Below, piece by piece: positions 1-64,000 of a stretch of 64,000 nt of DNA. The notes under the pieces were generated by a model that was not told the DNA's origin, did not search any database, and was given only the letters and a program-made list of their open reading frames with translations. Source of the stretch: Thermoanaerobaculia bacterium (GTDB lineage: Bacteria; Acidobacteriota; Thermoanaerobaculia; Multivoradales; J023); contig JAUIJL010000014.1 in NCBI GenBank assembly GCA_030431255.1, forward strand, positions 62,001 to 126,000, read 5' to 3'. Both the position numbers and the translations under genes were made by a program. The first letter of the stretch is position 1. Every line of letters begins with the position of its first letter.

Positions 1-126
1 CCGAATGGCAAGGTAGAGGATCGCATCGTTGCAGACGCCCTGGTAGGCGATCTAAGCAAATTCGAGTTTTCTGTTTCACTCGGCGAAGAAAGAGCCAGAG
101 CCTCAGCTTTACCTGCCGCTCCGTGA
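1..126 (+). CDS. 3' end of an unidentified gene cut by the window edge
   Basis: Frame 1 is open from the first base to a TGA at 124-126, giving about 41 residues with a protein-like acidic/basic mix (it starts PNGKVEDRIVADALVGDL). A second frame is also open here, so coding is not certain. If real it is the last gene before the late operon. Confidence 0.3.
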   Translation, partial: PNGKVEDRIVADALVGDLSKFEFSVSLGEERARASALPAAP

Positions 127-247
127 CGACTCAGCGGCTATTTTCTAAGCCTAACCCCTTTGTTTCCAGCGAATAGGTCCCGCTCGCGCAAAATTTTCCG
201 ATTTTTGCATTTACGAACGAAAATGGGATTGCCCTTTCGGCCCTTTT

Positions 248-276
248 GCCAATGCCGCCGACCCAGCGGCATTGGC
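248..276 (+). other. Perfect 11-bp hairpin ahead of the phage late operon
   Basis: GCCAATGCCGC (248-258) and GCGGCATTGGC (266-276) form a perfect stem with a 7-nt loop. No long T tract follows, so a strong intrinsic terminator is unlikely; it could be a weak terminator of the upstream gene or a leader structure for the late operon. The rest of 127-383 shows no convincing gene. Confidence 0.45.
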
Positions 277-383
277 GTTTGACGCCGATCCCGCCCAGAC
301 CCCCATGGACGGCGGGTTTCCACCGCCTCCCGCCTTTCCACCCGTTCGACGCTTGACCCAACCCGTGGTGTTCTGTCGCCGTC

Positions 384-1154
384 ATGGCGACGAAGCGCAC
401 ACCAAAACCCACCGACGGCCCGCCGTTCCCCTGCGAGCACTGCGGCCGCGAGTTCGACACGCGGACCTCCCGCGGTGCGCACTACCGGTGGTGTGAAAAG
501 CGGCCGGGCTATCAACCGCCCGCCAAGCAAAAGCGGTCCTACACCCAAAGCCCCGCCACCCGACGCCAACGACGCACCGCCGCCCTCAAACACGGCGACC
601 GCTCCGACCGCCCGTTCGCCGCCACCGCCTGCACCGACGGCGCCTGCAAACATCCGGACGGTCGCCCCTGTGAATTCCGCCAGAGTGTGGTCGAGCAAGG
701 GGCCGACAACGCCGTGTGTTGGCCGGATGCCCTCGGCCTCAGCGCCGACCGTCCGACCCGTTTGGACGAGCTGCAAGCCACCTACGAAAAGGGGTTGGAT
801 GATCCCATCGTGCTCGACGGCCTCAAGGCTCGATTCTTCGCCCTGCAAGCCGAAGCCTTTCTCGACGCCTCCGAGACCGCCCTAAGCGACGGCTTGGTCC
901 AACGCTCCCAAGTCCTGCTTTTCGAAACCCCCGACGGCGAGCAAGTCATCGGCGAACGGCTCAGCCAACACCCCGGTGCGCGCCTCGCCTTCGGTCAGCT
1001 CGCCAAGAACCTCGGCGCCACCGCCGCCGACGAACGCACCACCCGCAAAGCCCACGGCGGAGCCCTCGGCAAACAAACCGAGGACGGCTTCGACCTCGCC
1101 GTCGACTCCCGCCGCAAGATCACTCAGCCCAAGAACACAGGGGGTTCCGAATGA
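384..1154 (+). CDS. Putative terminase small subunit with N-terminal zinc finger
   Basis: This 256-residue protein lies directly upstream of the large terminase, with the two genes overlapping by ATGA, the usual place of a DNA-recognition small subunit. Residues about 18-38 contain a CEHCG...H...C arrangement typical of a C2H2/C2HC zinc finger. The C-terminal half is helical (ALQAEAFLDASETALSDGL) with a FETPDGEQVIGERLSQHPGARLA stretch near 190. I do not recognise a named small-terminase family, so the role comes from position and the DNA-binding finger. A segment of about 65 residues from a close homologue recurs as a fragment near 39.9 kb. Confidence 0.6.
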   Translation: MATKRTPKPTDGPPFPCEHCGREFDTRTSRGAHYRWCEKRPGYQPPAKQKRSYTQSPATRRQRRTAALKHGDRSDRPFAATACTDGACKHPDGRPCEFRQSVVEQGADNAVCWPDALGLSADRPTRLDELQATYEKGLDDPIVLDGLKARFFALQAEAFLDASETALSDGLVQRSQVLLFETPDGEQVIGERLSQHPGARLAFGQLAKNLGATAADERTTRKAHGGALGKQTEDGFDLAVDSRRKITQPKNTGGSE

Positions 1155-3283
1155 ACCCCTGGGCCTTCGAAACCTGGTGGGGTGAGGTCGAGCGAATCAC
1201 TTGGAGCCTGTGGCCCTTCGGCATGGGCCGCGACGAGATCCGGCGACGGGAGCGCTGGTTCGCCTTCGTCGACGATCACGAGCTGGCGCGACGGTGGAAC
1301 GACCTGCCCCTGTGGATCTCCCAATCCGCCCACGTCCACGAACGCATGCCCCTGTGGATCCTCGACCACCTGGCGGCCGTCGATGTGCCTTTCGAGGATG
1401 CGGACCGCTACCTCGATTCCGAGCGCCTGCCCTTCGCTGATCCCATCGCCCTACAACTAGCCATCACCTTCGCCGACCCGGTCCGCTTCGCCGAGACCCA
1501 GTTTTTGATGCCCAACGAATACCGGCGCATGACCCGCTATTGGGCGTTTCAGAAGGCATGGATGCGCCTGCAACCGCAGCGGGTCGATCCCGACAGACCG
1601 GAGGACGTGAGCACCCTCAAAGTCATTCAATGCTCCGGTTTCGGCATCGGCAAAACCGTGCGCCTGTGCCATCGCGCCATCTACAAGCTCTTGGTCGAAC
1701 GGGTCGACGCCCTGCTCGGCGCACCCGAAGCCAGCCACGTCTTCACCATGTTCAACATCGTCAAACGCACGGTGGAGAAGAATCGATTCCTCGCCAAGCG
1801 CTGCCCGGAGATCCTCAAATCCGAGGCCGGCTTTCCCGTGGTCCGGACCTCCAAAGACCAAACCCTATATTTCCGCTGGGCCGACGCCGACGGCGACAGC
1901 TTCCGCTCGATCCACCTGGTGGGCGGATACGCCGCCGTCGACGAAGCGGCCAAGCTCAAGGGCGACCTCGACACCCAAACCGAGAACCTCGCCAACTTCG
2001 TCAGCCGTGTGGAAGCCGGTTTAGTGGACGGCAAGCTCCAAGGGGGCGAGCTGCATCTCGCGTCCGTGCCCGACGGTCGGCGCTTCCTATTCTTCAAGCA
2101 CAGCGAAAACGCCGTACCCCTCGACCTGTGGCGGCCGGAGCCCACCTACGGCGAGTGGAATCTCTGGCGCGAGTCCAAAAATCGACAGCCGGCCCCGTGG
2201 AATACTCCGGCCCGGCGCGCCGAGCTGGCCAAGGAATGGGACGGCGAGCACAGCCCCAAATTCCTCCAAAACTGGCACGGCTTACACGGCACGTCCACCG
2301 AGGGCCTGTGGCCGGCCGACGTGCTCCTGCCGTGCCTCGAAGCGGTCGACGGCTACCACGGTGCAACCCTGCGTCTGGAAAACGGCGTGGTGTCGTGGCG
2401 CTCCTATCGGCTCGACCCCCATTACGACCCCCAAGCCGGTCTCAAGAGCGCGGGAATGGGACGGCGGGATTCGTCCCTCCAACCCACCCAAACATTGGCC
2501 GAGGATCGATTCCCCATCGATCCCTTCCTGCCGCGCACGCCCAAGCGCGACACCCCGGAAGACCAGGATAGGCGTTCCGCCCTGTGGCGTGCCTTCCTGG
2601 CCGAGCTCTTCGTGTGCCCCCACGGAGAGCTCGCGGCCGGGGTCGACATCGGCGAAAGCGACCCCACGGAAATCGTCGTCTCGCGCGTGGTCGACGGCAC
2701 GCCGGTGGAAGTCGTCCTAAGGCTCCAGCTCCAAGCCTTTCCCCACGGCATCCAAGCGGACCTGCTCTACGGCCTCGCCGATCTGCTCGGGCCCATCTGG
2801 GGTTGGGGCTTCGACGCCACGGGCGGCCCGGCGCTCCTGACCATGCTCTACCAAGAGCGGATCATCGACGGTCGAAAGGTACGGATCGGTCGGCGCAGCC
2901 TTGACGTCACCGAGGTGGTGATGCACAAAAACCGCGAGCTGTTGCCGGAGATCGAAAGGGAGGGCGAGACCTCAGACAGAGTGACGGTCAGCTCGAAACA
3001 CCTGGCGGTCTGCCTGCTCGACATGGCCATCCGCGGCCGGGCTCTGGCCCTGCCTTGGGACTCGATAGCGCTCAAAGAGCTACCGGCCTTCGGTCGTGAG
3101 CGGCTGCCGTCCGGTGGCTGGAAATACACCAGCACCCACGACCACTTCGTCGCCGCCTTGCTCTGCCTGTTCCTACACGTCCGCCTGGCTCGTGACCTCG
3201 AAGACGACGTGGACGACGAGCCCGAGAGCCTGCCGCGGTCGGAATTCGATGAATCCTTAACGACCTACGGAGAGAGCGCTTGA
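1151..3283 (+). CDS. Phage terminase large subunit
   Basis: This is the DNA-packaging motor that drives genome into proheads and cuts it. The 710-residue length is typical of large terminases. A deviant Walker A, GFGIGKT, sits at about 163-169. A Walker B-like YAAVDEA follows at about 260-266. The RNase H-like nuclease domain starts near 497 with GVDIGESDPTEIVV (first acidic residue), followed by GFDATGG near 552 and a C-terminal DHFVAALL near 670. The gene overlaps its upstream neighbour by ATGA and the portal gene by TTGA, indicating translational coupling. Confidence 0.88.
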   Translation: MNPWAFETWWGEVERITWSLWPFGMGRDEIRRRERWFAFVDDHELARRWNDLPLWISQSAHVHERMPLWILDHLAAVDVPFEDADRYLDSERLPFADPIALQLAITFADPVRFAETQFLMPNEYRRMTRYWAFQKAWMRLQPQRVDPDRPEDVSTLKVIQCSGFGIGKTVRLCHRAIYKLLVERVDALLGAPEASHVFTMFNIVKRTVEKNRFLAKRCPEILKSEAGFPVVRTSKDQTLYFRWADADGDSFRSIHLVGGYAAVDEAAKLKGDLDTQTENLANFVSRVEAGLVDGKLQGGELHLASVPDGRRFLFFKHSENAVPLDLWRPEPTYGEWNLWRESKNRQPAPWNTPARRAELAKEWDGEHSPKFLQNWHGLHGTSTEGLWPADVLLPCLEAVDGYHGATLRLENGVVSWRSYRLDPHYDPQAGLKSAGMGRRDSSLQPTQTLAEDRFPIDPFLPRTPKRDTPEDQDRRSALWRAFLAELFVCPHGELAAGVDIGESDPTEIVVSRVVDGTPVEVVLRLQLQAFPHGIQADLLYGLADLLGPIWGWGFDATGGPALLTMLYQERIIDGRKVRIGRRSLDVTEVVMHKNRELLPEIEREGETSDRVTVSSKHLAVCLLDMAIRGRALALPWDSIALKELPAFGRERLPSGGWKYTSTHDHFVAALLCLFLHVRLARDLEDDVDDEPESLPRSEFDESLTTYGESA

Positions 3284-4710
3284 GGTTGTTGGGCCGACTC
3301 GGTGAGCACCTAGCTGAGTCCTTATTTCGGCGCGGCGTTCCCGCCGTTCCGGAGGTCGTGGCCAAGCTTGACGTGGAATATGCCGCCGAGCGCAATGTGC
3401 GGCTCTATCCCGCGGCATTCCGGGGCGAGGACCCACACCCGTCCAAGATCCTGCAATTTCACAGCCCCGGCGCCTACCGGCTCGGCGAGCTTTACGACGA
3501 CATGGAGACCGACGGACGTCTCTATGCCGAGATGTTGCGCCGGGCGTCCACGGCCGTGGCCCTGCGTCAGTATTTGGAGCCCGGTCAAGGTCCTAAGGCG
3601 GAGCAGGCGGCGGAGCTGTGCCGCTCGGTCTTGCCCACCGCCGACGACAAAGCGGCGACGTGCCTCACCGAGGTGCAGCAGGTCCAAATTCAACAGCTGA
3701 TCGAGCGCACGGGTCGGGGCATTTCGTTCACCGAGGTCATGTGGCATCAGGTGGAGCACGGGCCCAACGCGGGCTATTGGCTGCCCTGCGGTCTCAAAAC
3801 CCGACCCATGGGCCGCTTCGGTTTCGTCAAAGGACGGTTGCACGTTCGGCGGCCCGGCCACGGTCTGAACGGTCTGAAATCGGCGCCGGATTTCAAATTC
3901 CTGATCCTGCGCCACGGCTCCACCGACTCGCCGTGGGGTGTCGGTCTCTACGACAAATTGCATTACCCGTGGTTCCTGCGCAAAGAGGTGCTCAAGTATT
4001 GGGCGCGGGATATCGAGTCCTTCGCCAGCCCGCCCGTCGGGGTCGAGGTTTCGGGCGAGGAAAGCCGACGCGGCGCGACGGGCAAACCGACCCTCAGTCT
4101 GATGGAGAGGGCTCTGGCCGTGGGTCGGGCCTTGGTCACGAGCAAGATTTTCACCTTCCCCAAGAATCTTCGGCCCGAGCTGTTCGAGCGCAAGCGGGGC
4201 GGCGACGCGGCCGGTTTCGCCAGCTTTCTCGGTGAGATGGCCAAAGTCTTCGCCTTGCTCGTCTCCGGTCAGATCGCCCTCTCCGGCCTGCGCGGCAGTG
4301 TGGGCAGCTACGCCGCCGACGAGACCCACGCCAAGGTGGAGAAAACCCGCAGCGTGCTCGACGCCAAAGACCTCGCCGCCGTCTACCAGACCCTCTGCAA
4401 TTGGATTACCTGGGTCAACCTGGGCTACGACGTGGAGCCGCCCGCGTTTTGCGTGCATGTCGAGGATTTGGACGACCTCAAGGTCCGGCATGAGGCTCTG
4501 AGGCTGGCCAAAGACTTCGGCCTTCCCACCAGCGAAAAGACGGCCCGCCGCGTCCTCTCCAATCCCCGGCCGCGGGACGGCGAGCCCCTGGCTTGGGGTT
4601 CGGAAGCGGCGACCGATCAAACCCCTGACCCCGAAACCGAAACCGACTACCTCGGACCTGACGACATTGAACCTGAAAACCTCGAACCCGCCGGAGACCT
4701 AGCCGCATGA
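3280..4710 (+). CDS. Phage portal protein, DUF935 (Mu gp29-like)
   Basis: The portal ring docks the terminase and the tail at one capsid vertex. The 476-residue protein follows the terminase and looks like the DUF935 portal family: a long N-terminal region, a central FVKGRLHVRRPGHGLNG / WGVGLYDKLHYPWFLRKEVLKYWA segment and a C-terminal acidic tail. The TTG start overlaps the terminase stop (TTGA), and the 3' end overlaps the next ATG. The C-terminal EPETETDYLGPDDIEPE stretch is very acidic. Confidence 0.8.
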   Translation: MRLLGRLGEHLAESLFRRGVPAVPEVVAKLDVEYAAERNVRLYPAAFRGEDPHPSKILQFHSPGAYRLGELYDDMETDGRLYAEMLRRASTAVALRQYLEPGQGPKAEQAAELCRSVLPTADDKAATCLTEVQQVQIQQLIERTGRGISFTEVMWHQVEHGPNAGYWLPCGLKTRPMGRFGFVKGRLHVRRPGHGLNGLKSAPDFKFLILRHGSTDSPWGVGLYDKLHYPWFLRKEVLKYWARDIESFASPPVGVEVSGEESRRGATGKPTLSLMERALAVGRALVTSKIFTFPKNLRPELFERKRGGDAAGFASFLGEMAKVFALLVSGQIALSGLRGSVGSYAADETHAKVEKTRSVLDAKDLAAVYQTLCNWITWVNLGYDVEPPAFCVHVEDLDDLKVRHEALRLAKDFGLPTSEKTARRVLSNPRPRDGEPLAWGSEAATDQTPDPETETDYLGPDDIEPENLEPAGDLAA

Positions 4711-6143
4711 AATGGCCCAAGCTTGATCGACCGCTGTCCAGATATCGCCGCTTCGCCGCCGGCTCCTCCGACCCCGATTTGCGGGTCGACCGCACCGGCG
4801 GGCAGTGGGGCTCCGGCCTCATCTACGGCGTGTCCCTCATCACCCGCGGCGAAGCTCTCGGACATCGCCAATGGATTGACGGAATCTTCCTCGATCAGCT
4901 CGTCCGATCCCTCGGCATGGGTCTATTCGTCAAATCCACCTATGGACATCCCGACATGTGCGGCGACGGCATCGGTCAGTACGTGGGACGCATCTACGGA
5001 CCGGCCCAGCGCGACGGCGACCGGGTCCGGGCCGATCTGCACATCAACCCCGCGGCCCACCAACACGGCCACGCCGAGGCCTTATTCCTTATGGCGGAGA
5101 CGGCCCCTGAGGACTTCGGCATGTCGATCAGGTTCACGGGCGACGTAAAGGCTGAGGAAGCGTTCCGCGTCACAAATAGCGAGGACGTCGACGGCCGCCT
5201 GGTCTTCAAATCTCCCGACGCCGACAACGTCCACCACTACAGCCACGCCCGCCTGTTGGAGCTGCACGCCGCCGACCCCGTGCTCGATCCCGCGGCTAAT
5301 CCGTCGGGGCTCTTCTCAGCGCAGAACGCCTACCTAAACGACGCCGAGGCCGCCATGGCCTACGCCCTCGGTTTCTCAGACACCGCCCCCGAAACCTCGG
5401 AGCTTTTCGGCCTAGACGTGGAGCGGGTCCGCTCCTTCGCCGCCCGATTGTCCATCCGCAAAGGGTGGGCCCTGGGCTTCGATCCAACAACCCTCAAGGA
5501 ATCCATGACCGACGACCTAGACGTCGAAACCGACGACCCAACCATCGAGCCAGAGACCGAAACCGCCGAAGCCGAGACCGCCAACGACGAGACCAAGCCA
5601 GAAGGGGAGGGCTCCGTCAAAGATTCTGAGGACTCCGCCCAGGATTCCGCAGACTCCGGCGCCAGCTCCACCGCAGATCTCGACACCAATGCCCCTTCTG
5701 CCCGCGTCCAAGCCGCCCTCAGCACCCGCGTCGCCCCCGGCGAGCGACAAGCCGAAAGCGAGCTTTGCCAACTGCTGAGCGGTGAAGCCCTAGCCCGTCA
5801 GCTCGGCAAATTGGAAGACCGGCCGCCCTTCCATTGGCTCAACGAGGCCGCAGCCTCCGACGTCCAAACCCTGCTTAACCGTTGCCCACTAACCCCGGCC
5901 CAAACCAAAAGCGGACTCACCGCGGCCCTGGTAGAGCTCAAAAAAGCCGAGCTATCCCAAGGTCACTACTGCCCGGCCCCCGTCCCCGTCGACGGCCAGC
6001 CGGTCTCCGCCTACGCCGTCATCACCAAGGCCTTCGAAAACCAACCCCGCCTTCCGATCTTCGACGACACCGGCGCCGACCAAGACACCGACACCGACAC
6101 CCACGACCTACGCCGGAAATACCCCGGCACCTTCAAGGACTGA
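4707..6143 (+). CDS. Prohead maturation protease fused to scaffold-like tail
   Basis: The N-terminal about 200 residues resemble prohead serine proteases: a candidate catalytic His in STYGHPDM near residue 75 and a candidate Ser in FGMSIRF near 137, then LLELHAADPV. Residues about 270-340 are extremely acidic and low complexity (TDDPTIEPETETAEAETAND and DSEDSAQDSADSG), as in scaffolds that fill the prohead and are digested at maturation. The final about 110 residues are mixed helical. Position between portal and capsid fits. Assignment of the catalytic residues is by pattern only. Confidence 0.65.
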   Translation: MKWPKLDRPLSRYRRFAAGSSDPDLRVDRTGGQWGSGLIYGVSLITRGEALGHRQWIDGIFLDQLVRSLGMGLFVKSTYGHPDMCGDGIGQYVGRIYGPAQRDGDRVRADLHINPAAHQHGHAEALFLMAETAPEDFGMSIRFTGDVKAEEAFRVTNSEDVDGRLVFKSPDADNVHHYSHARLLELHAADPVLDPAANPSGLFSAQNAYLNDAEAAMAYALGFSDTAPETSELFGLDVERVRSFAARLSIRKGWALGFDPTTLKESMTDDLDVETDDPTIEPETETAEAETANDETKPEGEGSVKDSEDSAQDSADSGASSTADLDTNAPSARVQAALSTRVAPGERQAESELCQLLSGEALARQLGKLEDRPPFHWLNEAAASDVQTLLNRCPLTPAQTKSGLTAALVELKKAELSQGHYCPAPVPVDGQPVSAYAVITKAFENQPRLPIFDDTGADQDTDTDTHDLRRKYPGTFKD

Positions 6144-6162
6144 TCCCAAAGCAAGGAGCTAA

Positions 6163-6639
6163 ATGCAAACCCGAAACGTCAGCCGACCCGCCCGCGGCGA
6201 ATTCCGACGCCTCACCGTCACCGCCGCCAAGGGCGGGCTTCAATACTTCAACGGCCAAATGCTCGCCACCGATGCGGCCGGCTTGGCCGCGCCACTAGCC
6301 GACGCCGCCGACCTTCGATTCCGCGGCGTAGTGGTCGAGCCGCTCCTACCCGACGACTCCCAGGGTTATAAACGCGGCTTCCATTTGGACAACACCCACG
6401 GCGCCGACGGCATCGTGCGCGGTGATCAGGATTCCAGCGAGCGCATCGTGCGCTCCGACATCGGATTCCGCTACGCCTTCCAATACACCGGCCCGACCCC
6501 TGTACCCGGCAACGACGCCTACGCCGTGGACGATGAAACTTTCACCGTCGATCCAGCCCTTACCACCCATGCCGTCCGCATCGGCCAGGTCGACCGGATC
6601 GGCCCCATGGGCTGGTACTTCCTCGACTTCCTACGTTGA
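6163..6639 (+). CDS. Putative head decoration protein
   Basis: This 158-residue protein lies between the protease and the major capsid gene, where decoration or stabilisation proteins are usually encoded. An AAGGAG sequence precedes its ATG. The sequence is beta-rich (GEFRRLTVTAAKGGLQYFNG; DLRFRGVVVEPLL) without motifs I can name. Function is inferred from position, small size and beta character. Confidence 0.5.
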   Translation: MQTRNVSRPARGEFRRLTVTAAKGGLQYFNGQMLATDAAGLAAPLADAADLRFRGVVVEPLLPDDSQGYKRGFHLDNTHGADGIVRGDQDSSERIVRSDIGFRYAFQYTGPTPVPGNDAYAVDDETFTVDPALTTHAVRIGQVDRIGPMGWYFLDFLR

Positions 6640-6649
6640 AAGGAGCTGA

Positions 6650-7657
6650 GTGGAAACCCTCGATCAGCTGAGAAAAGACGTTCGAGCCCACCGCGAGCTG
6701 ATGCTCTTGGGCTACGACAAAAACGAAGCCATGCTCACCGACGCGGCGGCCATGTTCGCCACCATCGACAACCGGCAGGCGCGCCTGAGCCCCATTCCGG
6801 TGAGCGCTCATTTCCTATTGCCCCAAGGCTTCGCCCTTGAGGACGAGCCCGTGCTCTACGCCAAGATGGATCAATTGGAATGGAGCGTGCCGATCCGGCC
6901 CTACCGAACCACCTTGCCCTTCAACCGCATCAACGTGGGCCGTCCTCAACAGGCGATCCCGCTGGCCAACGCCGTGGCCAAGCTCGGTCCGGCCATGCGT
7001 CGCCTACAGCTCGCCAGCCTGTTCAAGCTCTTTCGCAACCCGGCTGCCGTGTCGATCACCGGCCAGCCGTATTTCGACAAAGCCCACCCACAGCCCGCGG
7101 ATCAAGGCATGTTTTCCAACATCCTCGATCTAGATACCGACGTCACCACCAGCTCCAACACCCAACCCACCGCCGAGGACGCGATCAAGGTCTTGAGGGC
7201 GGCGCGCATTCGCTTTGCGGTCAACCAGCTGTTGGAAGCCGAGGTGGTCAAAGACCTCGACACGCCGTTGACCGTGGTGGCCCTGACTCAAGCCTGGTTC
7301 GAAGCCTTCGACGAAGTGCGCAGCCGGCCGCAAATCGTGCAAGAAGGGCAGCGGCAGGAGAACCCGTTCTACGGCAAATTCAACCTGTTGTGGGATCGCA
7401 AGCACCCCAACACCAACAACTACCGTTTCCTCATCTTCAACGGCGGACCCATGACCCTACAAGCCGGCTCCGACGGTCGACCCGTGGAGGTCCCGACCTT
7501 CCCGGCGGCGTTTCTCGCTTTCGATACGGATCCCGTGCCCGGGGCCGAGGTGGTCACGGGCAACAAGGATCTATTCACCATCTACAACGAAATGATCTTC
7601 GGCGCGAAGCTCGGCCTGCCCCAAGGGGCTCTGGCCGGTTGGCGGAGCGGCGGTTAA
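6650..7657 (+). CDS. Major capsid protein, Mu gpT-like
   Basis: This 335-residue capsid shell protein starts at a GTG with AAAGGAGCTGAG just upstream. Features consistent with the Mu-like major head subunit family are an N-terminal helix, an SITGQPYFDKAHP segment near 138, NPFYGKFNLLWDRKHP near 238 and a C-terminal NEMIFGAKLGLP. It is the expected size and lies after decoration and protease genes. The HK97-type fold is known for the family rather than visible here. Confidence 0.75.
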   Translation: METLDQLRKDVRAHRELMLLGYDKNEAMLTDAAAMFATIDNRQARLSPIPVSAHFLLPQGFALEDEPVLYAKMDQLEWSVPIRPYRTTLPFNRINVGRPQQAIPLANAVAKLGPAMRRLQLASLFKLFRNPAAVSITGQPYFDKAHPQPADQGMFSNILDLDTDVTTSSNTQPTAEDAIKVLRAARIRFAVNQLLEAEVVKDLDTPLTVVALTQAWFEAFDEVRSRPQIVQEGQRQENPFYGKFNLLWDRKHPNTNNYRFLIFNGGPMTLQAGSDGRPVEVPTFPAAFLAFDTDPVPGAEVVTGNKDLFTIYNEMIFGAKLGLPQGALAGWRSGG

Positions 7658-7665
7658 GGAGATTT

Positions 7666-8058
7666 ATGCCGACCAAGGCAGAGAACGCAAAGCAGTCCAC
7701 TTTCTACCGTCTGCGGTGCTCCGACGCCGTGCTTCAAACCTTCCGTCAGCACTCCGTGGCCCTGCAACCGCGGGACGGCGAAGGCAACATCTTGGAAGGT
7801 CCCGCGGGCCGGGTGTTTTGTCGGATCAAGATCACCGACGGGCCGTTTCGGGTCTTCGACGAGCAAGGCCTGAACCCCCAACCGTTCCAGCTGATCCAGG
7901 GACCGTTGCCGCCGGAGATCTCCGCCGCGGTCCGGAGCGGCCGGATTCTCGCCGAGCCCGTGGACGATACGGCCCGGATTGCACAGGCCGATGTCTTCGA
8001 CCCGCAAGCGGCCGCTGAGTCGATGAAACCGGAGCACAGCCAGGAGCACAGGCAATGA
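7666..8058 (+). CDS. Hypothetical head-neck region protein
   Basis: The 130-residue protein starts at ATG 7666 behind an AAGGAG site and overlaps the next gene by ATGA. A longer upstream reading of the same frame overlaps the capsid gene and is not needed. The sequence (FRQHSVALQPRDGEGNILEG; FRVFDEQGLNPQPFQLIQGP) matches no family I recognise. By position between capsid and connector it may be a head-completion or minor structural protein. Confidence 0.6.
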   Translation: MPTKAENAKQSTFYRLRCSDAVLQTFRQHSVALQPRDGEGNILEGPAGRVFCRIKITDGPFRVFDEQGLNPQPFQLIQGPLPPEISAAVRSGRILAEPVDDTARIAQADVFDPQAAAESMKPEHSQEHRQ

Positions 8059-8501
8059 CGGCGCTTCTGGCCACCGCGGCGCAGCTCAAGGCGATGAAGG
8101 GCGAGGATCGTTTGACCCGTGCCTTTCCCGAGCTGGAACCCGCCGAGCTCGACGCCCGGGTCGACGCCGCCCTGCGTAGCGCGTCCGAAGAGGTGGCGGG
8201 TTATCTCGCGTCGCGATACGCGGACCGCTTGCCGACGCTCGACGCCACGACCTGCCCGGCTCCGTTGCGGGATCGGGTCATTGTGCTCGCCTGGTGGTTC
8301 CTGCTGCGGGACGGCTCGGACCTTCAAGCGGAGCCGGCCCACCGGGATTACAAGGACGCGTTGAGCTACCTGCAAGCCTTGCAGAACGGCTCGGCGTCGT
8401 TGATCTTCGAACGCCCCACACCGGTGGACGTCACCACGCCCGAGGTGCTGAGCGCCGATCCGCGGACGGTGCTCCGGGATTTCGTGGGCGTTGCCGGCTG
8501 A
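8055..8501 (+). CDS. DUF1320/gp36-like head-tail connector
   Basis: This 148-residue protein resembles the Mu gp36 family of neck proteins: an N-terminal AAQLKAMKGEDRLTRAFPEL, then DARVDAALRSASEEVAGYLASRYA, an LRDRVIVLAWWFLL helix and YKDALSYLQAL. These all-helical proteins sit at the capsid-tail interface. It overlaps both neighbours (ATGA upstream, TGATG downstream). Confidence 0.72.
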   Translation: MTALLATAAQLKAMKGEDRLTRAFPELEPAELDARVDAALRSASEEVAGYLASRYADRLPTLDATTCPAPLRDRVIVLAWWFLLRDGSDLQAEPAHRDYKDALSYLQALQNGSASLIFERPTPVDVTTPEVLSADPRTVLRDFVGVAG

Positions 8502-8977
8502 TGTTTCGAATCCGACTCATCGCCAAAGGCGTGGACCCTCGCGCCGTGGCCTCCGACCTGCGGGCCTTCCGGGCTCGCTTGTCGGACGTCTCGCCGGTGG
8601 CCCCGCGTCTCCTGCGCCTGCTCGCCGACGCCGCCGTCCGACGCATCCGCGAGGGTCGCGTCGGTGGTCCACCCTTGTCACCCATCACCCGAGCCATTCG
8701 CCAACGTCGGGGCTACGGCGGGTTGCCCGACTTTGTGCGGACCGGCGAGCTACTGGACTCCATCGCACCGCGAGAAACCACCGAGCAAGGCGGCTCATTC
8801 GGTCCCGATGTCGAATGGGACGCCCTTGCCTTGCACGACGGTGGGCAAGTGGTGGATCGACAGGGCCGGCGCCACACGCTGCCGGCCCGCCCTTTCCTGG
8901 AGCCCGATCCCGTGGACATCGACGACGGTGCGGAGATGCTCGGTGATTTTGTGCTCGGCGAAGGGGGCAGCCCTTGA
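8501..8977 (+). CDS. Phage virion morphogenesis protein (gpG/gpS-like tail completion)
   Basis: The ATG at 8501 overlaps the upstream stop; an in-frame extension upstream lies inside the previous gene and is rejected. The 158 residues show the family pattern: PPLSPITRAIRQRRG, then PDFVRTGELLDSI, and a C-terminal LPARPFL. These proteins finish the tail or neck after tube assembly. The next gene starts at TTG overlapping the stop. Confidence 0.7.
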   Translation: MFRIRLIAKGVDPRAVASDLRAFRARLSDVSPVAPRLLRLLADAAVRRIREGRVGGPPLSPITRAIRQRRGYGGLPDFVRTGELLDSIAPRETTEQGGSFGPDVEWDALALHDGGQVVDRQGRRHTLPARPFLEPDPVDIDDGAEMLGDFVLGEGGSP

Positions 8978-9534
8978 CGTCGTCATTGCCTCCGAGCCGA
9001 GCCCGTCGCATCCCGGCCGCCATCGCTCGACGCATCCGCGAGCACGCCCAGCTCGGGCCGTTCTTCGGCAGCGCCGAGGAACCGGGCAACCGGGTGCTCT
9101 TCGTCAAAAGCGCGGTGTTGTTGCGGGCTCCGGGAACGTCCCTCAGCGCCGATCGCCTCTACCTCTGCGGCGAGAGCCTGGTGGAGGAGGGCACCGGTAC
9201 GGGGCGCCATGGTGGCCAGAGCGTGGCCACGTCGTTGATTTATACCTTGTCCGCCTCCCAAAGCATCGACACCACCGACGGCGTGCTCGCTTGGCTCGAT
9301 GTGGTCGACGCCATTTTCGGCGCGCTGCAACAGGATGACGGCGTGCTGACTGACGAGCTGGGCCGTCTCACGGACGGTGTCTTACGGCTGGATCGAGCCC
9401 CCAAGCCGGTGGTGCTTCGAGATCAGAGCATTTTGGCGGTGGAGCTGATCGCCACCCATCGGACCTGTGATTTCCACCTCGAAACCCGCCACGACCTCTC
9501 AGTCGCCGGCCACGACGGCTTACCCAACGTTTGA
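8974..9534 (+). CDS. Tail terminator-like protein
   Basis: The 186-residue protein follows the tail-completion gene and precedes the tail tube gene, the usual location of the tail terminator or gp37-like neck protein. A TTG start overlaps the preceding stop (TTGA). A beta-rich middle (NRVLFVKSAVLLRAPG), LSASQSIDTTDGVLAWLDVVDAIFGAL and a C-terminal QSILAVELIATHRTCDFHLETRHDL fit that class loosely. Function is positional inference. Confidence 0.5.
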   Translation: MTSSLPPSRARRIPAAIARRIREHAQLGPFFGSAEEPGNRVLFVKSAVLLRAPGTSLSADRLYLCGESLVEEGTGTGRHGGQSVATSLIYTLSASQSIDTTDGVLAWLDVVDAIFGALQQDDGVLTDELGRLTDGVLRLDRAPKPVVLRDQSILAVELIATHRTCDFHLETRHDLSVAGHDGLPNV

Positions 9535-9582
9535 CTTTTATACCCATCCGGCAAAAACCAACCCATCTGAAAGGCAGGTGCA

Positions 9583-10971
9583 ATGAGCGGAACCGCCACA
9601 GGATCGAGTGCCGATTTTGGCGCCGGGGTCGAGCTTCGGCCGACCCAGCCCCAACAAGGCCGAATGCGGCAATACATCATGTTGCCGAGCGTCGACGTGC
9701 AAGGCAAGGACGAAACCACCGACCCGTCGAAGGTGTCGTTGGGCACGGGCAAGGCGGAAGGGGTGCCCGGCAAAATCAGCGGCACCTTCGACGTCGGCCT
9801 GCGCACGGCGCCGGGCACGTGGGTGCCGTGGCTGGCGTTTTTCGCCGGTGGAGCGATCACCAAGAGCGAGCCGGAGACCGGGGTCTACCGCTACGCCTTC
9901 GACGCCGTCCGCACCTCGGACCTTGTGAGCGCGCCGACCTTTTCCGCGGTCCTGGGTCGCAATCCCGTGGATACGGTGCGGCGCGACGGCATCGCGCCGA
10001 CGGAGCTCACCGCGGCGAGTGGCAACAACACGGAGGTGGCCACGCGCATCAAGGGATTCAGCACCCACGGCTGCAAATTCGGTTTCGCACGGGCCGACGG
10101 CGCCAACACGGGCGGCTATCCCTATCAGCCGATCCTCCGCGGTATCGCCGCGTCCGACGCCCAATCCATCCACCTGCGGGTCACGTCCAAGGCCCCGCTA
10201 CGCATCCGCTTGGAGCAGGCGGACACGCCGACCTGGGCGGGGTTCGAGCTGGATTTGAGCGCGTCCTACACCGATGATGGCTACGCCGTGTGGGAGGTGG
10301 CGCGCGGCGCCGATCGGGCCCATTTAGGGGTGGTGCAGGGCAATAATTGGAATCCCATGGAAGTGGTGATGCCCGGAACCCTCGCCGACCATGCCTTGCT
10401 CGAGGTCGGCGACACCTGGACCTTCGACCGGCCCGGCGCCTGGCGCGTGCGGGACTTGGCGTTGCCCAGCGGCGATGCCGACACCTACGAAAAGACCTCG
10501 GCCGCGTTCGACCTGGTGGTGTGGGAATACGGTCAGACCCAGAAATTCCGCGTCCAAGGGGCCAACAATATCGACCTCAACCTGACCAGCGGCGCCGAGC
10601 CCGACGACGGCACCGGTAGCCGGGCGGCGTTCAGTATTTTGCGCGAGCAACCCATCGGATATTCCATCGGCATCAATCGCAAGCTGGCGAGTAAATTCTT
10701 TCTAGACGGCTCGGAGCGTCAAAGGCGCTACGGAACCGAGCTGACCCTGCGCGGGCCCGATATCGGCACCAGCCACACCTATCAAGACAGTGTTCGGATT
10801 GTGGCGCCTTACAATGCGATCAAGGATTATTCCGCGCCGGTTCCGTCGGTGGCCACCATCGTGGAAGGCTTCGCCTTGGATGCCCGGGAATCACCGGACG
10901 GCTCGCCCGCGATTTCGGTGGAGATCACCACGGAAGCGGATTACGACGTGGCGTCGCTGACTTATATCTGA
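9583..10971 (+). CDS. Major tail tube protein
   Basis: This 462-residue protein forms the tail tube through which DNA passes, if the call is right. An N-terminal KVSLGTGKAEGVPGKISGTFDVGLR segment is followed by PGTWVPWLAFFAGG near 80, as seen in tube proteins. A second beta-rich half may be a duplicated tube domain or an Ig-like decoration. A ribosome site (AAAGGCAGG) precedes ATG 9583. No sheath gene follows, so a long non-contractile tail is inferred. Confidence 0.65.
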   Translation: MSGTATGSSADFGAGVELRPTQPQQGRMRQYIMLPSVDVQGKDETTDPSKVSLGTGKAEGVPGKISGTFDVGLRTAPGTWVPWLAFFAGGAITKSEPETGVYRYAFDAVRTSDLVSAPTFSAVLGRNPVDTVRRDGIAPTELTAASGNNTEVATRIKGFSTHGCKFGFARADGANTGGYPYQPILRGIAASDAQSIHLRVTSKAPLRIRLEQADTPTWAGFELDLSASYTDDGYAVWEVARGADRAHLGVVQGNNWNPMEVVMPGTLADHALLEVGDTWTFDRPGAWRVRDLALPSGDADTYEKTSAAFDLVVWEYGQTQKFRVQGANNIDLNLTSGAEPDDGTGSRAAFSILREQPIGYSIGINRKLASKFFLDGSERQRRYGTELTLRGPDIGTSHTYQDSVRIVAPYNAIKDYSAPVPSVATIVEGFALDARESPDGSPAISVEITTEADYDVASLTYI

Positions 10972-11642
10972 TGCCGGGCATCAAGGCGGTTTCGTTCAAT
11001 GGTCGGCGGTTGACCAAGGGGGCGGAGACTTGGACGGTACGGGCTGAGGATTTGCGTACGGGTCGACGGTTGGCGTTGGGCGATTATCTGCAAACCACCG
11101 AGCGGGTCGAGCCGGGCCGTCCACTCTTGACGCGGAAGCTGCGGTGGTCGGCGAGGTGGCGGGATCTCGGGCCGGATCTCTCGATCCTAGAAAACGCCCT
11201 GGCCACGCCTGGGCCTTGGCGGTTTACGCCTTGGCGTCAAATTCCGGTGGCGTATCGGGGGAACGGCGATCGAAAGGAATTCTACCTTCCGCGCGGGTGG
11301 TGCCTGGCGGACATCGTTGAGCCAACTCCTCATCCGTCCGCTGTGCTCGATGAGCTTGGCCACCATGTGGTGATCGGCGGTGAGGTCGTTCCTTTGGTGA
11401 TCAAGGAACCGGGCGAGTACGACAGCGGCGAGCCTGAGCCGGGGGAGGCATGGGTCCGTGGAGAGGATCCGGGGCGAGAGGGTGAGCAGGTTTTCAAGCT
11501 CGGCATCGCGCCTGTGGCGGGTTTGGATTTCGTGGCGCGGGTCACGCCGTCGCATTGGGTCTACCGAGCCCCGTCGGCCGATGATCGCGAGCTGACGGGT
11601 CCGTCGGTAGAGCCGCTGGGGTTGGAGTTGTGGGAGGGATAG
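10971..11642 (+). CDS. Hypothetical tail protein upstream of the cargo block
   Basis: The 223-residue protein starts at an ATG overlapping the tube gene stop (TGATG). It is hydrophilic and beta-rich (GIKAVSFNGRRLTKGAETWTV; WRFTPWRQIPVAY) and ends in RELTGPSVEPLGLELWEG. No family is recognised; by position it is a distal tail or tube-associated protein. Its 3' end is the boundary of the inserted minus-strand cargo genes. A sequence resembling this end recurs at about 12,360-12,395. Confidence 0.6.
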   Translation: MPGIKAVSFNGRRLTKGAETWTVRAEDLRTGRRLALGDYLQTTERVEPGRPLLTRKLRWSARWRDLGPDLSILENALATPGPWRFTPWRQIPVAYRGNGDRKEFYLPRGWCLADIVEPTPHPSAVLDELGHHVVIGGEVVPLVIKEPGEYDSGEPEPGEAWVRGEDPGREGEQVFKLGIAPVAGLDFVARVTPSHWVYRAPSADDRELTGPSVEPLGLELWEG

Positions 11643-11671
11643 AGCGTGTTTTCGACGATGGATTGTAGTAT

Positions 11672-12268
11672 CTATTCTGCGAGCCAATCTTCTACTTCGA
11701 GATCCTCCAAAGCCTTGGCTACGATTTTGTCGCGGTAGCGGTTGGTATGGACACGGAGGGCCAAGCCGGCAAGAAGGCTAAACAAAGCGATCATAAAACC
11801 AAGAGTCGATCCTGCTGAGCAAATAATGAACTGCAGCCAAGTTGCGCCAAAGAGGTAAGCCCCAGCGACCCAGGTGTTGATATCGCCTATGATTTCAAAC
11901 ACTAGTCCTTGGCTGTTACGAGCCCGGTGCCAAATCCAGTGCTCCCAGCCCCTTTTACATCCAGCACTTTTTTCTACCAAAAGCAAAAAGGCACCAACTC
12001 TCCGAGCGCTTCGAGCTGAGGTTAAGGCCACGTGCCAAAGAGCAAGGTTGACAAGGGCACCGGTTAATATCACCACTACGCATAGCGTCAGAGGATCATT
12101 GACGAGGGCCGAATCTGGAGGTCTTTCCAAAGTCACAGAGCGGGTAATAAGCGCCACGGCGGCCCCCGCGGCTGCAATCGACCACGATTGTGCCACTCCA
12201 TTCCGTCTCATGTGCTCCTGTAGTTCTTTCCGTGCCTCAGAATATATGGTGTCGTCGCTCAGTCCCAC
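11672..12268 (-). CDS. Four-helix membrane protein, putative defence effector
   Basis: This 198-residue protein (GTG start) has an N-terminal amphipathic segment, then four hydrophobic stretches: about 28-46, 62-84, 132-150 and 153-172. It ends in a charged helix (DKIVAKALEDLEVEDW). I recognise no named family; small multi-helix membrane proteins next to sensors are common effectors in abortive infection systems (established pattern). It is the last gene of a minus-strand trio with the TIR and HEPN-like genes, and its GC is clearly below that of the surrounding virion genes. Confidence 0.65.
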   Translation of the reverse strand: MGLSDDTIYSEARKELQEHMRRNGVAQSWSIAAAGAAVALITRSVTLERPPDSALVNDPLTLCVVVILTGALVNLALWHVALTSARSARRVGAFLLLVEKSAGCKRGWEHWIWHRARNSQGLVFEIIGDINTWVAGAYLFGATWLQFIICSAGSTLGFMIALFSLLAGLALRVHTNRYRDKIVAKALEDLEVEDWLAE

Positions 12269-12354
12269 GATTTTCTCCCAATTAAATGTTATTTATCCGA
12301 ATGAGCAGAGACTCGCTCCTTTCCGGCTCTTTGGAACTACTTGCTCAATTGGCC

Positions 12355-12395
12355 TGCGATTGCGAGCTGGCCGGGCCGTCGACCGAGCCGTTATA
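12355..12395 (+). other. GC-rich relic resembling the end of the upstream tail gene
   Basis: Between two lower-GC cargo genes, a GC-rich run reads CELAGPSTEPL-stop. It parallels RELTGPSVEPL at the end of the 10971-11642 tail gene, with conserved bases GCGAGCTG, CCGTCG and GAGCCG in the same order. The similarity is short and could be chance. It suggests cargo was inserted at the tail gene end more than once. Confidence 0.35.
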
Positions 12396-12422
12396 GGAAG
12401 GTTACACGCCGAGAGAAGTTGT

Positions 12423-13397
12423 TCATGCCGTCGAGTCTCTCACTGCACGTTTTAGGCTTGCTTTCTTGCTCTCTACAAGGAACCCACTAGCAGTTTCCCC
12501 AAGCCTCAACAGCCCGCGATTCTCAAGTTGATGAAGTATCACGATGACTTCAAACTTGGGAACTGCAAGCAACTGGGCCAACGTGACATCAGCAATGAAG
12601 CGTTCGCCGTTGATGATTGCTGCGGCAATTCGATCTGTCTTCTCAGGATACTCCGGGTCAACGGATTCAAAATACTCACCCAGTGAATTCCATGTAACAA
12701 AGAAAAACGGCTGGATCTCGGCGGCTATCCCGGGTTCTCGTAGATAACCGCGCTCCTCTAGCGCCTGCAAAGATTCAAGGAAGACCTCCCGGGGTACGCC
12801 TCTTTTTTCGAGACGCCTCCACACGGCATCTGTGTCGGCCATGCTACTAGCCTTCGAGAACGCCTGCTCAGCGAATCCAGAGAGGACAATTCGATCCTGT
12901 TTCGAAAGATATGTGAATGCTGTGGCAAGCTCTCGAATATAGGAGGGCGGCTGGCCAAGCTCAGGCTTCGCGGTGTATCCAAATACTGAGTCGACGACCT
13001 TTCCTACGGGCTCATCAAGTTCATCTAAGTCGTCGACGCGGATATAGAGGGTGGCCTGAAGCGAAACAGGAGGTTCGCAACCATCGAGAACTACAGGGAT
13101 CAAGAGGGTCCCTCTCTGTATCCTTGCTACTACCGAGGCGTCGAGTTCTTGCCGGACCCAAGGCTTGTCGACGCTCCAACTTGAAATCACGAGAATCACC
13201 GCATCCGCGCCGCCGATTCCCTCCTCGAAAATCTTCTCTACCAGACTGTCGCCAGGCCTGATTTCCCAATGATCGAGCCACACATCCAAACCCATCGCTC
13301 TTAGAGAGCCTGCAAACTCAAGCACGAAGCGATCTTTGTCTTCAGTCGCGTGGCTTAGAAAGACCCGTGGTGGATCATTGATCTTTTTGTTCTTCAT
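12423..13397 (-). CDS. TIR-domain protein with C-terminal helical/winged region
   Basis: Residues 10-130 form a TIR domain: RVFLSHATEDK at about 11-21, GLDVWLDHWEIRPGDSL near 36-52, then SWSVDKPWVRQELD with the candidate catalytic Glu at 84. Many bacterial TIR domains cleave NAD+ during phage defence; others signal (family knowledge). Residues 150-324 look like one or two winged-helix-like repeats (YLSKQDRIVLSGFAEQAF; FEVIVILHQLENRGLLRL). ATG 13397 has an adjacent AAGG. It lies between the HEPN-like and membrane genes on the same strand, so one operon is plausible. Low GC relative to flanks indicates later acquisition. Confidence 0.8.
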   Translation of the reverse strand: MKNKKINDPPRVFLSHATEDKDRFVLEFAGSLRAMGLDVWLDHWEIRPGDSLVEKIFEEGIGGADAVILVISSWSVDKPWVRQELDASVVARIQRGTLLIPVVLDGCEPPVSLQATLYIRVDDLDELDEPVGKVVDSVFGYTAKPELGQPPSYIRELATAFTYLSKQDRIVLSGFAEQAFSKASSMADTDAVWRRLEKRGVPREVFLESLQALEERGYLREPGIAAEIQPFFFVTWNSLGEYFESVDPEYPEKTDRIAAAIINGERFIADVTLAQLLAVPKFEVIVILHQLENRGLLRLGETASGFLVESKKASLKRAVRDSTA

Positions 13398-13530
13398 CCT
13401 TCAGATCCAAGCGAATCGATTGAAGCGTGTAACGGCCACCAGCTCACCGCGCAGCTGGAGCGCGGAGCGCGGAGGCTGTCCGGTGGAGCTGTGGGTTAGG
13501 CGGGGTTTAGAGCACGCAGGAACGTTTGCT

Positions 13531-14415
13531 CTAGTGATTCTGTTCATCAGATTCCTGTAGCCCCCCGTCAACCATGATTGCGCTGCTCACTTGGATTGAG
13601 ATCTCAGGCCCAACAAACGTGTAGGAGCCAGGGATGTCGGCGGCAAGACCAAGCCGACAGAAATTCGCAACACAATCGGCTACAACCTCGTGAGCCTTGC
13701 TAACATCTTCGAAATTCCAGTCAGGTGAATACTTCTCATGGACTACTTTATTTCTGTCTCGCTGCAGTTGGTCGATCTTTCGCAGGAGATCTCCGTCCGC
13801 GTCACTTTTGCAGAGCTTTGCCGCTCGCTTCAAAACCTTGCTGTAATCGCCTTTGGATGCCGCGGTTGATGCGGACCTTGCAAGATCCAAGATCAGACCA
13901 TCATAGTCTTCGGCGTTCAGAATCCGCGTCAGTTTCACATGCCCCTTCTGGTCCTCACCTCCGACGTACTCAAACATACGTTCGGGATGTCTAACAAACA
14001 TGCTAAAGAAGAAGTTCTTCGAAGCAATTTCAAACGTGGTGCAGAGGGTCACAAGAGTCTGAGAAGCGAGGTGAACCAACGCTTTTGCAAGGTCTCCGAC
14101 GTACTCCTGTCTTAGCCTCTTGACGTCTTCATCGGAGAATGATGGCCCCACATGGACAGAGCGGATAGACTCCCGATGAGTTTCCACGGCTGACGAATTG
14201 CTCACATACTCATGGAGGCACTTGTAGTTGATGAAATCTTCCAGAGCTTTCCACGCCCAAAGGTCACCGTCGAAAGACGCCTCCGCAAAGACTTCGTTAG
14301 TTGACAGCTGGTCCACTGCTAGTCCTTTGATTTCGGTAAGTTTGGATCTCGCCTGGAGTGTCACAGGCCAGGGATTCGTCAGACGGCTCGCGCCTAACTT
14401 TAGAGTGGACGACAC
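13531..14415 (-). CDS. HEPN-like domain protein, putative RNase
   Basis: The 294-residue helical protein carries RNKVVHEK, an R-x4-H motif with Arg221 and His226, the signature of HEPN RNases. An upstream SDADGDLLRKIDQLQRD helix and a downstream FEDVSKAHEVVADCVANF helix complete a HEPN-like bundle. The N-terminal 120 residues are of unknown function. HEPN proteins act as RNase toxins or effectors in defence and toxin-antitoxin systems (family knowledge). The GTG start at 14415 is uncertain. It is the first gene of the minus-strand cargo trio. Confidence 0.65.
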   Translation of the reverse strand: MSSTLKLGASRLTNPWPVTLQARSKLTEIKGLAVDQLSTNEVFAEASFDGDLWAWKALEDFINYKCLHEYVSNSSAVETHRESIRSVHVGPSFSDEDVKRLRQEYVGDLAKALVHLASQTLVTLCTTFEIASKNFFFSMFVRHPERMFEYVGGEDQKGHVKLTRILNAEDYDGLILDLARSASTAASKGDYSKVLKRAAKLCKSDADGDLLRKIDQLQRDRNKVVHEKYSPDWNFEDVSKAHEVVADCVANFCRLGLAADIPGSYTFVGPEISIQVSSAIMVDGGLQESDEQNH

Positions 14416-14545
14416 ACCCGTCCCCGCTTTTATTCCCGAGTTTGCGCAATGCGATTTGTCGGCGAGCGGCGAAGCTTGGCATATCCCTCTCCTGATAAAT
14501 GATCTAGCCAGGGACTTTAGCGGCTGGCCAGGCTGATAGTCAACG

Positions 14546-14571
14546 ATCCATGGCGAACGTTCGCCATGGAT
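14546..14571. repeat. Perfect 26-bp palindrome upstream of cargo trio
   Basis: ATCCATGGCGAAC at 14546-14558 is followed directly by its exact reverse complement (14559-14571). It lies about 130 bp upstream of the HEPN-like gene start and about 320 bp before the next tail gene. A spacer-free palindrome of this size is typical of a dimeric regulator operator or a recombination site. The remainder of 14,416-14,894 holds no gene I can support. Confidence 0.7.
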
Positions 14572-14894
14572 ACGGTTCGTAAGATGCTGACTATAAGAGA
14601 GATATTCGATTTGGGTTGACCATATTCAATCTGTGGGTGTTGGAGTGACGGGCTAATCTTCGAGTTGGCGCGAACTCGACGATGTTCGGTAGTGAGCCTG
14701 TCGACTTTGTCGGATAGACGCGGGCGTTGTTGGGCCTAGGCTCGGCCGCGGACGCTACCCCCAATGCCACCGACTTTGAGGCATTCAGAATCCCACTGAA
14801 TTCCCGTAAACCACCTTTCAACAGACCTTTAACCCCCGTCCGTCAGCTTCCGCGGATTCCCATCCAACAACCTCCATGATGACCTGGGCCTTCC

Positions 14895-17156
14895 ATGTCG
14901 ACGGCCCTTCACCTCTCCTACCGCCTTGCCCTCACACCCGGCTCCCTGGATCTGGCCTACACCGTCGACGGTGAGGCGGTCGCCCTCGGCCTGAGCTACC
15001 AGGTCGACGACACCGTCTTTCGATCCCTCCGTGCCCGACCCAGGTCAGCCGGTCTCCGCCTTTTGCTCAACGGCCACGACGTCACCCGAAGTCTGACCGG
15101 TCCGATCACCTGGACCCGCCGACGAGACAGCCCGATCCGCCAGGGACGTTTCGACCTGGCGGGAACGGAGTTTCTGCCCCATCTGAGCCGAGAGACATGG
15201 ACACTCACGCCGCTCGAAATCTGGGGCTGCATCGGCCCACCGGCCGAGGAAGTGGAGCGGCTCTTACTCTCGGGCTACGTGATCACCAGCGACTCCGAGC
15301 CCGTGGGCCGCATCACCTCAGTGAGCTTTGCCGACCGCGGCGGGATCCATCACCAAGCCGATGCGTGTTTCGAAGCCGCACCTTTGGCAGGATTAAATCA
15401 AGGCCAGATTCTAAAAAACATTTCTTATAGCGCGGGCATCCCCGAAGCCGACGCCCCGGTCGGCACCCGCATCACCAAACCCGTCACCACCCAGGGCAAA
15501 CCCGCCTTTTCCGTCCTATCCAGCTTGGCCGACGCCGCCGGATGGTGGCTCCGGTTCGACGATGAGACCGGCGACGACGAGACCGGCGGGCTCAAGGCCG
15601 AGGAATTCCGCCTCAAGCGTCCGCCCCAAGCCGCCGACGAGGTCTGGCACCTGCGCGAGCTCTACGCACCGCCGCAGGTCTCACCGCCTCAGCCCTTGCC
15701 GTCCCGCTGGTTGGTTCGATTCACCTCGGCCGTGGAGGTGGACGAAGCCGGAATCGAAACCGAGACCACCAAAACCACCATTGAGAGCATCTACGCCCCG
15801 CGGGCGGCCGTGGCCAGGCAGACCGGCGAGATCAGCGACGGCGGCGAGCCGTTGACGGTGCCGCTGGAGGTCGGGACCGAGGCGTCCCTTCGGGTCACAA
15901 AGATCCTTTGTGAGACCACCCAACGCCGCGCGGATCTGGTGATCCGCCGGGTGGTGGAGGAATACGGCTGGTTCAACTTGGAGCGGGCCCGGCTGCGGGT
16001 GTCGCCGTCGGCCTTCGGCGAATTCGCGGAGATCTACGCCACCCATGAAACCTACGTGGACGATTCCGGCGTCGGTCGATGGTGGCCGAAGGAACGATTC
16101 ATGCTCATCCGCCGGGTGATCGAGACGCCGGTTTACGACGCCGCCGGCACGGTGCTCTCCCAGACCCGCGACCTGTGGGAATACGGCGGCACGGTGGCGG
16201 GTCTCCGCCATCCCGGCGACGACACCATCCACAATGTCGCCAACGCCGGCATTGGGTCCGACGGTGAGAGCTACGATGATTTCGACCAAACCCCGGGCAC
16301 CTTCAACTTGGCAGGGAGGATCTTCCGATTCCGCCTGACCGAGCGGCGCACCGTGACCTATCACTATGGCGACACCGGGCACGCCGCCCAGCAGGTGGAG
16401 CGGGTCTGGCGGTTCTTCAGCCCCCAAGCGTCGGTGGACGAAGCCCACGCCCAACATTGGATTACGGCTTCGGGCCGTGGCCAGGTGGAGATGCTCGCCC
16501 AATGGCGGGAGGTCCAGACCACCAGCCGAATCACCACCACCGACACCGCCGGGCGGGTCGCCACACAAATCGACGGGGTGGACGCTTGGCTCACCTTCAC
16601 CCGTCCTCAAGGCCGTTTCGATTGGGGCGGCTCCCGCTCCGATGCGGTGGAATCCGTTTGGGGCACGGAGCAGGTGCAGACCAAGAGCTATGTGGTGCTC
16701 TCGGATCAGCATTACGAGCTGGTACACGACGACGGAAGCCGCGAGCTACACACCGGCCAGCCACCCTTGCCCCAATACCTGGCGTCGACATGGACCCGGC
16801 TGACCCAGGAAGCCTTCGAGGTAGTGATCGACGATCCCGTGCTTTTGGAGTCGTTCGGATTCTCCCGTCGGGTGATCCAAAACGAGTGGATCGAAACCAC
16901 CGCCCAAGCCGTCGACTATTTGGGCCGACGCTTCGACGCGGAATACGCCCATGAGCTGATCATCGCCCGGCCCCTGACCCAAGCGGATGTGGGCTCGACC
17001 ATTCACGTGGTCGACCGGGAGCGCGGCATCGACCACCGCATGATCGTGCACCAAGTGGAAACCCGCATCGGCCCGGCGGAAGCCGACGGGATCTACGTCT
17101 TGCGTCAGCCCTTGGGCTCGGGCGTGAGGGCTCTTTCAGCAGGGCAGGGCCCATGA
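14895..17156 (+). CDS. Distal tail / tail-hub-like protein
   Basis: The 753-residue protein resumes the virion operon after the cargo. Its N-terminal half has features of tail-hub proteins: LLLNGHDVTRSLTGPITWTRR near 55-75, LSGYVITSDSEPVGRITSVSFADRGG near 125-150 and GQILKNISYSAG near 172. The C-terminal half is a beta-rich region of repeated strands. It overlaps the next gene by ATGA. No specific family was matched; role by position among tail genes. Confidence 0.55.
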   Translation: MSTALHLSYRLALTPGSLDLAYTVDGEAVALGLSYQVDDTVFRSLRARPRSAGLRLLLNGHDVTRSLTGPITWTRRRDSPIRQGRFDLAGTEFLPHLSRETWTLTPLEIWGCIGPPAEEVERLLLSGYVITSDSEPVGRITSVSFADRGGIHHQADACFEAAPLAGLNQGQILKNISYSAGIPEADAPVGTRITKPVTTQGKPAFSVLSSLADAAGWWLRFDDETGDDETGGLKAEEFRLKRPPQAADEVWHLRELYAPPQVSPPQPLPSRWLVRFTSAVEVDEAGIETETTKTTIESIYAPRAAVARQTGEISDGGEPLTVPLEVGTEASLRVTKILCETTQRRADLVIRRVVEEYGWFNLERARLRVSPSAFGEFAEIYATHETYVDDSGVGRWWPKERFMLIRRVIETPVYDAAGTVLSQTRDLWEYGGTVAGLRHPGDDTIHNVANAGIGSDGESYDDFDQTPGTFNLAGRIFRFRLTERRTVTYHYGDTGHAAQQVERVWRFFSPQASVDEAHAQHWITASGRGQVEMLAQWREVQTTSRITTTDTAGRVATQIDGVDAWLTFTRPQGRFDWGGSRSDAVESVWGTEQVQTKSYVVLSDQHYELVHDDGSRELHTGQPPLPQYLASTWTRLTQEAFEVVIDDPVLLESFGFSRRVIQNEWIETTAQAVDYLGRRFDAEYAHELIIARPLTQADVGSTIHVVDRERGIDHRMIVHQVETRIGPAEADGIYVLRQPLGSGVRALSAGQGP

Positions 17157-18607
17157 TCGAACGCCGCAACAGCCGACCGGCGGCCCTTCGCCGTTTGATG
17201 GACACGCGCCGAGAGATCGAGGCCGACATCCGGCCCCGTCGGGTCATGGGCCGCAATCTCGACGGCACGGTTCAAGTCGTGCCGCTCAATGGGGAATGTC
17301 CTGAAAACGGCGGGCTCGATGCCCAAGCCGGAGTGATCTTCACGCCCTCGGTCTTCTACGGCGCGACCCTCGGCACCGGGCCCGGCACCAACCAGGTGGT
17401 GGTGTCGTCCGGAGCTTTGCGCATCGACACCTACGAGCCGCGATTCCTGCGCCGGGGCAAAAGCCAAACCGTGCAGCTCACCGGCGCCGGATTCGTGCCG
17501 TCCATGGTGGTGGACCACATCTCGGGCGGCGACGCGCTTTACCCGGGTATCGACGTATCTGTTCTGACCGTATCCGGACCGAGCCGGGCCGAGATGGTGG
17601 TCAACGTGGCCGAGGATGCGCTCGTCGGCGAGGGCGGTCTCGCCTATCAGGACGTGCCGGACGTGAACGTGCCCGAGGGTCGAACCGGTGCCGTTCTACG
17701 CAAGGTGCCGGCCTTCGAGGTGGTGCCCTCCGGGGAATATCGGTGGGTCGCTTGGTTCGAGTCCGGCTCCCAATTGGTGGCCATCGAGCTGGAAAGCAAC
17801 GGCGCCTATGGAGCCGAGGCGGGACGGGTGTCGAAGACCGGATTTTCCGTGCTCAACAGCTCGCCGATCCCGCGGGATCCGTCGCGCATGCTGGGCGACG
17901 ACTCCGCCGTCTGGGTCCACGGCGACGAGCTCTACCTAGCCGACTTTCGGGCTCGAAAGGTGCTCACCCGCTCGGCCGCTGAGGGCCGACGCATGGCCGG
18001 GTCCTGCTATCTGCCGTCCCGCGAGCGGTTGGCTTGGATCGAGTGGACACCGGGAAATAGTGAGGCCAGCCCCGTGAGCCTGTGGACCGCCGCCACCGAC
18101 TTTTCCGACGAGCTGGAAGAAATCCAGGGGGAGATGCGCCACGCCGTGGGCGGTGGGGTGGGGCCCGTGGAATGGACCCATAGCGCCGAGACCGGATTTG
18201 CCCCCAACGCCGCGGGCGTGGACCTCGCGTACCTCGGCCCCAACGGCTTGCCGTCGCATGCCTGGCTTTATATGCCGTTTGTCGGCGCTCCCGAGGTCTA
18301 CCCCGGATTCGGCACCGACGTGGGCATCGGCATGCCCCATCCGTCGGGCTCGATCGCCGGGGCCGATCGTTGGGACGGCACGTCCGGCGGCGAGGGTTTC
18401 GCCGGTTTCAATCCCTTCTTGGACTTCGAAGCACCCCAGCGCGGCGCCGTGGCCGGTGACGGCTCGGTGGTGCTCTTTGCTGTTGGATCGGACTCCCTCC
18501 GCCTGGTGGAGGTGGCCCCGCCTTTCATCGGTCTGCCCGTGGTGGACCTTCAACTACAACCACACCCCGTGCTCGGCACGCCCGTGCGCGTGGTGTCCGG
18601 CCTTTAA
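17153..18607 (+). CDS. Tail-associated beta-rich protein of unknown function
   Basis: The 484-residue protein begins with an ATG overlapping the upstream stop. Its first about 90 residues are polar. The next region (YEPRFLRRGKSQTVQLTGAG followed by FVPSM) resembles an IPT/TIG-type immunoglobulin domain introduced by a 'points to' segment. The remainder has recurring WVAWFE, VWVHGDELYLADF and ERLAWIEWTPG strands like a beta-propeller. It may be an adhesion component of the tail tip. Assignment is weak. Confidence 0.5.
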   Translation: MIERRNSRPAALRRLMDTRREIEADIRPRRVMGRNLDGTVQVVPLNGECPENGGLDAQAGVIFTPSVFYGATLGTGPGTNQVVVSSGALRIDTYEPRFLRRGKSQTVQLTGAGFVPSMVVDHISGGDALYPGIDVSVLTVSGPSRAEMVVNVAEDALVGEGGLAYQDVPDVNVPEGRTGAVLRKVPAFEVVPSGEYRWVAWFESGSQLVAIELESNGAYGAEAGRVSKTGFSVLNSSPIPRDPSRMLGDDSAVWVHGDELYLADFRARKVLTRSAAEGRRMAGSCYLPSRERLAWIEWTPGNSEASPVSLWTAATDFSDELEEIQGEMRHAVGGGVGPVEWTHSAETGFAPNAAGVDLAYLGPNGLPSHAWLYMPFVGAPEVYPGFGTDVGIGMPHPSGSIAGADRWDGTSGGEGFAGFNPFLDFEAPQRGAVAGDGSVVLFAVGSDSLRLVEVAPPFIGLPVVDLQLQPHPVLGTPVRVVSGL

Positions 18608-18628
18608 GACTGGAGGACTCAAAACCGA

Positions 18629-19027
18629 ATGATCGAGACCTACAAGCACTTTCTACCGCTCTTGAAAACTCTGCTGCCCAAGGATGAGGACGACGCCGCA
18701 GTGTTGCTCCTACAACTCACCGGCGCGAGCCCGGCCCAGCGATTGCCGTTGATCACCGGCAACGCGTTCAGCCTCAAAGGGCTGGGTCTGCTCGACGGCT
18801 TGCGAGATCACCTGATCGACCTGGCGGCCCAGGTCGCGGCGCGGTGGGTGGAGTCGTTGAAGCTGCCGGAGGAAAAACGACCGTCCGCCCTGGAGATCAT
18901 TTCCTCGGAGATCGAGGCGACCCTGGGGGGTCTAGAGGAGCCTGCTCCGGCTCCTAAGGCCCAAGGTAAGACCAAGGCCGCGGCGAAGACTACAGCAAAG
19001 ACCAAAGCAGACGCCGAGGGCGGTTGA
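18629..19027 (+). CDS. Small helical tail-region protein with Lys/Ala-rich tail
   Basis: This 132-residue protein is helical over residues 1-105 (YKHFLPLLKTLLPKDEDDAA; LLDGLRDHLIDLAAQVAARW) and ends with a KAQGKTKAAAKTTAKTKA low-complexity basic tail. It has an upstream GGAGGA site. Its stop overlaps the next start (TGATG). No family recognised; a tail assembly or chaperone-like role is possible only by position. Confidence 0.5.
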   Translation: MIETYKHFLPLLKTLLPKDEDDAAVLLLQLTGASPAQRLPLITGNAFSLKGLGLLDGLRDHLIDLAAQVAARWVESLKLPEEKRPSALEIISSEIEATLGGLEEPAPAPKAQGKTKAAAKTTAKTKADAEGG

Positions 19028-20943
19028 TGGCTTGGACGTGGTACCGAGACGGCGCACCTATCACCCAACACGACCTCGGCGAGCTGCAAACCGCCGAGAG
19101 CACCACGTTGACCGTTGAGCTGTGGTGGCATCGAGACAACCCGGGAGCGGAGCCGGCCGAGGACGTAATGCTTCAGGCGTCCACCGAGGACCCGACCCGG
19201 CCCGGTGTCTATTTGCGCTCCGGTTTGCCGCCTCAAGATCAGCTCTGGTGGTGGGCTCGGGTGGTGGGCTCCATCGGTGCCACGTCCGACTTTCGAACGG
19301 ATTGGACGGCGATTGGTGCCTATCGCGCCCTGTCGATCCCGATTTTTGAAGCGGGCACGGCGCGGCTGATCGAGCTGCGTTGCACACCTCCGGGCGGAGC
19401 CGACGCGAGTCTTTACCAAACCCGACTTTTCACCGCGGCCGACGCCCACGCCGTACCCATTCCACCCAGCCACACCCGCGGCATGCTCTCCGGGGTCGGT
19501 GATCCTTCCGTGTCCGGGCTGGTCGCCGGAGCCGAGATCACAACCTCCGAGCCCGCGGACGACTCGATCCACATCAGCCCCGGTTTGTTCGTCTTGTCGG
19601 GACGGGCCGCGACTCGCCGGGGCGGCTCGGTGGTTTTCTCCGATGAGGATGGAGCCGGGCAAGTCTTGAACGGAGGGGAAAGCTATTGGGCGGCCCTCAG
19701 CCAAGGAGCAGGCGCCGAGATCACCGTCACCAAGGGCGGAAAGGCGGTGGATCCGATCCGGCCGCCGTTGCCCGACGGCGAGGTCTTTCTCCGCTGGATC
19801 AGGGTCGAGAAAGTCGACGGCTCCATCCAAATCGATCCGGCGGATCTCGACGGCGATCCCACGGCCGTGCGTCATCCGATCCGAGCGGGCGGCGGTCTCG
19901 AAATCCACATCGGCCCGGGTCGCGCCGTGGGTCCGCAAACCCTCCGCCAGTGGTGCCGTTGGGATTCGATCCCCGTGCCGCCGTCGTCGACCAGCTTCCT
20001 GTGGCAGGTGTCGACAGGCCTCTGGCAGATCTCCGAAACCCGACCCGATGCCGGGGCCCTCGGTCCGTGGGCGGCGATCACCACGGGCGAAACCCACATC
20101 ACAGCGTTGGAGGATCTACGGAGCTTCGCGGATCCGCCGGTGATCCTTCGATGGTCCGGGCCGACTCCGGCCGTGGGTCAGAGCTTCGAGCCGATCACCA
20201 TCTCCCAAGCCCTCGACTTGGAGACGGCGCGGCTCGTTGCGGACCTGTCGGCGGCGACGTCCGGAGCCCTGCGCGTCGACATCGAACGACAGAAGTCCAA
20301 CGGCACGTGGTCGAGCCTCTTTCCCTCCGCACCGACGGTGGACCTACGCCCGAGTTTGGAACCTGGCGAGAGTGAAGAGGAGACCTTTCCCGAGCTAAAC
20401 GCCTTGGCAGGGGGCTCTCGCTTGCGCCTGACGGTGATCGAGCTGCCCGACGTCGCACCGGAGCTGATCGAGCTGGCGATCGTCGGCCGACCGCCCGAGG
20501 GTTCCGCGGCGGTGGAGATCCAGCGGCTCGCCTCGGCCGAGGGTGGCGGCGACGTCACCGGCCCGGGAGCGTCCGAGGCGGCGGAGCTGTGGGTGTCCGA
20601 CGGCACCACCGGTCGGGCCTTGCAAAGGAGCCAGCTCAAGGCGACCACCGACGATTCCAGCGGCGATCTGCTGAGCGGTAGCCCCTACCTCATGAAACGC
20701 ACCGCGGGCGGCTCGATGAATCTCTGCGGCCCGTCCACCGCCACCCGGATCAAGGTCACGGGTTCGGCGGTGGAGATGGTGGCGGGCAGCTCCACCCAAT
20801 TGGTGGTTACCAACGAGCCCACACCCACTCAAAGCACCGATCCGAGCCAGACCGGGCACCCCTCGTTGATGGTCCGCGACGGCGCGCTTTTCTACTTCAG
20901 CCCCGGCGTCGGTTGGCGTCGGGTGGACGGATCGACCTTCTGA
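19027..20943 (+). CDS. Large tail-tip / fibre-like protein
   Basis: A start at ATG 19027 overlaps the previous stop; an in-frame TTG three bases earlier is the alternative. The 638 residues form successive beta-rich modules: an N-terminal WTWYRDGAPITQHDLGEL, a central IHISPGLFVLSGRAATRRGGSVVFSD, and a C-terminal GHPSLMVRDGALFYFSPGVGWRRVDGSTF, the last of which resembles tips of phage adhesins. A host-recognition role is an inference from position and architecture. Confidence 0.5.
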   Translation: MAWTWYRDGAPITQHDLGELQTAESTTLTVELWWHRDNPGAEPAEDVMLQASTEDPTRPGVYLRSGLPPQDQLWWWARVVGSIGATSDFRTDWTAIGAYRALSIPIFEAGTARLIELRCTPPGGADASLYQTRLFTAADAHAVPIPPSHTRGMLSGVGDPSVSGLVAGAEITTSEPADDSIHISPGLFVLSGRAATRRGGSVVFSDEDGAGQVLNGGESYWAALSQGAGAEITVTKGGKAVDPIRPPLPDGEVFLRWIRVEKVDGSIQIDPADLDGDPTAVRHPIRAGGGLEIHIGPGRAVGPQTLRQWCRWDSIPVPPSSTSFLWQVSTGLWQISETRPDAGALGPWAAITTGETHITALEDLRSFADPPVILRWSGPTPAVGQSFEPITISQALDLETARLVADLSAATSGALRVDIERQKSNGTWSSLFPSAPTVDLRPSLEPGESEEETFPELNALAGGSRLRLTVIELPDVAPELIELAIVGRPPEGSAAVEIQRLASAEGGGDVTGPGASEAAELWVSDGTTGRALQRSQLKATTDDSSGDLLSGSPYLMKRTAGGSMNLCGPSTATRIKVTGSAVEMVAGSSTQLVVTNEPTPTQSTDPSQTGHPSLMVRDGALFYFSPGVGWRRVDGSTF

Positions 20944-20955
20944 CGAAAGGAGCCT

Positions 20956-21141
20956 ATGCAACGGTACTTTGCCCACCTCGCTTATCACCTTGGAGACGCG
21001 CTTTCCGCATGCCTCGGCCTGATCTCAGCCCCGTTCGTCGTGCATTCCGTCGACAGCGAAACCAGCTGTGCCGCGGCCTTTCGCGACGGATGGAAACGCG
21101 GGGAGTGTTGCCGTGAAAAGTTTGGGCTTCACCGCGAATGA
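20956..21141 (+). CDS. Small protein before the amidase, possible holin-like
   Basis: The 61-residue ORF has a strong AAGGAG site 6 bases before its ATG and overlaps the amidase gene by ATGA, so it is probably translated. Residues 5-30 (FAHLAYHLGDALSACLGLISAP) are moderately hydrophobic, and the C-terminal half is charged and Cys-rich (GWKRGECCREK). A lysis accessory role is suggested by its coupling to the amidase, but one weak hydrophobic helix is not enough for a firm holin call. Confidence 0.5.
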   Translation: MQRYFAHLAYHLGDALSACLGLISAPFVVHSVDSETSCAAAFRDGWKRGECCREKFGLHRE

Positions 21142-21689
21142 CCCGCGTGATGATCGATCCCGGCCACGGCGGCAAGGATCCCGGTGCACTCGGCCGGGAT
21201 CCCGTCAAGATCCGCGAAGCCGAGGTAGTGTGGTCCGTAGCGACTCTGACCCGGGCCGCTTTGGAGCGCAACGGCCTCACGGTGGCCACCAGCCGTCGAC
21301 AGGCTGAGTATCTGCCTCCCATCGAGCGGGCGAGAGCCGCCAATACGCTCGGTGTGGTGGCCTTTGTGTCGATCCACTGCAATAGCCACGAGACCTCCCG
21401 AGCCCGCGGGATCGAGGTGCTGCACTACGGGTCGGCCGAGGGGAAACGGCTCGCCGCTTCGATCCTCCGCCTGCTCAAGTCGAGTCCGCCGATCGGCCCG
21501 ACGCCTCGAAACCGCGGCCTGGTGGAGCGTCCGCGCTTGACCGTTTTGAAAAGAACGCGCATGCCCGCGTGCCTGGTTGAGTTGCCCTTTGTTTCCAATC
21601 CGGACGACTTGGCGGCGTTGATCGAGCCGGCCAACCAAATCTTTTGGGCTCAAGCCGTCGCCGACGGCGTGGTGGATTGGCTGGTTTGA
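21138..21689 (+). CDS. N-acetylmuramoyl-L-alanine amidase (Amidase_3), endolysin
   Basis: It hydrolyses the amide bond between muramic acid and the stem peptide, lysing the host or opening the wall at infection. The 183 residues are a single catalytic domain: DPGHGGKDPGA at 7-17 (zinc His10), REAEV near 26-30 (zinc Glu), SIHCN with His80, and VELPFVSN with catalytic Glu148. No wall-binding domain or signal peptide is seen, so export would need a holin or another route. It is coupled to the small gene upstream and sits just before the tape measure. Confidence 0.88.
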   Translation: MTRVMIDPGHGGKDPGALGRDPVKIREAEVVWSVATLTRAALERNGLTVATSRRQAEYLPPIERARAANTLGVVAFVSIHCNSHETSRARGIEVLHYGSAEGKRLAASILRLLKSSPPIGPTPRNRGLVERPRLTVLKRTRMPACLVELPFVSNPDDLAALIEPANQIFWAQAVADGVVDWLV

Positions 21690-21698
21690 TGGGGGCGG

Positions 21699-24284
21699 AT
21701 GGCAGATAAGCAGCTGGATTACGGGCTGAACGTCGAGCCGTCCGGGGATCTCGACGCACCGGAAAGAGTCGCCCAGGGCGTCGAGCACCTTGAGGACGCA
21801 GCCCAACAAGCCGCCCCGGCTCTGGAGCAGCTCGATTCCGCGGCCACCGGCGCGGCCTCAGGGCTCGACAAGGCGGGCCGGGAAGCCCAGGAAGCGGGCG
21901 AAAAGGCGGGACGCTCCGAGACTCGATTCCAGCGGCTCAGAGGCACCCTGACGGACTTCAAGGGCTTGCTGCTGGGCGGGCTCGGCATCGCGGCCCTGGT
22001 CGAGGGATTCAAGCGCCTGGTCACCGGTGGCGCCGACTTTGAAGAGCAGATCAAGCGGGTGGGCGAGATCTCCGGCGCATCGGCCGAGGATCTGGAGCGC
22101 ATCAAGCAGAAAGCGTTGGAGCTCGGCGAGTCGACCTCCAAAACCGCCACCGACGCCGCCGAGGCGGCCGAGGTTTTGGTGCGGTCCGGCCAAAGCGTCG
22201 AGCAAGCCTTGGCCACCTTGCCGCCGGTGCTCGCCTTGGCCGAGGCGGAAGGCCTCAGCCTGGCGGCGTCGGCGGACATCGTGGTCGGCAGCTTGGCGGC
22301 GTACGGTCGCGGCGCCGAGGACGCGGTGGCCCAAACCGATCTGCTGTTCAAAACCTCCAAATCTGCAAAGACCGACGTCTCCGCCTTGGGGGCCGCTTGG
22401 GCGGAAGCGGGTCCGCTGGCGAGGGCCGCCGGTCAGGACTTCGAAACCACCGCCGCCAGCCTCGGTGTGCTCGCCGATTCCCAGCTCGAAGGCACCAAGG
22501 GCGGCACCGCCCTTCGCGGCGTGTTGGCCAGCCTGGCCAGCGTCGAGAGCCCGCGGGCCCGGCAGGCCTTGGCCGACCTGGGCTTGACAGCCAACGACGT
22601 CAACCCGGCCATGCGCGGCTTGGTGGACATCGTCGAGACCCTCGCCGCCGCCGGGCTCGACATGAATCAAAGTCTGGCTTTGGTCGGTCGTGAGGGGGCG
22701 TCGGCCCTGCTCAACCTGGTTTCGAAACGGGAAAAGCTGCGCGGTCTGCGGGACGAGCTCAAGGAGCTGGACAACGACACCCAAAAGGCGGCGGAGTCCA
22801 TCCGCAACCAGCTCAAAGGCGATTTGCAAGGCCTCGACAGCGCCGTCGGCAATGTGTCGCTGACCATCTCGCAGCATATGTCGCCGTCCCTGCGGGCCGC
22901 CGTCCAAGATCTGACGGCCTTTTTCCGCAGCTCCGGCGAAGGGGCCACCCTCATCGGCAAAAGCTTGGGCACGGCGGTCGATGCGATCAACGCCTCGGTG
23001 GCGGTGTTGGGCGCAGGTTTCACCAATCTGGTGGAAATAGGCAAAGGGGCCTTTTCCGGTCTGGAGGTCGAGGCTCTGAGCCTGGCGGCTTCCGTGGCCG
23101 AAGCCTTCGGCAAGATCGACCTGGCGGAGGAGCTCCAGAAAAAGGCCGACGAAGCCGCGGCCAGAAACAGCGAATCCCACAAAAAGATCATCGACCAGGG
23201 CAACGCCTTGCAGGCCCACCTGCAGACCATCCTGGATCGGGTGGGCGGCACCTGGACCCAAACCGCCGACACCGTGCAAACCTCCGCCGATCAGGTCGCC
23301 GGAGCCACGGAAAAAGTCGAGGCCGCGTCCGCCGGTTTGGCGGAGCGGGGTACCTCCAAGGTGAACGAATTCCACGAGTCGTGGAAACGGATCATGACCG
23401 GGGTGGCCGAGGCCGCGGACCTGCCCAAAGCCAAGGTCGAGGATCTGGTCCAATTCTTTACGGACCTCGATTTTCCCAACATCTCCGAGCAACTGGCGGT
23501 GGCCACACCCGAGCAGGAAGCTCGGCTCAGGGAGGAATTCGACCGCCTGGCGGCGTTGTTGGCGAGCCAGGTGGAGGAGCTGCCGCGGGTCGTGCACGAC
23601 AATCTGGCCGCGGTCGCCTCAGAGCTAGAAACCGAGTTGCCCGAGGCCCTTTCACGGGTCGGCATCGCCATCGAGGAAAGCGCAGCCACGGCCGAGCAAG
23701 GCCAGCTCAAGTGGGTCAAAGTCGGCGAAGAAATGCGCCTGGTTCCGGTGCAATTCCGAGAAGCGGGCGAAGAAATCGAGCTGGCCCAGCAGCTCACCGC
23801 CGAGCAAATTCAACGGGCGGCGGAGCAGGGGGAAGCGGCGGCCAAGAAGTGGAAGCTGGTGGGGGATCGCTTCGTCCGGGTGGGAACCACCATCGAAGCG
23901 GAGGCCGGCCGGGTCGACCAAGCGGGCACCCAAGTCGAGCAAGCCACCGAGAAATTCGGCAACGCGTCGACCAATGCGGGCAAGGGCGCCGAGCAAGTCA
24001 CCGAGCAGGTGGGCAAGGCGGCGGACAACGTCAAAAAGAGCGCCGACGACGCCAAAGAATCCGTAGCCCGGACCGAAGCCGCGGCGGAAGCGGCTAAGGT
24101 CTCCCTCGATCAAGCCGAGCAACAATTCCAAGCGATCAAGGCGGAAATCGAGCAACCCATCCTGATCAAGGTCGAGGTCGATCTTTCCGCCGTGGTGGAC
24201 TTGCGGCGGGAAGTGGATCTAGCTCGAGCCGATCTGGCGCAGTTGCTCGTCGAAGCGCAGGCCGTACGGGAGGAGCTTCTCTAA
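21699..24284 (+). CDS. Phage tail tape measure protein, TP901-type
   Basis: The 861-residue protein sets tail length and is threaded inside the tube. The TP901 core domain spans about 105-340: FEEQIKRVGEISGASAEDL, LVRSGQSVEQALATLPPVLALAEAEG, then SKTDVSALGAAWAEAGPLA and TALRGVLASLAS. A hydrophobic segment (LLLGGLGIAALVEGF) lies near 92-106, and long Ala/Glu/Lys coiled coils fill the C-terminal 400 residues. Its place at the very end of the late operon, after tip genes and the amidase, is unusual. Confidence 0.87.
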   Translation: MADKQLDYGLNVEPSGDLDAPERVAQGVEHLEDAAQQAAPALEQLDSAATGAASGLDKAGREAQEAGEKAGRSETRFQRLRGTLTDFKGLLLGGLGIAALVEGFKRLVTGGADFEEQIKRVGEISGASAEDLERIKQKALELGESTSKTATDAAEAAEVLVRSGQSVEQALATLPPVLALAEAEGLSLAASADIVVGSLAAYGRGAEDAVAQTDLLFKTSKSAKTDVSALGAAWAEAGPLARAAGQDFETTAASLGVLADSQLEGTKGGTALRGVLASLASVESPRARQALADLGLTANDVNPAMRGLVDIVETLAAAGLDMNQSLALVGREGASALLNLVSKREKLRGLRDELKELDNDTQKAAESIRNQLKGDLQGLDSAVGNVSLTISQHMSPSLRAAVQDLTAFFRSSGEGATLIGKSLGTAVDAINASVAVLGAGFTNLVEIGKGAFSGLEVEALSLAASVAEAFGKIDLAEELQKKADEAAARNSESHKKIIDQGNALQAHLQTILDRVGGTWTQTADTVQTSADQVAGATEKVEAASAGLAERGTSKVNEFHESWKRIMTGVAEAADLPKAKVEDLVQFFTDLDFPNISEQLAVATPEQEARLREEFDRLAALLASQVEELPRVVHDNLAAVASELETELPEALSRVGIAIEESAATAEQGQLKWVKVGEEMRLVPVQFREAGEEIELAQQLTAEQIQRAAEQGEAAAKKWKLVGDRFVRVGTTIEAEAGRVDQAGTQVEQATEKFGNASTNAGKGAEQVTEQVGKAADNVKKSADDAKESVARTEAAAEAAKVSLDQAEQQFQAIKAEIEQPILIKVEVDLSAVVDLRREVDLARADLAQLLVEAQAVREELL

Positions 24285-25150
24285 TGGGCTTTCTCAGCAG
24301 TCTGCGGGATCAAATCCAAGCGGCAGGCTCGGACCTCGACCGCCTTCGAGAGAAAGCATCCAACACCGAAGACGTCGACGCCTACGACGCCCTGCTCGAA
24401 GAAATCGCCCTGAGGCAAAGCGAGCTGGCCAAGGCGAACGAAGCCATGGAGAGAGCCGCCGAGGTCAGCGTCTCGGGCGTCAAAGAGCTGCTGGGCGGTC
24501 TCGTCACCCAAGCCCAAGAGACGGTCCTAGTCACGGATCAAATGTTTGAGGATTGGCTGCGCTCCGGATCTCTGAACGCCGTGGATCAAGCCATGCTAGA
24601 TATGGAAATCAACGGCGAGCAACGCCTAGCCACCCTAGCCCGTGGAGCCGCCGCCCTAGCCGAGCAAGTGCGTGAAATCCCAAGCTTGATCTACGACGGC
24701 GTGCTCAGCTTCGAGGACCTCAAAGCCAACACCGATAGCTACATTCTGGAATACATCGACCCGATGATCGACCGCACGGGAGAGCTACGAAAGCAGTTGC
24801 GGGAAACCCTCGGCCAAGCCAGTCAAATCCAGGGTCAAATCAACGAAACCGTCGTAGCCCTACGCGGCGCCGAATCCCTACAGGAAAAAATCGCCGGTGC
24901 CATGTCCCTACTCGCGGACGGCACCAGCGACTTTTCCAAACGCCTAGCCACCGGTCTGCGAGACCTAGAAAGCGGCAAGATCTCCGCCGACGAGCTGCTA
25001 CGCCTCATCGAGCAAGTCCAAAAGAGCCTGGGCAGCCTCAAAACCGGCGGCCCCACCGCCTTCGACAACCTCGCCGAGCTGCTCAAAGACATCGCCCGCC
25101 AAGCCGAGCGGGAGGACTACGACACCAACGCCCGCGGTGGGATCTACTGA
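24284..25150 (+). CDS. Coiled-coil protein following the tape measure
   Basis: A 288-residue, almost entirely helical protein whose ATG overlaps the tape-measure stop (TAATG). The N-terminal 60 residues are a coiled coil (LRDQIQAAGSDLDRLREKAS), and further heptads run to about 270. There is no signal peptide or membrane helix. It may be a continuation of the tape measure split into two genes, or a tail-assembly partner. Last virion gene on the plus strand. Confidence 0.55.
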   Translation: MGFLSSLRDQIQAAGSDLDRLREKASNTEDVDAYDALLEEIALRQSELAKANEAMERAAEVSVSGVKELLGGLVTQAQETVLVTDQMFEDWLRSGSLNAVDQAMLDMEINGEQRLATLARGAAALAEQVREIPSLIYDGVLSFEDLKANTDSYILEYIDPMIDRTGELRKQLRETLGQASQIQGQINETVVALRGAESLQEKIAGAMSLLADGTSDFSKRLATGLRDLESGKISADELLRLIEQVQKSLGSLKTGGPTAFDNLAELLKDIARQAEREDYDTNARGGIY

Positions 25151-25207
25151 TGGTGGTCTCGGCCCGCCGCCTCCGGACACCATCGGTCAAGCAGTTCCAG
25201 CAGGGTC

Positions 25208-25621
25208 TCATCCATCGGTATTCAATGCCGATGCAGAGCTGATCGGTCTGCCGTTCAATCGACGTCGGGGTCGCTGAAGCAGAGCATAGGTCACACCGGT
25301 GCGGATCGGGATTCGAACGGACTCCCGAATAGAGTTTGCCAAGCTCATCAGCCGTTTCATCGCCCCGACGATATGCCGGGCCCGTGCCAGCTCATTCTCC
25401 GCCGAGCTCGGCACCATTTCCTCGCTCTCCTGCAAACCGACCCAGAAAAGCACCAAGAGCCACCCTAGAGGAGGGTTCTGAACCGCGCATTCATCACAGA
25501 CCATCCGACGCCCCTTGAACAGCGTCGGGCCCTTCTTGTGGATTGTCTGCCGGCTGCAATCGCAGCAATACCCGCTGGCCTTCTCCTCTACCCATCGAAT
25601 CGCCAAACGTTCCGTCTTCAT
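25208..25621 (-). CDS. Small protein with four-Cys zinc ribbon, hypothetical
   Basis: The 137-residue ORF has CCDC near residue 19 and CDEC near 42, a pair of CxxC knuckles about 20 residues apart, typical of a zinc ribbon. The middle is hydrophobic (GWLLVLFWVGL) and the tail is basic. An AGGGGATGGAAG sequence precedes its ATG. It lies on the minus strand between the late operon and the toxin-antitoxin pair, a usual place for lysogenic conversion genes. Coding is likely but no family is recognised. Confidence 0.5.
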   Translation of the reverse strand: MKTERLAIRWVEEKASGYCCDCSRQTIHKKGPTLFKGRRMVCDECAVQNPPLGWLLVLFWVGLQESEEMVPSSAENELARARHIVGAMKRLMSLANSIRESVRIPIRTGVTYALLQRPRRRLNGRPISSASALNTDG

Positions 25622-25727
25622 CTTCCATCCCCTTATTCCGTAGGGGTACCGGTCCGAGAGCGAGTAGACCGTAGACTTTTTGAAAAGTCGAGGCTGGAAA
25701 GGTGGGGTGATCTTGTCGGCCGAAATC

Positions 25728-26126
25728 TCAAGCCATCAGGTCAGGTGTCGAAACTACCCGACGCTTCACCCAATCGGTGAAGGTCTCTCGGTCGATCTGG
25801 CCTGCAGCCAGGCTCAGAACCATACTTTCTTGTTCGTCGACCGAGGCGTCCAACTGAAATCCGTTGAGCATCAGCATTGCCTCAAGAGCGGCGTGCCCAA
25901 TCCGTTTGTTGCCGTCAATAAAGGGATGGTTCTGGACCAGAGAGGAGCCCATTGCAGCGGCCTTCTCGATCAAAGTCGGATAGAGGTCTTGCCCGCCAAA
26001 GGACAGGAGAGGCTGTGCGATTGCAGCTTCCAACGCTCCTTGGTCACGTATTCCGTGACTTCCTCCCGAGGCATCCACCACGAGTCGATGGAGCTCGGTC
26101 ACCTCTTCCAAACTCAGCAAATACAC
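25728..26126 (-). CDS. doc: Doc-like Fic-domain toxin
   Basis: Doc kinases phosphorylate elongation factor EF-Tu and stop translation when their antitoxin is lost (known for the family). The 132-residue length is typical. The motif HPFIDGNKRIGH at 67-78 is the Fic/Doc active-site loop, with His67, Asp71 and Arg75. The N-terminal YLLSLEEVTELHRLVV and GIRDQGALEAAIAQP are characteristic of Doc. The GTG start overlaps the stop of the antitoxin (TAGTG). It probably stabilises the prophage. Confidence 0.88.
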   Translation of the reverse strand: MYLLSLEEVTELHRLVVDASGGSHGIRDQGALEAAIAQPLLSFGGQDLYPTLIEKAAAMGSSLVQNHPFIDGNKRIGHAALEAMLMLNGFQLDASVDEQESMVLSLAAGQIDRETFTDWVKRRVVSTPDLMA

Positions 26127-26317
26127 TAGCTCAAGCGCTTATACAGCTCTGCATTCTTGCTGATGACACGCTCTGCTACGGCTGCGAATTTAGCCTTTCG
26201 ATTCAGGGCTTCCAATAAGACCGTTTTCGCAGCAACTTCGGGACTGACACCGAGCCTTTCGGCTTCAGCATTCAACACGGCTGTATGTTCTTCGTCGATT
26301 CTGATGGCAACTTCCAT
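26126..26317 (-). CDS. Antitoxin partner of Doc
   Basis: The chosen start is ATG 26317, giving 63 residues (MEVAIRIDEEHTAVLNAEAE onward), because a GAGGT ribosome site lies 4 bases upstream; a longer in-frame reading adds a non-homologous basic N-terminus. The N-terminal strand followed by helices fits a ribbon-helix-helix-type DNA-binding antitoxin rather than classic Phd. It precedes and overlaps doc by TAGTG, the coupling expected of an autoregulated pair. The 26,318-26,653 stretch upstream holds their promoter region and no other gene I can support. Confidence 0.7.
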   Translation of the reverse strand: MEVAIRIDEEHTAVLNAEAERLGVSPEVAAKTVLLEALNRKAKFAAVAERVISKNAELYKRLS

Positions 26318-26653
26318 GTTGACCTCATTGCAACCACTCTTGCTGAGCGGCGTTTTTGCGATCCGAAGACTCTGCTTACCGAATCGCGTTGCGGGTGGAT
26401 GGGACTTGAGGTGCTCTGCCCACGTCCTGTAGTTTACTCTAGGACCCACACGATGGAGCTTGCGGTTGCGGATCGAGCGCACGTGGTTAGAAGACCGGCG
26501 GTTGGCCTAAGGGCAAAATGGTACGGTTTTGGTACACCTCGGTTGTCCCTGGGGGTCTTTGAACGGTTTCGAGAGTCTCCGGCACATCAGAGAAAAGCCC
26601 GGAAATACGCTCTTTGACCCCTAGATATACTGAGATCTCTGCCCGCTAGAGAA

Positions 26654-26698
26654 CTTTTAATCCGCGGGTCGTAGGTTCGAGACCTACACGACCCACCA
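26654..26698 (+). tRNA. 3' fragment of tRNA-Lys(TTT), prophage attR
   Basis: The sequence starts at the anticodon loop CTTTTAA and continues TCCGC, a variable GGGTC, a T arm GTAGG-TTCGAGA-CCTAC, acceptor strand ACGACCC and ACCA. Upstream bases cannot pair with TCCGC, and no GGGTCGT acceptor strand precedes it, so only the 3' half is present. Such fragments are created when a phage integrates into the 3' half of a tRNA gene. The intact gene is expected at the unseen left end. Confidence 0.85.
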
Positions 26699-26732
26699 AT
26701 TAAATCGCAGAAAATAAGCCACTTACGGCGCT

Positions 26733-26760
26733 AGGGCGATCCTTCGGGGTCGCCCTTTCT
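26733..26760 (+). terminator. Intrinsic terminator behind the tRNA fragment
   Basis: AGGGCGATCC and GGGTCGCCCT form a 10-bp stem (one G-T wobble) around a TTCG tetraloop, followed by TTTCT. It is probably the original terminator of the tRNA-Lys gene, left on the chromosomal side of attR. Confidence 0.8.
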
Positions 26761-26896
26761 GCGTTTCAGTAAGCACATAGTAAGCAAATGGGAGCGATTC
26801 AAGGCGTAGGTAGTGGGGTGTTGTTCGGTGTGGAGACTGAGCTGCTTAGTAGGGACTGCTAGGGGCTGCTGCGACCAGTAGCGGAGTTTTGACGCC

Positions 26897-27952
26897 TTAC
26901 GCCCTCGATCGCAGCCGTACGCGTAGCTCTGCGGCTGCCATGGCGTTGAGGGAGGAGCGCTTCGCCGATGCCTTCAGAATAGCCAGTGCAAGCGGTGGAG
27001 GCTTCACCGGTATCCGATCGATCAGCTCCAGGATCGTCCGCGTCTCTGCCGCGGCAAGGGCATGCTCGCCGTTCTTGGCCAGCAGGCACATGAGGTCGAT
27101 GCTCGCATCCAATGCATCGTCGGGATACTTCTTCTGGAGCCCCAGAGCAGCGCGACGAAGGATGGAGAGGGCGCGCTCCGGATCGTCGGTTCTGGCCAGG
27201 ATGAGAGCCTCAGCTCTGGATAGCAGCAATCGGGAACGTTGTCCGCGGTAGTAGCCGGAACCTTCGGTTGGAAGAGCTTGGCGGGATTGCGCAATGGCGT
27301 CGCGGATGCGATCCAAGATCGGTAGCTCTACTTTCGGTCCCGCCTCATAGCTGAGCACGTTGGCCGCGTTGACGATGGCGCTGAGCGCGGTGTAGTCGGT
27401 TCTGCCCATGATCCTCGGATCCTGAAGGATCTCAAGGCAGTCCTGGAGCGTTCCCTCAAAATCCCCGGCAATCATGCGAATCCAAGAACGGGCGGCCCGG
27501 ATCGGAGCCTCGCCGGAGCAAAGACTCACGGCTCGATTGATCGACTCCAGTGCCACCTCCAGCTGGTCCAGGCAGACCAGCGTGACAGCCTTCCTTGCCA
27601 GCACATCACCTTGTCCGCTGCGGGTGGTGCCTTCGATCACCTCAGCGCGATTCAGCGTCTCAATCGCCTCGGTCAGCATTCCGTTATAGCGCAGCGCTGA
27701 AGCATAGACCGCCAGGGTCAAGCTCTGAAGGTCGGGATGTGGGTTGTGGATCCGTTTGAGAATCTGCAGCGCTGCTTCGGCCGCGGGTACTGACTGGGCA
27801 GCATCCTCGTGGTTCAGAGCTTCAACTCGCTTCAAGATCTCTTTCAGGGCATCCGCAACCCAATAGTGTTCCAGATACACCATCCGCTCAATATCGGCGG
27901 CATCTGCGCGACGAATTCGCTTTTTTCGGTGAGTGGTCAGGGAGATAGACAC
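26897..27952 (-). CDS. TPR-repeat protein of a peptide/TPR cassette
   Basis: The 351-residue protein is a string of about eight helical TPR-like repeats, for example LTLAVYASALRYNGMLTEAI and GDVLARKAVTLVCLDQLEVALESI. No helix-turn-helix, signal peptide or enzyme domain is visible, so it looks like a peptide- or protein-binding scaffold. GTG at 27952 has no good ribosome site, so the N-terminus is uncertain. Upstream on the same strand lie a 19-residue peptide gene and a hairpin. The C-terminal about 150 residues are matched by a truncated copy at 58.4-58.9 kb (shared ALILARTDDPERA-like and KKYPDDALDASIDLMC-like segments). Confidence 0.7.
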   Translation of the reverse strand: MSISLTTHRKKRIRRADAADIERMVYLEHYWVADALKEILKRVEALNHEDAAQSVPAAEAALQILKRIHNPHPDLQSLTLAVYASALRYNGMLTEAIETLNRAEVIEGTTRSGQGDVLARKAVTLVCLDQLEVALESINRAVSLCSGEAPIRAARSWIRMIAGDFEGTLQDCLEILQDPRIMGRTDYTALSAIVNAANVLSYEAGPKVELPILDRIRDAIAQSRQALPTEGSGYYRGQRSRLLLSRAEALILARTDDPERALSILRRAALGLQKKYPDDALDASIDLMCLLAKNGEHALAAAETRTILELIDRIPVKPPPLALAILKASAKRSSLNAMAAAELRVRLRSRA

Positions 27953-27973
27953 ACTAAAAGCATAGTCGAAATA

Positions 27974-28004
27974 GCGAAGAGATGGCAGCCCGCCATCTCT
28001 TCGC
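27974..28004 (-). terminator. Perfect hairpin between peptide gene and TPR gene
   Basis: GCGAAGAGATGGC and GCCATCTCTTCGC form a perfect 13-bp stem with a 5-nt loop. Only a short TATTT follows in the transcription direction, so it could be a partial terminator letting some transcripts continue into the TPR gene, or a 3' stabiliser of an abundant peptide mRNA. Confidence 0.55.
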
Positions 28005-28010
28005 CCGGCC

Positions 28011-28070
28011 TCATCCGATCGGCGTAAGGCCGCCCATCTGGCCTGATTGCACTTGACTCTTAACGGTCAT
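28011..28070 (-). CDS. 19-residue peptide gene, conserved in the second cassette
   Basis: The ORF encodes MTVKSQVQSGQMGGLTPIG. A GAGGTG ribosome site lies 5 bases before the ATG. An ORF of identical length, MQVKTSATAGLSGTLVPIG, occurs in the matching place of the second cassette at 58362-58421, with 9 of 19 positions identical including the PIG end. Conservation of length, start and C-terminus argues for translation. It could be a signalling peptide, a ligand of the TPR protein or a modified-peptide precursor; none is shown. Confidence 0.6.
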   Translation of the reverse strand: MTVKSQVQSGQMGGLTPIG

Positions 28071-28393
28071 AAGTCACCTCCGCGGTTTGGCGAAGCGGCA
28101 TTGCCTCACCTCCCCTGGAAGATAGTGCGCCGGTTGGTCGGTCGTCTAGCTTCTAAATCGTTCGTACAGCGTTAGTTCAAGAGTCGGGGAAAAATTCAAT
28201 CTTCCCAAAAGGGTGATTTCTATCTCGAATTCGGATGCGAGCTGATAAAGCCGAGCGGCGTCCGATGACGGCGAAACCAGTCTTGACCGACGCATTGGGT
28301 AGACGCCGGCAAAAAATTTGGATCTTTTCCCAGATCGTGGGTTGGGCTCTTCCGCCGGAGGCGAGGTTGGAAGGTTGTTGGCGCCATTCTGGC

Positions 28394-28463
28394 TACACTC
28401 CGCTCACCATCAACACATCGGGAGTCTGTGTTGAAAATCGATTCCGCAGGCTCCCCATTTTTT
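28394..28463 (+). terminator. Short conserved leader ending in an intrinsic terminator
   Basis: A possible -10 (TACACT, 28394-28399) is followed by CACCATCAACACA (28405-28417) and a hairpin GGGAGTCTG/CAGGCTCCC (28420-28455) with an ATTTTTT tract. This lies directly before the start of the downstream CDS. The same CACCATCAACACA followed by a GC-rich hairpin and T6 occurs in the second cassette. The arrangement looks like a transcription attenuator. The rest of 28,071-28,393 shows no supported gene. Confidence 0.55.
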
Positions 28464-28478
28464 GACCCGTGAGCCGCT

Positions 28479-29084
28479 ATGACCGACGTATTCTCCTTGG
28501 CCGACTTTGCCGGCGCTCCCGTGGATCTCGAGCTAGAGCCGGATCATCTCGAATCACTCTTCCGCTCTCTGCTTAGGGCCGAGAATCCTCGGTCGCTTCG
28601 AATCCTCTTCTGGTTGCTCCTTCATGTCGTTCGAGACGATCGTGAGCTCCACGAGGCATTGGTTGAAGAATGGTTGCCGACTGAAGGTGACCTGGCCCAG
28701 CTGCTGGAAGATATCGGTCGAGACGGAACGCAGATCGTCCTGTCGTTCGATCTCCTTACGGGCAGGCTGGAGCGCCTGTGGCAGCTCAGTGACGATGCCG
28801 GACTAACCCATCTCACGAAGTCGTCGGATCCCTGGGAAATGGTGAGTGTCGCCCCCATGGCCGCGCTCTATGCCGAGCGTCAGCTTGACGAGCTGATTGC
28901 GGCGGTGGCGCAGGGACGGCGGTGGAAGGATCCCGCGGAGATTCTGAGTCCGAATGGCGAGCAAGAATTTGACCTCGAAGCCTTGATCGGCCTGGCACAG
29001 GCGCGGATGGTGCGGACAGAGGGCGGGGAAGCGTTGAACCTGGTGGTGCTGCGTCTGATGAATCATGCGGATCGGGTGAATTAG
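28479..29084 (+). CDS. Unknown-family protein, divergent partner of TPR gene
   Basis: The 201-residue acidic helical protein has no family I know. A close paralogue occupies the second cassette (57359-57967), sharing DLAQLLED, MAALYAERQLDELIA, WKDPAE and a C-terminal ADRVN. No signal peptide or membrane segment is present. The gene starts 15 bases after the leader terminator and is itself followed by a strong terminator, so it is a single-gene unit with attenuated transcription. It is divergent from the peptide and TPR genes in both copies, indicating a shared function. Confidence 0.7.
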   Translation: MTDVFSLADFAGAPVDLELEPDHLESLFRSLLRAENPRSLRILFWLLLHVVRDDRELHEALVEEWLPTEGDLAQLLEDIGRDGTQIVLSFDLLTGRLERLWQLSDDAGLTHLTKSSDPWEMVSVAPMAALYAERQLDELIAAVAQGRRWKDPAEILSPNGEQEFDLEALIGLAQARMVRTEGGEALNLVVLRLMNHADRVN

Positions 29085-29152
29085 GTTTTTCTGGGATCAG
29101 CAGGAATCAGACGGAGCTATCAACCCAATCGGGTGTGTTAGCGCACATGGGT

Positions 29153-29196
29153 GGGCGGGGCGTCAGGGCAACTGGCGCTCCGTCCGATTTTTTTTT
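29153..29196 (+). terminator. Intrinsic terminator after the 201-residue gene
   Basis: GGGCGGGGCGTC and GGCGCTCCGTCC pair over 12 positions (three wobbles) with a 9-nt loop, followed by nine Ts. The second cassette has a similar hairpin at the same place. Confidence 0.8.
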
Positions 29197-29304
29197 GCCT
29201 TGTTGCGGCAGATTCAGGTGCTTAGAATCGGCGGCATCTGATCTGTTACAGCAGGGCGCGAGCGCCCTGGTCTTAAGCAGTTCTCTTCTGAGAGGAGACT
29301 CCCC

Positions 29305-32300
29305 ATGTGCCCTTGTCCCAAAGGCCGTTTCGGCCTGTTTGTCGTGTTGTGGAATTTCTTACTTTCCATATCGTTTTCGAGCGGAGCGGTCGCCCAAGTC
29401 TGCCAAAGCACCCTCGACCTCGGCTTCACCAACATCTCCGGCGACATCAACGCCTCCGCCAACTGCGACGGCATCTTTCGCTGTTACCAACCCATCACCT
29501 ACGACGTGGAATACCGTGTCCGCCCCGCGGGCTGCGACCCAGCCATAGAAGAATGCACCGTGCGCGCGGTGATGCCCATGGACTTCCGCGGAAATCACAA
29601 CAACACCACCTCCATCGGGTTTGCCGACAGCCCGGTTAAGCTCCGCTGGACCTATCCCCTCGGCGCCTTTGCCGGCGCTTGCGGCAATGCCGGTGCCCGT
29701 ATCCAAACCGATCGCGGTGAGGCTTGGATCGAACGGAATTTCAGGTGTGGTGTATCCAGCGGTGGAAATGTTTATAACCTGCGGGTCACCGTCTGCGACG
29801 ATATCTCCAATTGCGAAAAAGTGGTCCACACCACCGTCGACCTCACCGCGCCCACGATCTCCCGCGCGGTCTGCCCACCTCCACCGGAAAAGAACGATTG
29901 CGATGATTGCAACTGCGAGTCCACGGGCGCCGGTCCGGGCGGTGGTGCTGCTCCGCCGTTTGGCGGTGGTGCCAGCTCGGGCGGTGCCGCCACCGGTCCG
30001 GGTACTGTTTGGTTTTACAAAGCAGGCGGTATTGGCCAACCGAGCCAACCGGGAAGCGACGTGTGGGATCACGGTCGATACTGGTCTCATTCCTACGGCC
30101 GGCGCATCCTCCAAGACGCGGATCCGGACATCGTGCATCTGATCACCGAACGGGCGGTCTACCGCACCTACACCGACACCAATTCCGACGACCTCTACGA
30201 CGAGGTGGACCCGGCCTCGGAGTACCGATCCCTCGAAAAGACCGCCTCAGGCTGGACCCTGTCCGATCTCGACGGCACCGTGACCCTTTTCGATGCGGCC
30301 GGTCGGTGGCTCTCCACTGCTGATCGTTACGGCAACGCCAAAACCGCTACCTATTCCGGATCCGATCTCCAATCCGTGTCGATGCCTGACGGTCGACGGG
30401 AAGACTTCACCTACCTCGGCGGCAAGATCCGCACCATCACCGAGATCGGCGTCGACGGCATCACCGCCCGTACCTGGACCTATACCTGGACCGGCGACGA
30501 CCTCACGCGCATCGACCGCCCCGACGGCACGGCGTTGAGCTATCTCTACGATGATCCGAGCCATCCGGGCTACCTGACCCGAATCACCCTCATCGGCATG
30601 GACGGCACCAGCGAACGGATCACCGCTGCCTTCGAATACGACGCTCAGGGCAATACCACCAAAATGTGGCGAGGCGCTGTGGACTTCGCCGACGGTGTTA
30701 ATCGGTGGGAATTTGCCTTCGACGATCCCACGCTGCCCACGGTCACGACGATCACCGATCCCCTCGGCAACACCTTCACCCGCACCTGGGCCGAGCGCGA
30801 TTGGGTCACCGACAAAGCACGGCTGGCGTCGGTAGACGGCGACTGCCCAACCTGTGGCCTCGGTCCCAACGCCCAACTGCTCTACGAAGACCCGGCCAAC
30901 CCCTTCCGGCCGACCCGCGAGACCGACGGCAACGGCAACGTCACGCTTCTGACCTACGATGCCCAGGGCAAGATGGCCAGCCGCACCGAGGCCTTTGGCG
31001 AGCCCGAGGAACGAACGATTTCCTGGCAGTACGACCCGACCTACCCGGATCTCATCACGAGGATCGAGCGACCGTCGACCACCGGTGATCCCTTGGATTT
31101 GCGGGTTCAGGATCTCACCCGCGACAGTCTTGGGAACCTTACCTCCGAAACCCAAGAAGGCGTAGAAAACGCCTCGGCTTTTTCCTTCACCACCGTCCGT
31201 ACCTTCACGACAGAGGGTTTGGTGGAAACCGTAAATCCGCCGGGCCACGGCAGCGACGATCTGGTGACCTACGTCTACGATCCGACCCGCGGTAGCTTGA
31301 TCCTCGACGAACGCATCGATCCCATCATCGGCACCACGGACTTCGGCTACGACGCCTTCAACCGGAGGACCTCCGTCATCGATCCCAACGGTGTCGAAAC
31401 CGTGACTGAATACGATGCCGCTAATCGCGTCACCTTTATCCGTCGCAAGGGAGCGATGGAGGCTGAAGATCTCGTCACCGAGCACCGCTACAATACGTTC
31501 GGTGACCTTTTTCAAACGGTGCTGCCCGAGGGCAACATCATCGAGTATTCCTATGACGTGGCGGGCAGGCTCGAAACCATCGAGCGCAAGCCCGATGATC
31601 AGCCGTCCAGCCACGGCGAGCGGGTGGTCTACACCCTTGACGGTGTCGGTAATCGCATCCTGGAAGAGCACGATCGTTGGGAGGCCGGGGCGTGGACGAA
31701 GCACGCCCAAACCGCCTACACCTACTTGACCCGCTGCTACCTCGACCAGGTCACGAGTGGGCTTCCGGGTGAAGAGTCCGTCACCGAGTATGCGTACGAT
31801 TGCAACGGCAACCTTTCCGACATCTGGGACGCCAACCACCCGAGCAACGGACAAACCGAGCCGCCGTCCACGGAATACGTTTACGACGCCCTTGATCGTC
31901 TGACAGAAGTCCATCAACCCTTCGGTGGAGCGGGTGGCGGTGAAGTGGTCACGGGCTACGGCTATGACGTCCAAGACCACCTTGTCGAGGTCACTGACGG
32001 TGAAGGCACCGTGACCGAGTACCGCTACTCCGATCGCGACCTGCTCACCAAGGAGACCTCTGAGGTCTCCGGCGTCACCGACTACACCTTCACCGGTTCC
32101 GGCGAGCAGGAGACCAAAACCGATGCCCGCGGTATCGTCGAAACCCGCACCTACGATGCGCTCGACCGGCTGACGACCATCGACTATCCCGACGACACTC
32201 TCGATGTTACCTACACCTACGACGATCCGGCGGTGGATTTCAGCGCGGGTCGACTCACGAGCATCGAACGCGATGGCCACGCAATCGGCTACGAGTACGA

Positions 32301-33999
32301 CCGTTTCGGCCGTATTACCCGCGACGGCGTGTTGACCTTCGAGCACGACAAGAACGGCAATCGCATTGTTCTCGGATATCCTGGCAATGTGATGGCCGTC
32401 TACGGTTTCGACTATGCTGATCGTGAAACGTCCCTGATGATCGACGGGGCGTTCGGGGTGGTGTCGGAAGCGAGCTACTTGCCTTCGGGGCCGCTGGACA
32501 GCCTCACGCTCGGCAACGGCTTCTCCGAAACTCGCGCTTTCGATAGCCGCTACTTCCCGGATTCGATCGTGCTCGACGACGGAGTCTCCGACGTGCTGAG
32601 CTGGGATTACACCACCGATGCCGTAGGCAATCCCACGTCCATCTTGGATACGCTGGATGCGGCAAACCATCGAGCATACGGCTACCAGGACTACCAGTAC
32701 TTTTTGACCCAAGGCGACGGTCCCTGGGGCACTTTGGCCTGGACATACGACAAGATCGGAAACCGCCTCACGGAATCCCGCGATGGTGCGACGGCCGACG
32801 TCTACACGTATGTTCCAAACCTCGTCGGCAGGAGCTCACCGCAGCTCGACCAGATCACCCTTGGGATCGGCGGGCTCCATGACTTCAGTTACGACCCGAT
32901 CGGAGATCAAACCCTGGCTGACTTGGCGGGCAACGTCATCGATCGCACCTACGATGATGCTGGAAGGATGAGCCGCCAAGCCCGTACATCAGCAGAAGCG
33001 ACGTCGGAGTTTTTCTACGATGGCCGCGGATTCCTGCGTCGATCTGAAGGGCTGGCACCGTATCCGTCAGGCGATTCGGTCTTCTGCGACGGCTTCGAAT
33101 CCGGGGATACGTCCGGCTGGGGGGGCGGTGGCAGCACCTGTTTGGAAACGCTAAGCACTGAGCCGGTGTACAGCTCGGAAGGACTGCTGCACAGCAACGG
33201 CGAAAGCTTTGTCTTCTACTTCGCTGGTCGTCCAGTAGGCCAGCTCGACGAAGCCGGATTGCGTTTTCTCACCGTTGACCATCTGGGAACGCCGATTGCG
33301 ATTTCGTCGGCGGTGGTAGATTGGGAAGGTGGCTTTGAGCCCTTTGGAGTGGATTACTCGGGTGCGGCGGAGGCAGGTGTGTATCTGCGGTTTCCGGGGC
33401 AATGGGACGACGGGAGTTGGCGAGAGAGTAGCGAGGGCTTCCCTGCGCTCGAAAATTTGAACCGATGGTATTCAGTAGCAAGTGGTCGATACTCACGACC
33501 GGATCCCATTGGAGATGTGGTCACAGAGCAGGCTATTTGGAATGGGCCATTCCTAGAAAGCGAGCGCTTCAGTTACTACACCTACGTACAGGCAAATCCG
33601 GTGCTGTTCGTCGATCCTCTGGGTCTGTTGAAGACCAAAGGGTGTACCGACCAGGATGACGAGTCTATTAGAAGAGCCTTCAAGGATGTTTGCAAGAGCC
33701 TAAAAACTCAAGCGGTTTCAGATTGTATTTTCTGTGAAACCGGAATCGATAGAGGTCTTGAGCGTCTCTGTGATTCCAATAACCGAACCGTACGATGTAA
33801 GTATGAGAAGACCGGGAAATGCCGAGATGACTGTGGGTGGGCTATCCCACTCGGACGAACAATTCGATTGTGCCCTGCTCTTCTTGAAGGAGGGGTCTGT
33901 GGCCCGATCGGTTGCACGCTGGCGCACGAGATGACCCATCAGCTCGGTTATCCAAGAGAAGCTAAACCTAAGGCTGTCGAGAAGTGCCTCGGTTGCTGA
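29305..33999 (+). CDS. RHS/YD-repeat polymorphic toxin with C-terminal zincin tip
   Basis: The 1,564-residue secreted protein starts with a signal-peptide-like segment (FGLFVVLWNFLLSISFSSGAVA). Residues about 20-230 form an N-terminal domain with repeated Cys. RHS/YD repeats (YDALDRLT, YEYDRFGRI, YDNAGRM-like) run to about 1,430 and form the toxin-enclosing shell known for the family. The conserved core end (SGRYSRPDPIG, NPVLFVDPLGLL) precedes a variable tip of about 120 residues. That tip is Cys-rich and has HEMTH at 1541-1545, a zinc metalloprotease motif. A DGFESGDTSGW motif lies internally near 1,263. GAGGAG precedes ATG. The upstream region has a CAGGGCGC/GCGCCCTG palindrome. A candidate immunity gene follows at 13 bp. 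Confidence 0.88.
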   Translation: MCPCPKGRFGLFVVLWNFLLSISFSSGAVAQVCQSTLDLGFTNISGDINASANCDGIFRCYQPITYDVEYRVRPAGCDPAIEECTVRAVMPMDFRGNHNNTTSIGFADSPVKLRWTYPLGAFAGACGNAGARIQTDRGEAWIERNFRCGVSSGGNVYNLRVTVCDDISNCEKVVHTTVDLTAPTISRAVCPPPPEKNDCDDCNCESTGAGPGGGAAPPFGGGASSGGAATGPGTVWFYKAGGIGQPSQPGSDVWDHGRYWSHSYGRRILQDADPDIVHLITERAVYRTYTDTNSDDLYDEVDPASEYRSLEKTASGWTLSDLDGTVTLFDAAGRWLSTADRYGNAKTATYSGSDLQSVSMPDGRREDFTYLGGKIRTITEIGVDGITARTWTYTWTGDDLTRIDRPDGTALSYLYDDPSHPGYLTRITLIGMDGTSERITAAFEYDAQGNTTKMWRGAVDFADGVNRWEFAFDDPTLPTVTTITDPLGNTFTRTWAERDWVTDKARLASVDGDCPTCGLGPNAQLLYEDPANPFRPTRETDGNGNVTLLTYDAQGKMASRTEAFGEPEERTISWQYDPTYPDLITRIERPSTTGDPLDLRVQDLTRDSLGNLTSETQEGVENASAFSFTTVRTFTTEGLVETVNPPGHGSDDLVTYVYDPTRGSLILDERIDPIIGTTDFGYDAFNRRTSVIDPNGVETVTEYDAANRVTFIRRKGAMEAEDLVTEHRYNTFGDLFQTVLPEGNIIEYSYDVAGRLETIERKPDDQPSSHGERVVYTLDGVGNRILEEHDRWEAGAWTKHAQTAYTYLTRCYLDQVTSGLPGEESVTEYAYDCNGNLSDIWDANHPSNGQTEPPSTEYVYDALDRLTEVHQPFGGAGGGEVVTGYGYDVQDHLVEVTDGEGTVTEYRYSDRDLLTKETSEVSGVTDYTFTGSGEQETKTDARGIVETRTYDALDRLTTIDYPDDTLDVTYTYDDPAVDFSAGRLTSIERDGHAIGYEYDRFGRITRDGVLTFEHDKNGNRIVLGYPGNVMAVYGFDYADRETSLMIDGAFGVVSEASYLPSGPLDSLTLGNGFSETRAFDSRYFPDSIVLDDGVSDVLSWDYTTDAVGNPTSILDTLDAANHRAYGYQDYQYFLTQGDGPWGTLAWTYDKIGNRLTESRDGATADVYTYVPNLVGRSSPQLDQITLGIGGLHDFSYDPIGDQTLADLAGNVIDRTYDDAGRMSRQARTSAEATSEFFYDGRGFLRRSEGLAPYPSGDSVFCDGFESGDTSGWGGGGSTCLETLSTEPVYSSEGLLHSNGESFVFYFAGRPVGQLDEAGLRFLTVDHLGTPIAISSAVVDWEGGFEPFGVDYSGAAEAGVYLRFPGQWDDGSWRESSEGFPALENLNRWYSVASGRYSRPDPIGDVVTEQAIWNGPFLESERFSYYTYVQANPVLFVDPLGLLKTKGCTDQDDESIRRAFKDVCKSLKTQAVSDCIFCETGIDRGLERLCDSNNRTVRCKYEKTGKCRDDCGWAIPLGRTIRLCPALLEGGVCGPIGCTLAHEMTHQLGYPREAKPKAVEKCLGC

Positions 34000-34012
34000 A
34001 CAAAGAAGTACA

Positions 34013-34468
34013 ATGAAGAACAGAACCTATATCGCCTTGCTAAGCGTCGGCATTCTGGTTGCCGCCTCAGCCTACGGTTCCAAGAAAGTGCCTTCGCTTA
34101 CTTTGACCGAGATGACGACTGTCTGGATCGGACTTTCAGTGGGAGAGGTCTACGCCTACAGAATTCACTTGCAGTCGAATGGAAAAGGCTTGGTTGCCAT
34201 CACCAAAAAGGCACAAGAGCCCATTGTGTTTCCAATTGCAGACTGGGATTACTCGAAAGGCAAGATCCGAATCCAGGGTGAGCCCATTGGAAGTAAAGGT
34301 AAAAAGCGGGCTCCTCAGTTGAGCGGCGAAGTCATCGGTGCGGCTATGACTCTGATCGACCGAGGAAAAAACTGGAAGATCAGAGTCAAGCTCCGGCGCG
34401 AATCAGAAATGCTCGATTGGCTTGGACGTCTCCAACAGGCGATGGCGCCTCTTGAGAACGAGAAGTAG
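34013..34468 (+). CDS. Candidate immunity protein for the zincin toxin
   Basis: This 151-residue protein has an N-terminal hydrophobic export signal (YIALLSVGILVAASAYGS) and a small beta-rich body (EMTTVWIGLSVGEVYAYRIHL). It starts 13 bp after the toxin gene, the standard place for an immunity gene. A diverged paralogue follows the duplicated toxin tip at 38.7 kb with the same spacing. The last about 25 residues (RRESEMLDWLGRLQQAMAP) are nearly identical between copies while the rest differs, the pattern of a toxin-specific immunity domain. Export suggests neutralisation in the periplasm. No immunity family recognised. Confidence 0.55.
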   Translation: MKNRTYIALLSVGILVAASAYGSKKVPSLTLTEMTTVWIGLSVGEVYAYRIHLQSNGKGLVAITKKAQEPIVFPIADWDYSKGKIRIQGEPIGSKGKKRAPQLSGEVIGAAMTLIDRGKNWKIRVKLRRESEMLDWLGRLQQAMAPLENEK

Positions 34469-34514
34469 CTCGAGTCTGGCGATCTGTAAAGCGTTTCGAA
34501 TTGGGTGCAGGTGA

Positions 34515-34850
34515 ATGTACGCGATTTCAAACATCATGCTTGTCTCCTGCCTCGTTCTCGGATTCTCCGTGGGGGTTCCGGCATTTCTGAATCAATTTGT
34601 CCGCCTTCTTCGGATTGTTCCTGGCCGAATCGCAATAAGGCGCCTACTTTGGGGGACTCGGGAGATTCCCTGGAAGCAGATTGAATCCATCAAAAGAAGC
34701 TCTTTCGGCACCAGCGTTCTTGAGATTCGTCTGCTCAATCCGCCACTGCTTTCTGTTCATCGAAGCTATTTGCTCATACTCCCGCGAGGCGATGAGCAGC
34801 AAGAAGCAGTACTTTCGACGATGCGACAGCATGGCTTTTCATGCGAATAA
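34515..34850 (+). CDS. Small membrane-anchored protein of the toxin locus
   Basis: The 111-residue protein has one N-terminal membrane helix (ISNIMLVSCLVLGFSVGVPAFL) and a cytoplasmic PH-like part (RRLLWGTREIPWKQIESIKRSSFG), a pattern resembling bacterial PH-domain membrane proteins. A near-identical copy lies at 39239-39607. Accompanying the immunity candidate in both copies suggests a role in the locus, or simply shared flanking sequence. The interval 34,851-35,077 after it has no supported gene. Confidence 0.6.
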   Translation: MYAISNIMLVSCLVLGFSVGVPAFLNQFVRLLRIVPGRIAIRRLLWGTREIPWKQIESIKRSSFGTSVLEIRLLNPPLLSVHRSYLLILPRGDEQQEAVLSTMRQHGFSCE

Positions 34851-35372
34851 GCGGATGTGTGGGTCGGTCTTCTAGAGATTTCGACGCGAATCACAGGCGT
34901 GCGAATGGCTTGGGCTTGAGAGGATTTAATGGGGGTCGGCTGGGACTGACAACAGCTCGCCACTGTTTTCCGAATACCGAGCCTTTCAGTTGATGGATAG
35001 CCGCGTGAAGGCATCCATACTAGCGACGGCACGAGCAGCGTTGGATCTGTGGTCGGATGCCTGACGTCAATTACTTCTGTGCCTCGACGACAACTACACT
35101 TGTGCAATTGTCGTCAGCCTCACCAAACGGCGAGACCGGTTCTTCCGATTGCCTTTTTTCAGGTTTTAATTAAAAAAACCCGCCGGGCCTGTGGGAACTG
35201 TGGGAAACGGGGGCGTCAAAGCCGCAGCCTTGAAAGGCTAAAGAGGATCGCGAGCCAGTCGTCCTTGCAATTGCGAGGCGCTCGCCCCCGTTTTCCAAGC
35301 GGCTGTGGGAAATCGCTCCAAGCGATTTTCCATAGACGCGGCAGTTTCCACAGGCCATAAAGTCGGGGATCT

Positions 35373-36143
35373 TCACTCTTTCGACGTGGATTCGGTCTGA
35401 GACGTGAGATTCCGATTCTTCCGTGCAATTTCAGCGCGATAGCTTTTGCCCGTCAGCTCTAGAATGGTCGAGTGATGGACGACCCGATCGATCGCCGCCG
35501 CGGTGGTCATGGCGTCTTTGAAGATTTTGTCCCAATCCGAAAACACCAAATTGCTCGTGATCATCACGCTCTTGCGTTCATAGCGCTCCGCCAGCAAGGT
35601 AAACAACACCTCCATCTCTTCGCGGTTTTGTTGCACGTAGCCGATGTCGTCCAGGATCAGGGCATCGAAGCGATCGAGCCGTTTGAGGGCTTTGGCTAGC
35701 TCGAGATCACGTTTGGCGATCAGCAGCTGTTGGACCAGATCAAAGACCGGCGTGAACAGCACCCGATAGCCCCGACGGACCAGCTCGTGGCCGACGGCGC
35801 AGATCAAGTGGGTTTTTCCGCGTCCGGGAAGACCGAACGCGAGCAGATTCTCCGCACGCTCGACGAACGCGCCTTCACACAGTGACGGCAGCACCCTGCG
35901 GACTTTCACCGGTAGCGCATCCAGCTCCAAAGTCGCTAAGGTCTTCTCTTTCGGGAGCCGAGATTGTTTGCCCAGCCGCTCGATGCGCCGTCTCCGTCGG
36001 TCCTCGAGCTCGGCTTCGGCGAGATGCTGCAGATAGTCTCGGAACCCCCAGCCGTCACGCTCTCCTTGGTCGGCGAGCTCGTCGAAGGTCTCGACGAAAG
36101 TGGGTAGCCTCAGCTCTCTGAGGAGTAGCCCCAGACCGTTCAT
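35373..36143 (-). CDS. istB: IS21 helper ATPase IstB
   Basis: This 256-residue AAA+ ATPase assists IS21 transposase by remodelling target DNA (family knowledge). Walker A GLPGRGKT lies at 104-111 and Walker B ALILDDIG near 160. The N-terminal LRLPTFVETFDELADQ and C-terminal ILELTGKSYR are typical of IstB. The gene overlaps istA by ATGA. Full length and apparently intact. Confidence 0.93.
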   Translation of the reverse strand: MNGLGLLLRELRLPTFVETFDELADQGERDGWGFRDYLQHLAEAELEDRRRRRIERLGKQSRLPKEKTLATLELDALPVKVRRVLPSLCEGAFVERAENLLAFGLPGRGKTHLICAVGHELVRRGYRVLFTPVFDLVQQLLIAKRDLELAKALKRLDRFDALILDDIGYVQQNREEMEVLFTLLAERYERKSVMITSNLVFSDWDKIFKDAMTTAAAIDRVVHHSTILELTGKSYRAEIARKNRNLTSQTESTSKE

Positions 36144-37404
36144 GAGACCTCCGAGGCCAACAATTGGTCGTAGTCGGAAAAATCAAAGGGGGGCAGATCG
36201 ATCTCTGGGACTTCCGGTTCTTGGTGCAGCGAGAGCACTCGCTTGACCCGCTCGCAGTCGGGCCTTTCCGCCGAATCCAAGAGCAGCTCCACCGCTGCGT
36301 TGACGTCCGATTCCAGGGTGGTGGCGGCGAGATACAGAATTCTCAGATACTCCAAATCCGCCGAGCGCTCACACAGGGTTTCGTGTAAGCGGTCATAGGC
36401 ACGACGAAATTGCAGGGTCGGAAAAAGATCCTTCTTGAAACGATAACGGGTCAACGCGCCGGGTTTCTTGATCAAGGAATGGATCACGTGACGATAGTCG
36501 ATACGGTGACCGTCGTGACCCGAAAGACGCTCCAAGGTCACCTGGAGCCGACCGCCGTGCATCACCTCGAGGCGATCGCAGTAGATGCGGACCCGGACAT
36601 GCTCGCCGATCAAGCGTGAGGGTACGGAGTATGAATTGCGCTTGATCCGAATCGTGCTCCAGCTCGTCACCCGTACCGTTTCTTCGTCGTAATCCAGCAA
36701 GCGATCCACTGACAGCGGCCTCATCGCGTCGAGATCTTCCTTCACTCGCTTGCGGCGGCCCTGGTTCGCGCGTCCCAGCATCTGATGGAGCCACTTTTCA
36801 TAGGCCTCCCGATGCTCGAAATCGCGCGAGCCGCGGAGCAAAAGCTGTTGCTCCAAACGGCGCTTCAGAGAGCCGTTGAGCGATTCCACATCGCCGTTTT
36901 GCTCCTTTTCGCCGATCCCTATGGTTCGGGCGATCATCCCCAGGCGTCGAATCAGCGCCTCATAATTCTCGTTGAATTCGCGTTTGGAGCCGACTCGGTG
37001 GGTCGCCGCCGTCGAATTGTCCGTCTGATGGTAGTCCGGCACCTTGCCCAGGCGGAACAGTGCGTTCTGCAACCCCTGGCGCAGCGCCTCGAACGACTCA
37101 CTGTGGCAAGGCGTCGCCCACTGCCAGTTCGAGTACGGCAATACCGAATGACACAGCATGTGATCGAAGGGCTCGCCGGTTCGGCATGTAAGTGCTCGAC
37201 GATCCAGTCCCAATCCTGCTCGAAAGGGTCCTTGCGAGTCCGCCAAGTACGGGCGGTCTTCTTTTCCGAGGGCAAAACACCTTCCTTGATGTATTTCCTC
37301 GCCGTATTTCGATGCATTCCGGAACGCATCGCGGCAACTCCTATGCGGCCGTCCTTCTCATAGCTTTCCATCAGCTTCCTCACCTGTGCGTCCGTCGTAA
37401 CCAA
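36140..37404 (-). pseudogene. istA: IS21 transposase IstA, internally deleted and frameshifted
   Basis: The N-terminal part (37404 down to about 37,200) reads QVRKLMESYEKDGRIGVAAM, the IstA helix-turn-helix. The frame then jumps: the C-terminal part begins at LCHSVLPYSNWQWATPCHSE and includes HQTDNSTAA (second catalytic Asp) and EKEQNGDVESLNGSLKRRL (catalytic Glu), then runs to the stop at 36140. The region between, which normally carries the first catalytic Asp, is missing, so the protein should be inactive. A usual IstA is about 500 residues; here about 420 remain in two frames. Confidence 0.8.
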
Positions 37405-37510
37405 CCCTTGCTCCTCTCGATAAGAGGATCAATCCGTGGTTTCGGCGGTGGGGTTTCATGCACAGATGTAATTGTCGTCACCGCACAGGTTTAATTGTCG
37501 CTGAGCACAA

Positions 37511-38717
37511 TGTGGTGTATCCAGCGGTGGAAATGTTTATAACCTGCGAATCACCGTCTGTGACGATATCTCCGATTGCGAAAAAGTGGTCCACACCACC
37601 GTCGACCTCACCGCGCCGTCCATCACCCGCGCGGTCTGCCCACCTCCACCGGAGAAGAACGACTGCGATGATTGCAACTGCGAGTCCACGGGCGCCGGTC
37701 CGGGCAGTGGTGCGGCTCCGCCATTCGGCGGTGGCGCTAGCTCAGGTGGCGGCGCCACCGGCCCGGGCACGGTGTGGTTTTACAAAGCGGGCGGCATCGG
37801 ACGACCGAATCAGCCGGGTAGCGACGTGTGGGATCACGGCAGATATTGGTCTCACTCCTACGGCCAACGCATTATTCAGGATGCGGATCCGGACATCGTG
37901 CATCTGATCACCGAACGGGCGGTCTACCGCACCTACACCGACACCAATTCCGACGACCTCTACGACGAGGTGGACCCGGCCTCGGAATATCGCATCCTTG
38001 AGAAGACTCTCAACGGCTGGACCCTCACCGATCTCGACGGAACCGTCACTCTCTTCAACATCACCGGTCGCTGGCTCTCCACCACTGATCGTTACGGCAA
38101 CGCCAAAACCGCTACTTATTCCGGCCCCGATCTCCAATCCGTATCCATGCCCGACGGTCGACGCGAAGACTTCACCTACCTCGGCGGCAAGATCCGCACC
38201 ATCACCGAAGTCGGTGTCGACGGCATCACCGCCCGGACCTGGACCTATACTTGGACCGGTGACGACCTCACGCGCATCGACCGCCCCGACGGCACCGCAC
38301 TGAGCTATCTCTACGATGATCCGAGCCATCCGGGCTACCTGACCCAAATCACCCTCATCGGCATGGACGGCACCAGCGAGCGCATCACCGCTGCTTTTGA
38401 ATACGACGCTCAGGGCAATACCACCAAAATGTGGCGAGGCGCCGCGAGCTCTTTGCCAATCGGACAATCGGACGGTGCAGTGCAAGTATAAAGAGAAGGG
38501 TAAATGCAGATCGACTGTTGATGAGCTTGGCAAACGATTCATAGCCTGTGGCTGGGCCATCCCTCTGGGCCGTACCATTCGCCTATGCCCAGACGGTTTG
38601 CGCGAAACCCCGTCCTGCGGACCTCTCGGCTGTACGCTCGCCCATGAGATGACCCATCAGCTTGGATATCCGGGTGAGAAAAGACCCCAAGCTGTCGAAG
38701 AATGTTTGGGTTGCTAG
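37511..38717 (+). pseudogene. Second RHS toxin copy: N-terminal fragment joined out of frame to zincin tip
   Basis: From 37511 the sequence follows the first RHS gene from residue about 150 (CGVSSGGNVYNL) through TTKMWRGA at about 38,450. It then switches, out of frame, to the tip region (RALCQSDNRTVQCKYKEKG...HEMTH...CLGC) ending at 38717. About 3 kb of repeats present in the first copy are lost. The 5' part is missing because the IS element borders it at 37,509. The tip differs from copy one at several positions (PDGLRETPSCGPLG versus PALLEGGVCGPIG). It is an orphan toxin tip with no promoter or shell of its own. Confidence 0.8.
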
Positions 38718-38731
38718 GGGAAAAGGAATTG

Positions 38732-39192
38732 ATGCGAAAGCTCTCAGTGTTGGAATTCTTGTCATCCTCTGCTGCCTTTCGGTGGAATCTGCTTTGGCCT
38801 CCAAAAAAGGGAGAAGCCTGGACGCAGAAGAGATCGCCACTACGTGGATCGGTCTTGGCCAAGGCGAAACTGCCGCTTACCGCCTGCAGCTCGACTCCAA
38901 TGGGCGGGGCATTGCAGCCATCGCAAGCAAGCGAGATGAGCCTCCTTTAGTTTTTCGGCTCGTTTCTTGGACCTACAACAACGGCAAGATCCGAATCGTT
39001 GGCGAGCCTGTCGTGCTCGGTGACGACAGCTACTCGCCCACATTTACGGGGAAAGTGGTGGGGACTCGACTGAAACTGATCGACACAGGCCAATCCTGGA
39101 AAGTCGATGTTGAGCTCCGGCGCGAATCAGAGATGCTCGATTGGCTTGGACGTCTCCAACAGGCGATGGCGCCTCTTGGGAACGAGAAGTAG
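38732..39192 (+). pseudogene. Second immunity candidate, apparent single-base frameshift at N-terminus
   Basis: The homologous body reads LSVGILVILCCLSVESALASKKG and continues to RRESEMLDWLGRLQQAMAP. An ATG at 38732, 14 bp after the toxin-tip stop and behind AAAAGGA, matches the start in copy one but is one base out of frame. Losing one base after about the third codon explains this. An in-frame ATG exists at 38662 within the toxin tip and could give a longer product without a clean signal peptide. Confidence 0.55.
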
Positions 39193-39238
39193 GTCGAGTC
39201 TGGCGATCTGTAAAGCGTTTCGAATTGGGTGCAGGTGA

Positions 39239-39607
39239 ATGTACGCGATTTCAAACATCATGCTTGTCTCCTGCCTCGTTCTCGGATTCTCCGTGGCGGT
39301 TCCGGCATTTTTGAATCAATTTGTCCGCCTTCTTCGGATTGTTCCTGGCCGAATCGCAATAAGGCGCTTACTCTGGGGGACTCGGGAGATTCCCTGGAAG
39401 CAGATTGAATCCATCAAAAGAAGCTCTTTCGGCACCCGAGTTCTTGAAATCCGTCTGCTCAGTTCGCCACTGCTTTCTGTTCATCGAAGCTATTTGCTCA
39501 TACTCCCGCGAGGCGCTGAGCAGCAAGAAATAGTACTTTCGACGCTGCGACAGCATGGCTTTGGTTGCGGATCGAGCGCATTCCCGACCTCGGTCGGTGG
39601 AGCGTAA
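39239..39607 (+). CDS. Second copy of the small membrane protein
   Basis: 122 residues, nearly identical to the 34515-34850 product through LRQHGF, with the same single N-terminal helix. After that, the sequence changes (GCGSSAFPTSVGGA), so the end of the duplicated block lies within this gene near 39,565 and the native C-terminus was replaced. Confidence 0.6.
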   Translation: MYAISNIMLVSCLVLGFSVAVPAFLNQFVRLLRIVPGRIAIRRLLWGTREIPWKQIESIKRSSFGTRVLEIRLLSSPLLSVHRSYLLILPRGAEQQEIVLSTLRQHGFGCGSSAFPTSVGGA

Positions 39608-39864
39608 ACGAGTGCCTTTCGCTTCCCTCGAAATGGACGCGGCTTCGGTGGCTATGACGACCATCGCCAAACTCGGTCGTGTGAGCCGGTCGTCCCTGCG
39701 CAGCTTTCCCACCGCCGAGGCGCAGTGAGTGAAGGGTTTCGACGTGGTGCGGCGGGCGAAGGCCTCGGAGTGACCCCTGTAAATCCGCGACGACCTTTCC
39801 ACCGTCGGCGAGATCTCGGCCAGAGCGCAGCACATGTGCTTTCGAGGACGTTGGTCAGCGAGCC

Positions 39865-40061
39865 CGGTTCTTCGCCCTGCAAGCCGAGGCCTACCTCGAA
39901 GCCTCCGAAACCGCCCTGCGGGACGGCTTGGTCCAACGCTCCCAAGTCCTGCTTTTCGAAACGCCCGACGGTGAGCAAGTCATCGGCGAACGGCTCAGCC
40001 AACATCCCGGCGCGCGTCTCGCCTTCGGTCAGCTGGCCAAATACCTCGGCGCCGGCGCGGC
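39865..40061 (+). pseudogene. Fragment of a phage small-terminase-like gene
   Basis: The translation RFFALQAEAYLEASETALRD and the following RSQVLLFETPDGEQVIGERL, QHPGARLAFGQLAKYLGAG match residues about 150-215 of the gene at 384-1154, with a few substitutions. Neither the zinc-finger N-terminus nor the C-terminus is present. The substitutions show it derives from a related but different phage. The remaining DNA between 39,608 and 40,315 has no gene I can support. Confidence 0.75.
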
Positions 40062-40315
40062 GGTGAGCTCGACACGCTGGCCTTCCGCCGTCGCTGATCG
40101 AGAACTTTGAGGGACCAATTGGAGTCGGAGCGGTCTCAATAGGCCGATCGAAGCATCACAGGCGGTGTAGGTTTGCCGCATTCGAGCTCTTGTGACCTTT
40201 AGAACTAACCCGCGGCTCGTGCGACCGCATCAAAAGGATGTGTGGTCCGATTTCGAGTCGGCTTGCGCCCCGTGAGCCCGATGCAAAAGCACTAAACCTC
40301 TGCTGAGGAGAGTCC

Positions 40316-41644
40316 ATGTTCCCCGAACGAGCCCCCAGCTTCGAGCACGTGATGTTGAAAGTCCTCGCCATGGTCGCCTTCGCTGTCGCAAGCTCGCTGA
40401 TGCTCGCCCGAGCGGCGGAGTCCCAGCCTACTGTGTTGCCCGTTGGTGACGAGATGCAAGTCAACACTTACACGACCGGTGACCAAGATCTGCCGGCGAT
40501 TGCCGGTGACGACGACGGTAATTTCGTGGTTGTTTGGCAGAGCGATGGCGCGGATGACGCGGCGGTGCAGAGCGCGTTGGCGCAGCGTTTCGATTCGGCG
40601 GGCGACGCCGTGGCGTCTGAATTTCGGGCCAGTCTCAGCACGACCGGCAACAACTCCAATCCCGAGGTCGCCATGGGGCCGAGCGGAGAATTCGCCATCG
40701 TCTGGAACGGCCCGAACTTTGGCGGTGATCTGGTCGCCGGACGGCTTTATGCCTCTGACGGCAGCTCCGATAGCGGAGTGTTCGCTGTCTCCCAACTCAC
40801 TATCGACGATCCGGGGCCGCCCTCGATTGCCTTTCTCCCGGACGGTGGTTTCGTCGTGAGCTGGGCTTCCAGCAATGAGCCGCCGGGCGGCCGCGAGGTC
40901 CTCGCTCGGCGTTTTGACTCCTCGGGAACGGGCGTCGGCAACCCTTTCCAGGTCAATAGCTATACCACCGGCGACCAGGAGGCTCCGCGCATCGCAGCCG
41001 ATGACGCCGGCGAGTTTGTGATCGTTTACGAGAGCGCCGGATTCACCGGCGAAACCTACCGCTCGATCATCGCCCAACGTTTCGACTCGACAGGCACGGC
41101 GATCGGCGACGAGCTCCTGCTGGCCGCTTCCGATTCCGGCGACTCTCGCGATCCCGATGTGGACACCCTCAGCGACGGTTTCGTCGTCGTCTGGTCCGGG
41201 CCGGGTGTTGTCGGTGATTTTCTCGCCCTGCGTGCGTTCGACTCGAGCGGTACGCCCCTGGGCAGCTTGCAGTTACCCGACGGCACTATCAGCAGCGCCC
41301 TGAATCCGCGCGTCGCCGCGGATGCCCAAGGCCGGGTGATCGTCACTTGGTCCGGCGACTCGGACGGCGATCTGGCCAGCATCCGTGCTCAGGCCTACGC
41401 TCCCCTGGAGGACGGCGCACTGCTGAGACCCGTGCCCCAGATCAACGTCGTCACCACTGGCGATCAGGTGCAGCCGACCATCGCCGCCGCCGGCGACGGT
41501 TTCGTTGTCGCCTGGAGCTCGGAGATGTCCACCGGCTCAGATCAGGATCTCACCAGCATCCAGCGGCGGGCCGCCGTGATCCCTCTCTTTGCCGATAATT
41601 TCGAAAGCCAGACCCTCGACGCCTGGTCCTCGAGCGTGCCGTGA
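40316..41644 (+). CDS. Secreted repeat protein with C-terminal NFES..W motif
   Basis: The 442-residue protein has a signal peptide (LAMVAFAVASSLMLARAAES) and about six repeats with NTYTTGDQDLPAIAGDDDGNF, VVVWQSDG, and RFDSAG elements, giving a likely beta-propeller. It ends in LFADNFESQTLDAWSSSVP, a form of the DGFESGD..W terminus seen in other proteins here. Function unknown; an extracellular location is inferred. A perfect palindrome follows the stop. Confidence 0.7.
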   Translation: MFPERAPSFEHVMLKVLAMVAFAVASSLMLARAAESQPTVLPVGDEMQVNTYTTGDQDLPAIAGDDDGNFVVVWQSDGADDAAVQSALAQRFDSAGDAVASEFRASLSTTGNNSNPEVAMGPSGEFAIVWNGPNFGGDLVAGRLYASDGSSDSGVFAVSQLTIDDPGPPSIAFLPDGGFVVSWASSNEPPGGREVLARRFDSSGTGVGNPFQVNSYTTGDQEAPRIAADDAGEFVIVYESAGFTGETYRSIIAQRFDSTGTAIGDELLLAASDSGDSRDPDVDTLSDGFVVVWSGPGVVGDFLALRAFDSSGTPLGSLQLPDGTISSALNPRVAADAQGRVIVTWSGDSDGDLASIRAQAYAPLEDGALLRPVPQINVVTTGDQVQPTIAAAGDGFVVAWSSEMSTGSDQDLTSIQRRAAVIPLFADNFESQTLDAWSSSVP

Positions 41645-41659
41645 GCTAATCCGGAATGA

Positions 41660-41681
41660 AGGTGAACCGATCGGTTCACCT
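41660..41681 (+). terminator. 22-bp perfect palindrome after the repeat protein
   Basis: AGGTGAACCGA is followed immediately by its reverse complement, 16 bp after the stop codon. There is no T tract, so it is a terminator-like or mRNA-stabilising hairpin rather than a clear intrinsic terminator. Confidence 0.45.
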
Positions 41682-41882
41682 GCCTGCAACCAAATCGTTC
41701 ACATGTGGGCCCCGCGTCGATGAATCTCTTCCATTCGACGCCGGAAGGAGGGCCTTTTCTCAAACCGTGCATGCCGGCACGTCGCTTGCTCTACCTCCAT
41801 GTATCGACAACATACGCCTCGCGGAATCTCTGCGAAGCCACACATTCAAGGCCGCCCATCGCGGCCACTGGAGGAGCAATCG

Positions 41883-42140
41883 ATGATCATCAACAACATT
41901 AACGGCGGCGACATGACTTGGGTGCAACACGGCTCCGGGACGTCTCAGACCCTTCAAGGTGAGCTGGCCGGTGGTGAGTACAGCGCGCCTTTCAAACCGG
42001 TGGGCGGCTCGCCCTATAAAGTCGAGCTCAAGGTCTCGAACGGCTTCACGACCGAGGTCGATTCCCCCGACACCTTGATCTCCTTCTACAACACGGGATC
42101 TTCCACCAAGCCCCTCAATACCCCCGTCGAGGTGAAGTGA
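41883..42140 (+). CDS. 85-residue hypothetical protein next to a glycosyltransferase
   Basis: ATG 41883 has a GGAGGAG site 7 bases upstream; an in-frame extension lacks this. The product is small, hydrophilic, Gly/Ser/Thr-rich and beta-like (MIINNINGGDMTWVQHGSG; SFYNTGSSTKPLNTP) with no Cys, signal or membrane helix. It is followed after 59 bp by a TPR-glycosyltransferase, which suggests the pair is functionally linked, possibly as substrate and enzyme. No family recognised. Confidence 0.6.
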   Translation: MIINNINGGDMTWVQHGSGTSQTLQGELAGGEYSAPFKPVGGSPYKVELKVSNGFTTEVDSPDTLISFYNTGSSTKPLNTPVEVK

Positions 42141-42199
42141 TTGCTTCGGCTCCGGGTCGAAGCCCGACCTGGAGCCGTTTCTTTTCTTGAGGTGCCGAC

Positions 42200-43378
42200 A
42201 TGCACAGCGTGCTCCCTAGAGATCCGTCCGCCGAGAGTCACCAGGCCTTGGAACAGGCCAACGCCCTCAGCCGGGAAGGGCGGCTCGAAGCAGCCCTGGA
42301 GCTCTACGGCCGTGCCGCGTCCGGCGCTCCGCAGTGGCATCTGCCCCATTTCAATGCCGGAATCCTCCTGCTGCGCTTGGGTCGCGACGAGGAAGCGATG
42401 CTCGCGCTGCTCCGGTCCGTGGACCGCAAACCGGATTGTTGGAAGTCTCAATTCAATCTTGCTCTGCTCTATCTTCGACACGGTCGCTTCGCCGAGGGTT
42501 GGCGTCGCTACGATTGGCGTTTCCAGGCCGGTGGCCACCCGGCGGTTCGGACGGGTCGCCAACAGCCGCTTTGGGACGGTCGACGGCTCGACGGTGAAAC
42601 GGTATTGCTCTGCGCCGAGCAGGGGCTCGGTGATGTGATCCAATTCCTACGGTTCGCCCCCGCGGTTCAGAGCCGGGGGGCTCGCCTGCTTCTGGAATGC
42701 CCAGCCCCCTTGCGGACCTTGGTCGAGGATTTGCCTTTTCTGGCGGGCACAGTAGATCCGACGGAAACCTGTAACGAGGCCCACTACCAATTTCCCTTGA
42801 TGAGCGTGCCTCGGCTCTTGGCAGAACGCTTCGAGCCCAGCCCGTTGCCGTTCCCTTACCTGAAAGCTCCGCCACCGACCGCCGGCTCGGCTCATCCTCT
42901 CCTCGCCCTTGGCGATCGAAAAATCGGCATCGTCTGGACCGGCGACCCCGACAATCCTTTCAATCCGATCCGTTCGTGCCGACCCGAGGATTTCCATCCT
43001 CTCACCCGGATTCCCAAAACGCGGCTCTACAGCCTGCAGTACCAGGACGGGGGGATCTCCCCAGAGGCGCTCTCCGGAAAAGGTATCGCATCCCTCGGCT
43101 CCGCCCTGGGCGACTTCGCCCAAACCGCGGCCCTGCTCCACGAGCTCGACCTCGTCATCACCGTCGATACGGCGCTCGCCCACCTCGCCGGAGCCTTGGG
43201 ACGGGAAACCTGGCTCTTGCTTTCCAGTCCTTGCGATTGGCGATGGTCCGTCGAGGGCAGCACGACCCCTTGGTATCCCAACCTGAGGCTCTTTCGACAA
43301 GAGCGCTCCGGGGATTGGGCAGAGCTCTTCGAGCGCGTCGCCCGAGCACTGGCCCATGGAGACGACGTGAGCCGCTGA
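42200..43378 (+). CDS. TPR protein with GT9-like glycosyltransferase domain
   Basis: Residues 1-110 are three TPR repeats (ALSREGRLEAALELYGRAAS; FNLALLYLRHGRFAEGWRRYDWRF). Residues 115-390 look like a GT-B fold related to heptosyltransferase family 9: LLCAEQGLGDVIQFLRFAP near 135, GIVWTGDPDNP near 238, and LDLVITVDTALAHLAGALG near 315, the nucleotide-sugar side. Such proteins usually add sugars to proteins or surface glycans. GAGGTG precedes ATG. The small gene upstream is a candidate substrate. Confidence 0.75.
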   Translation: MHSVLPRDPSAESHQALEQANALSREGRLEAALELYGRAASGAPQWHLPHFNAGILLLRLGRDEEAMLALLRSVDRKPDCWKSQFNLALLYLRHGRFAEGWRRYDWRFQAGGHPAVRTGRQQPLWDGRRLDGETVLLCAEQGLGDVIQFLRFAPAVQSRGARLLLECPAPLRTLVEDLPFLAGTVDPTETCNEAHYQFPLMSVPRLLAERFEPSPLPFPYLKAPPPTAGSAHPLLALGDRKIGIVWTGDPDNPFNPIRSCRPEDFHPLTRIPKTRLYSLQYQDGGISPEALSGKGIASLGSALGDFAQTAALLHELDLVITVDTALAHLAGALGRETWLLLSSPCDWRWSVEGSTTPWYPNLRLFRQERSGDWAELFERVARALAHGDDVSR

Positions 43379-43537
43379 GACTCCGTCGGGCATCCTTTCT
43401 GTCTCGGTTCCGGATTGGAGCCGAGACATTAGCTTTTTCGGGCTTTTGGGGCCGAGAAGCTCGTCCCGAAGGTGGTATCGTTTTTTCGCCGGAAGGGACG
43501 GATTGCCGGCGAAAACGGACGATACTCTGGAGGAGAC

Positions 43538-44311
43538 ATGACGCAGCTTAGATCGTATCTCGGCCTCGGGGCGGCATTGGTGACGGTTTTGCTTTCCGGT
43601 TGTGCGGTGGGCAATGTCTACGACTTTCGCTACATCCCGCCGGATCGCCCGACTGCGGAGCTCTCGCCGCGGGTGGTGGTGTTCTTCGAGGTGGAAGACC
43701 TGCGCAAGGACATCGTCTCGGGCGACGAGCCGAAGTCTTGGGTGGGGGAGCAGCGCGGGGGTTACGGCAATCCGTTCACGGTCAAAACCAGCGACGGCAA
43801 GGCCTTCGCCGAGGTCGTGCAGTCGGCGATCCGCCGCGATCTCGAGTCCTTGGGTTTGAAGGTCGAGGAGGTGGATGTCAAAGCGGCGGCGTCGGCCGGG
43901 GCGGTGGCGGAGAAAATCCGTGGAAGCGAGGGTGATCTGGGCTTGCAGGTCAAGATGTTGGTCTACAACTCCAACACCTACGTCAATATCGACATGGAGT
44001 GGGACTTCCAGCTGGTGGTCTTCGATTCCGCCGGCAAGATCCTCTACGACGATCACGTGGAGGGGCGTCAGACCATCGACGGCTCGTATTGGAATTCCCC
44101 CAAGGCCGCCAAAGCCAAGGTGCCCCCCGCCTTCTATCGGGTGCTCCACGACATGATCGTCGGCAATCGGGAGCTGCTGGAAGCCCTCGGCTCAGACGGT
44201 GGGGAAGTCACCGGCACGAAGAAGTGCACGGTCGACCAGATCCTGAGCATGAAGGAGTCGGGCCTGAACGACGATCAGATTCGTGCGGCCTGTGGGGAAT
44301 CCGGGGTGTGA
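43538..44311 (+). CDS. Lipoprotein of unknown function
   Basis: ATG 43538 follows a GGAGGA site; the 22-residue upstream extension is rejected. The 257-residue product has a lipoprotein signal, TVLLSGC, with the lipidated Cys near residue 22. The body is mixed alpha/beta (PRVVVFFEVEDLRKDIVSGD; GLQVKMLVYNSNTYVNIDMEWDF). The last 35 residues (CTVDQILSMKESGLNDDQIRAAC) form a helical hairpin with two Cys. Overall it resembles periplasmic outer-membrane-associated lipoproteins, without an assignable role. Confidence 0.7.
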   Translation: MTQLRSYLGLGAALVTVLLSGCAVGNVYDFRYIPPDRPTAELSPRVVVFFEVEDLRKDIVSGDEPKSWVGEQRGGYGNPFTVKTSDGKAFAEVVQSAIRRDLESLGLKVEEVDVKAAASAGAVAEKIRGSEGDLGLQVKMLVYNSNTYVNIDMEWDFQLVVFDSAGKILYDDHVEGRQTIDGSYWNSPKAAKAKVPPAFYRVLHDMIVGNRELLEALGSDGGEVTGTKKCTVDQILSMKESGLNDDQIRAACGESGV

Positions 44312-44344
44312 GCGGAGCTCACGGGCAGCCGTCATGAGCAGAGC

Positions 44345-46762
44345 TCACGGGCAGCCGTCGAAGGCGAAGACATCCGTCACCGCTCGAGCGTTTTGACCCG
44401 GCGGGTTGAGATATCTACGCACCTTGCCCGTTTCCCGATCACGCACGGTCAAGGTGTATTCGACGTTGGTGGTGGCCGATGAGAAGAACCACCAGCGGTC
44501 GTTGATGGCGCACGCATCGAGGGTTTTCAGCAGGACTTCCCAATTGTCGGCTTCGAAGAAATAGAACAGACCGGAGTTGGCGCCGGTCTCGGGCACCCAC
44601 TTTCCAAGCCCCTCTCGGCCGCCCGGGGTCGCCCAACGGGCCTCCAGCTCGTAGCGGCCGTCGTGAAGGCAGAGCACCGTGGGATCTCCGGCTTGGCAGG
44701 GACCCGGCTCGCCGACTTTTCGTCGCGAAATGCCCATATTGGTGCTGCTCAAGAAGAGGGCGGGCTCGACGGGGCTTTGGGCGACCACCAGCGCCGAGCC
44801 TCGGCGCAAGCCTTCATTCCAAGGAAACCACGACGCGCCGTTGTCCACGCTGCGCCACAGCCTGGGATCGTAGGGTCGGTTGATGGCCGTGCCGGAAATG
44901 GCGTAGAGCAGGTTCTCCTGGGCGACGTCCACTTGGAAGTCGCGAATGAATTGCAAGATCTCGGGGCTTTGCTGCCAGGTGTCGCCGCCGTCTTCCGACC
45001 ACCAAAACTGCGCCTCCGGGCGCCTCCAAGCGTAGAGCCGGCCGGCCGGCGAAGCCTGGATTTCCACTTGTTGGAAAGTTTGCCAATCCGCGGCCAAGGT
45101 TCCTTTGGGCACGAAAGTGCCGCCGCCGTCGGAGCTGACGAGGAATTGGCCGGTGTCGCCCGCAAATCCGTAGATCACGCCCTGGCGATAGGGATCGAAG
45201 GCCGCGTGGGTGAGCGGAACCGCGTCGTCCCCTTCGCCGATCCGTAGCGCGCTTCCCAGGGTGAGGCCGGAGTCCGTGGACAGGGTCCAATAGACATTGC
45301 CGTCGGTGCTCCGCCACTCGAAGAGGATGCGTGCGGCGTCGAAGGGGTCCATTTTGAGATCCCGGGCGTTCAGGCCGCGGTGTACGGGCTCGAACGTTTC
45401 GCCTTGATCCAAGCTGCGATGAAAAGTACCGAGGGCGGATGCCCAGAGGACACCGTCGCCCGATTGCAGGGCGCTGATGGTGGCGCCGGAAAGCCGATTC
45501 GGCAATCGGGACCACGACCTTCCTTGGTCGCTGCTGGCGTGCATGCCTTGGCTGTAGGAGTACATCCGGTCGGGGTCGACGGGGTCGAAAGCGAAGGCCC
45601 ACGCCGTGGCACCGCTGAGCCCCGGGGTGACGGCGCGCCAATGCTCGCCGTGCTCAGTGATCCGAAATGGTCCCGCGCTGGTCATGGCCAGGAGGTTGCA
45701 TCCCTCTTCGAAGGCCGCGACCTGTCGCACGCGGCCCGGCTCTTTGGGCCCGACCCGGTCGTAGGTTTGTCCCCAGTCGACGCTGCGGATGAGAGCGTTT
45801 TCTTCCTCCGTGCGCAAATACAGGGTGTCGTCGTCACAGGGATCGAACCAGATCTCGCTAGCGTTGGCCAAAGTGGGGACCGACGCCATGCTCCAGGTGA
45901 CTCCGCCGTCCCGGGTCGTATGCACCTGCCCGGAATCCACAACCATCACCAGTCGGCTCGGCTGCCGAGGGTGAAATTTAATGTTTCGAATGAATCCAGG
46001 GGTGGCGATTTCGGAAAAGGACAGACCCCCGTCGTTCGACAGTCGTAGCTCGTTGCCGATTAAGCCGTGGGCGAAACGTTTGGGGTCGGCGGGGGAAATG
46101 AAGAGCTGCCCACCGTTGACGTCCGGCAGGCTTTCGGACACGTTGCGAAAGGTTTGACCGGCGTCGGAGGAGTAGTAAACGGACCCGCCGTCTTGGGCGT
46201 AGATGACCGTCGCCGTGGGAGTGGGAACCACCGTGGGAGACGTCTCGAAGCCGGGAAGGGTGTCCACGGCCTGCCAAGTTTCCCCGAGATCCTCGCTCGT
46301 GTAGAGGCTCTGGCCGTCGGCGAAGAGTCGGCCATCGTGACCGAAGTCGATGGAAGTGGTGTCCAGGTCCGGTGGCTCGATCTCCTGCCAAGTCTCACCG
46401 CCGTCCAAAGAAAGCATGAAACCGAAGCGGGTTCCGTCGATGCGGACGGCCGGAATCACGACGTGTTTGGAATGGCTGGGTGAGCTGCGGATAGAAAATA
46501 AAAACGTGAAGGAAAAATTCCGATCCGGCAGCCATCGCCAGGTCTCGCCGTCGTCGTCGGACCGCCAAAGGTCGCCATCGCCGTTGGAGCTGTAGAGAGT
46601 CGTCCCCGATTCCGACACCAAGGTGAAATCGGCGTTGCCGTCGCCGTAGTCGGCGACTCGCCAGCGCTCCTCGGCGATCGCGGTCGTGCATAGCACGGTC
46701 GTGGGTAGCACCGTTATGGCGATTGAAGTCCATAGAGCAAGTCTCAGGGATGGGGCCTTCAT
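44345..46762 (-). CDS. Secreted BNR-repeat beta-propeller with C-terminal FWFF-type domain
   Basis: The 805-residue protein has a signal peptide (LWTSIAITVLPTTVLCTTAIA). About ten BNR/sortilin-like repeats follow, with many Asp-box-like SxDGGxTW motifs (SDDDGETWRW, SLDGGETWQE, TRDGGVTWSM, SEDGGDTWQQ). The last about 120 residues (CLHDGRYELEARW, SGLFYFFEADNWEVLLKTLDAC, YTLTVRDRETGKVRRY) are a domain repeated twice in the 49484-52618 protein. The role is unknown; an extracellular binding protein is likely. Confidence 0.75.
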   Translation of the reverse strand: MKAPSLRLALWTSIAITVLPTTVLCTTAIAEERWRVADYGDGNADFTLVSESGTTLYSSNGDGDLWRSDDDGETWRWLPDRNFSFTFLFSIRSSPSHSKHVVIPAVRIDGTRFGFMLSLDGGETWQEIEPPDLDTTSIDFGHDGRLFADGQSLYTSEDLGETWQAVDTLPGFETSPTVVPTPTATVIYAQDGGSVYYSSDAGQTFRNVSESLPDVNGGQLFISPADPKRFAHGLIGNELRLSNDGGLSFSEIATPGFIRNIKFHPRQPSRLVMVVDSGQVHTTRDGGVTWSMASVPTLANASEIWFDPCDDDTLYLRTEEENALIRSVDWGQTYDRVGPKEPGRVRQVAAFEEGCNLLAMTSAGPFRITEHGEHWRAVTPGLSGATAWAFAFDPVDPDRMYSYSQGMHASSDQGRSWSRLPNRLSGATISALQSGDGVLWASALGTFHRSLDQGETFEPVHRGLNARDLKMDPFDAARILFEWRSTDGNVYWTLSTDSGLTLGSALRIGEGDDAVPLTHAAFDPYRQGVIYGFAGDTGQFLVSSDGGGTFVPKGTLAADWQTFQQVEIQASPAGRLYAWRRPEAQFWWSEDGGDTWQQSPEILQFIRDFQVDVAQENLLYAISGTAINRPYDPRLWRSVDNGASWFPWNEGLRRGSALVVAQSPVEPALFLSSTNMGISRRKVGEPGPCQAGDPTVLCLHDGRYELEARWATPGGREGLGKWVPETGANSGLFYFFEADNWEVLLKTLDACAINDRWWFFSSATTNVEYTLTVRDRETGKVRRYLNPPGQNARAVTDVFAFDGCP

Positions 46763-46928
46763 GGGAGCTCTCCTCTGGAGGTAGTGAACCCACCGAGGGT
46801 GACAGCCGACACAGGTGAAGTCAATTGAAATATGTCTCTAGAGCATTTTTGGGTCAAGTCGAGCCGAAATAGGGACCGCCCTCGACCGAAACGGGTCGAG
46901 GGCGGTAGCTGCGTCTCCGGCGGCGGCG

Positions 46929-49148
46929 TTATTCCGAGGCGGCCGAAGCGGCACCGGACTCGTCCGCCTCGCCGATGGCGAAGACGTGATCCATGCCGCG
47001 CATGATCAGCAGGCCGTCGGATATGGCCGGCGAGGTCATCACCACCTCACCCAGCTCGTTCGAGCCCAGCTCTTGGTAAACCTTGCCCGCCCGCACCACA
47101 TGGGTGACGCCGTCTTCGGTGGTGAAGAACAGCCGACCGTCGGCGGCCACCGGCGAGCCGCTGTAGCTGGCGGCGCCGCCCACCCGCTCGCGATAGAAGC
47201 GCTCGCCGGTTTTGGCGTCGTAGGCGGCCAAGCGACCATTGTTGTGGAAGGTGTAGAGAATGCCGCGATACACGATCGGCGACGGAATGTAGGTGCCGCC
47301 CGGATTGACGCTCCAGGCGATGTGCTCGCTGGACGTCTCGCCGTCGGGCAGGGTGAGGTCGCCGCGGGCGCCGACTTTGATCGCGTACACCGGGCGCGCC
47401 GGTGGATAACCGCCGGTGACGTAGGCCAGGCCGTTTGCCGTCACGGGGGTGCCGACGGTGACCTCCGAGTTCGGCGTCAAGGTCCACAGCTCCTCGCCGG
47501 TGGCGGCGTTGTAACCGCGGATGGTGGTGCCGTTGGTGACCACCTCGTCGACGCCGCCGGGCTCAGGGGATTCGAGCACTGTGGGAGTCGCCCACGTGGG
47601 GATTTCATCCCGCGAGGTACGCCACAGCTCCTTGCCGGTTTTGACGTCGAAGGCGGCAATGTATGAGCCTTTTTGGATGTCGGTCTGGATGATCACCCGA
47701 CCGTCGTGCAAGATCGGTGAGCTGGAGAATCCCCATTCGTAGCTGGCGTCGTAGAACCAACCGCTATTGAGCACGCCGAGGTCCACTTTCCACAGCAGAT
47801 TGCCGTCGAAGTCGTAGCAATACATGCCTTCGGAGCCGTAGTGGGCGATCACGTGCTTGCCGTCGGTCACCGGTGACGGGTTGGCATGGCTCGACTTCAG
47901 GTGCCGCTTGACCTTCGGCTTGCCGCTGATCGAAGCCTGCTGCCAGCGGATCTCGCCGTTTTTTTTGTCCAGGGCGTAGAGCTTCCAGGTATGCAGGCTG
48001 TCGTCCTCCACGGAGTCCACGTCGCCGTAGAGGCCGGTGCGGAAGGTGTCGTCCGCGTCCTTGGACTCGGCGGTGGTGACGAAGACCGTGTCACCCCAAA
48101 CGATGGGGCTCGACAGGGCGATGCCGGGAATCGGTGTTTTCCAGCGGATGTTGGCGCCGCTCTCGCCGTTCCAGGTGGTCGGCACCCCTTGACCGTCACC
48201 GATGCCCGCCGCGTTGGCGCCGCGGAACGACGGCCAATGGATGGCCGGGCCCCGCTTCGGGGTTTCCAGGGGCGGGAGGTCTTGTCCGGCGACCACCGCC
48301 TCCTTTTCCGGCTCGTCGCGGGCAAACGGGAATTCCTGGCCCCCTTGCTTCAGGGTGAAACCCTCGATCAAGCCGCCACGGCCGAAGAACGCCAGCTCGA
48401 TGCCGTTGAACTCCCTGGCTTTGAAGGCGTTTTCACCGGTGGCGTCGAGGGTCAGCTCGGGTTGGTTGTTGGCGCGGATTTTGAGCTCCTCACCCTCCTG
48501 CCATACCTTGATCTTCATGCCGATGTCGTCATTTTTGAAATCGCCGACATATCGCGCCTTTTGCTCGGCGGTCAGCTCCACGACCTCGCCCGGTCCGTCC
48601 TCGGGTTTGGGTAAATGGCCGGCGAGAAAGTCGACGATGTCTTTCTTTTCGGCGGCTTGGGCTTGGGTGTGGGCGGCGACAATCTCATCACCGCTCGCTT
48701 TGCCGGTGGCGACGGTCGCCTCGACTATCTCCAGATCACCGGCGCGCACCGCAAAAGCCAGGGCGAATCCCGAGCCTTCGGGTTTTTCTTTCAGCAGGCG
48801 GAGCGCCACTCGACGATGGTCCTCGGAGCCTTCCATGCCGAAGAGGGCCCAGGTCAGCGGGGTGGCCTCGTAGAAGGTGTCGGTGACGTTGACCTCGGCG
48901 CCTTTGGCCAGCAGCAGCTCGACGATTTCCAAGTTCCCTTTGCCGGCGGCGAAGAAAAGCGCGGTGGCGCCGTATTTAGACTTAGCGTTGACGTCGACAT
49001 CTTTAGCCAAGAGCTTTTTCACCAGCTCCACGTCTTGTTTTTGGGCGGCTTCTCTCAGGGACTCGCCGTCGTCGGCCCAGATCGATGAGCCGAAGGCGGT
49101 GGTCACGAGCACTAGGAAAAGGACGAATGGGGCGCGGAGGCGCGGCAT
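46929..49148 (-). CDS. Secreted ankyrin / PQQ-type beta-propeller fusion
   Basis: ATG 49148 is chosen because a GAGGAGC site precedes it and a signal peptide follows (APFVLFLVLVTTAFGSSIWA); 26 further upstream residues are rejected. Residues 28-170 are ankyrin repeats (YGATALFFAAGKGNLEIVELLLAKGAEVN). A linker near 195-290 resembles a small domain found in similar proteins. Residues 310-735 form a PQQ-binding-like propeller (LYALDKKNGEIRWQQ, AAFDVKTGKELWRTS, YNAATGEELWTL). It may bind surface proteins or act as an assembly scaffold in the periplasm. The cofactor-binding residues of true PQQ enzymes are not evident. Confidence 0.8.
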   Translation of the reverse strand: MPRLRAPFVLFLVLVTTAFGSSIWADDGESLREAAQKQDVELVKKLLAKDVDVNAKSKYGATALFFAAGKGNLEIVELLLAKGAEVNVTDTFYEATPLTWALFGMEGSEDHRRVALRLLKEKPEGSGFALAFAVRAGDLEIVEATVATGKASGDEIVAAHTQAQAAEKKDIVDFLAGHLPKPEDGPGEVVELTAEQKARYVGDFKNDDIGMKIKVWQEGEELKIRANNQPELTLDATGENAFKAREFNGIELAFFGRGGLIEGFTLKQGGQEFPFARDEPEKEAVVAGQDLPPLETPKRGPAIHWPSFRGANAAGIGDGQGVPTTWNGESGANIRWKTPIPGIALSSPIVWGDTVFVTTAESKDADDTFRTGLYGDVDSVEDDSLHTWKLYALDKKNGEIRWQQASISGKPKVKRHLKSSHANPSPVTDGKHVIAHYGSEGMYCYDFDGNLLWKVDLGVLNSGWFYDASYEWGFSSSPILHDGRVIIQTDIQKGSYIAAFDVKTGKELWRTSRDEIPTWATPTVLESPEPGGVDEVVTNGTTIRGYNAATGEELWTLTPNSEVTVGTPVTANGLAYVTGGYPPARPVYAIKVGARGDLTLPDGETSSEHIAWSVNPGGTYIPSPIVYRGILYTFHNNGRLAAYDAKTGERFYRERVGGAASYSGSPVAADGRLFFTTEDGVTHVVRAGKVYQELGSNELGEVVMTSPAISDGLLIMRGMDHVFAIGEADESGAASAASE

Positions 49149-49354
49149 GGATGAAGCTCCTCGAATAGGGGTCGAATGGTCGTCGGCGACCTGTCGGTCG
49201 CTGGGGATGTGTGATGGTACGTCCAAGGGAGGTCTTTGTTCAGACCGAGCCGCTCAAAAACCGGGGCAGAGCAGATTCGAGCCCAGTGCAGGAGGTTTTC
49301 GGCCGGCCTCAGGGAATTCTAGGTGAATGCTCAGTCATGCTCAGGCCACGCAAG

Positions 49355-49466
49355 TTGAAACAGTTATGATGGCTTGGCATAAATAGATAACATCCAAGCA
49401 CGAGCTCCTGTGGTGCGTTTTTCTCCGTGGACGGGGCAGTGAATCGGATCACTCGATCACCGCCCC
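49355..49466 (+). promoter_or_regulatory. Candidate promoter and leader hairpin of the CnaB-repeat gene
   Basis: TTGAAA (49355-49360) and TAAATA (49380-49385) are separated by 19 bases, a slightly long spacing for a housekeeping promoter. Downstream, GGGGCAGTGA (49433-49442) and TCACCGCCCC (49457-49466) form a stem with one mismatch just before the ribosome site AAAAGGA. The remaining 49,149-49,354 shows no gene. Confidence 0.35.
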
Positions 49467-49483
49467 AAGCCTGAAAAGGAAAT

Positions 49484-52400
49484 ATGATGGATCGTTTTTC
49501 GAGCCGCAGATATTGCACCGTCGTAGTTTTTGTCCTGGCCATGCTGATCGGATCGCCTTTCGAAGCGCGCGCTGAGCTCGCCGGTTCCGAGGCCGTCGGA
49601 CCAGAATCCGACCCAATCTCCTTGGACCTCCATTTAGACAACTTGGACCGGGTGCGGGCACAGCGGGTGGCGGCCGCGGTGGCCGGTGTCGAAGGGCCCC
49701 GGTCTTGGCAAGACCTACGACGTCACTATTTGCGATTGAGCGCTGATTTGGAGGCCGACCATCCCGATGCATTGCGGCTGCAACGTGCCTTGCGCGAGCT
49801 GAACGAGCTGGAGGCGTTGGTTGAGGATCCGCAGGCCCTGAAGGCCCTCTATCGCCGGTTGAAGAACCCCGTTGCGGTGGGTGGCGAGCCAGATCTAGCC
49901 GAGAAAATCGCCAACGGTACGGCAACGGGTCGGGTGATCAGGTCCAGCGACGGATTGCCGCTGGCTTCGGCCGAGGTGGCCTATTCGAACGCCGACTTCT
50001 TCGATGTGGTCTTTACCGACGAAAACGGTTTCTACGAGATAAGCGTGCCTGCCGGGACCTTTACGGTGTCCGCGTCGGCCCTTCACTACCAACAAGAGGT
50101 ATACGACGACATCCCTTGTGATTTCGGCTGCTTTTTCCCGAACGGCGATTTGGTGGAGGTCGCTGCGGGGCAGACCGTGGCGAATATCGATTTTGCGTTG
50201 GATATCCTGGGTCGGGTGACGGGTCAGGTGGTGGCTCAGTCCTCGGGCATCCCGTTGGCGGGCATCGGGGTCGAAGCCTGGTCTGTGGGCGGTCTATTCA
50301 GCGAGTCTTTCGCCGAGACCTCGGCCGACGGAACCTATGTTTTGGAGGGCTTGGCCGCTGGCGAATATTGGATCGTCGCCACGGGCGAGGCCTACCAGAC
50401 CGAGGCCTTCGACGGCGTGCCGTGCAGCTCTACGGCCTTTGGTCTGGAGTGCTCGGAGAGCCCGCAGAACGTCTCGGTCGATGTGGGCATCACCGTAGAG
50501 GATGTGGACTTCAGCTTGGAGCGTCGAGGCTCGATTTCAGGCCGGATCACGGACGCATTGAGCGGTGAGGGCATTCCACTCGTGCGAGTGGTCTTCGAAC
50601 CCACCCACGGTAACGGTTACGGCAGCGAGGCCTTCACCGATTCCGAGGGTCGGTATCAATCTCCTGGCCTCAACGCCGGGGAGTATTGGGCCTATACCGA
50701 CAACTTCGACTTCTATGTCAACGAGGTCTACCACAATGTGCGTTGCCCTCTTCGCCAGTTCACCTCCGGGTGCATTCTGGAATTGGGTCGGCCCATTCAG
50801 GTGAGCGTCGACAGCACGGTTCACAACATCGATTTCGACCTGGATCCCGGCGGAACCCTGTCGGGAACGGTCACGCGAGCCTTGACCGAGACCCCGGTCG
50901 AATTTGCCGAGATTAGAGTGACCGATTGGAATCAAGTGGATGTGGCCACGGTCTTTACGGAGCCGGACGGCACTTATGAGCTCAAAGGTCTCAGCGCAGG
51001 GGCCTATCGGTTGGAGGCGTTCGGGTCGGATTACGTGCCTGAGCTCTTCGACGATATTCCTTGTCCCAGCTCGGTTTGCCCCCTCGAAGAGGGCGACTTT
51101 GTGGCCGTGAACGTCGGCGCTACCTCCGGCGGTATCGATTTCGAGCTCGACCGCCTCGGTATCTTGGAGGGAAGGGTGGTCAGCTTGGAGACCGGTGAGC
51201 CGATCGGGCTGGCTCTCGTGCATGTTTATGAGGCCGAAACGGGATTCGTCGCCGATCTCACCCAAGCCGATGGCCAGGGGGTTTTCCAGAGCCGCCGGCT
51301 CCAGGCGGGTAGCTATCGTTTGTTCGCTGAAGACATCACCGGTCGCCATCTCAGTGGTCTCTATCCGGATATTCCCTGTAGCCAAGGCGATTGTGATTTT
51401 TCCCAAGGAGGCACGGTCGACGTCGAGCTCAACTCTAGCGTCACCGGTTTAAAAATCAGCCTGAAGACCGGGGCTACCATTCTCGGAAGTATTTTCGATC
51501 GGGTGACGGGTTTGGCCGGTGAGCAAGCAGAGGTGACCGCCTACGACACCTCCGGGACTTTTATCGCCACGGGTTTCGTGGGTCAAGACGGTGAATATGT
51601 GGTGCCTGGACTCACCTCGGGCCAGTATTACCTGATGGCCAGCGGTTACTTCTTCGGCCATCAGGTCTATGGTGGCGAAACCTGTAGCTATGTCGAGACT
51701 TGCGACCCTCTGTCGGGGACCCCGATTTCAGTCGTTGAAGGCGGTGAAGCTCCCAATATCGACTTCGAGGTCGACTTCGTCGAATGCCGATTTGTGAGCT
51801 CGGAGCTATGCCTTCGAAATGATCGTTTTCGGGCGGCGGTCAAGTGGCGGGACGGCTCGGGAAATGAGGGATATGGAAGCTTCTTCTGGCTGTCGAACGA
51901 CTCGGGATTTTTTTGGTTCTTCAATTTCGACAACATCGAGGGCGTGGTCAAGGTGCTCGACGCCTGCTCCCAGCCCGTGGATCGTTTCTGGGTCTTCGCG
52001 GCCGGTCTGACCGACCTCGACGTCACCCTTTGGATCACGGACCTCGCCTCCGGGCAGACCCGGACCTACACCAATGCCGCGGGGCAAGCGTTCCAACCCA
52101 TCCAGGACACGAACGCCTTCGCCACCTGTGCCGGGACCACTGGGCTAGGTCTGGTCTCGGATGCGGTCGGCTCGGATACCTTCGTCTCGGAGGCAGCGGC
52201 CTCGGGCTCAGAGGGTCCGACCCAAGGGCAAGCCTTGGCCGGCACACCGATCTCGGCTGCGGCCAAAGCCTGTGATTTCGCCAGTGGTCGCCTGTGTTTG
52301 AACGGGGGACGATTCGCCGTCGAAGCCTTCTACCAGACCCCGGGTCAGCCGGAGCAGCTGGCCGGGGCGCGACTCTTGACCGACGACTCGGGCACCTTCT

Positions 52401-52618
52401 ATTTCTTTAGCCCGGACAACATTGAGGTGCTGGTGAAAGTGCTGGATGCTTGCTCGGTCTTCGATCGTTTCTGGGTCTTCGGCGCCGGCTTGACCAACGT
52501 CCGGGTGCGCCTGGTGGTCACCGACACCGAGACCGGCGAGGTGCGGGAATACGTCAACAACCAGGGCAACGCCTTCGAGCCGGTTCAGGATACCCAGGCG
52601 TTTTCGACCTGTTTCTAA
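49484..52618 (+). CDS. Secreted CnaB/carboxypeptidase-regulatory-repeat protein with two FWFF-type domains
   Basis: The 1,044-residue protein begins with a signal peptide (YCTVVVFVLAMLIGSPFEARA). Residues 150-760 are six tandem domains of about 100 residues with GTVT/GRIT..G.PL..V starts, TDxxGxYxxxGLxAGxY middles and INF-like ends; each has a Cys pair (IPCDFGC, VPCSSTAFGLEC, VRCPLRQFTSGC, IPCPSSVC, IPCSQGDC, ETCSYVETC). Two C-terminal domains of about 120 residues follow (SGFFWFFNFDNIEGVVKVLDAC; SGTFYFFSPDNIEVLVKVLDAC). These beta-sandwich repeats are usual in adhesins. An extracellular role is inferred. Confidence 0.8.
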   Translation: MMDRFSSRRYCTVVVFVLAMLIGSPFEARAELAGSEAVGPESDPISLDLHLDNLDRVRAQRVAAAVAGVEGPRSWQDLRRHYLRLSADLEADHPDALRLQRALRELNELEALVEDPQALKALYRRLKNPVAVGGEPDLAEKIANGTATGRVIRSSDGLPLASAEVAYSNADFFDVVFTDENGFYEISVPAGTFTVSASALHYQQEVYDDIPCDFGCFFPNGDLVEVAAGQTVANIDFALDILGRVTGQVVAQSSGIPLAGIGVEAWSVGGLFSESFAETSADGTYVLEGLAAGEYWIVATGEAYQTEAFDGVPCSSTAFGLECSESPQNVSVDVGITVEDVDFSLERRGSISGRITDALSGEGIPLVRVVFEPTHGNGYGSEAFTDSEGRYQSPGLNAGEYWAYTDNFDFYVNEVYHNVRCPLRQFTSGCILELGRPIQVSVDSTVHNIDFDLDPGGTLSGTVTRALTETPVEFAEIRVTDWNQVDVATVFTEPDGTYELKGLSAGAYRLEAFGSDYVPELFDDIPCPSSVCPLEEGDFVAVNVGATSGGIDFELDRLGILEGRVVSLETGEPIGLALVHVYEAETGFVADLTQADGQGVFQSRRLQAGSYRLFAEDITGRHLSGLYPDIPCSQGDCDFSQGGTVDVELNSSVTGLKISLKTGATILGSIFDRVTGLAGEQAEVTAYDTSGTFIATGFVGQDGEYVVPGLTSGQYYLMASGYFFGHQVYGGETCSYVETCDPLSGTPISVVEGGEAPNIDFEVDFVECRFVSSELCLRNDRFRAAVKWRDGSGNEGYGSFFWLSNDSGFFWFFNFDNIEGVVKVLDACSQPVDRFWVFAAGLTDLDVTLWITDLASGQTRTYTNAAGQAFQPIQDTNAFATCAGTTGLGLVSDAVGSDTFVSEAAASGSEGPTQGQALAGTPISAAAKACDFASGRLCLNGGRFAVEAFYQTPGQPEQLAGARLLTDDSGTFYFFSPDNIEVLVKVLDACSVFDRFWVFGAGLTNVRVRLVVTDTETGEVREYVNNQGNAFEPVQDTQAFSTCF

Positions 52619-52652
52619 AAAGACCTGTTTCTAAAAAGACCTGTCTCTAAAA
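52606..52652 (+). repeat. 16-bp tandem repeat spanning a stop codon
   Basis: GACCTGTTTCTAAAAA occurs at 52606-52621 and again at 52622-52637, with a degenerate third unit (GACCTGTCTCTAAAA) from 52638. Each unit contains the end of the upstream CDS (TGT TTC TAA). Confidence 0.8.
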
Positions 52653-52683
52653 GACCGGGTCTGAGAGGCCCTTCCAGACGTAG

Positions 52684-52764
52684 GGTCGGGGCTTGCCCCC
52701 GACCGAGCTGCGTTGCTTCGGTATTGCCTCGCGGGCGGGGACATGCCCGGGACATGCCCCGCCC
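52684..52764. repeat. Two GC-rich hairpins between convergent genes
   Basis: GGTCGGGG/CCCCGACC (52684-52704) has a 5-nt loop. GGGCGGGG (52733-52740) pairs with CCCCGCCC (52757-52764), enclosing CATG repeats. They resemble REP-type intergenic elements and may serve as a bidirectional terminator for the plus-strand repeat protein and the minus-strand regulator. Confidence 0.5.
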
Positions 52765-52845
52765 CCACACCAGGTCTGTCGTGATCACGGTGTTTCGCCC
52801 GCACCCGTCGACTCATCCGTGAGGAAAGGGGCCTTGAGTAGGTGT

Positions 52846-53799
52846 CTAGCCGGGCATTTTGCCCTGGCCTTGTCGCCGATAGGCACCGGGACCCACACCA
52901 AAATGACTCTTGAACCGACGACTGAACGCGGCCTCTGATTGATAGCCCACTTGCTCGGCCACCCACGCCGTGCCCCCTTGTTGGCGTAGGAGGGAGCAGG
53001 CCAGTCGCATGCGGTGTTGGGTGAGGTAATCGGTCGCGGTCATGCCCACCAGCTCGGAGAAGCGCTGGGCAAACGCCGTTCGAGAGAGCGCGGCTTCCCT
53101 GGCTAGGGAATTCAGCGTCCAGGGGGTGGCCGCATCCCGATGGATCGCCCGCAGAGCCTTTCCGATCTGCGGGTCGCTGATGCCGGAAAGCACGGGCGTG
53201 GCGGTTTCGGAATGGGCGGCGTAATGCCGAATCGCTTGGATGAACAGCACCTCCGACAATCGATTGGCAATGGCTCTGGATCCCGGCAGGCTACCGGCCG
53301 CTTCCTGGCTGATGAAACGGGTCAGCGGCTCGATCCAACCGAAATCTACATTGGGGGTCGATTGCACGTGCACGATGTCGGGTAAGCCTTCCAACATAGG
53401 ATGGGCATGCTCTTTGTCGAAGGCGAAGTATCCGCAAACCATGCGGGTGACCGCACCGTCTCCTCCCCAACAAAAGCTCCCTTCCCCCTCGTATCCCGCT
53501 TGTTCTAGGGCCGTCGTCAAGTTCTCGGTCGGTCGGTCCGGTTGATCCTTCAGCAGGTGCAAATTGCCGTGGGGCACCAGCCCCAGGTCACCGGTCGACA
53601 AAAGCCGGGTGCTCGGCTCACCTTGGGATGGGTCATGGCTCGGTACCGTTAGCCAACAAGCGCCCTGAATCACCACGTGGAAGCGGCAAACGTTGGTGTC
53701 TGCCGGTACCTCGAGACTCCAAGGCTCGGAGAATTCGGTTGCGAAGTAGAGGCTGCCTCGCATGTCGATCGAGTCGAGAATCTGGCTCAGCACGTCCAT
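52846..53799 (-). CDS. AraC-family transcriptional regulator, cupin N-terminus
   Basis: The 317-residue regulator has an N-terminal AraC-type cupin sensor of the class with FHVVIQGACWLTV and GDLGLVPHGNLH, and a C-terminal helix-turn-helix pair: WTLNSLAREAALSRTAFAQRF (about 220-240) and VAEQVGYQSEAAFSRRFKSHFG (about 280-300), ending GPGAYR. Such regulators often respond to small metabolites and activate nearby genes. The divergent YHS-domain gene at 53,976 is the obvious target. Confidence 0.88.
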   Translation of the reverse strand: MDVLSQILDSIDMRGSLYFATEFSEPWSLEVPADTNVCRFHVVIQGACWLTVPSHDPSQGEPSTRLLSTGDLGLVPHGNLHLLKDQPDRPTENLTTALEQAGYEGEGSFCWGGDGAVTRMVCGYFAFDKEHAHPMLEGLPDIVHVQSTPNVDFGWIEPLTRFISQEAAGSLPGSRAIANRLSEVLFIQAIRHYAAHSETATPVLSGISDPQIGKALRAIHRDAATPWTLNSLAREAALSRTAFAQRFSELVGMTATDYLTQHRMRLACSLLRQQGGTAWVAEQVGYQSEAAFSRRFKSHFGVGPGAYRRQGQGKMPG

Positions 53800-53975
53800 G
53801 TCGTCACTCTAGCAGCGAAATCCGGGATACGTCGGAATCACGAACGATTGAGCAGAAAAACCGGCCGAATCAGCATGGATCGAATGGCTCGATGGACGCA
53901 CAATATATTTCGACGGGCGGCGGTGGGCTCGCAAAACCGGCGCCCAATCAACCCAGCTAAACAAAGGAGTCACCG

Positions 53976-54473
53976 ATGATCCAACACACGACCAGAACCT
54001 TTCTCGTCCTAGGTGTCCTCTGGAGCCTGATCTGCGCGACCGGGGCGGCTGCCGAATCGCCCGCCGTCAATACCTCGCAAGGTTTGACGCTCACCGGACC
54101 GCCCCTGGCGATTCGAGGCTACGATGCCGTGGCCTACTTTACCGACGGGCAGCCGACCCTCGGCTCCGCCGAGCACGCCGTGGCCCACGATGGAGCCACC
54201 TATCGGTTCGCGTCGAGCGAGAATCTCAGAACTTTCCAAAAGGACCCCAAACGTTACGCTCCTCAATTTGGTGGGTTCTGTGCCTTCGGTGTGTCGGTAG
54301 GGGCTAAGTTCGACGGCGACCCGAGCCTGTGGAAGATCGTTGACGGCAAGCTTTACCTCAACCTCAATCGAGATATCCAGGGCAATTGGCTGAAAGACCT
54401 GGACGGCAATATTCGCAAGGCGGACCGCAATTGGTCGAAAATCCGCGACGCCGCTCCAGCTTCTCTCAAATAG
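53976..54473 (+). CDS. Secreted YHS-domain protein
   Basis: The 165-residue protein has a signal peptide (TRTFLVLGVLWSLICATGAAA), then a YHS domain: AIRGYDAVAYFTDGQPTLGS, DGATYRFASSENLRTFQKDP, and PQFGGFCAFGVS. The domain often accompanies metal handling or oxidoreductase function, but the specific role is unknown. AAAGGAG precedes ATG. The intergenic 53,800-53,975 includes an AATATA -10-like element and separates it from the divergent AraC regulator, which probably controls it. Confidence 0.82.
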   Translation: MIQHTTRTFLVLGVLWSLICATGAAAESPAVNTSQGLTLTGPPLAIRGYDAVAYFTDGQPTLGSAEHAVAHDGATYRFASSENLRTFQKDPKRYAPQFGGFCAFGVSVGAKFDGDPSLWKIVDGKLYLNLNRDIQGNWLKDLDGNIRKADRNWSKIRDAAPASLK

Positions 54474-54560
54474 ATGTCCTAGACGGAAGCCCCAAACCGC
54501 GGGCCGCAAGCCGGAGACGGTTTGCGGCCCGTTTCGTTTTCCGGCGCAGCTGTGACCGGC

Positions 54561-55334
54561 TCAGCCGCCGAGCTCGAGACGGCTCTCCAGCTCGGCACGT
54601 CGATTGCGGCTGACGGGCACTTGGGTGCCGTCGTCGAGCACGGCCAAGGCTCGGCCTTTGAACAGAGATCGAAGGCTGCGAACGTAGCGCAGATTGACGA
54701 TGGCCGAGCGGTGGGTCCGCTGGAAGCTGCTCGGGTCGAGGCGTGGCTCGAAGCTGCCGAGGTGTCCGCGCAGGAGGTGGGTTCGGCCGTCGCGAAGGTG
54801 CAGGCGCACGCAATATTCCTCCGCTTCGATCCAGCGGACATCCCCGCAGTCGACGAATTGGGTTTCGTCGCCCCGTTTGATCGCGAACCGCTTGAGCCTT
54901 TGCGGCTCGGGATCCGCGGCCGGCTGGTCGGCCAACAAGCGTTGGAGGCGATCACCGAGCTCCGAGCTCCGCCGTTCCCGATGTCGGACCTTGGCCCGCT
55001 CGATGGCTTGTCGAAATCGGGCGTCGGTAAACGGTTTCAACAGATAGTCCAGGGCGTGGACCTCGAAGGCACGCAGGGTGTGCTCGTCGTGGGCGGTGAC
55101 GAAGATGAAGAGCGGTGGGTCGCTGAGGTCGAGCTCTGCCAAGACTCCAAAACCGTCGAGCCCGGGCATCTGGATGTCCAGCAGCACCAAGTCGGGTTTC
55201 AGCTCGGCGATATCCTGGACCGCTCGACGACCGTTGGCGGACTCGCCGACGATGTCGATATCCGGGTGTTGCTCCAACAAGAGCCGGAGGCCGGCGCGGG
55301 CTTGGGGCTCGTCGTCGACGACCAGGGTTTTCAC
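54561..55334 (-). CDS. LytTR-family response regulator
   Basis: GTG 55334 is chosen because it begins a canonical receiver domain (MKTLVVDDEPQARAGLRLLL) and overlaps the kinase stop by GTGA; the long upstream extension lies within the kinase gene. Receiver residues 1-120 include phospho-acceptor Asp53 in VLLDIQMPG and LTKP-like LLKPF. The LytTR DNA-binding domain spans about 155-250 (DVRWIEAEEYCVRLHL; FQRTHRSAIVNLRYVRSL). Product 257 residues. It is the partner of the kinase upstream. Confidence 0.92.
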   Translation of the reverse strand: MKTLVVDDEPQARAGLRLLLEQHPDIDIVGESANGRRAVQDIAELKPDLVLLDIQMPGLDGFGVLAELDLSDPPLFIFVTAHDEHTLRAFEVHALDYLLKPFTDARFRQAIERAKVRHRERRSSELGDRLQRLLADQPAADPEPQRLKRFAIKRGDETQFVDCGDVRWIEAEEYCVRLHLRDGRTHLLRGHLGSFEPRLDPSSFQRTHRSAIVNLRYVRSLRSLFKGRALAVLDDGTQVPVSRNRRAELESRLELGG

Positions 55335-56452
55335 GGGAGCAGCTCCGGGATGGGCAGGGAGATGCGGGCGACGGTGGTCTCGCCTCGGCGCGTCAGGGTG
55401 AGCTCGGCCCGGTCGCCGAAGAGCTGTTCGAGCCGAGCCCGGGTATTGCCCAGGCCGATGCCTTCGTCGTCCTCGGTCGCGGGCGGCGGCCCGTCGTTGA
55501 TCACTTGCAGCTCCAACCGACCGTCGAGCTCGGAAGCCCTGAGGGTCAAATGACCGCCTTGCTCCGATTTCGCCAAGCCGTGAATCACCGCGTTCTCCAC
55601 CAGCGGTTGCAGGATCAGGCTCGGCACCTTGAGCTCCAAGAGCTTCTGGTCGACATCGAGCTCCAGGGTCAGTCGATCCTCGAAACGCGTCTGCTCGATG
55701 TCCAGATAGAGCTGCGCCCACTCGATCTCGGACGCCAACTCGATCCATTGGCTGTCGCGGTCGAGGGTGGCGCGCAGCAATTGTCCGAGCCCGGCCACGG
55801 TTTGCGCGGCTTGCTCGTTCTTACCCTGGCGGGCGAGCATGGCGACGGTGTTGAGGGCGTTGAAAAGAAAGTGAGGCCGAAGTTGGGAGCGCAGGGCGTC
55901 GAGACGGGCCTCTCCCAATTGCAGCTCCAGCTGAGCGGCCCGTCGCTCGCGTTGTTGTGCGCGATAGAAATGCGATCTGGCTTGGCCGGCACCGAGCACC
56001 GCCCAATAGATCACCAGCTCCGCGTGCAAGGTCCACGAAAGCATGGCGATCACGAGCTGCGTGAGGCTCATTTTCGCGACGCCCTGCATGGGTTGAAAGA
56101 ACGCCGTGGCCACACCGAAGATGGGCGCATGGACCAGAGCGATCAGCAGCGCAGCGACGATGTGAAGCACCGTGTGGCGTGCTCGGCATCCTCTGACCAA
56201 AGGGAACCGTCGGCCGAGAGCGAGCACCCCGGGAGCGGCCAACAGCCAGAACGACCACGCGCTGGCGGTCCAGGCCAAATCACGGAAGAAAAAGGCTTGT
56301 TGACCGCTCAATAAGCGGTCGAGCTGCATTTGGGCGGCGGCAAATCCGGCCAGGACCGCCCATGCGAGCAAGATCCAAGACCAAGGAATGTCGGGCCCCG
56401 CCACCTCGGAGCCGGTGGGCTCGATTCGGGGCGAGGGGCGGGTGGTGCTCAT
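55331..56452 (-). CDS. LytS/YehU-type sensor histidine kinase
   Basis: The 373-residue kinase has four predicted membrane helices in residues 22-155 (WSWILLAWAVLAGFAAA; WSFWLLAAPGVLALG; VLHIVAALLIALVHAPIFG; LVIAMLSWTLHAELVIYWAVLG). The HisKA-like motif LRPHFLFNALN has phospho-His194. The ATPase domain shows LVENAVIHG near 286 and GIGLGNTRARL near 335. The stimulus is unknown. It is co-transcribed with the LytTR regulator. Confidence 0.92.
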   Translation of the reverse strand: MSTTRPSPRIEPTGSEVAGPDIPWSWILLAWAVLAGFAAAQMQLDRLLSGQQAFFFRDLAWTASAWSFWLLAAPGVLALGRRFPLVRGCRARHTVLHIVAALLIALVHAPIFGVATAFFQPMQGVAKMSLTQLVIAMLSWTLHAELVIYWAVLGAGQARSHFYRAQQRERRAAQLELQLGEARLDALRSQLRPHFLFNALNTVAMLARQGKNEQAAQTVAGLGQLLRATLDRDSQWIELASEIEWAQLYLDIEQTRFEDRLTLELDVDQKLLELKVPSLILQPLVENAVIHGLAKSEQGGHLTLRASELDGRLELQVINDGPPPATEDDEGIGLGNTRARLEQLFGDRAELTLTRRGETTVARISLPIPELLP

Positions 56453-56490
56453 AGATCCAGTTTAAGGGATGAAGCCGCTGAGGCCCGGGG

Positions 56491-57057
56491 TCATTTGCCT
56501 TTTCGCAAATATTCGTACCTGCCGGCAGCCTGCCAAGTCGCACCGCCATCCTTCGAGGACTCGGCCCGCAGCACGATGTGATCGTCCGAAAGCTTTTCCT
56601 GGGTACCGCGGAAGAAAAACTTGCCGCCTTGGCCGTCACCGGCGTAGGTGCCGGAGTCGAGATTCGATTGACGCAGCACCTCGCCTTCGAATTGTCCCTC
56701 GTAGATGTCGAGATGTCCGAGCCAGCTATCGAGCACGCTCATGCGGATCTTCTGCTGAAAAGGGTCATAGGCCCGAATCATGATCAGATCCCATTCCCCT
56801 CCGCCCCAAAAACCAGTGGTCCGCTCCTCCAGCGCTTTGCCGTCGAAGATGAAACGAATCTCGGAAGTGGTCGAATATTGCTCCTTACCGTTTTGATCAT
56901 AAGCGGTGACGTCCCAAGTCCCGACCATGTAGGCGAGTCGGTCCAAACCCTTGGGTTCGGTCTTGGCTTCATCAGCGACGAGCGGCGTGGTCAGGAGGCA
57001 AGCGAAGGTTAGAGCGGCGATTGTTTGCAATATGGAAGTCGGCTGCTTTGCAAGCAT
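56491..57057 (-). CDS. Secreted DUF1579-like protein
   Basis: ATG 57057 gives a signal-peptide protein of 188 residues (ILQTIAALTFACLLTTPLVA); an upstream extension of 21 residues is rejected. The body has a lipocalin-like pattern: LAYMVGTWDVTAYDQNGKEQ, TSEIRFIFDGKALEERTTGF, and GKFFFRGTQEKLSDDHIVLR, typical of DUF1579-type beta-barrels. It is upstream of the kinase-regulator pair on the same strand, separated by 38 bp, so it may be co-transcribed. Confidence 0.7.
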   Translation of the reverse strand: MLAKQPTSILQTIAALTFACLLTTPLVADEAKTEPKGLDRLAYMVGTWDVTAYDQNGKEQYSTTSEIRFIFDGKALEERTTGFWGGGEWDLIMIRAYDPFQQKIRMSVLDSWLGHLDIYEGQFEGEVLRQSNLDSGTYAGDGQGGKFFFRGTQEKLSDDHIVLRAESSKDGGATWQAAGRYEYLRKGK

Positions 57058-57266
57058 GGTGGTATCCCCAGGGCTGTTGAAATCAGAGTGTGTCGTCGCC
57101 ACCCCGGCGGTCGACTTCAACAGCCTAGGGAGATCAGCCGCCGGTCGCGAGGGATTTGCAAGGAAAGGGGTGGATCTTGCAAGGAAGGGTGCTGGTTTGG
57201 GGGCGACCCGCGAATCGAATTTAGTCTCATGTAGAGCCCTTATCTAGATGCCGTCATGTCTTGGTC

Positions 57267-57302
57267 AAAAAATTGGGCGGCATGCCTGTCGACATACCGC
57301 CC
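57267..57302 (-). terminator. Intrinsic terminator after the cassette-2 unknown gene
   Basis: On the minus strand, GGGCGGTATG and CATGCCGCCC form a 10-bp stem (one wobble) with an 8-nt loop, followed by AATTTTTT. This is the counterpart of the terminator at 29,153-29,196. Confidence 0.75.
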
Positions 57303-57358
57303 ATACCCATGTGCTCGCTACACCCGTCTCAGGGAATAGCATCGGAAATGCCGGCAAT

Positions 57359-57967
57359 TCAATTCACCCGATCCGCCACGTTCAAAAGCCGCAGGATCAC
57401 AATATTCAGAGCCTCACTTCCGCTTGTCTTCGCCATTCGAGCGTGAGCTAGAGCCAGAATAGCTTCCAGATCAAACTCCGATTCTCCGGATGGGCTCAGC
57501 ACCTCAGCCGGGTCCTTCCATTGTTTTCCACGAGAAACTGTGGCGATGAGCTCGTCGAGCTGGCGTTCGGCATACAAGGCGGCCATAGGAGCCAGAGAGA
57601 CCGAGGCCCAGGGATCGCCTAACCCGGGTAGGTGCTCGGCACCGATGTCGTCACAAAGCTCCCAGAGCCGTTCAGCGAGACTCTTGAAGTCTCTAAGAGT
57701 CAGTACCGTCTGTGTTCCATCCAAACCAGCATCTTCTAGCAATTGAGCAAGGTCTGATTCACTCGGCATCCAAGCCTCAACTATATCGGCGAGCAGCTCC
57801 GGGTGGCTCTGAAGGGTCCGAAGCATCAGCCAGAACAGAACCCGATACGAGCGCGGATGTTCTGAATGGATCAAAGTCTCCAACAAAAGCTCGAGGTCGC
57901 GAGCCTGAATATCCGCTTCAATACTTCCCGAATCGGTCACAAAGGCGGTCAGTTTTAGATCGGTCAT
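57359..57967 (-). CDS. Cassette-2 paralogue of the 201-residue unknown protein
   Basis: Start ATG 57967 gives 202 residues (MTDLKLTAFVTDSG onward), close to the length of the paralogue at 28479-29084; an extension of 28 residues lies across the leader terminator and is rejected. Shared segments include DLAQLLEDAGLDGTQ, MAALYAERQLDELIA, WKDPAE and the C-terminal ADRVN. The gene is intact even though its TPR partner is truncated. Confidence 0.7.
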   Translation of the reverse strand: MTDLKLTAFVTDSGSIEADIQARDLELLLETLIHSEHPRSYRVLFWLMLRTLQSHPELLADIVEAWMPSESDLAQLLEDAGLDGTQTVLTLRDFKSLAERLWELCDDIGAEHLPGLGDPWASVSLAPMAALYAERQLDELIATVSRGKQWKDPAEVLSPSGESEFDLEAILALAHARMAKTSGSEALNIVILRLLNVADRVN

Positions 57968-57982
57968 CTTTCGCTCGCATCG

Positions 57983-58023
57983 CAAAAAAGGAGGCGGAAG
58001 CCGCCGTCCGCGACGGCTTCCGC
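57983..58023 (-). terminator. Leader terminator of cassette 2
   Basis: Read on the minus strand, GCGGAAGCCG and CGGCTTCCGC arms form a strong stem followed by CTCCTTTTTT. The motif CACCATCAACACA immediately precedes the hairpin, as in cassette 1, supporting a conserved short attenuated leader. Confidence 0.6.
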
Positions 58024-58361
58024 TGTGTTGATGGTGAAGAGAAGCTACCAAGGTGGTCGAAATGCGCCTCAGAAATCGCCGGCCCTGGCAGTGGCGATAC
58101 TGGTCTCATGGGAGCTGGTCACTGAAATCTGTGAATGCCACTGCCAAAGAAGCGGAGGGCCTCGTCGTCCTGGCAGTGGCGCTAAATCCGCTCTTATCAA
58201 GAGTTGCCTTCATTGCGAAGCAACTCAACCGGAATGGCAGTCAGGATTTTGGACAGAATTGGGCTAGATCAGGATCTAGGCGGACTAGACGCACGGCGAC
58301 ATCCTGTCTATCTTCCAATGAGGTGGAGGTAATTCTGCCCCACTGTATTCAGGAGAAGACC

Positions 58362-58421
58362 ATGCAGGTAAAAACCAGCGCTACAGCCGGACTTTCAGGA
58401 ACTCTCGTTCCCATCGGGTAG
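58362..58421 (+). CDS. 19-residue peptide gene of cassette 2
   Basis: The ORF encodes MQVKTSATAGLSGTLVPIG behind AGGAGA. It has the same length and C-terminus as the cassette-1 peptide (9 of 19 identical). It directly precedes the remaining TPR sequence, as in cassette 1. Confidence 0.6.
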   Translation: MQVKTSATAGLSGTLVPIG

Positions 58422-58422
58422 G

Positions 58423-58920
58423 GAAATTCTGAAGGGGTGGCGCCTGTCATCCCTTCGAGTTTTCGAGACAGGGCTCAACGTTGATCCCATCGTTTTTGAG
58501 CAGCTCGAAGCAATCATTGATGAGTACCGCGAGCAGTTTCCGAGCAACGGCTCTAGCTTCTATCGAGTCCAACGCCCAAGACTCATGTTGGCGCGTGCTC
58601 GAGCCTTGATCATGATGCGGACCGGCCGCGCTCGACAGGCGATAGTGCCGTTACAGCGAGCCACCCGCGGCCTCGCCAAGAACTATCCGGATGATGCATT
58701 GGCAGCCACGATGGATTTGGTTTGCGCCTATGCTCAATCTGATCAGTATAGGAAGGCAGCTGCTGCCGTCAAAAAGGCTCCAGACCTCCTAAAACGAGTA
58801 CGTTTTGGGATTCGACCGTTGGCTGACAACGCGTTGAAAGTGGCGATAAAGAAAACAGAGATTCGATACGGTGAGGCTGTTGAGCTGCGGTCCATGCTCC
58901 GTCCGCAGGAAGGCAGCTAG
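58423..58920 (+). pseudogene. N-terminally deleted TPR protein of cassette 2
   Basis: The frame is open from upstream and its translation (FETGLNVDPIVFEQLEAIID; EQFPSNGSSFYRVQRPRLML; NYPDDALAATMDLVCAYAQ) follows the C-terminal about 150 residues of the 26897-27952 product. An ATG at 58585 could start a 111-residue product, but this would lack most of the repeats. The about 200-residue N-terminal part is absent, the deletion joining the remnant to the peptide gene. Confidence 0.7.
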
Positions 58921-58963
58921 CCCAAGGGAATAACTTCGTCCTGCAATCTAGGCTTGGCAGCCT

Positions 58964-59358
58964 CTACCAGGCCGACGTATCCCCAGACTCAAAACCATCC
59001 GTGAAAATCACGCCCGAGTTGACTTTGGGTTGCTCGTGGACGGCACCTTGACCCGCGCCGATGACCAAGATCTCGTCGAGATCGCGGTCGGAGACTCCGG
59101 TGTAGGGGATCAGGCCCTCGGTGATGCATCGGGCGTGGAAGTCGTCGTGTAAGGCGACGGAGGGGGTGGATGGATCCCAGACGTAGTCGACGGTGATGAC
59201 CCGATTGCCGGCGTTGAGGTAATGCTGCAAGACGCTGAGCCGGTAGTTGATGCTTTCGGTGCTTTGGGGGGTGGTTTCGTTGTAGAAGAGGTCTTCGATG
59301 CCGATACCGTCGGTGAGCTGCAGGAAGGTGGTGCCGAGGGCGTCGAGGTCCTGGGCTG
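58964..59358 (-). pseudogene. C-terminal fragment of a polygalactosaminidase-like protein with DGFESGD motif
   Basis: The minus-strand frame reads AQDLDALGTTFLQLTDGIGI, EDLFYNETTPQSTESINYRL, VITVDYVWDPST and DEILVIGAGQG, resembling the C-terminal end of a GH114/TM1410-type TIM barrel, and ends in IFTDGFESGDTSAW. The 5' part is absent; similarity ends where the VapB-like fragment begins. Confidence 0.5.
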
Positions 59359-59441
59359 AGTTTTTCGCTGATCCTTCGACAACGTTACCGGACGATTTCG
59401 AGCTGCCGGACGATCCCCTACCAGAGCCGGTAGAGCTATGA
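59352..59441 (+). pseudogene. 3' fragment of a VapB-like antitoxin
   Basis: The in-frame translation WAEFFADPSTTLPDDFELPD ending in PLPEPVEL resembles the C-terminal neck of VapB antitoxins, and its stop overlaps the VapC start by ATGA. The DNA-binding N-terminus is missing, replaced by the end of the divergent glycosidase-like fragment. Confidence 0.55.
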
Positions 59442-59839
59442 CTTTCCTGCTCGACACAGACATCTGCAGCTTAGCGATGAAGAAGCGATTCCCCCAGCTA
59501 CAGACGAGGCTCGAATCATTCCGCATCGGTGAGCTCAAGGTCTCCGCGGCGACCGAGCACGAGCTGCAGGTCGGTGTATTGAAGAGCGGAAATACTGAGC
59601 GACTCCAGGGAGTTGTTCGCCATTTTCTTTCTCTTGTCGAGGTGCAGGATCTCGATCGATCGGCGGCGAGGAGCGCTGCGATCGTGCGGGCCCACCTTGA
59701 AAAGTCCGGCCAGCCGATCGGCGCCATGGACATGCTCATTGCTGGGCACGCGCTTTCGATTGGCGCAACGCTCGTTACCAACAATGTCCGAGAGTTTGGT
59801 CGGGTCCAAGGTCTGCGGGTCGAAAACTGGGCCGACTAA
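59438..59839 (+). CDS. vapC: VapC-type PIN-domain toxin
   Basis: The 133-residue ribonuclease toxin has the PIN acidic set: LLDTDICS (Asp6), VSAATEHELQVG (Glu40/42), IGAMDMLIAGHA (Asp98) and TNNVREF. Many VapC proteins cut tRNA or rRNA. The toxin appears intact while its antitoxin is truncated. Confidence 0.88.
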   Translation: MTFLLDTDICSLAMKKRFPQLQTRLESFRIGELKVSAATEHELQVGVLKSGNTERLQGVVRHFLSLVEVQDLDRSAARSAAIVRAHLEKSGQPIGAMDMLIAGHALSIGATLVTNNVREFGRVQGLRVENWAD

Positions 59840-59957
59840 CCGACGCTCTTGATATGCCATCGTGGCCTCAGGGCGCCCCGGTCGCGGGTCGACTCCGGTG
59901 GACCGAATCCGATAGTCTGACGACAAGCTAAAGTCGCTCAGAATAAGGAGATCCGCG

Positions 59958-61397
59958 TTGAATAAGCTCACCTTTTTAGGAGCCGCCGGCACGGTAACCG
60001 GTTCCAAACACCTGCTCCAGATCGGAGATCGGCGGATCCTCGTAGATTGTGGGTTGTTCCAGGGCATGAAGGAGCTGCGGAAGCTCAATTGGGAGCCCTT
60101 TCCCGTGTCTCCCAAGTCGATCGACGCGGTGGTGCTGACCCACGCCCACATCGACCACACGGGATATCTACCGCGTTTGGTAAGGGACGGTTTCGAGGGG
60201 CCGATCATCGCCACCCCGGCGACGGTGGACTTGGCCACGGTGCTGTTGCGGGATTCCGGGCGATTGCAGGAAGAGGAGGCCCGTTTTTACAACAAGCGGG
60301 GCACTTCTAAGCACGACCCGGCAAAACCGCTTTACACCGAGGAAGACGGCATCAAGGCGGCCGAGCGCATCGAGGGTTTTCCGTACCATCGACGGGTGAA
60401 GCTGGGCAAAGGCGTGGCGGTGACTTTCCGACGGGCCGGCCATATTCTCGGCTCGGCGACGGTGACTTTCGACATCGCCGACGGTGCCGGCGGACGCCGG
60501 ATCATTTTCTCCGGTGACCTCGGCCGGGCCGACAGCCTGCTCCAGCTGCCACCGGAGCCCATGGGCGAAGCGGATTACGTGATCATGGAGTCCACTTACG
60601 GCAACCGCCTGCATGTCACGGACGAAGCCGCGGACGCCGATGACGATCGCCCGGGAGTGCACGTGGGACCGGCGGATCGTCAGCTGGAAAAGGCTGTGCA
60701 CGGGGCGATCCAGCGGGGCGGAGCGTTGATCATTCCGGCGTTTGCCGTGGCGCGCACGCAATCTCTCCTCTTCTTGCTCAACGAGCTCGAGCAGCAGGGC
60801 CGAATTCCGTCACTGCCGATCTTCCTCGACAGCCCGATGGCGATCGACGCTACGGATCTCTACCGACGCCACGCCTACGATTTGAAGCCGGAGATCCGCA
60901 AGCGGTTGAAGTCCGGGGACACGCCCTTGCGTCCGAAACGGCTCACCATCACCCGATCGCCCCAGGAGTCCCGCGCGATCAACGACGAGCAGGGGCCGTT
61001 GATTATCCTCTCCGCCAGCGGCATGGCCACCGGCGGGCGCGTAGTGCATCACCTTCTGCAACGCATCAGCCGCCGCGACACCACCGTGTTGCTGGCCGGC
61101 TATCAAGTGCCCGGCACCCGTGGCTGGCGCTTACAAAAAGGGGAGAAGCGGCTGAGGCTCTTCGGTGAAACCGTGCCGGTGAAGGCGACCATCGAAACCC
61201 TGACGGGATTGTCGGCCCATGGGGATCAGCGGGATCTGTTGGATTGGTTGCAAACCAGCCGCCGCCCGCCGGAAAACACCTTCTTGGTGCACGGAGACGT
61301 GCCCGCCTTCGATGCTCTCAAATCGAAAATCGGCGAGGAGCTGGGCTGGCCGGTGACCATTCCGGCGCGTGGGCAGTCCTTTCCGATTCGCAGTTGA
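59958..61397 (+). CDS. Metallo-beta-lactamase/beta-CASP RNase
   Basis: The 479-residue protein has the metal-binding motif THAHIDHTG at 61-69, further ligands in AGHILGS and FSGDLGR, and a beta-CASP insertion about 215-340 (IPAFAVARTQSLLFLLNEL, FLDSPMAI). The C-terminal LSASGMATGGRVVHHL and LSAHGDQRDLLDWL are the family's conserved motifs. Related bacterial proteins process or degrade RNA. A TTG start follows GGAG. Confidence 0.9.
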   Translation: MNKLTFLGAAGTVTGSKHLLQIGDRRILVDCGLFQGMKELRKLNWEPFPVSPKSIDAVVLTHAHIDHTGYLPRLVRDGFEGPIIATPATVDLATVLLRDSGRLQEEEARFYNKRGTSKHDPAKPLYTEEDGIKAAERIEGFPYHRRVKLGKGVAVTFRRAGHILGSATVTFDIADGAGGRRIIFSGDLGRADSLLQLPPEPMGEADYVIMESTYGNRLHVTDEAADADDDRPGVHVGPADRQLEKAVHGAIQRGGALIIPAFAVARTQSLLFLLNELEQQGRIPSLPIFLDSPMAIDATDLYRRHAYDLKPEIRKRLKSGDTPLRPKRLTITRSPQESRAINDEQGPLIILSASGMATGGRVVHHLLQRISRRDTTVLLAGYQVPGTRGWRLQKGEKRLRLFGETVPVKATIETLTGLSAHGDQRDLLDWLQTSRRPPENTFLVHGDVPAFDALKSKIGEELGWPVTIPARGQSFPIRS

Positions 61398-61411
61398 CCC
61401 TGGATCTCTTC

Positions 61412-63807
61412 TCAGGGGTATCGTTGCGAAAGCAAGAGCTCCATTTCGCGTTCCGCGAGGAACGACGCCATAGGTTGGGACTCCTCGGACCAGGGGAAGG
61501 GGCCCTCCGCTCGAACGCAGGCTCGTTGCCGTTCCAGCGTCAGGCGTTCCTGAATCGCGGCATCGTCCGGCCGCTCCAGGACCAGTGCTTCCAGGTGAGG
61601 CAAGGCCGAGGGCAGGCCGCATGGGTCGTCGAGGAAAATCCACTTCAAAACCTTATCGTCGTGCAGCAAACGATGCCTCATTTTTTCTAGAGCCACGGCT
61701 GAAAAACGGTCGCTATCGAGACCTTTTTCTCTCAAAAGCTCCCGCTGCTCGGCCATTTTTTCGGCCTTGAGCTGGAGATACGCTTCGAGCCTGGGCCAAT
61801 CGCCGATGGCGATGAGGTGTAGCGGGAAGTCTCGATCGCAGCCCAACAAGCCGACGCGGCAGACGTCGTGGTCGAGCCGGGTTTCATAGAACGCGGCGAG
61901 CAATGGGGTGGCGTCTTCCAGCCGACCCTCGAGCACGGCGACGCGCCCTAGCAGATAGTTGGCCTCGGCCCGTTCGCGCACGGTGGCGCGGCGAGATCGC
62001 AAGACCTCCTGGGCCAGCCGGGCGGCTCCGCCGAGGTCCGGCGTGGATTGCCGCAGCCGTTCGTGGGCGACCCGCAAGCGAAGCAGGCGGTCGTCGGGGC
62101 GGATCGGCAAGAGATCGGTCAAGATTTCGACTTCAACGCCCGGTACCTCGCGGACTTTCTTCAGCCACTTTCGCATCCCTTGATCCAGATCGCCGGAACG
62201 GGCCAACAACCGTTTTCCCAGCTCGATCAAGCGATCCGCATAGCTTTCTTCGATCAGGAGATCGGTGAGGATGCGTTCCAATAGGTCCCGGGCCTCGGAC
62301 GTGATCTCGGGGGCGGCCAATCGGCGATCGAGCTCGCGAATCCGGGTGTCGACCGGAGCGTCGATGGTGCCTAGGGAGTAGTCGGGCAGGTCGGAGATCC
62401 GGGATCTGAGAAGCTCGGTGAGTGCCGCCTTTTCGGCGTCGAGCCCGCAATCCTTCAGCAACGTGGAGACGGATTCAGCTCGCTTCGGGCAGGTGGCCAG
62501 ATTGTGCAACACCGGGCGGTCCAAGGAACCGTCGCCAACGGCCCTTCCGAGCCGTGCGCACAGGCCATCGTGCAGGGCCTTCAGCTCTTCGGCTTCGTCT
62601 CCCTCTTCGTCGGTGACCTCGGTGAGATCCAAAGCCATTTCCCACAGATCGTTGTAGCCGAAACCCGGACCTTCGATCAGCAGTCGTTCCAAGGTCTTCA
62701 GATCGCGGTCGGCCACGGCTTTCTCCACCAACCCGTCCCGAACCTCATACACGTGAAAGTGCCAACTGCCGTAGTCCAGCTTGCCGACATCGTCCGGTGT
62801 GGGGGATGGGCTCAGATGCAGCCCGGCTTCAACGATTCGCTCGGAGAAGGTCTGCCAGCATGAATCCGCGAAATTGGGATCTTCCATGAGGTTATCGATC
62901 GCATTGCACAACACGGCACGTTCCACCACCGAGAGCTCGGCCGCGGAGAGCTCCTTCAACCGAGCGAGAATCTCCGCGGATCGATGGTCGTCCGCGATTT
63001 CTACCTCGTGCAGGAGGGATTTGATTTCCAGAAAGTCGTCTTCCGGCCGTTGTCGGCGTGCTCGATCCAGGATTTCGACTAAGCTTTCTTCTGTGTCGTA
63101 GGAGCTCATTTCGAAAGCGAATCGAGATCGAAGCGCTTCGGGCAAGTAGCCGTAGCGCTCCGCGACTTCAGGATCCGGCTCCGGATCGGCGTCCAGGAGC
63201 TCTTGAATCCGGGCGCTGGAGCCTGCTCGACGCAGGGCTCTCAACAAGCAGGATCGCACCGCGCCATTGCCGGGATCGGCGGCCAGGGCTGATTCGAGCT
63301 CCGCGATCACCGTCGTCTGCTCACGGGTCTTGGCGGCCTCCTCCGCCCAGCGGCACCAGGCGTCCTGCTGCTCGGGGTTGTGCCGTCGCCAGAGCTCGAG
63401 CCAGCCGAGCCGGTCGAGATCCCAGGTCGTCGCGGATCCTGGAACGTGCTCTTGCCAATGCCGGCTTCGATAGAAATGGGAGAGCTGCTCTGTGGAGCTT
63501 TGCTGTTGCTGATGCAGGTTGAGCAGGGAGTACCAAGTCTGGGTGGAAGCGACCGGATCGATCAAGAGCTGGGCCGCGAGGCGCTCGAAGTCTTCCGCTT
63601 CTTGGACGAAGGCGAGCTCATCCTGGATGATGACACCGCCGCAGCCCGAATAGGCCATGCACAAGCTGTCGGATTCGAGCTGGGGCTCGGTCGGGTCTTG
63701 GGCAGACACCGTGGCGACCAGACCCCCAGCCAGCCGGCGAGCAGGAGCACGGGGCCCAGGAACTTCCGTCCTTTGGGGCTGATGAGGGGCTTGACCAAAT
63801 AACTCAT
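61412..63807 (-). CDS. Secreted helical-repeat protein, frameshifted near its N-terminus
   Basis: Most of the product (about 790 residues) is alpha-helical with TPR-like character (TVIAELESALAADPGNGAVR; AEANYLLGRVAVLEGRLEDA). The good ribosome site GGAGGT lies before ATG 63807, which begins MSYLVKPLISPKGRKFLG and a hydrophobic LLLAGWLG segment, but that frame leaves the main one after about 27 residues. A run of five G (63,723-63,727) lies at the break; six G would join LLLAGWLG to GLVATVSAQD and restore a signal peptide. The ATG at 63883 in the main frame gives an unnatural Arg/Pro-rich start. Function unknown. Confidence 0.6.
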
Positions 63808-63941
63808 AAAACCTCCGCCGATGGGATTCGAGCCAGACGTTGCGACGCCTGCTAGGAGAACCCATTGCGGCGGAGGAGGTCAAGGAGAGGCGGTCGAGAC
63901 GCTGCCGACGTGGGATCGACCGCCGGGAAGGGGGCGATGGG

Positions 63942-64000
63942 CTAGGGCGTGGAGCTCGACCACTGGGTGAGGTCGCCGGTCTCGAAACCGTCTTCGAAGA
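63942..64000 (-). CDS. C-terminus of a DGFE-motif protein cut by the window edge
   Basis: Reading from the right edge on the minus strand gives FEDGFETGDLTQWSSSTP and a TAG at 63,942-63,944. This matches the DGFESGD..W C-terminal motif of other proteins in the window. The rest lies outside. Confidence 0.55.
   Translation of the reverse strand, partial: FEDGFETGDLTQWSSSTP

Follow-up and report, generated by a model that had tools for sequence, protein, structure and literature searches.

The window analysed here is a stretch of 64,000 nucleotides, bases 62001-126000 of contig 39 in a genome of 10.2 Mb and 54 contigs. It carries two cassettes with genes for a 19-residue peptide, a TPR protein and a 201-residue protein, all found where a first-pass annotation had placed them (Table 1). 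In copy 1 (26.9-29.2 kb) the 201-aa gene runs rightward and the peptide and TPR genes run leftward; copy 2 (57.36-58.92 kb) has the opposite orientation. As annotated, the two peptides are identical at 9 of 19 positions. Copy 2 was also thought to hold the same parts in the same order, which is correct for the peptide, the small protein and the inverted layout and incorrect for the TPR gene, of which only the C-terminal half remains (the counterpart of copy 1 residues 200-349). By eye, a promoter-like stretch, CTAGACG...CTATCTTCC, is common to copies 1 and 2 and to two further loci described below (L013 and L015).

Table 1. Features of the two cassettes (positions in the window).
Feature	Position	Strand	Basis or remark
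Copy 1 TPR protein, 351 aa, GTG start, presumed intracellular peptide receptor	26897..27952	-	ORF, Pfam, relatives
Hairpin separating copy 1 peptide from TPR gene	27974..28004	-	folding
Copy 1 peptide MTVKSQVQSGQMGGLTPIG, 19 aa, MTVKSQVQSG/QMGGLTPIG (leader/presumed mature part)	28070-28011	-	ORF scan, codon comparison
Copy 1 promoter-like stretch CTAGACG...CTATCTTCC	28117..28149	-	by eye; no functional data
12-mer CACCATCAACAC, copy 1	28405..28416	+	exact in all six 201-aa gene copies
Terminator-like hairpin (28420-28455) and T tract, 5' of 201-aa gene	28420..28463	+	folding
201-aa protein, unknown family, presumed output	28479..29084	+	ORF; Pfam/NCBIfam
Inverted repeat (arms 29106-29117, 29177-29188), then T tract, 3' of 201-aa gene	29106..29196	+	
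Copy 2 202-aa homologue of 201-aa protein	57967-57359	-	56% identical to copy 1 protein
Terminator-like hairpin 5' of 202-aa gene	57994..58023	-	stem retained, sequence unlike copy 1
12-mer CACCATCAACAC, copy 2	58025..58036	-	
Copy 2 promoter-like stretch CTAGACG...CTATCTTCC	58285..58316	+	no functional data
Copy 2 peptide MQVKTSATAGLSGTLVPIG, 19 aa, MQVKTSATAG/LSGTLVPIG	58362-58421	+	ORF scan, codon comparison
Hairpin 3' of copy 2 peptide	58431..58456	+	folding
Copy 2 TPR gene remnant, C-terminal half only	58456..58920	+	first in-frame ATG 58585

The 201-aa gene and its 5' region

The 201-aa gene occurs six times in this genome, each time with the 12-mer CACCATCAACAC, then a hairpin and a T tract, before its start codon; copy 2, L014 and L015 keep the hairpin stem with a different sequence. 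An inverted repeat and T tract also follow the gene in copy 1, in line with its earlier placement between two terminators. By eye, 8 of the 19 sites of the 12-mer in the genome have a hairpin and T tract, and six of these 8 are at 201-aa genes. Because a terminator-like hairpin and T tract lie before its start codon, the 201-aa gene probably needs read-through, suggesting that its protein is likely the output of the system. A candidate antiterminator stem (CAACACA/TGTGTTG) in the leader of this gene was dropped, being plain in only three of the six copies, and Rfam gave no match on 26600-29300.

The 201-aa protein matched no family in Pfam and NCBIfam at E <= 1, where its copy 2 homologue gave three weak sub-threshold families only, and neither protein matched anything in PADLOC and PHROGs. 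Nothing was found for the 201-aa protein among phages and viral contigs, among other genome contigs (records of the own genome were possibly excluded) or, using a predicted structure that is helical and of low confidence, among PDB folds. Across 396 genomes of the phylum it was found in its own genome only; a weak relative occurs in G398 (L031, E 5e-4).

Coding evidence for the 19-residue peptides

The stretches read from the window's own genome contain nine 19-aa ORFs of the form M........G......P.G, and the 19-aa ORFs with G at position 10 and a P-x-G end in all fetched stretches amount to 18 distinct peptides from two genera. Reversed DNA of the same stretches contains no ORF of the form M........G......P.G; such controls preserve base composition but lose coding structure. 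When all pairs of the 18 peptides are compared, one-base codon differences are synonymous in 739 cases and non-synonymous in 313, and codon positions 1, 2 and 3 show 1354, 1090 and 1947 differences. The synonymous excess and the zero matches in reversed DNA rule out chance ORFs, and on this sequence evidence we regard the 19-residue peptide genes as genuine. A non-coding substitution pattern would have refuted the first-pass annotation; the observed pattern is that of coding DNA. The PIG ending to which it had drawn attention recurs in some sister-genus peptides (at L067 and L068), the general ending being P-x-G and not always PIG.

In 22 of 25 peptides the 60 nt 3' of the gene form a better fold than mononucleotide-shuffled versions (z below -1.5), so the peptide probably has its own short transcript. 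A small hydrophobic toxin peptide was ruled out because there is no hydrophobic stretch. Eight leader peptides (see below) of 20 or more residues matched no NCBIfam model, and leader peptides of at least 20 residues gave a single weak trypsin match in Pfam, from the letters GDSGGP.

Related cassettes in the same genome and in a sister genus

Close to each of the six copies of the 201-aa gene (both window copies, L012, L013, L014 and L015) are a peptide gene and either a TPR gene or half of such a gene. L012 shares the window's contig and lies about 10 kb ahead of the window start; its peptides were found in a later search, those beside the other five copies at once. TPR genes of the copy 1 family occur in copy 1, copy 2 (the half), L013 and L015, while the L014 TPR protein is distant from that of copy 1 (27% over the match) and the L012 protein more distant still (15%). 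Two P-x-G peptides are present at both L013 and L014, and L012 has one together with a second in which A replaces P. At a further locus, L062, a peptide and a TPR gene occur and the 201-aa gene is missing.

Two genomes of another genus in the same family (G397 and G398) carry a divergent small gene, a peptide and a TPR gene at L067, L070, L071 and L074, and in the same layout at L068, where the small ORF is doubtful. This layout is also found at L113 and L119, and the sister-genus small protein at L112, L113, L116, L117 and L119 (E <= 3e-13); the A8 model includes its own five seed loci, among them the doubtful L068. That this protein and the 201-aa protein form one family was ruled out (hhalign probability 1.4). 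In a second arrangement the peptide lies downstream of the TPR gene and convergent with it (L012, L062, L120, L121, L181, L185, L194 and L377). Absence of the peptide ORF from other genomes would have counted against the first-pass annotation, and in the other genus TPR relatives do have 19-residue P-x-G peptides as neighbours. Elsewhere, the complete set of three genes could not be checked, since outside its own genome the 201-aa protein is known only as a weak relative.

A common leader and a TPR-associated core

The peptide is bipartite, with a leader at residues 1-10 (MxVKTxVxAG) and a core at residues 11-19 (xx[GP]xxxPxG). We searched six peptides against the family's seven genomes at E up to 10. 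The weaker matches, which were read only in part, share only residues 1-10, M-x-[VI]-[KQ]-[TS]-x-[VIL]-x-[AS]-G, and are preceded by a ribosome site; their C-termini include FDLEDY, FPWID and NGDSGGPLT. The leader is common to many other short peptides and the core is found mostly beside TPR genes: a TPR ORF lies within 1 kb of 25 of the 27 P-x-G 19-mers, as against 3 of 42 other leader peptides. The 27 include one without the leader (L031), and several of their loci were fetched through a TPR match. Among non-seed P-x-G peptides found independently by peptide searches and read, 15 of 17 have a TPR ORF (that of L261 is weak); two more, at L377 and L378, were read later. A P-x-G core also ends ORFs without the usual leader at L117, L120, L121, L125 and L031, and these cores would need another route if the peptides are exported.

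Among 26 aligned peptides the leader ends in AG (17) or SG (9) and never in GG, GA or GS. Position -4 is hydrophobic (V, I, L, F or A) in all 26, position -7 is mostly Q or K, and a leader of only 10 residues has no positions -12 and -15. The core retains P-x-G in 26/26 and is free of Cys in 25/26. By inspection only, the first 10 residues contain no hydrophobic stretch and hence no Sec-type signal. In the open-licence PMC literature, seen in part, VKAGP was the only leader string among the matches listed, in antimicrobial-peptide papers.

A C39-peptidase exporter accompanies the leader

At L246 and L252 a leader peptide directly precedes genes for HlyD and a C39-peptidase ABC protein, and L247 has the same gene order (the C39 domain was identified there, HlyD by position only). 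The peptide lies 1.3 kb from the exporter at L384 and about 4.4 kb from it at L385. Across 72 genomes of the order, the C39 exporter subfamily occurs in 16 (E <= 1e-15) and the peptide family in 11 (E <= 0.01), with both in 11, the exporter alone in 5, the peptide alone in none and neither in 56 (Fisher p 1.4e-9, without correction for kinship). The weak peptide matches in the order were likewise read only in part, and one in G401 was not confirmed on reading. Among the five exporter-only genomes, two (G380 and G427) do have leader peptides on reading. Within the window's own family both are present in G000, G397 and G398 and both absent from G334, G246, G396 and G399. The exporter of the window's genome is on contig 50 (L291), distant from the cassettes; a scan of the 14 kb read around it detected no leader peptide, and we saw no P-x-G cassette adjoining an exporter.

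A C39 domain scan of named genomes gave 273 relatives, of which 80 were kept, belonging by their titles to Chloroflexota, Acidobacteriota, Planctomycetota, Gemmatimonadota, Proteobacteria and Myxococcota. The leader motif was present in one or more ORFs at 36 of the 80 loci, compared with 1 in a reversed control of 1.03 Mb. The leader score matrix was trained on peptides found earlier, so that counts include training members; the 80-locus scan is free of them except for G-genome records met again, such as L364. Some exporter loci repeat the motif several times (L323) and others join it to a PFFARFLE-type stretch (L358), both of which fit a role of the motif as a predicted cleavage signal.

The TPR protein and its co-variation with the peptide

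Against Pfam the copy 1 TPR protein matches TPR_12 at E 5.2e-5, below the Pfam cut-off, which its sister-genus relatives exceed; the TPR proteins of both genera form one family (hhalign probability 98.6, 320 columns). The longer TPR partners at L181 and L194 (548 and 541 aa) carry HTH_18, an AraC-type DNA-binding domain, above the Pfam cut-off. Chains of Rap, NprR and PlcR rank high in a fold comparison based on a low-confidence model (best Foldseek E 9.1e-3; VIA Z 10-11.7) and tie with unrelated TPR proteins. No match to the TPR protein was found among plasmids or among viral contigs. The f89 and f90 genomes hold many TPR relatives and, except for G444, neither a peptide at E <= 0.01 nor the exporter, suggesting other roles for the wider TPR family.

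Several cassette TPR genes are damaged: that of copy 2 is truncated, and those at L074, L115 and L119 have in-frame stops.

We computed TPR similarity on the last 300 aa because this part does not overlap the peptide's DNA. Over 20 TPR-peptide pairs, TPR similarity correlates with the core at r 0.56 (p 0.0002) and with the leader at r 0.23 (p 0.002; difference p 0.002). The 14 sister-genus pairs alone agree (core 0.57, leader 0.30, difference p 0.026), whereas the six pairs of the window's own genome point in the opposite direction (core 0.34, leader 0.66). Overall, this is the pattern that would be expected of one shared exporter with private receptors, and the own-genome result does not support it. 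Both the Fisher and the Mantel p-values are optimistic because genomes and loci are related.

A putative peptide signalling unit

We read the cassette, with a probability of roughly 0.6, as a peptide signalling unit made up of an exported nonapeptide, an intracellular TPR receptor and a small gene as output. We observe coding selection on the peptide, a recurring layout, co-occurrence of leader and exporter with adjacency in other genomes, association and co-variation of the core with the TPR protein, and, in two TPR partners, a DNA-binding domain. What we infer, without binding, cleavage, uptake or expression data, is that the peptide is cleaved, exported, taken up and bound, and that the small gene acts as output. 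The first-pass annotation had cautiously proposed a peptide-responsive TPR system, and this remains the best-supported reading given TPR relatives beside P-x-G peptides elsewhere and a coding peptide, with binding and signalling still inferences. The finding is larger than first noted: paired with the TPR protein is a peptide whose core is private and whose export-type leader is shared, and an exporter matches that leader.

In the proposed mechanism, a 19-residue precursor would be made from a short transcript ending at the hairpin. An ABC exporter with a C39 peptidase, encoded at another place in the genome, would recognise the leader MxVKTxVxAG and cut after AG or SG, releasing a nine-residue peptide (QMGGLTPIG or LSGTLVPIG). 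The nonapeptide would re-enter the cell and bind the intracellular TPR protein encoded next to it; this protein may then alter how the divergent small-protein gene is expressed, perhaps at the gene's leader with its terminator. The own-genome co-variation, the AG/SG end and shortness of the leader, the unlinked exporter, the P-x-G cores that lack the leader, the wider TPR family in genomes with neither peptide nor exporter, and the damaged TPR genes are points against this signalling unit.

Alternatively, the nonapeptide could be an exported antagonist, bacteriocin-like, with the TPR and small proteins as regulator or immunity. C39 exporters commonly carry such peptides, according to the parts of the sources available (PMC7018657, PMC6363468), the L062 cassette lies by eye beside a class II lanthipeptide-like precursor, and tandem variant peptides occur at L012 and L014. 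We consider this unlikely, as the core has only nine residues, almost always without Cys and always with P-x-G, and co-varies with the TPR protein over all pairs, and we noted no modification enzyme next to the cassettes of the window. Ranked after it, and also doubtful, is a peptide that stays inside as a cytoplasmic microprotein binding the TPR protein of the producing cell; the sharing of its leader with many non-TPR peptides and the tie of that leader to an exporter speak against this, while the lack of a Sec-type signal, the leader-less cores and the unlinked exporter in the own genome are consistent with it. Very improbable is a cis-acting, attenuator-like leader ORF of the TPR transcript whose product has no role in trans: the order of ORF, hairpin and TPR gene in copy 1, L013, L015 and the sister-genus loci would suit it, but the peptide is downstream and convergent at L012, L062, L181, L194 and others, and near most leader peptides a TPR gene is lacking.

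Comparison with known systems

We compared the signalling unit with described systems using the available portions of the cited papers. RRNPP systems pair a TPR protein of 250-500 aa with a small propeptide gene whose product has a conserved C-terminal part; their receptors take stand-alone TPR and HTH-TPR forms, and the cassettes occur in multiple paralogous copies (PMC10075063). They are described in Firmicutes, with a detector for Gram-positive genomes (PMC10075063), and are treated as Gram-positive (PMC13220807). Our cassettes resemble Rap-Phr, NprR-NprX and PlcR-PapR in all these traits: a small propeptide gene beside a TPR gene, paralogous cassettes, a conserved C-terminal peptide part, and TPR proteins both alone and with an HTH. 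A propeptide of 10-100 aa adjoining the receptor gene is present (19 aa), as is a receptor of 250-500 aa with TPRs (351 aa; TPR_12 is below the cut-off in copy 1 and above it in relatives). Secretion by Sec (PptAB for the SHP type) is not met, by inspection only. The cassettes also differ from RRNPP in a leader tied to a C39 exporter, an AraC-type HTH where one is seen, a host genome assigned by inference to Acidobacteriota and a third, divergent gene. By analogy, the best reading is that the cassette works like Rap-Phr or NprR, with binding inferred; we do not file it as RRNPP because Sec export is unmet by inspection, the fold scores are tied and there are no binding data.

In known C39 leaders the last two residues are GG, GA or GS, and positions -4, -7, -12 and -15 are conserved (PMC7018657, PMC6363468). 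Like double-glycine peptides and their exporters (PCATs), the peptides here combine a short leader, hydrophobic at -4, with a variable core, and the Peptidase_C39 exporter has a HlyD neighbour; the co-occurring C39-ABC exporter expected for PCAT substrates is present, though not adjacent to P-x-G cassettes. Unlike them, the leader ends in AG or SG, has 10 residues, is not hydrophobic at -7 and lacks -12 and -15. The pneumococcal rtg system (RtgR/RtgS, RtgAB) likewise links an Rgg-type peptide-sensing regulator with a C39 exporter, but its pheromone and exporter cargo are different peptides, whereas here the TPR-linked peptide itself has the C39-type leader (PMC7018657, in part). ATP-grasp loci commonly include C39 exporters (PMC8939145, in part), and as in graspetides with C39 processing, L358 and L309 join a PFFARFLE-type stretch to VKTxVKAG or VKTGIKAG near an exporter; the TPR-linked peptides lack a graspetide leader.

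Among the titles and abstract openings listed from the open-licence PMC literature, none described a TPR/peptide system outside Firmicutes. We hold the odds about even that the cassettes represent a pheromone/TPR-receptor class outside Firmicutes, with about ten channels per genome and nine-residue signals of the form x-x-[GP]-x-x-x-P-x-G sent through a dedicated C39 exporter, and that the leader MxVKTxVKAG marks a larger unannotated micropeptide set across Acidobacteriota, Chloroflexota, Planctomycetota, Proteobacteria and Myxococcota. If so, TPR-read peptide signalling would extend beyond the Gram-positive bacteria to which the available parts of PMC10075063 and PMC13220807 assign it, by a different export route, and the leader motif would allow many more unannotated exported peptides to be found and tested.

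Relatives of the TPR protein and of the 201-residue protein

The relatives of the TPR protein reached 21-27 matches in several genomes for which 27 candidates were scored. Relatives from other bacterial families, at loci L087, L090, L092, L098, L099 and L103, start with a zinc-finger-like HLLxGCxxC stretch. At L092, L098 and L103, leader peptides of 19-20 residues (short ORFs whose residues 1-10 resemble MxVKTxVxAG) are found upstream of these zinc-finger-like TPR genes. These peptides lack P-x-G, the C-terminal core ending of the TPR-linked 19-mers; each leader peptide and its TPR gene may constitute a further pair.

A weak relative of the 201-residue protein was located at L031 with an N-terminally extended TPR protein nearby, the end of which is overlapped by an ORF with a GLGPLIDPNG ending.

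Table. Coordinates of features near the cassettes and at related loci
Feature	Position	Remark
Fic/Doc-like ORF and small partner	window 25728-26482	beside copy 1; by eye
Stretch resembling a tRNA gene's 3' half	window 26655-26700	beside copy 1
PIN-like ORF	window 59438-59839	beside copy 2; by eye
Class II lanthipeptide-like precursor, then long ORF	L062 5944-6141 and 6084-8501	by eye
CACCATCAACAC, then hairpin and T tract	G000 contig 6:43356 (L200)	no 201-residue gene near
CACCATCAACAC, then hairpin and T tract	G000 contig 7:22575 (L201)	no 201-residue gene near
Weak 201-residue relative and extended TPR protein	L031 3223-5867	

Surroundings of the cassettes and related sites in the same genome

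The tRNA-like stretch beside copy 1 is perhaps an integration scar; ARAGORN found no tRNA in the window. Elsewhere in this genome (G000), the TPR-peptide pair at L062 is adjoined by the lanthipeptide-like precursor, which was named by eye and ends in SITGGCAWTTPATSCVPPGTYCP, and by the long ORF that follows this precursor. The 12-mer CACCATCAACAC, known from upstream of all six 201-residue genes, recurs at L200 and L201, where it may mark related small RNAs or leaders.

Leader peptides at other loci

Two to four different 19-residue leader peptides form tandem arrays at L251, L250 and L380, all ending in G without P-x-G, and no TPR match was found near these arrays. Long ORFs resembling FtsX/MacB-type ABC permeases lie near leader peptides at L064, L076 and L078 (by similarity) and at L250 and L264 (by eye). 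The leader peptides of L072, L073, L076 and L257 terminate in NGDSGGPLT or GDSGGPMTGG, C-termini that spell out the active-site motif of trypsin, and one peptide of this set gives a weak match to the Pfam trypsin family.
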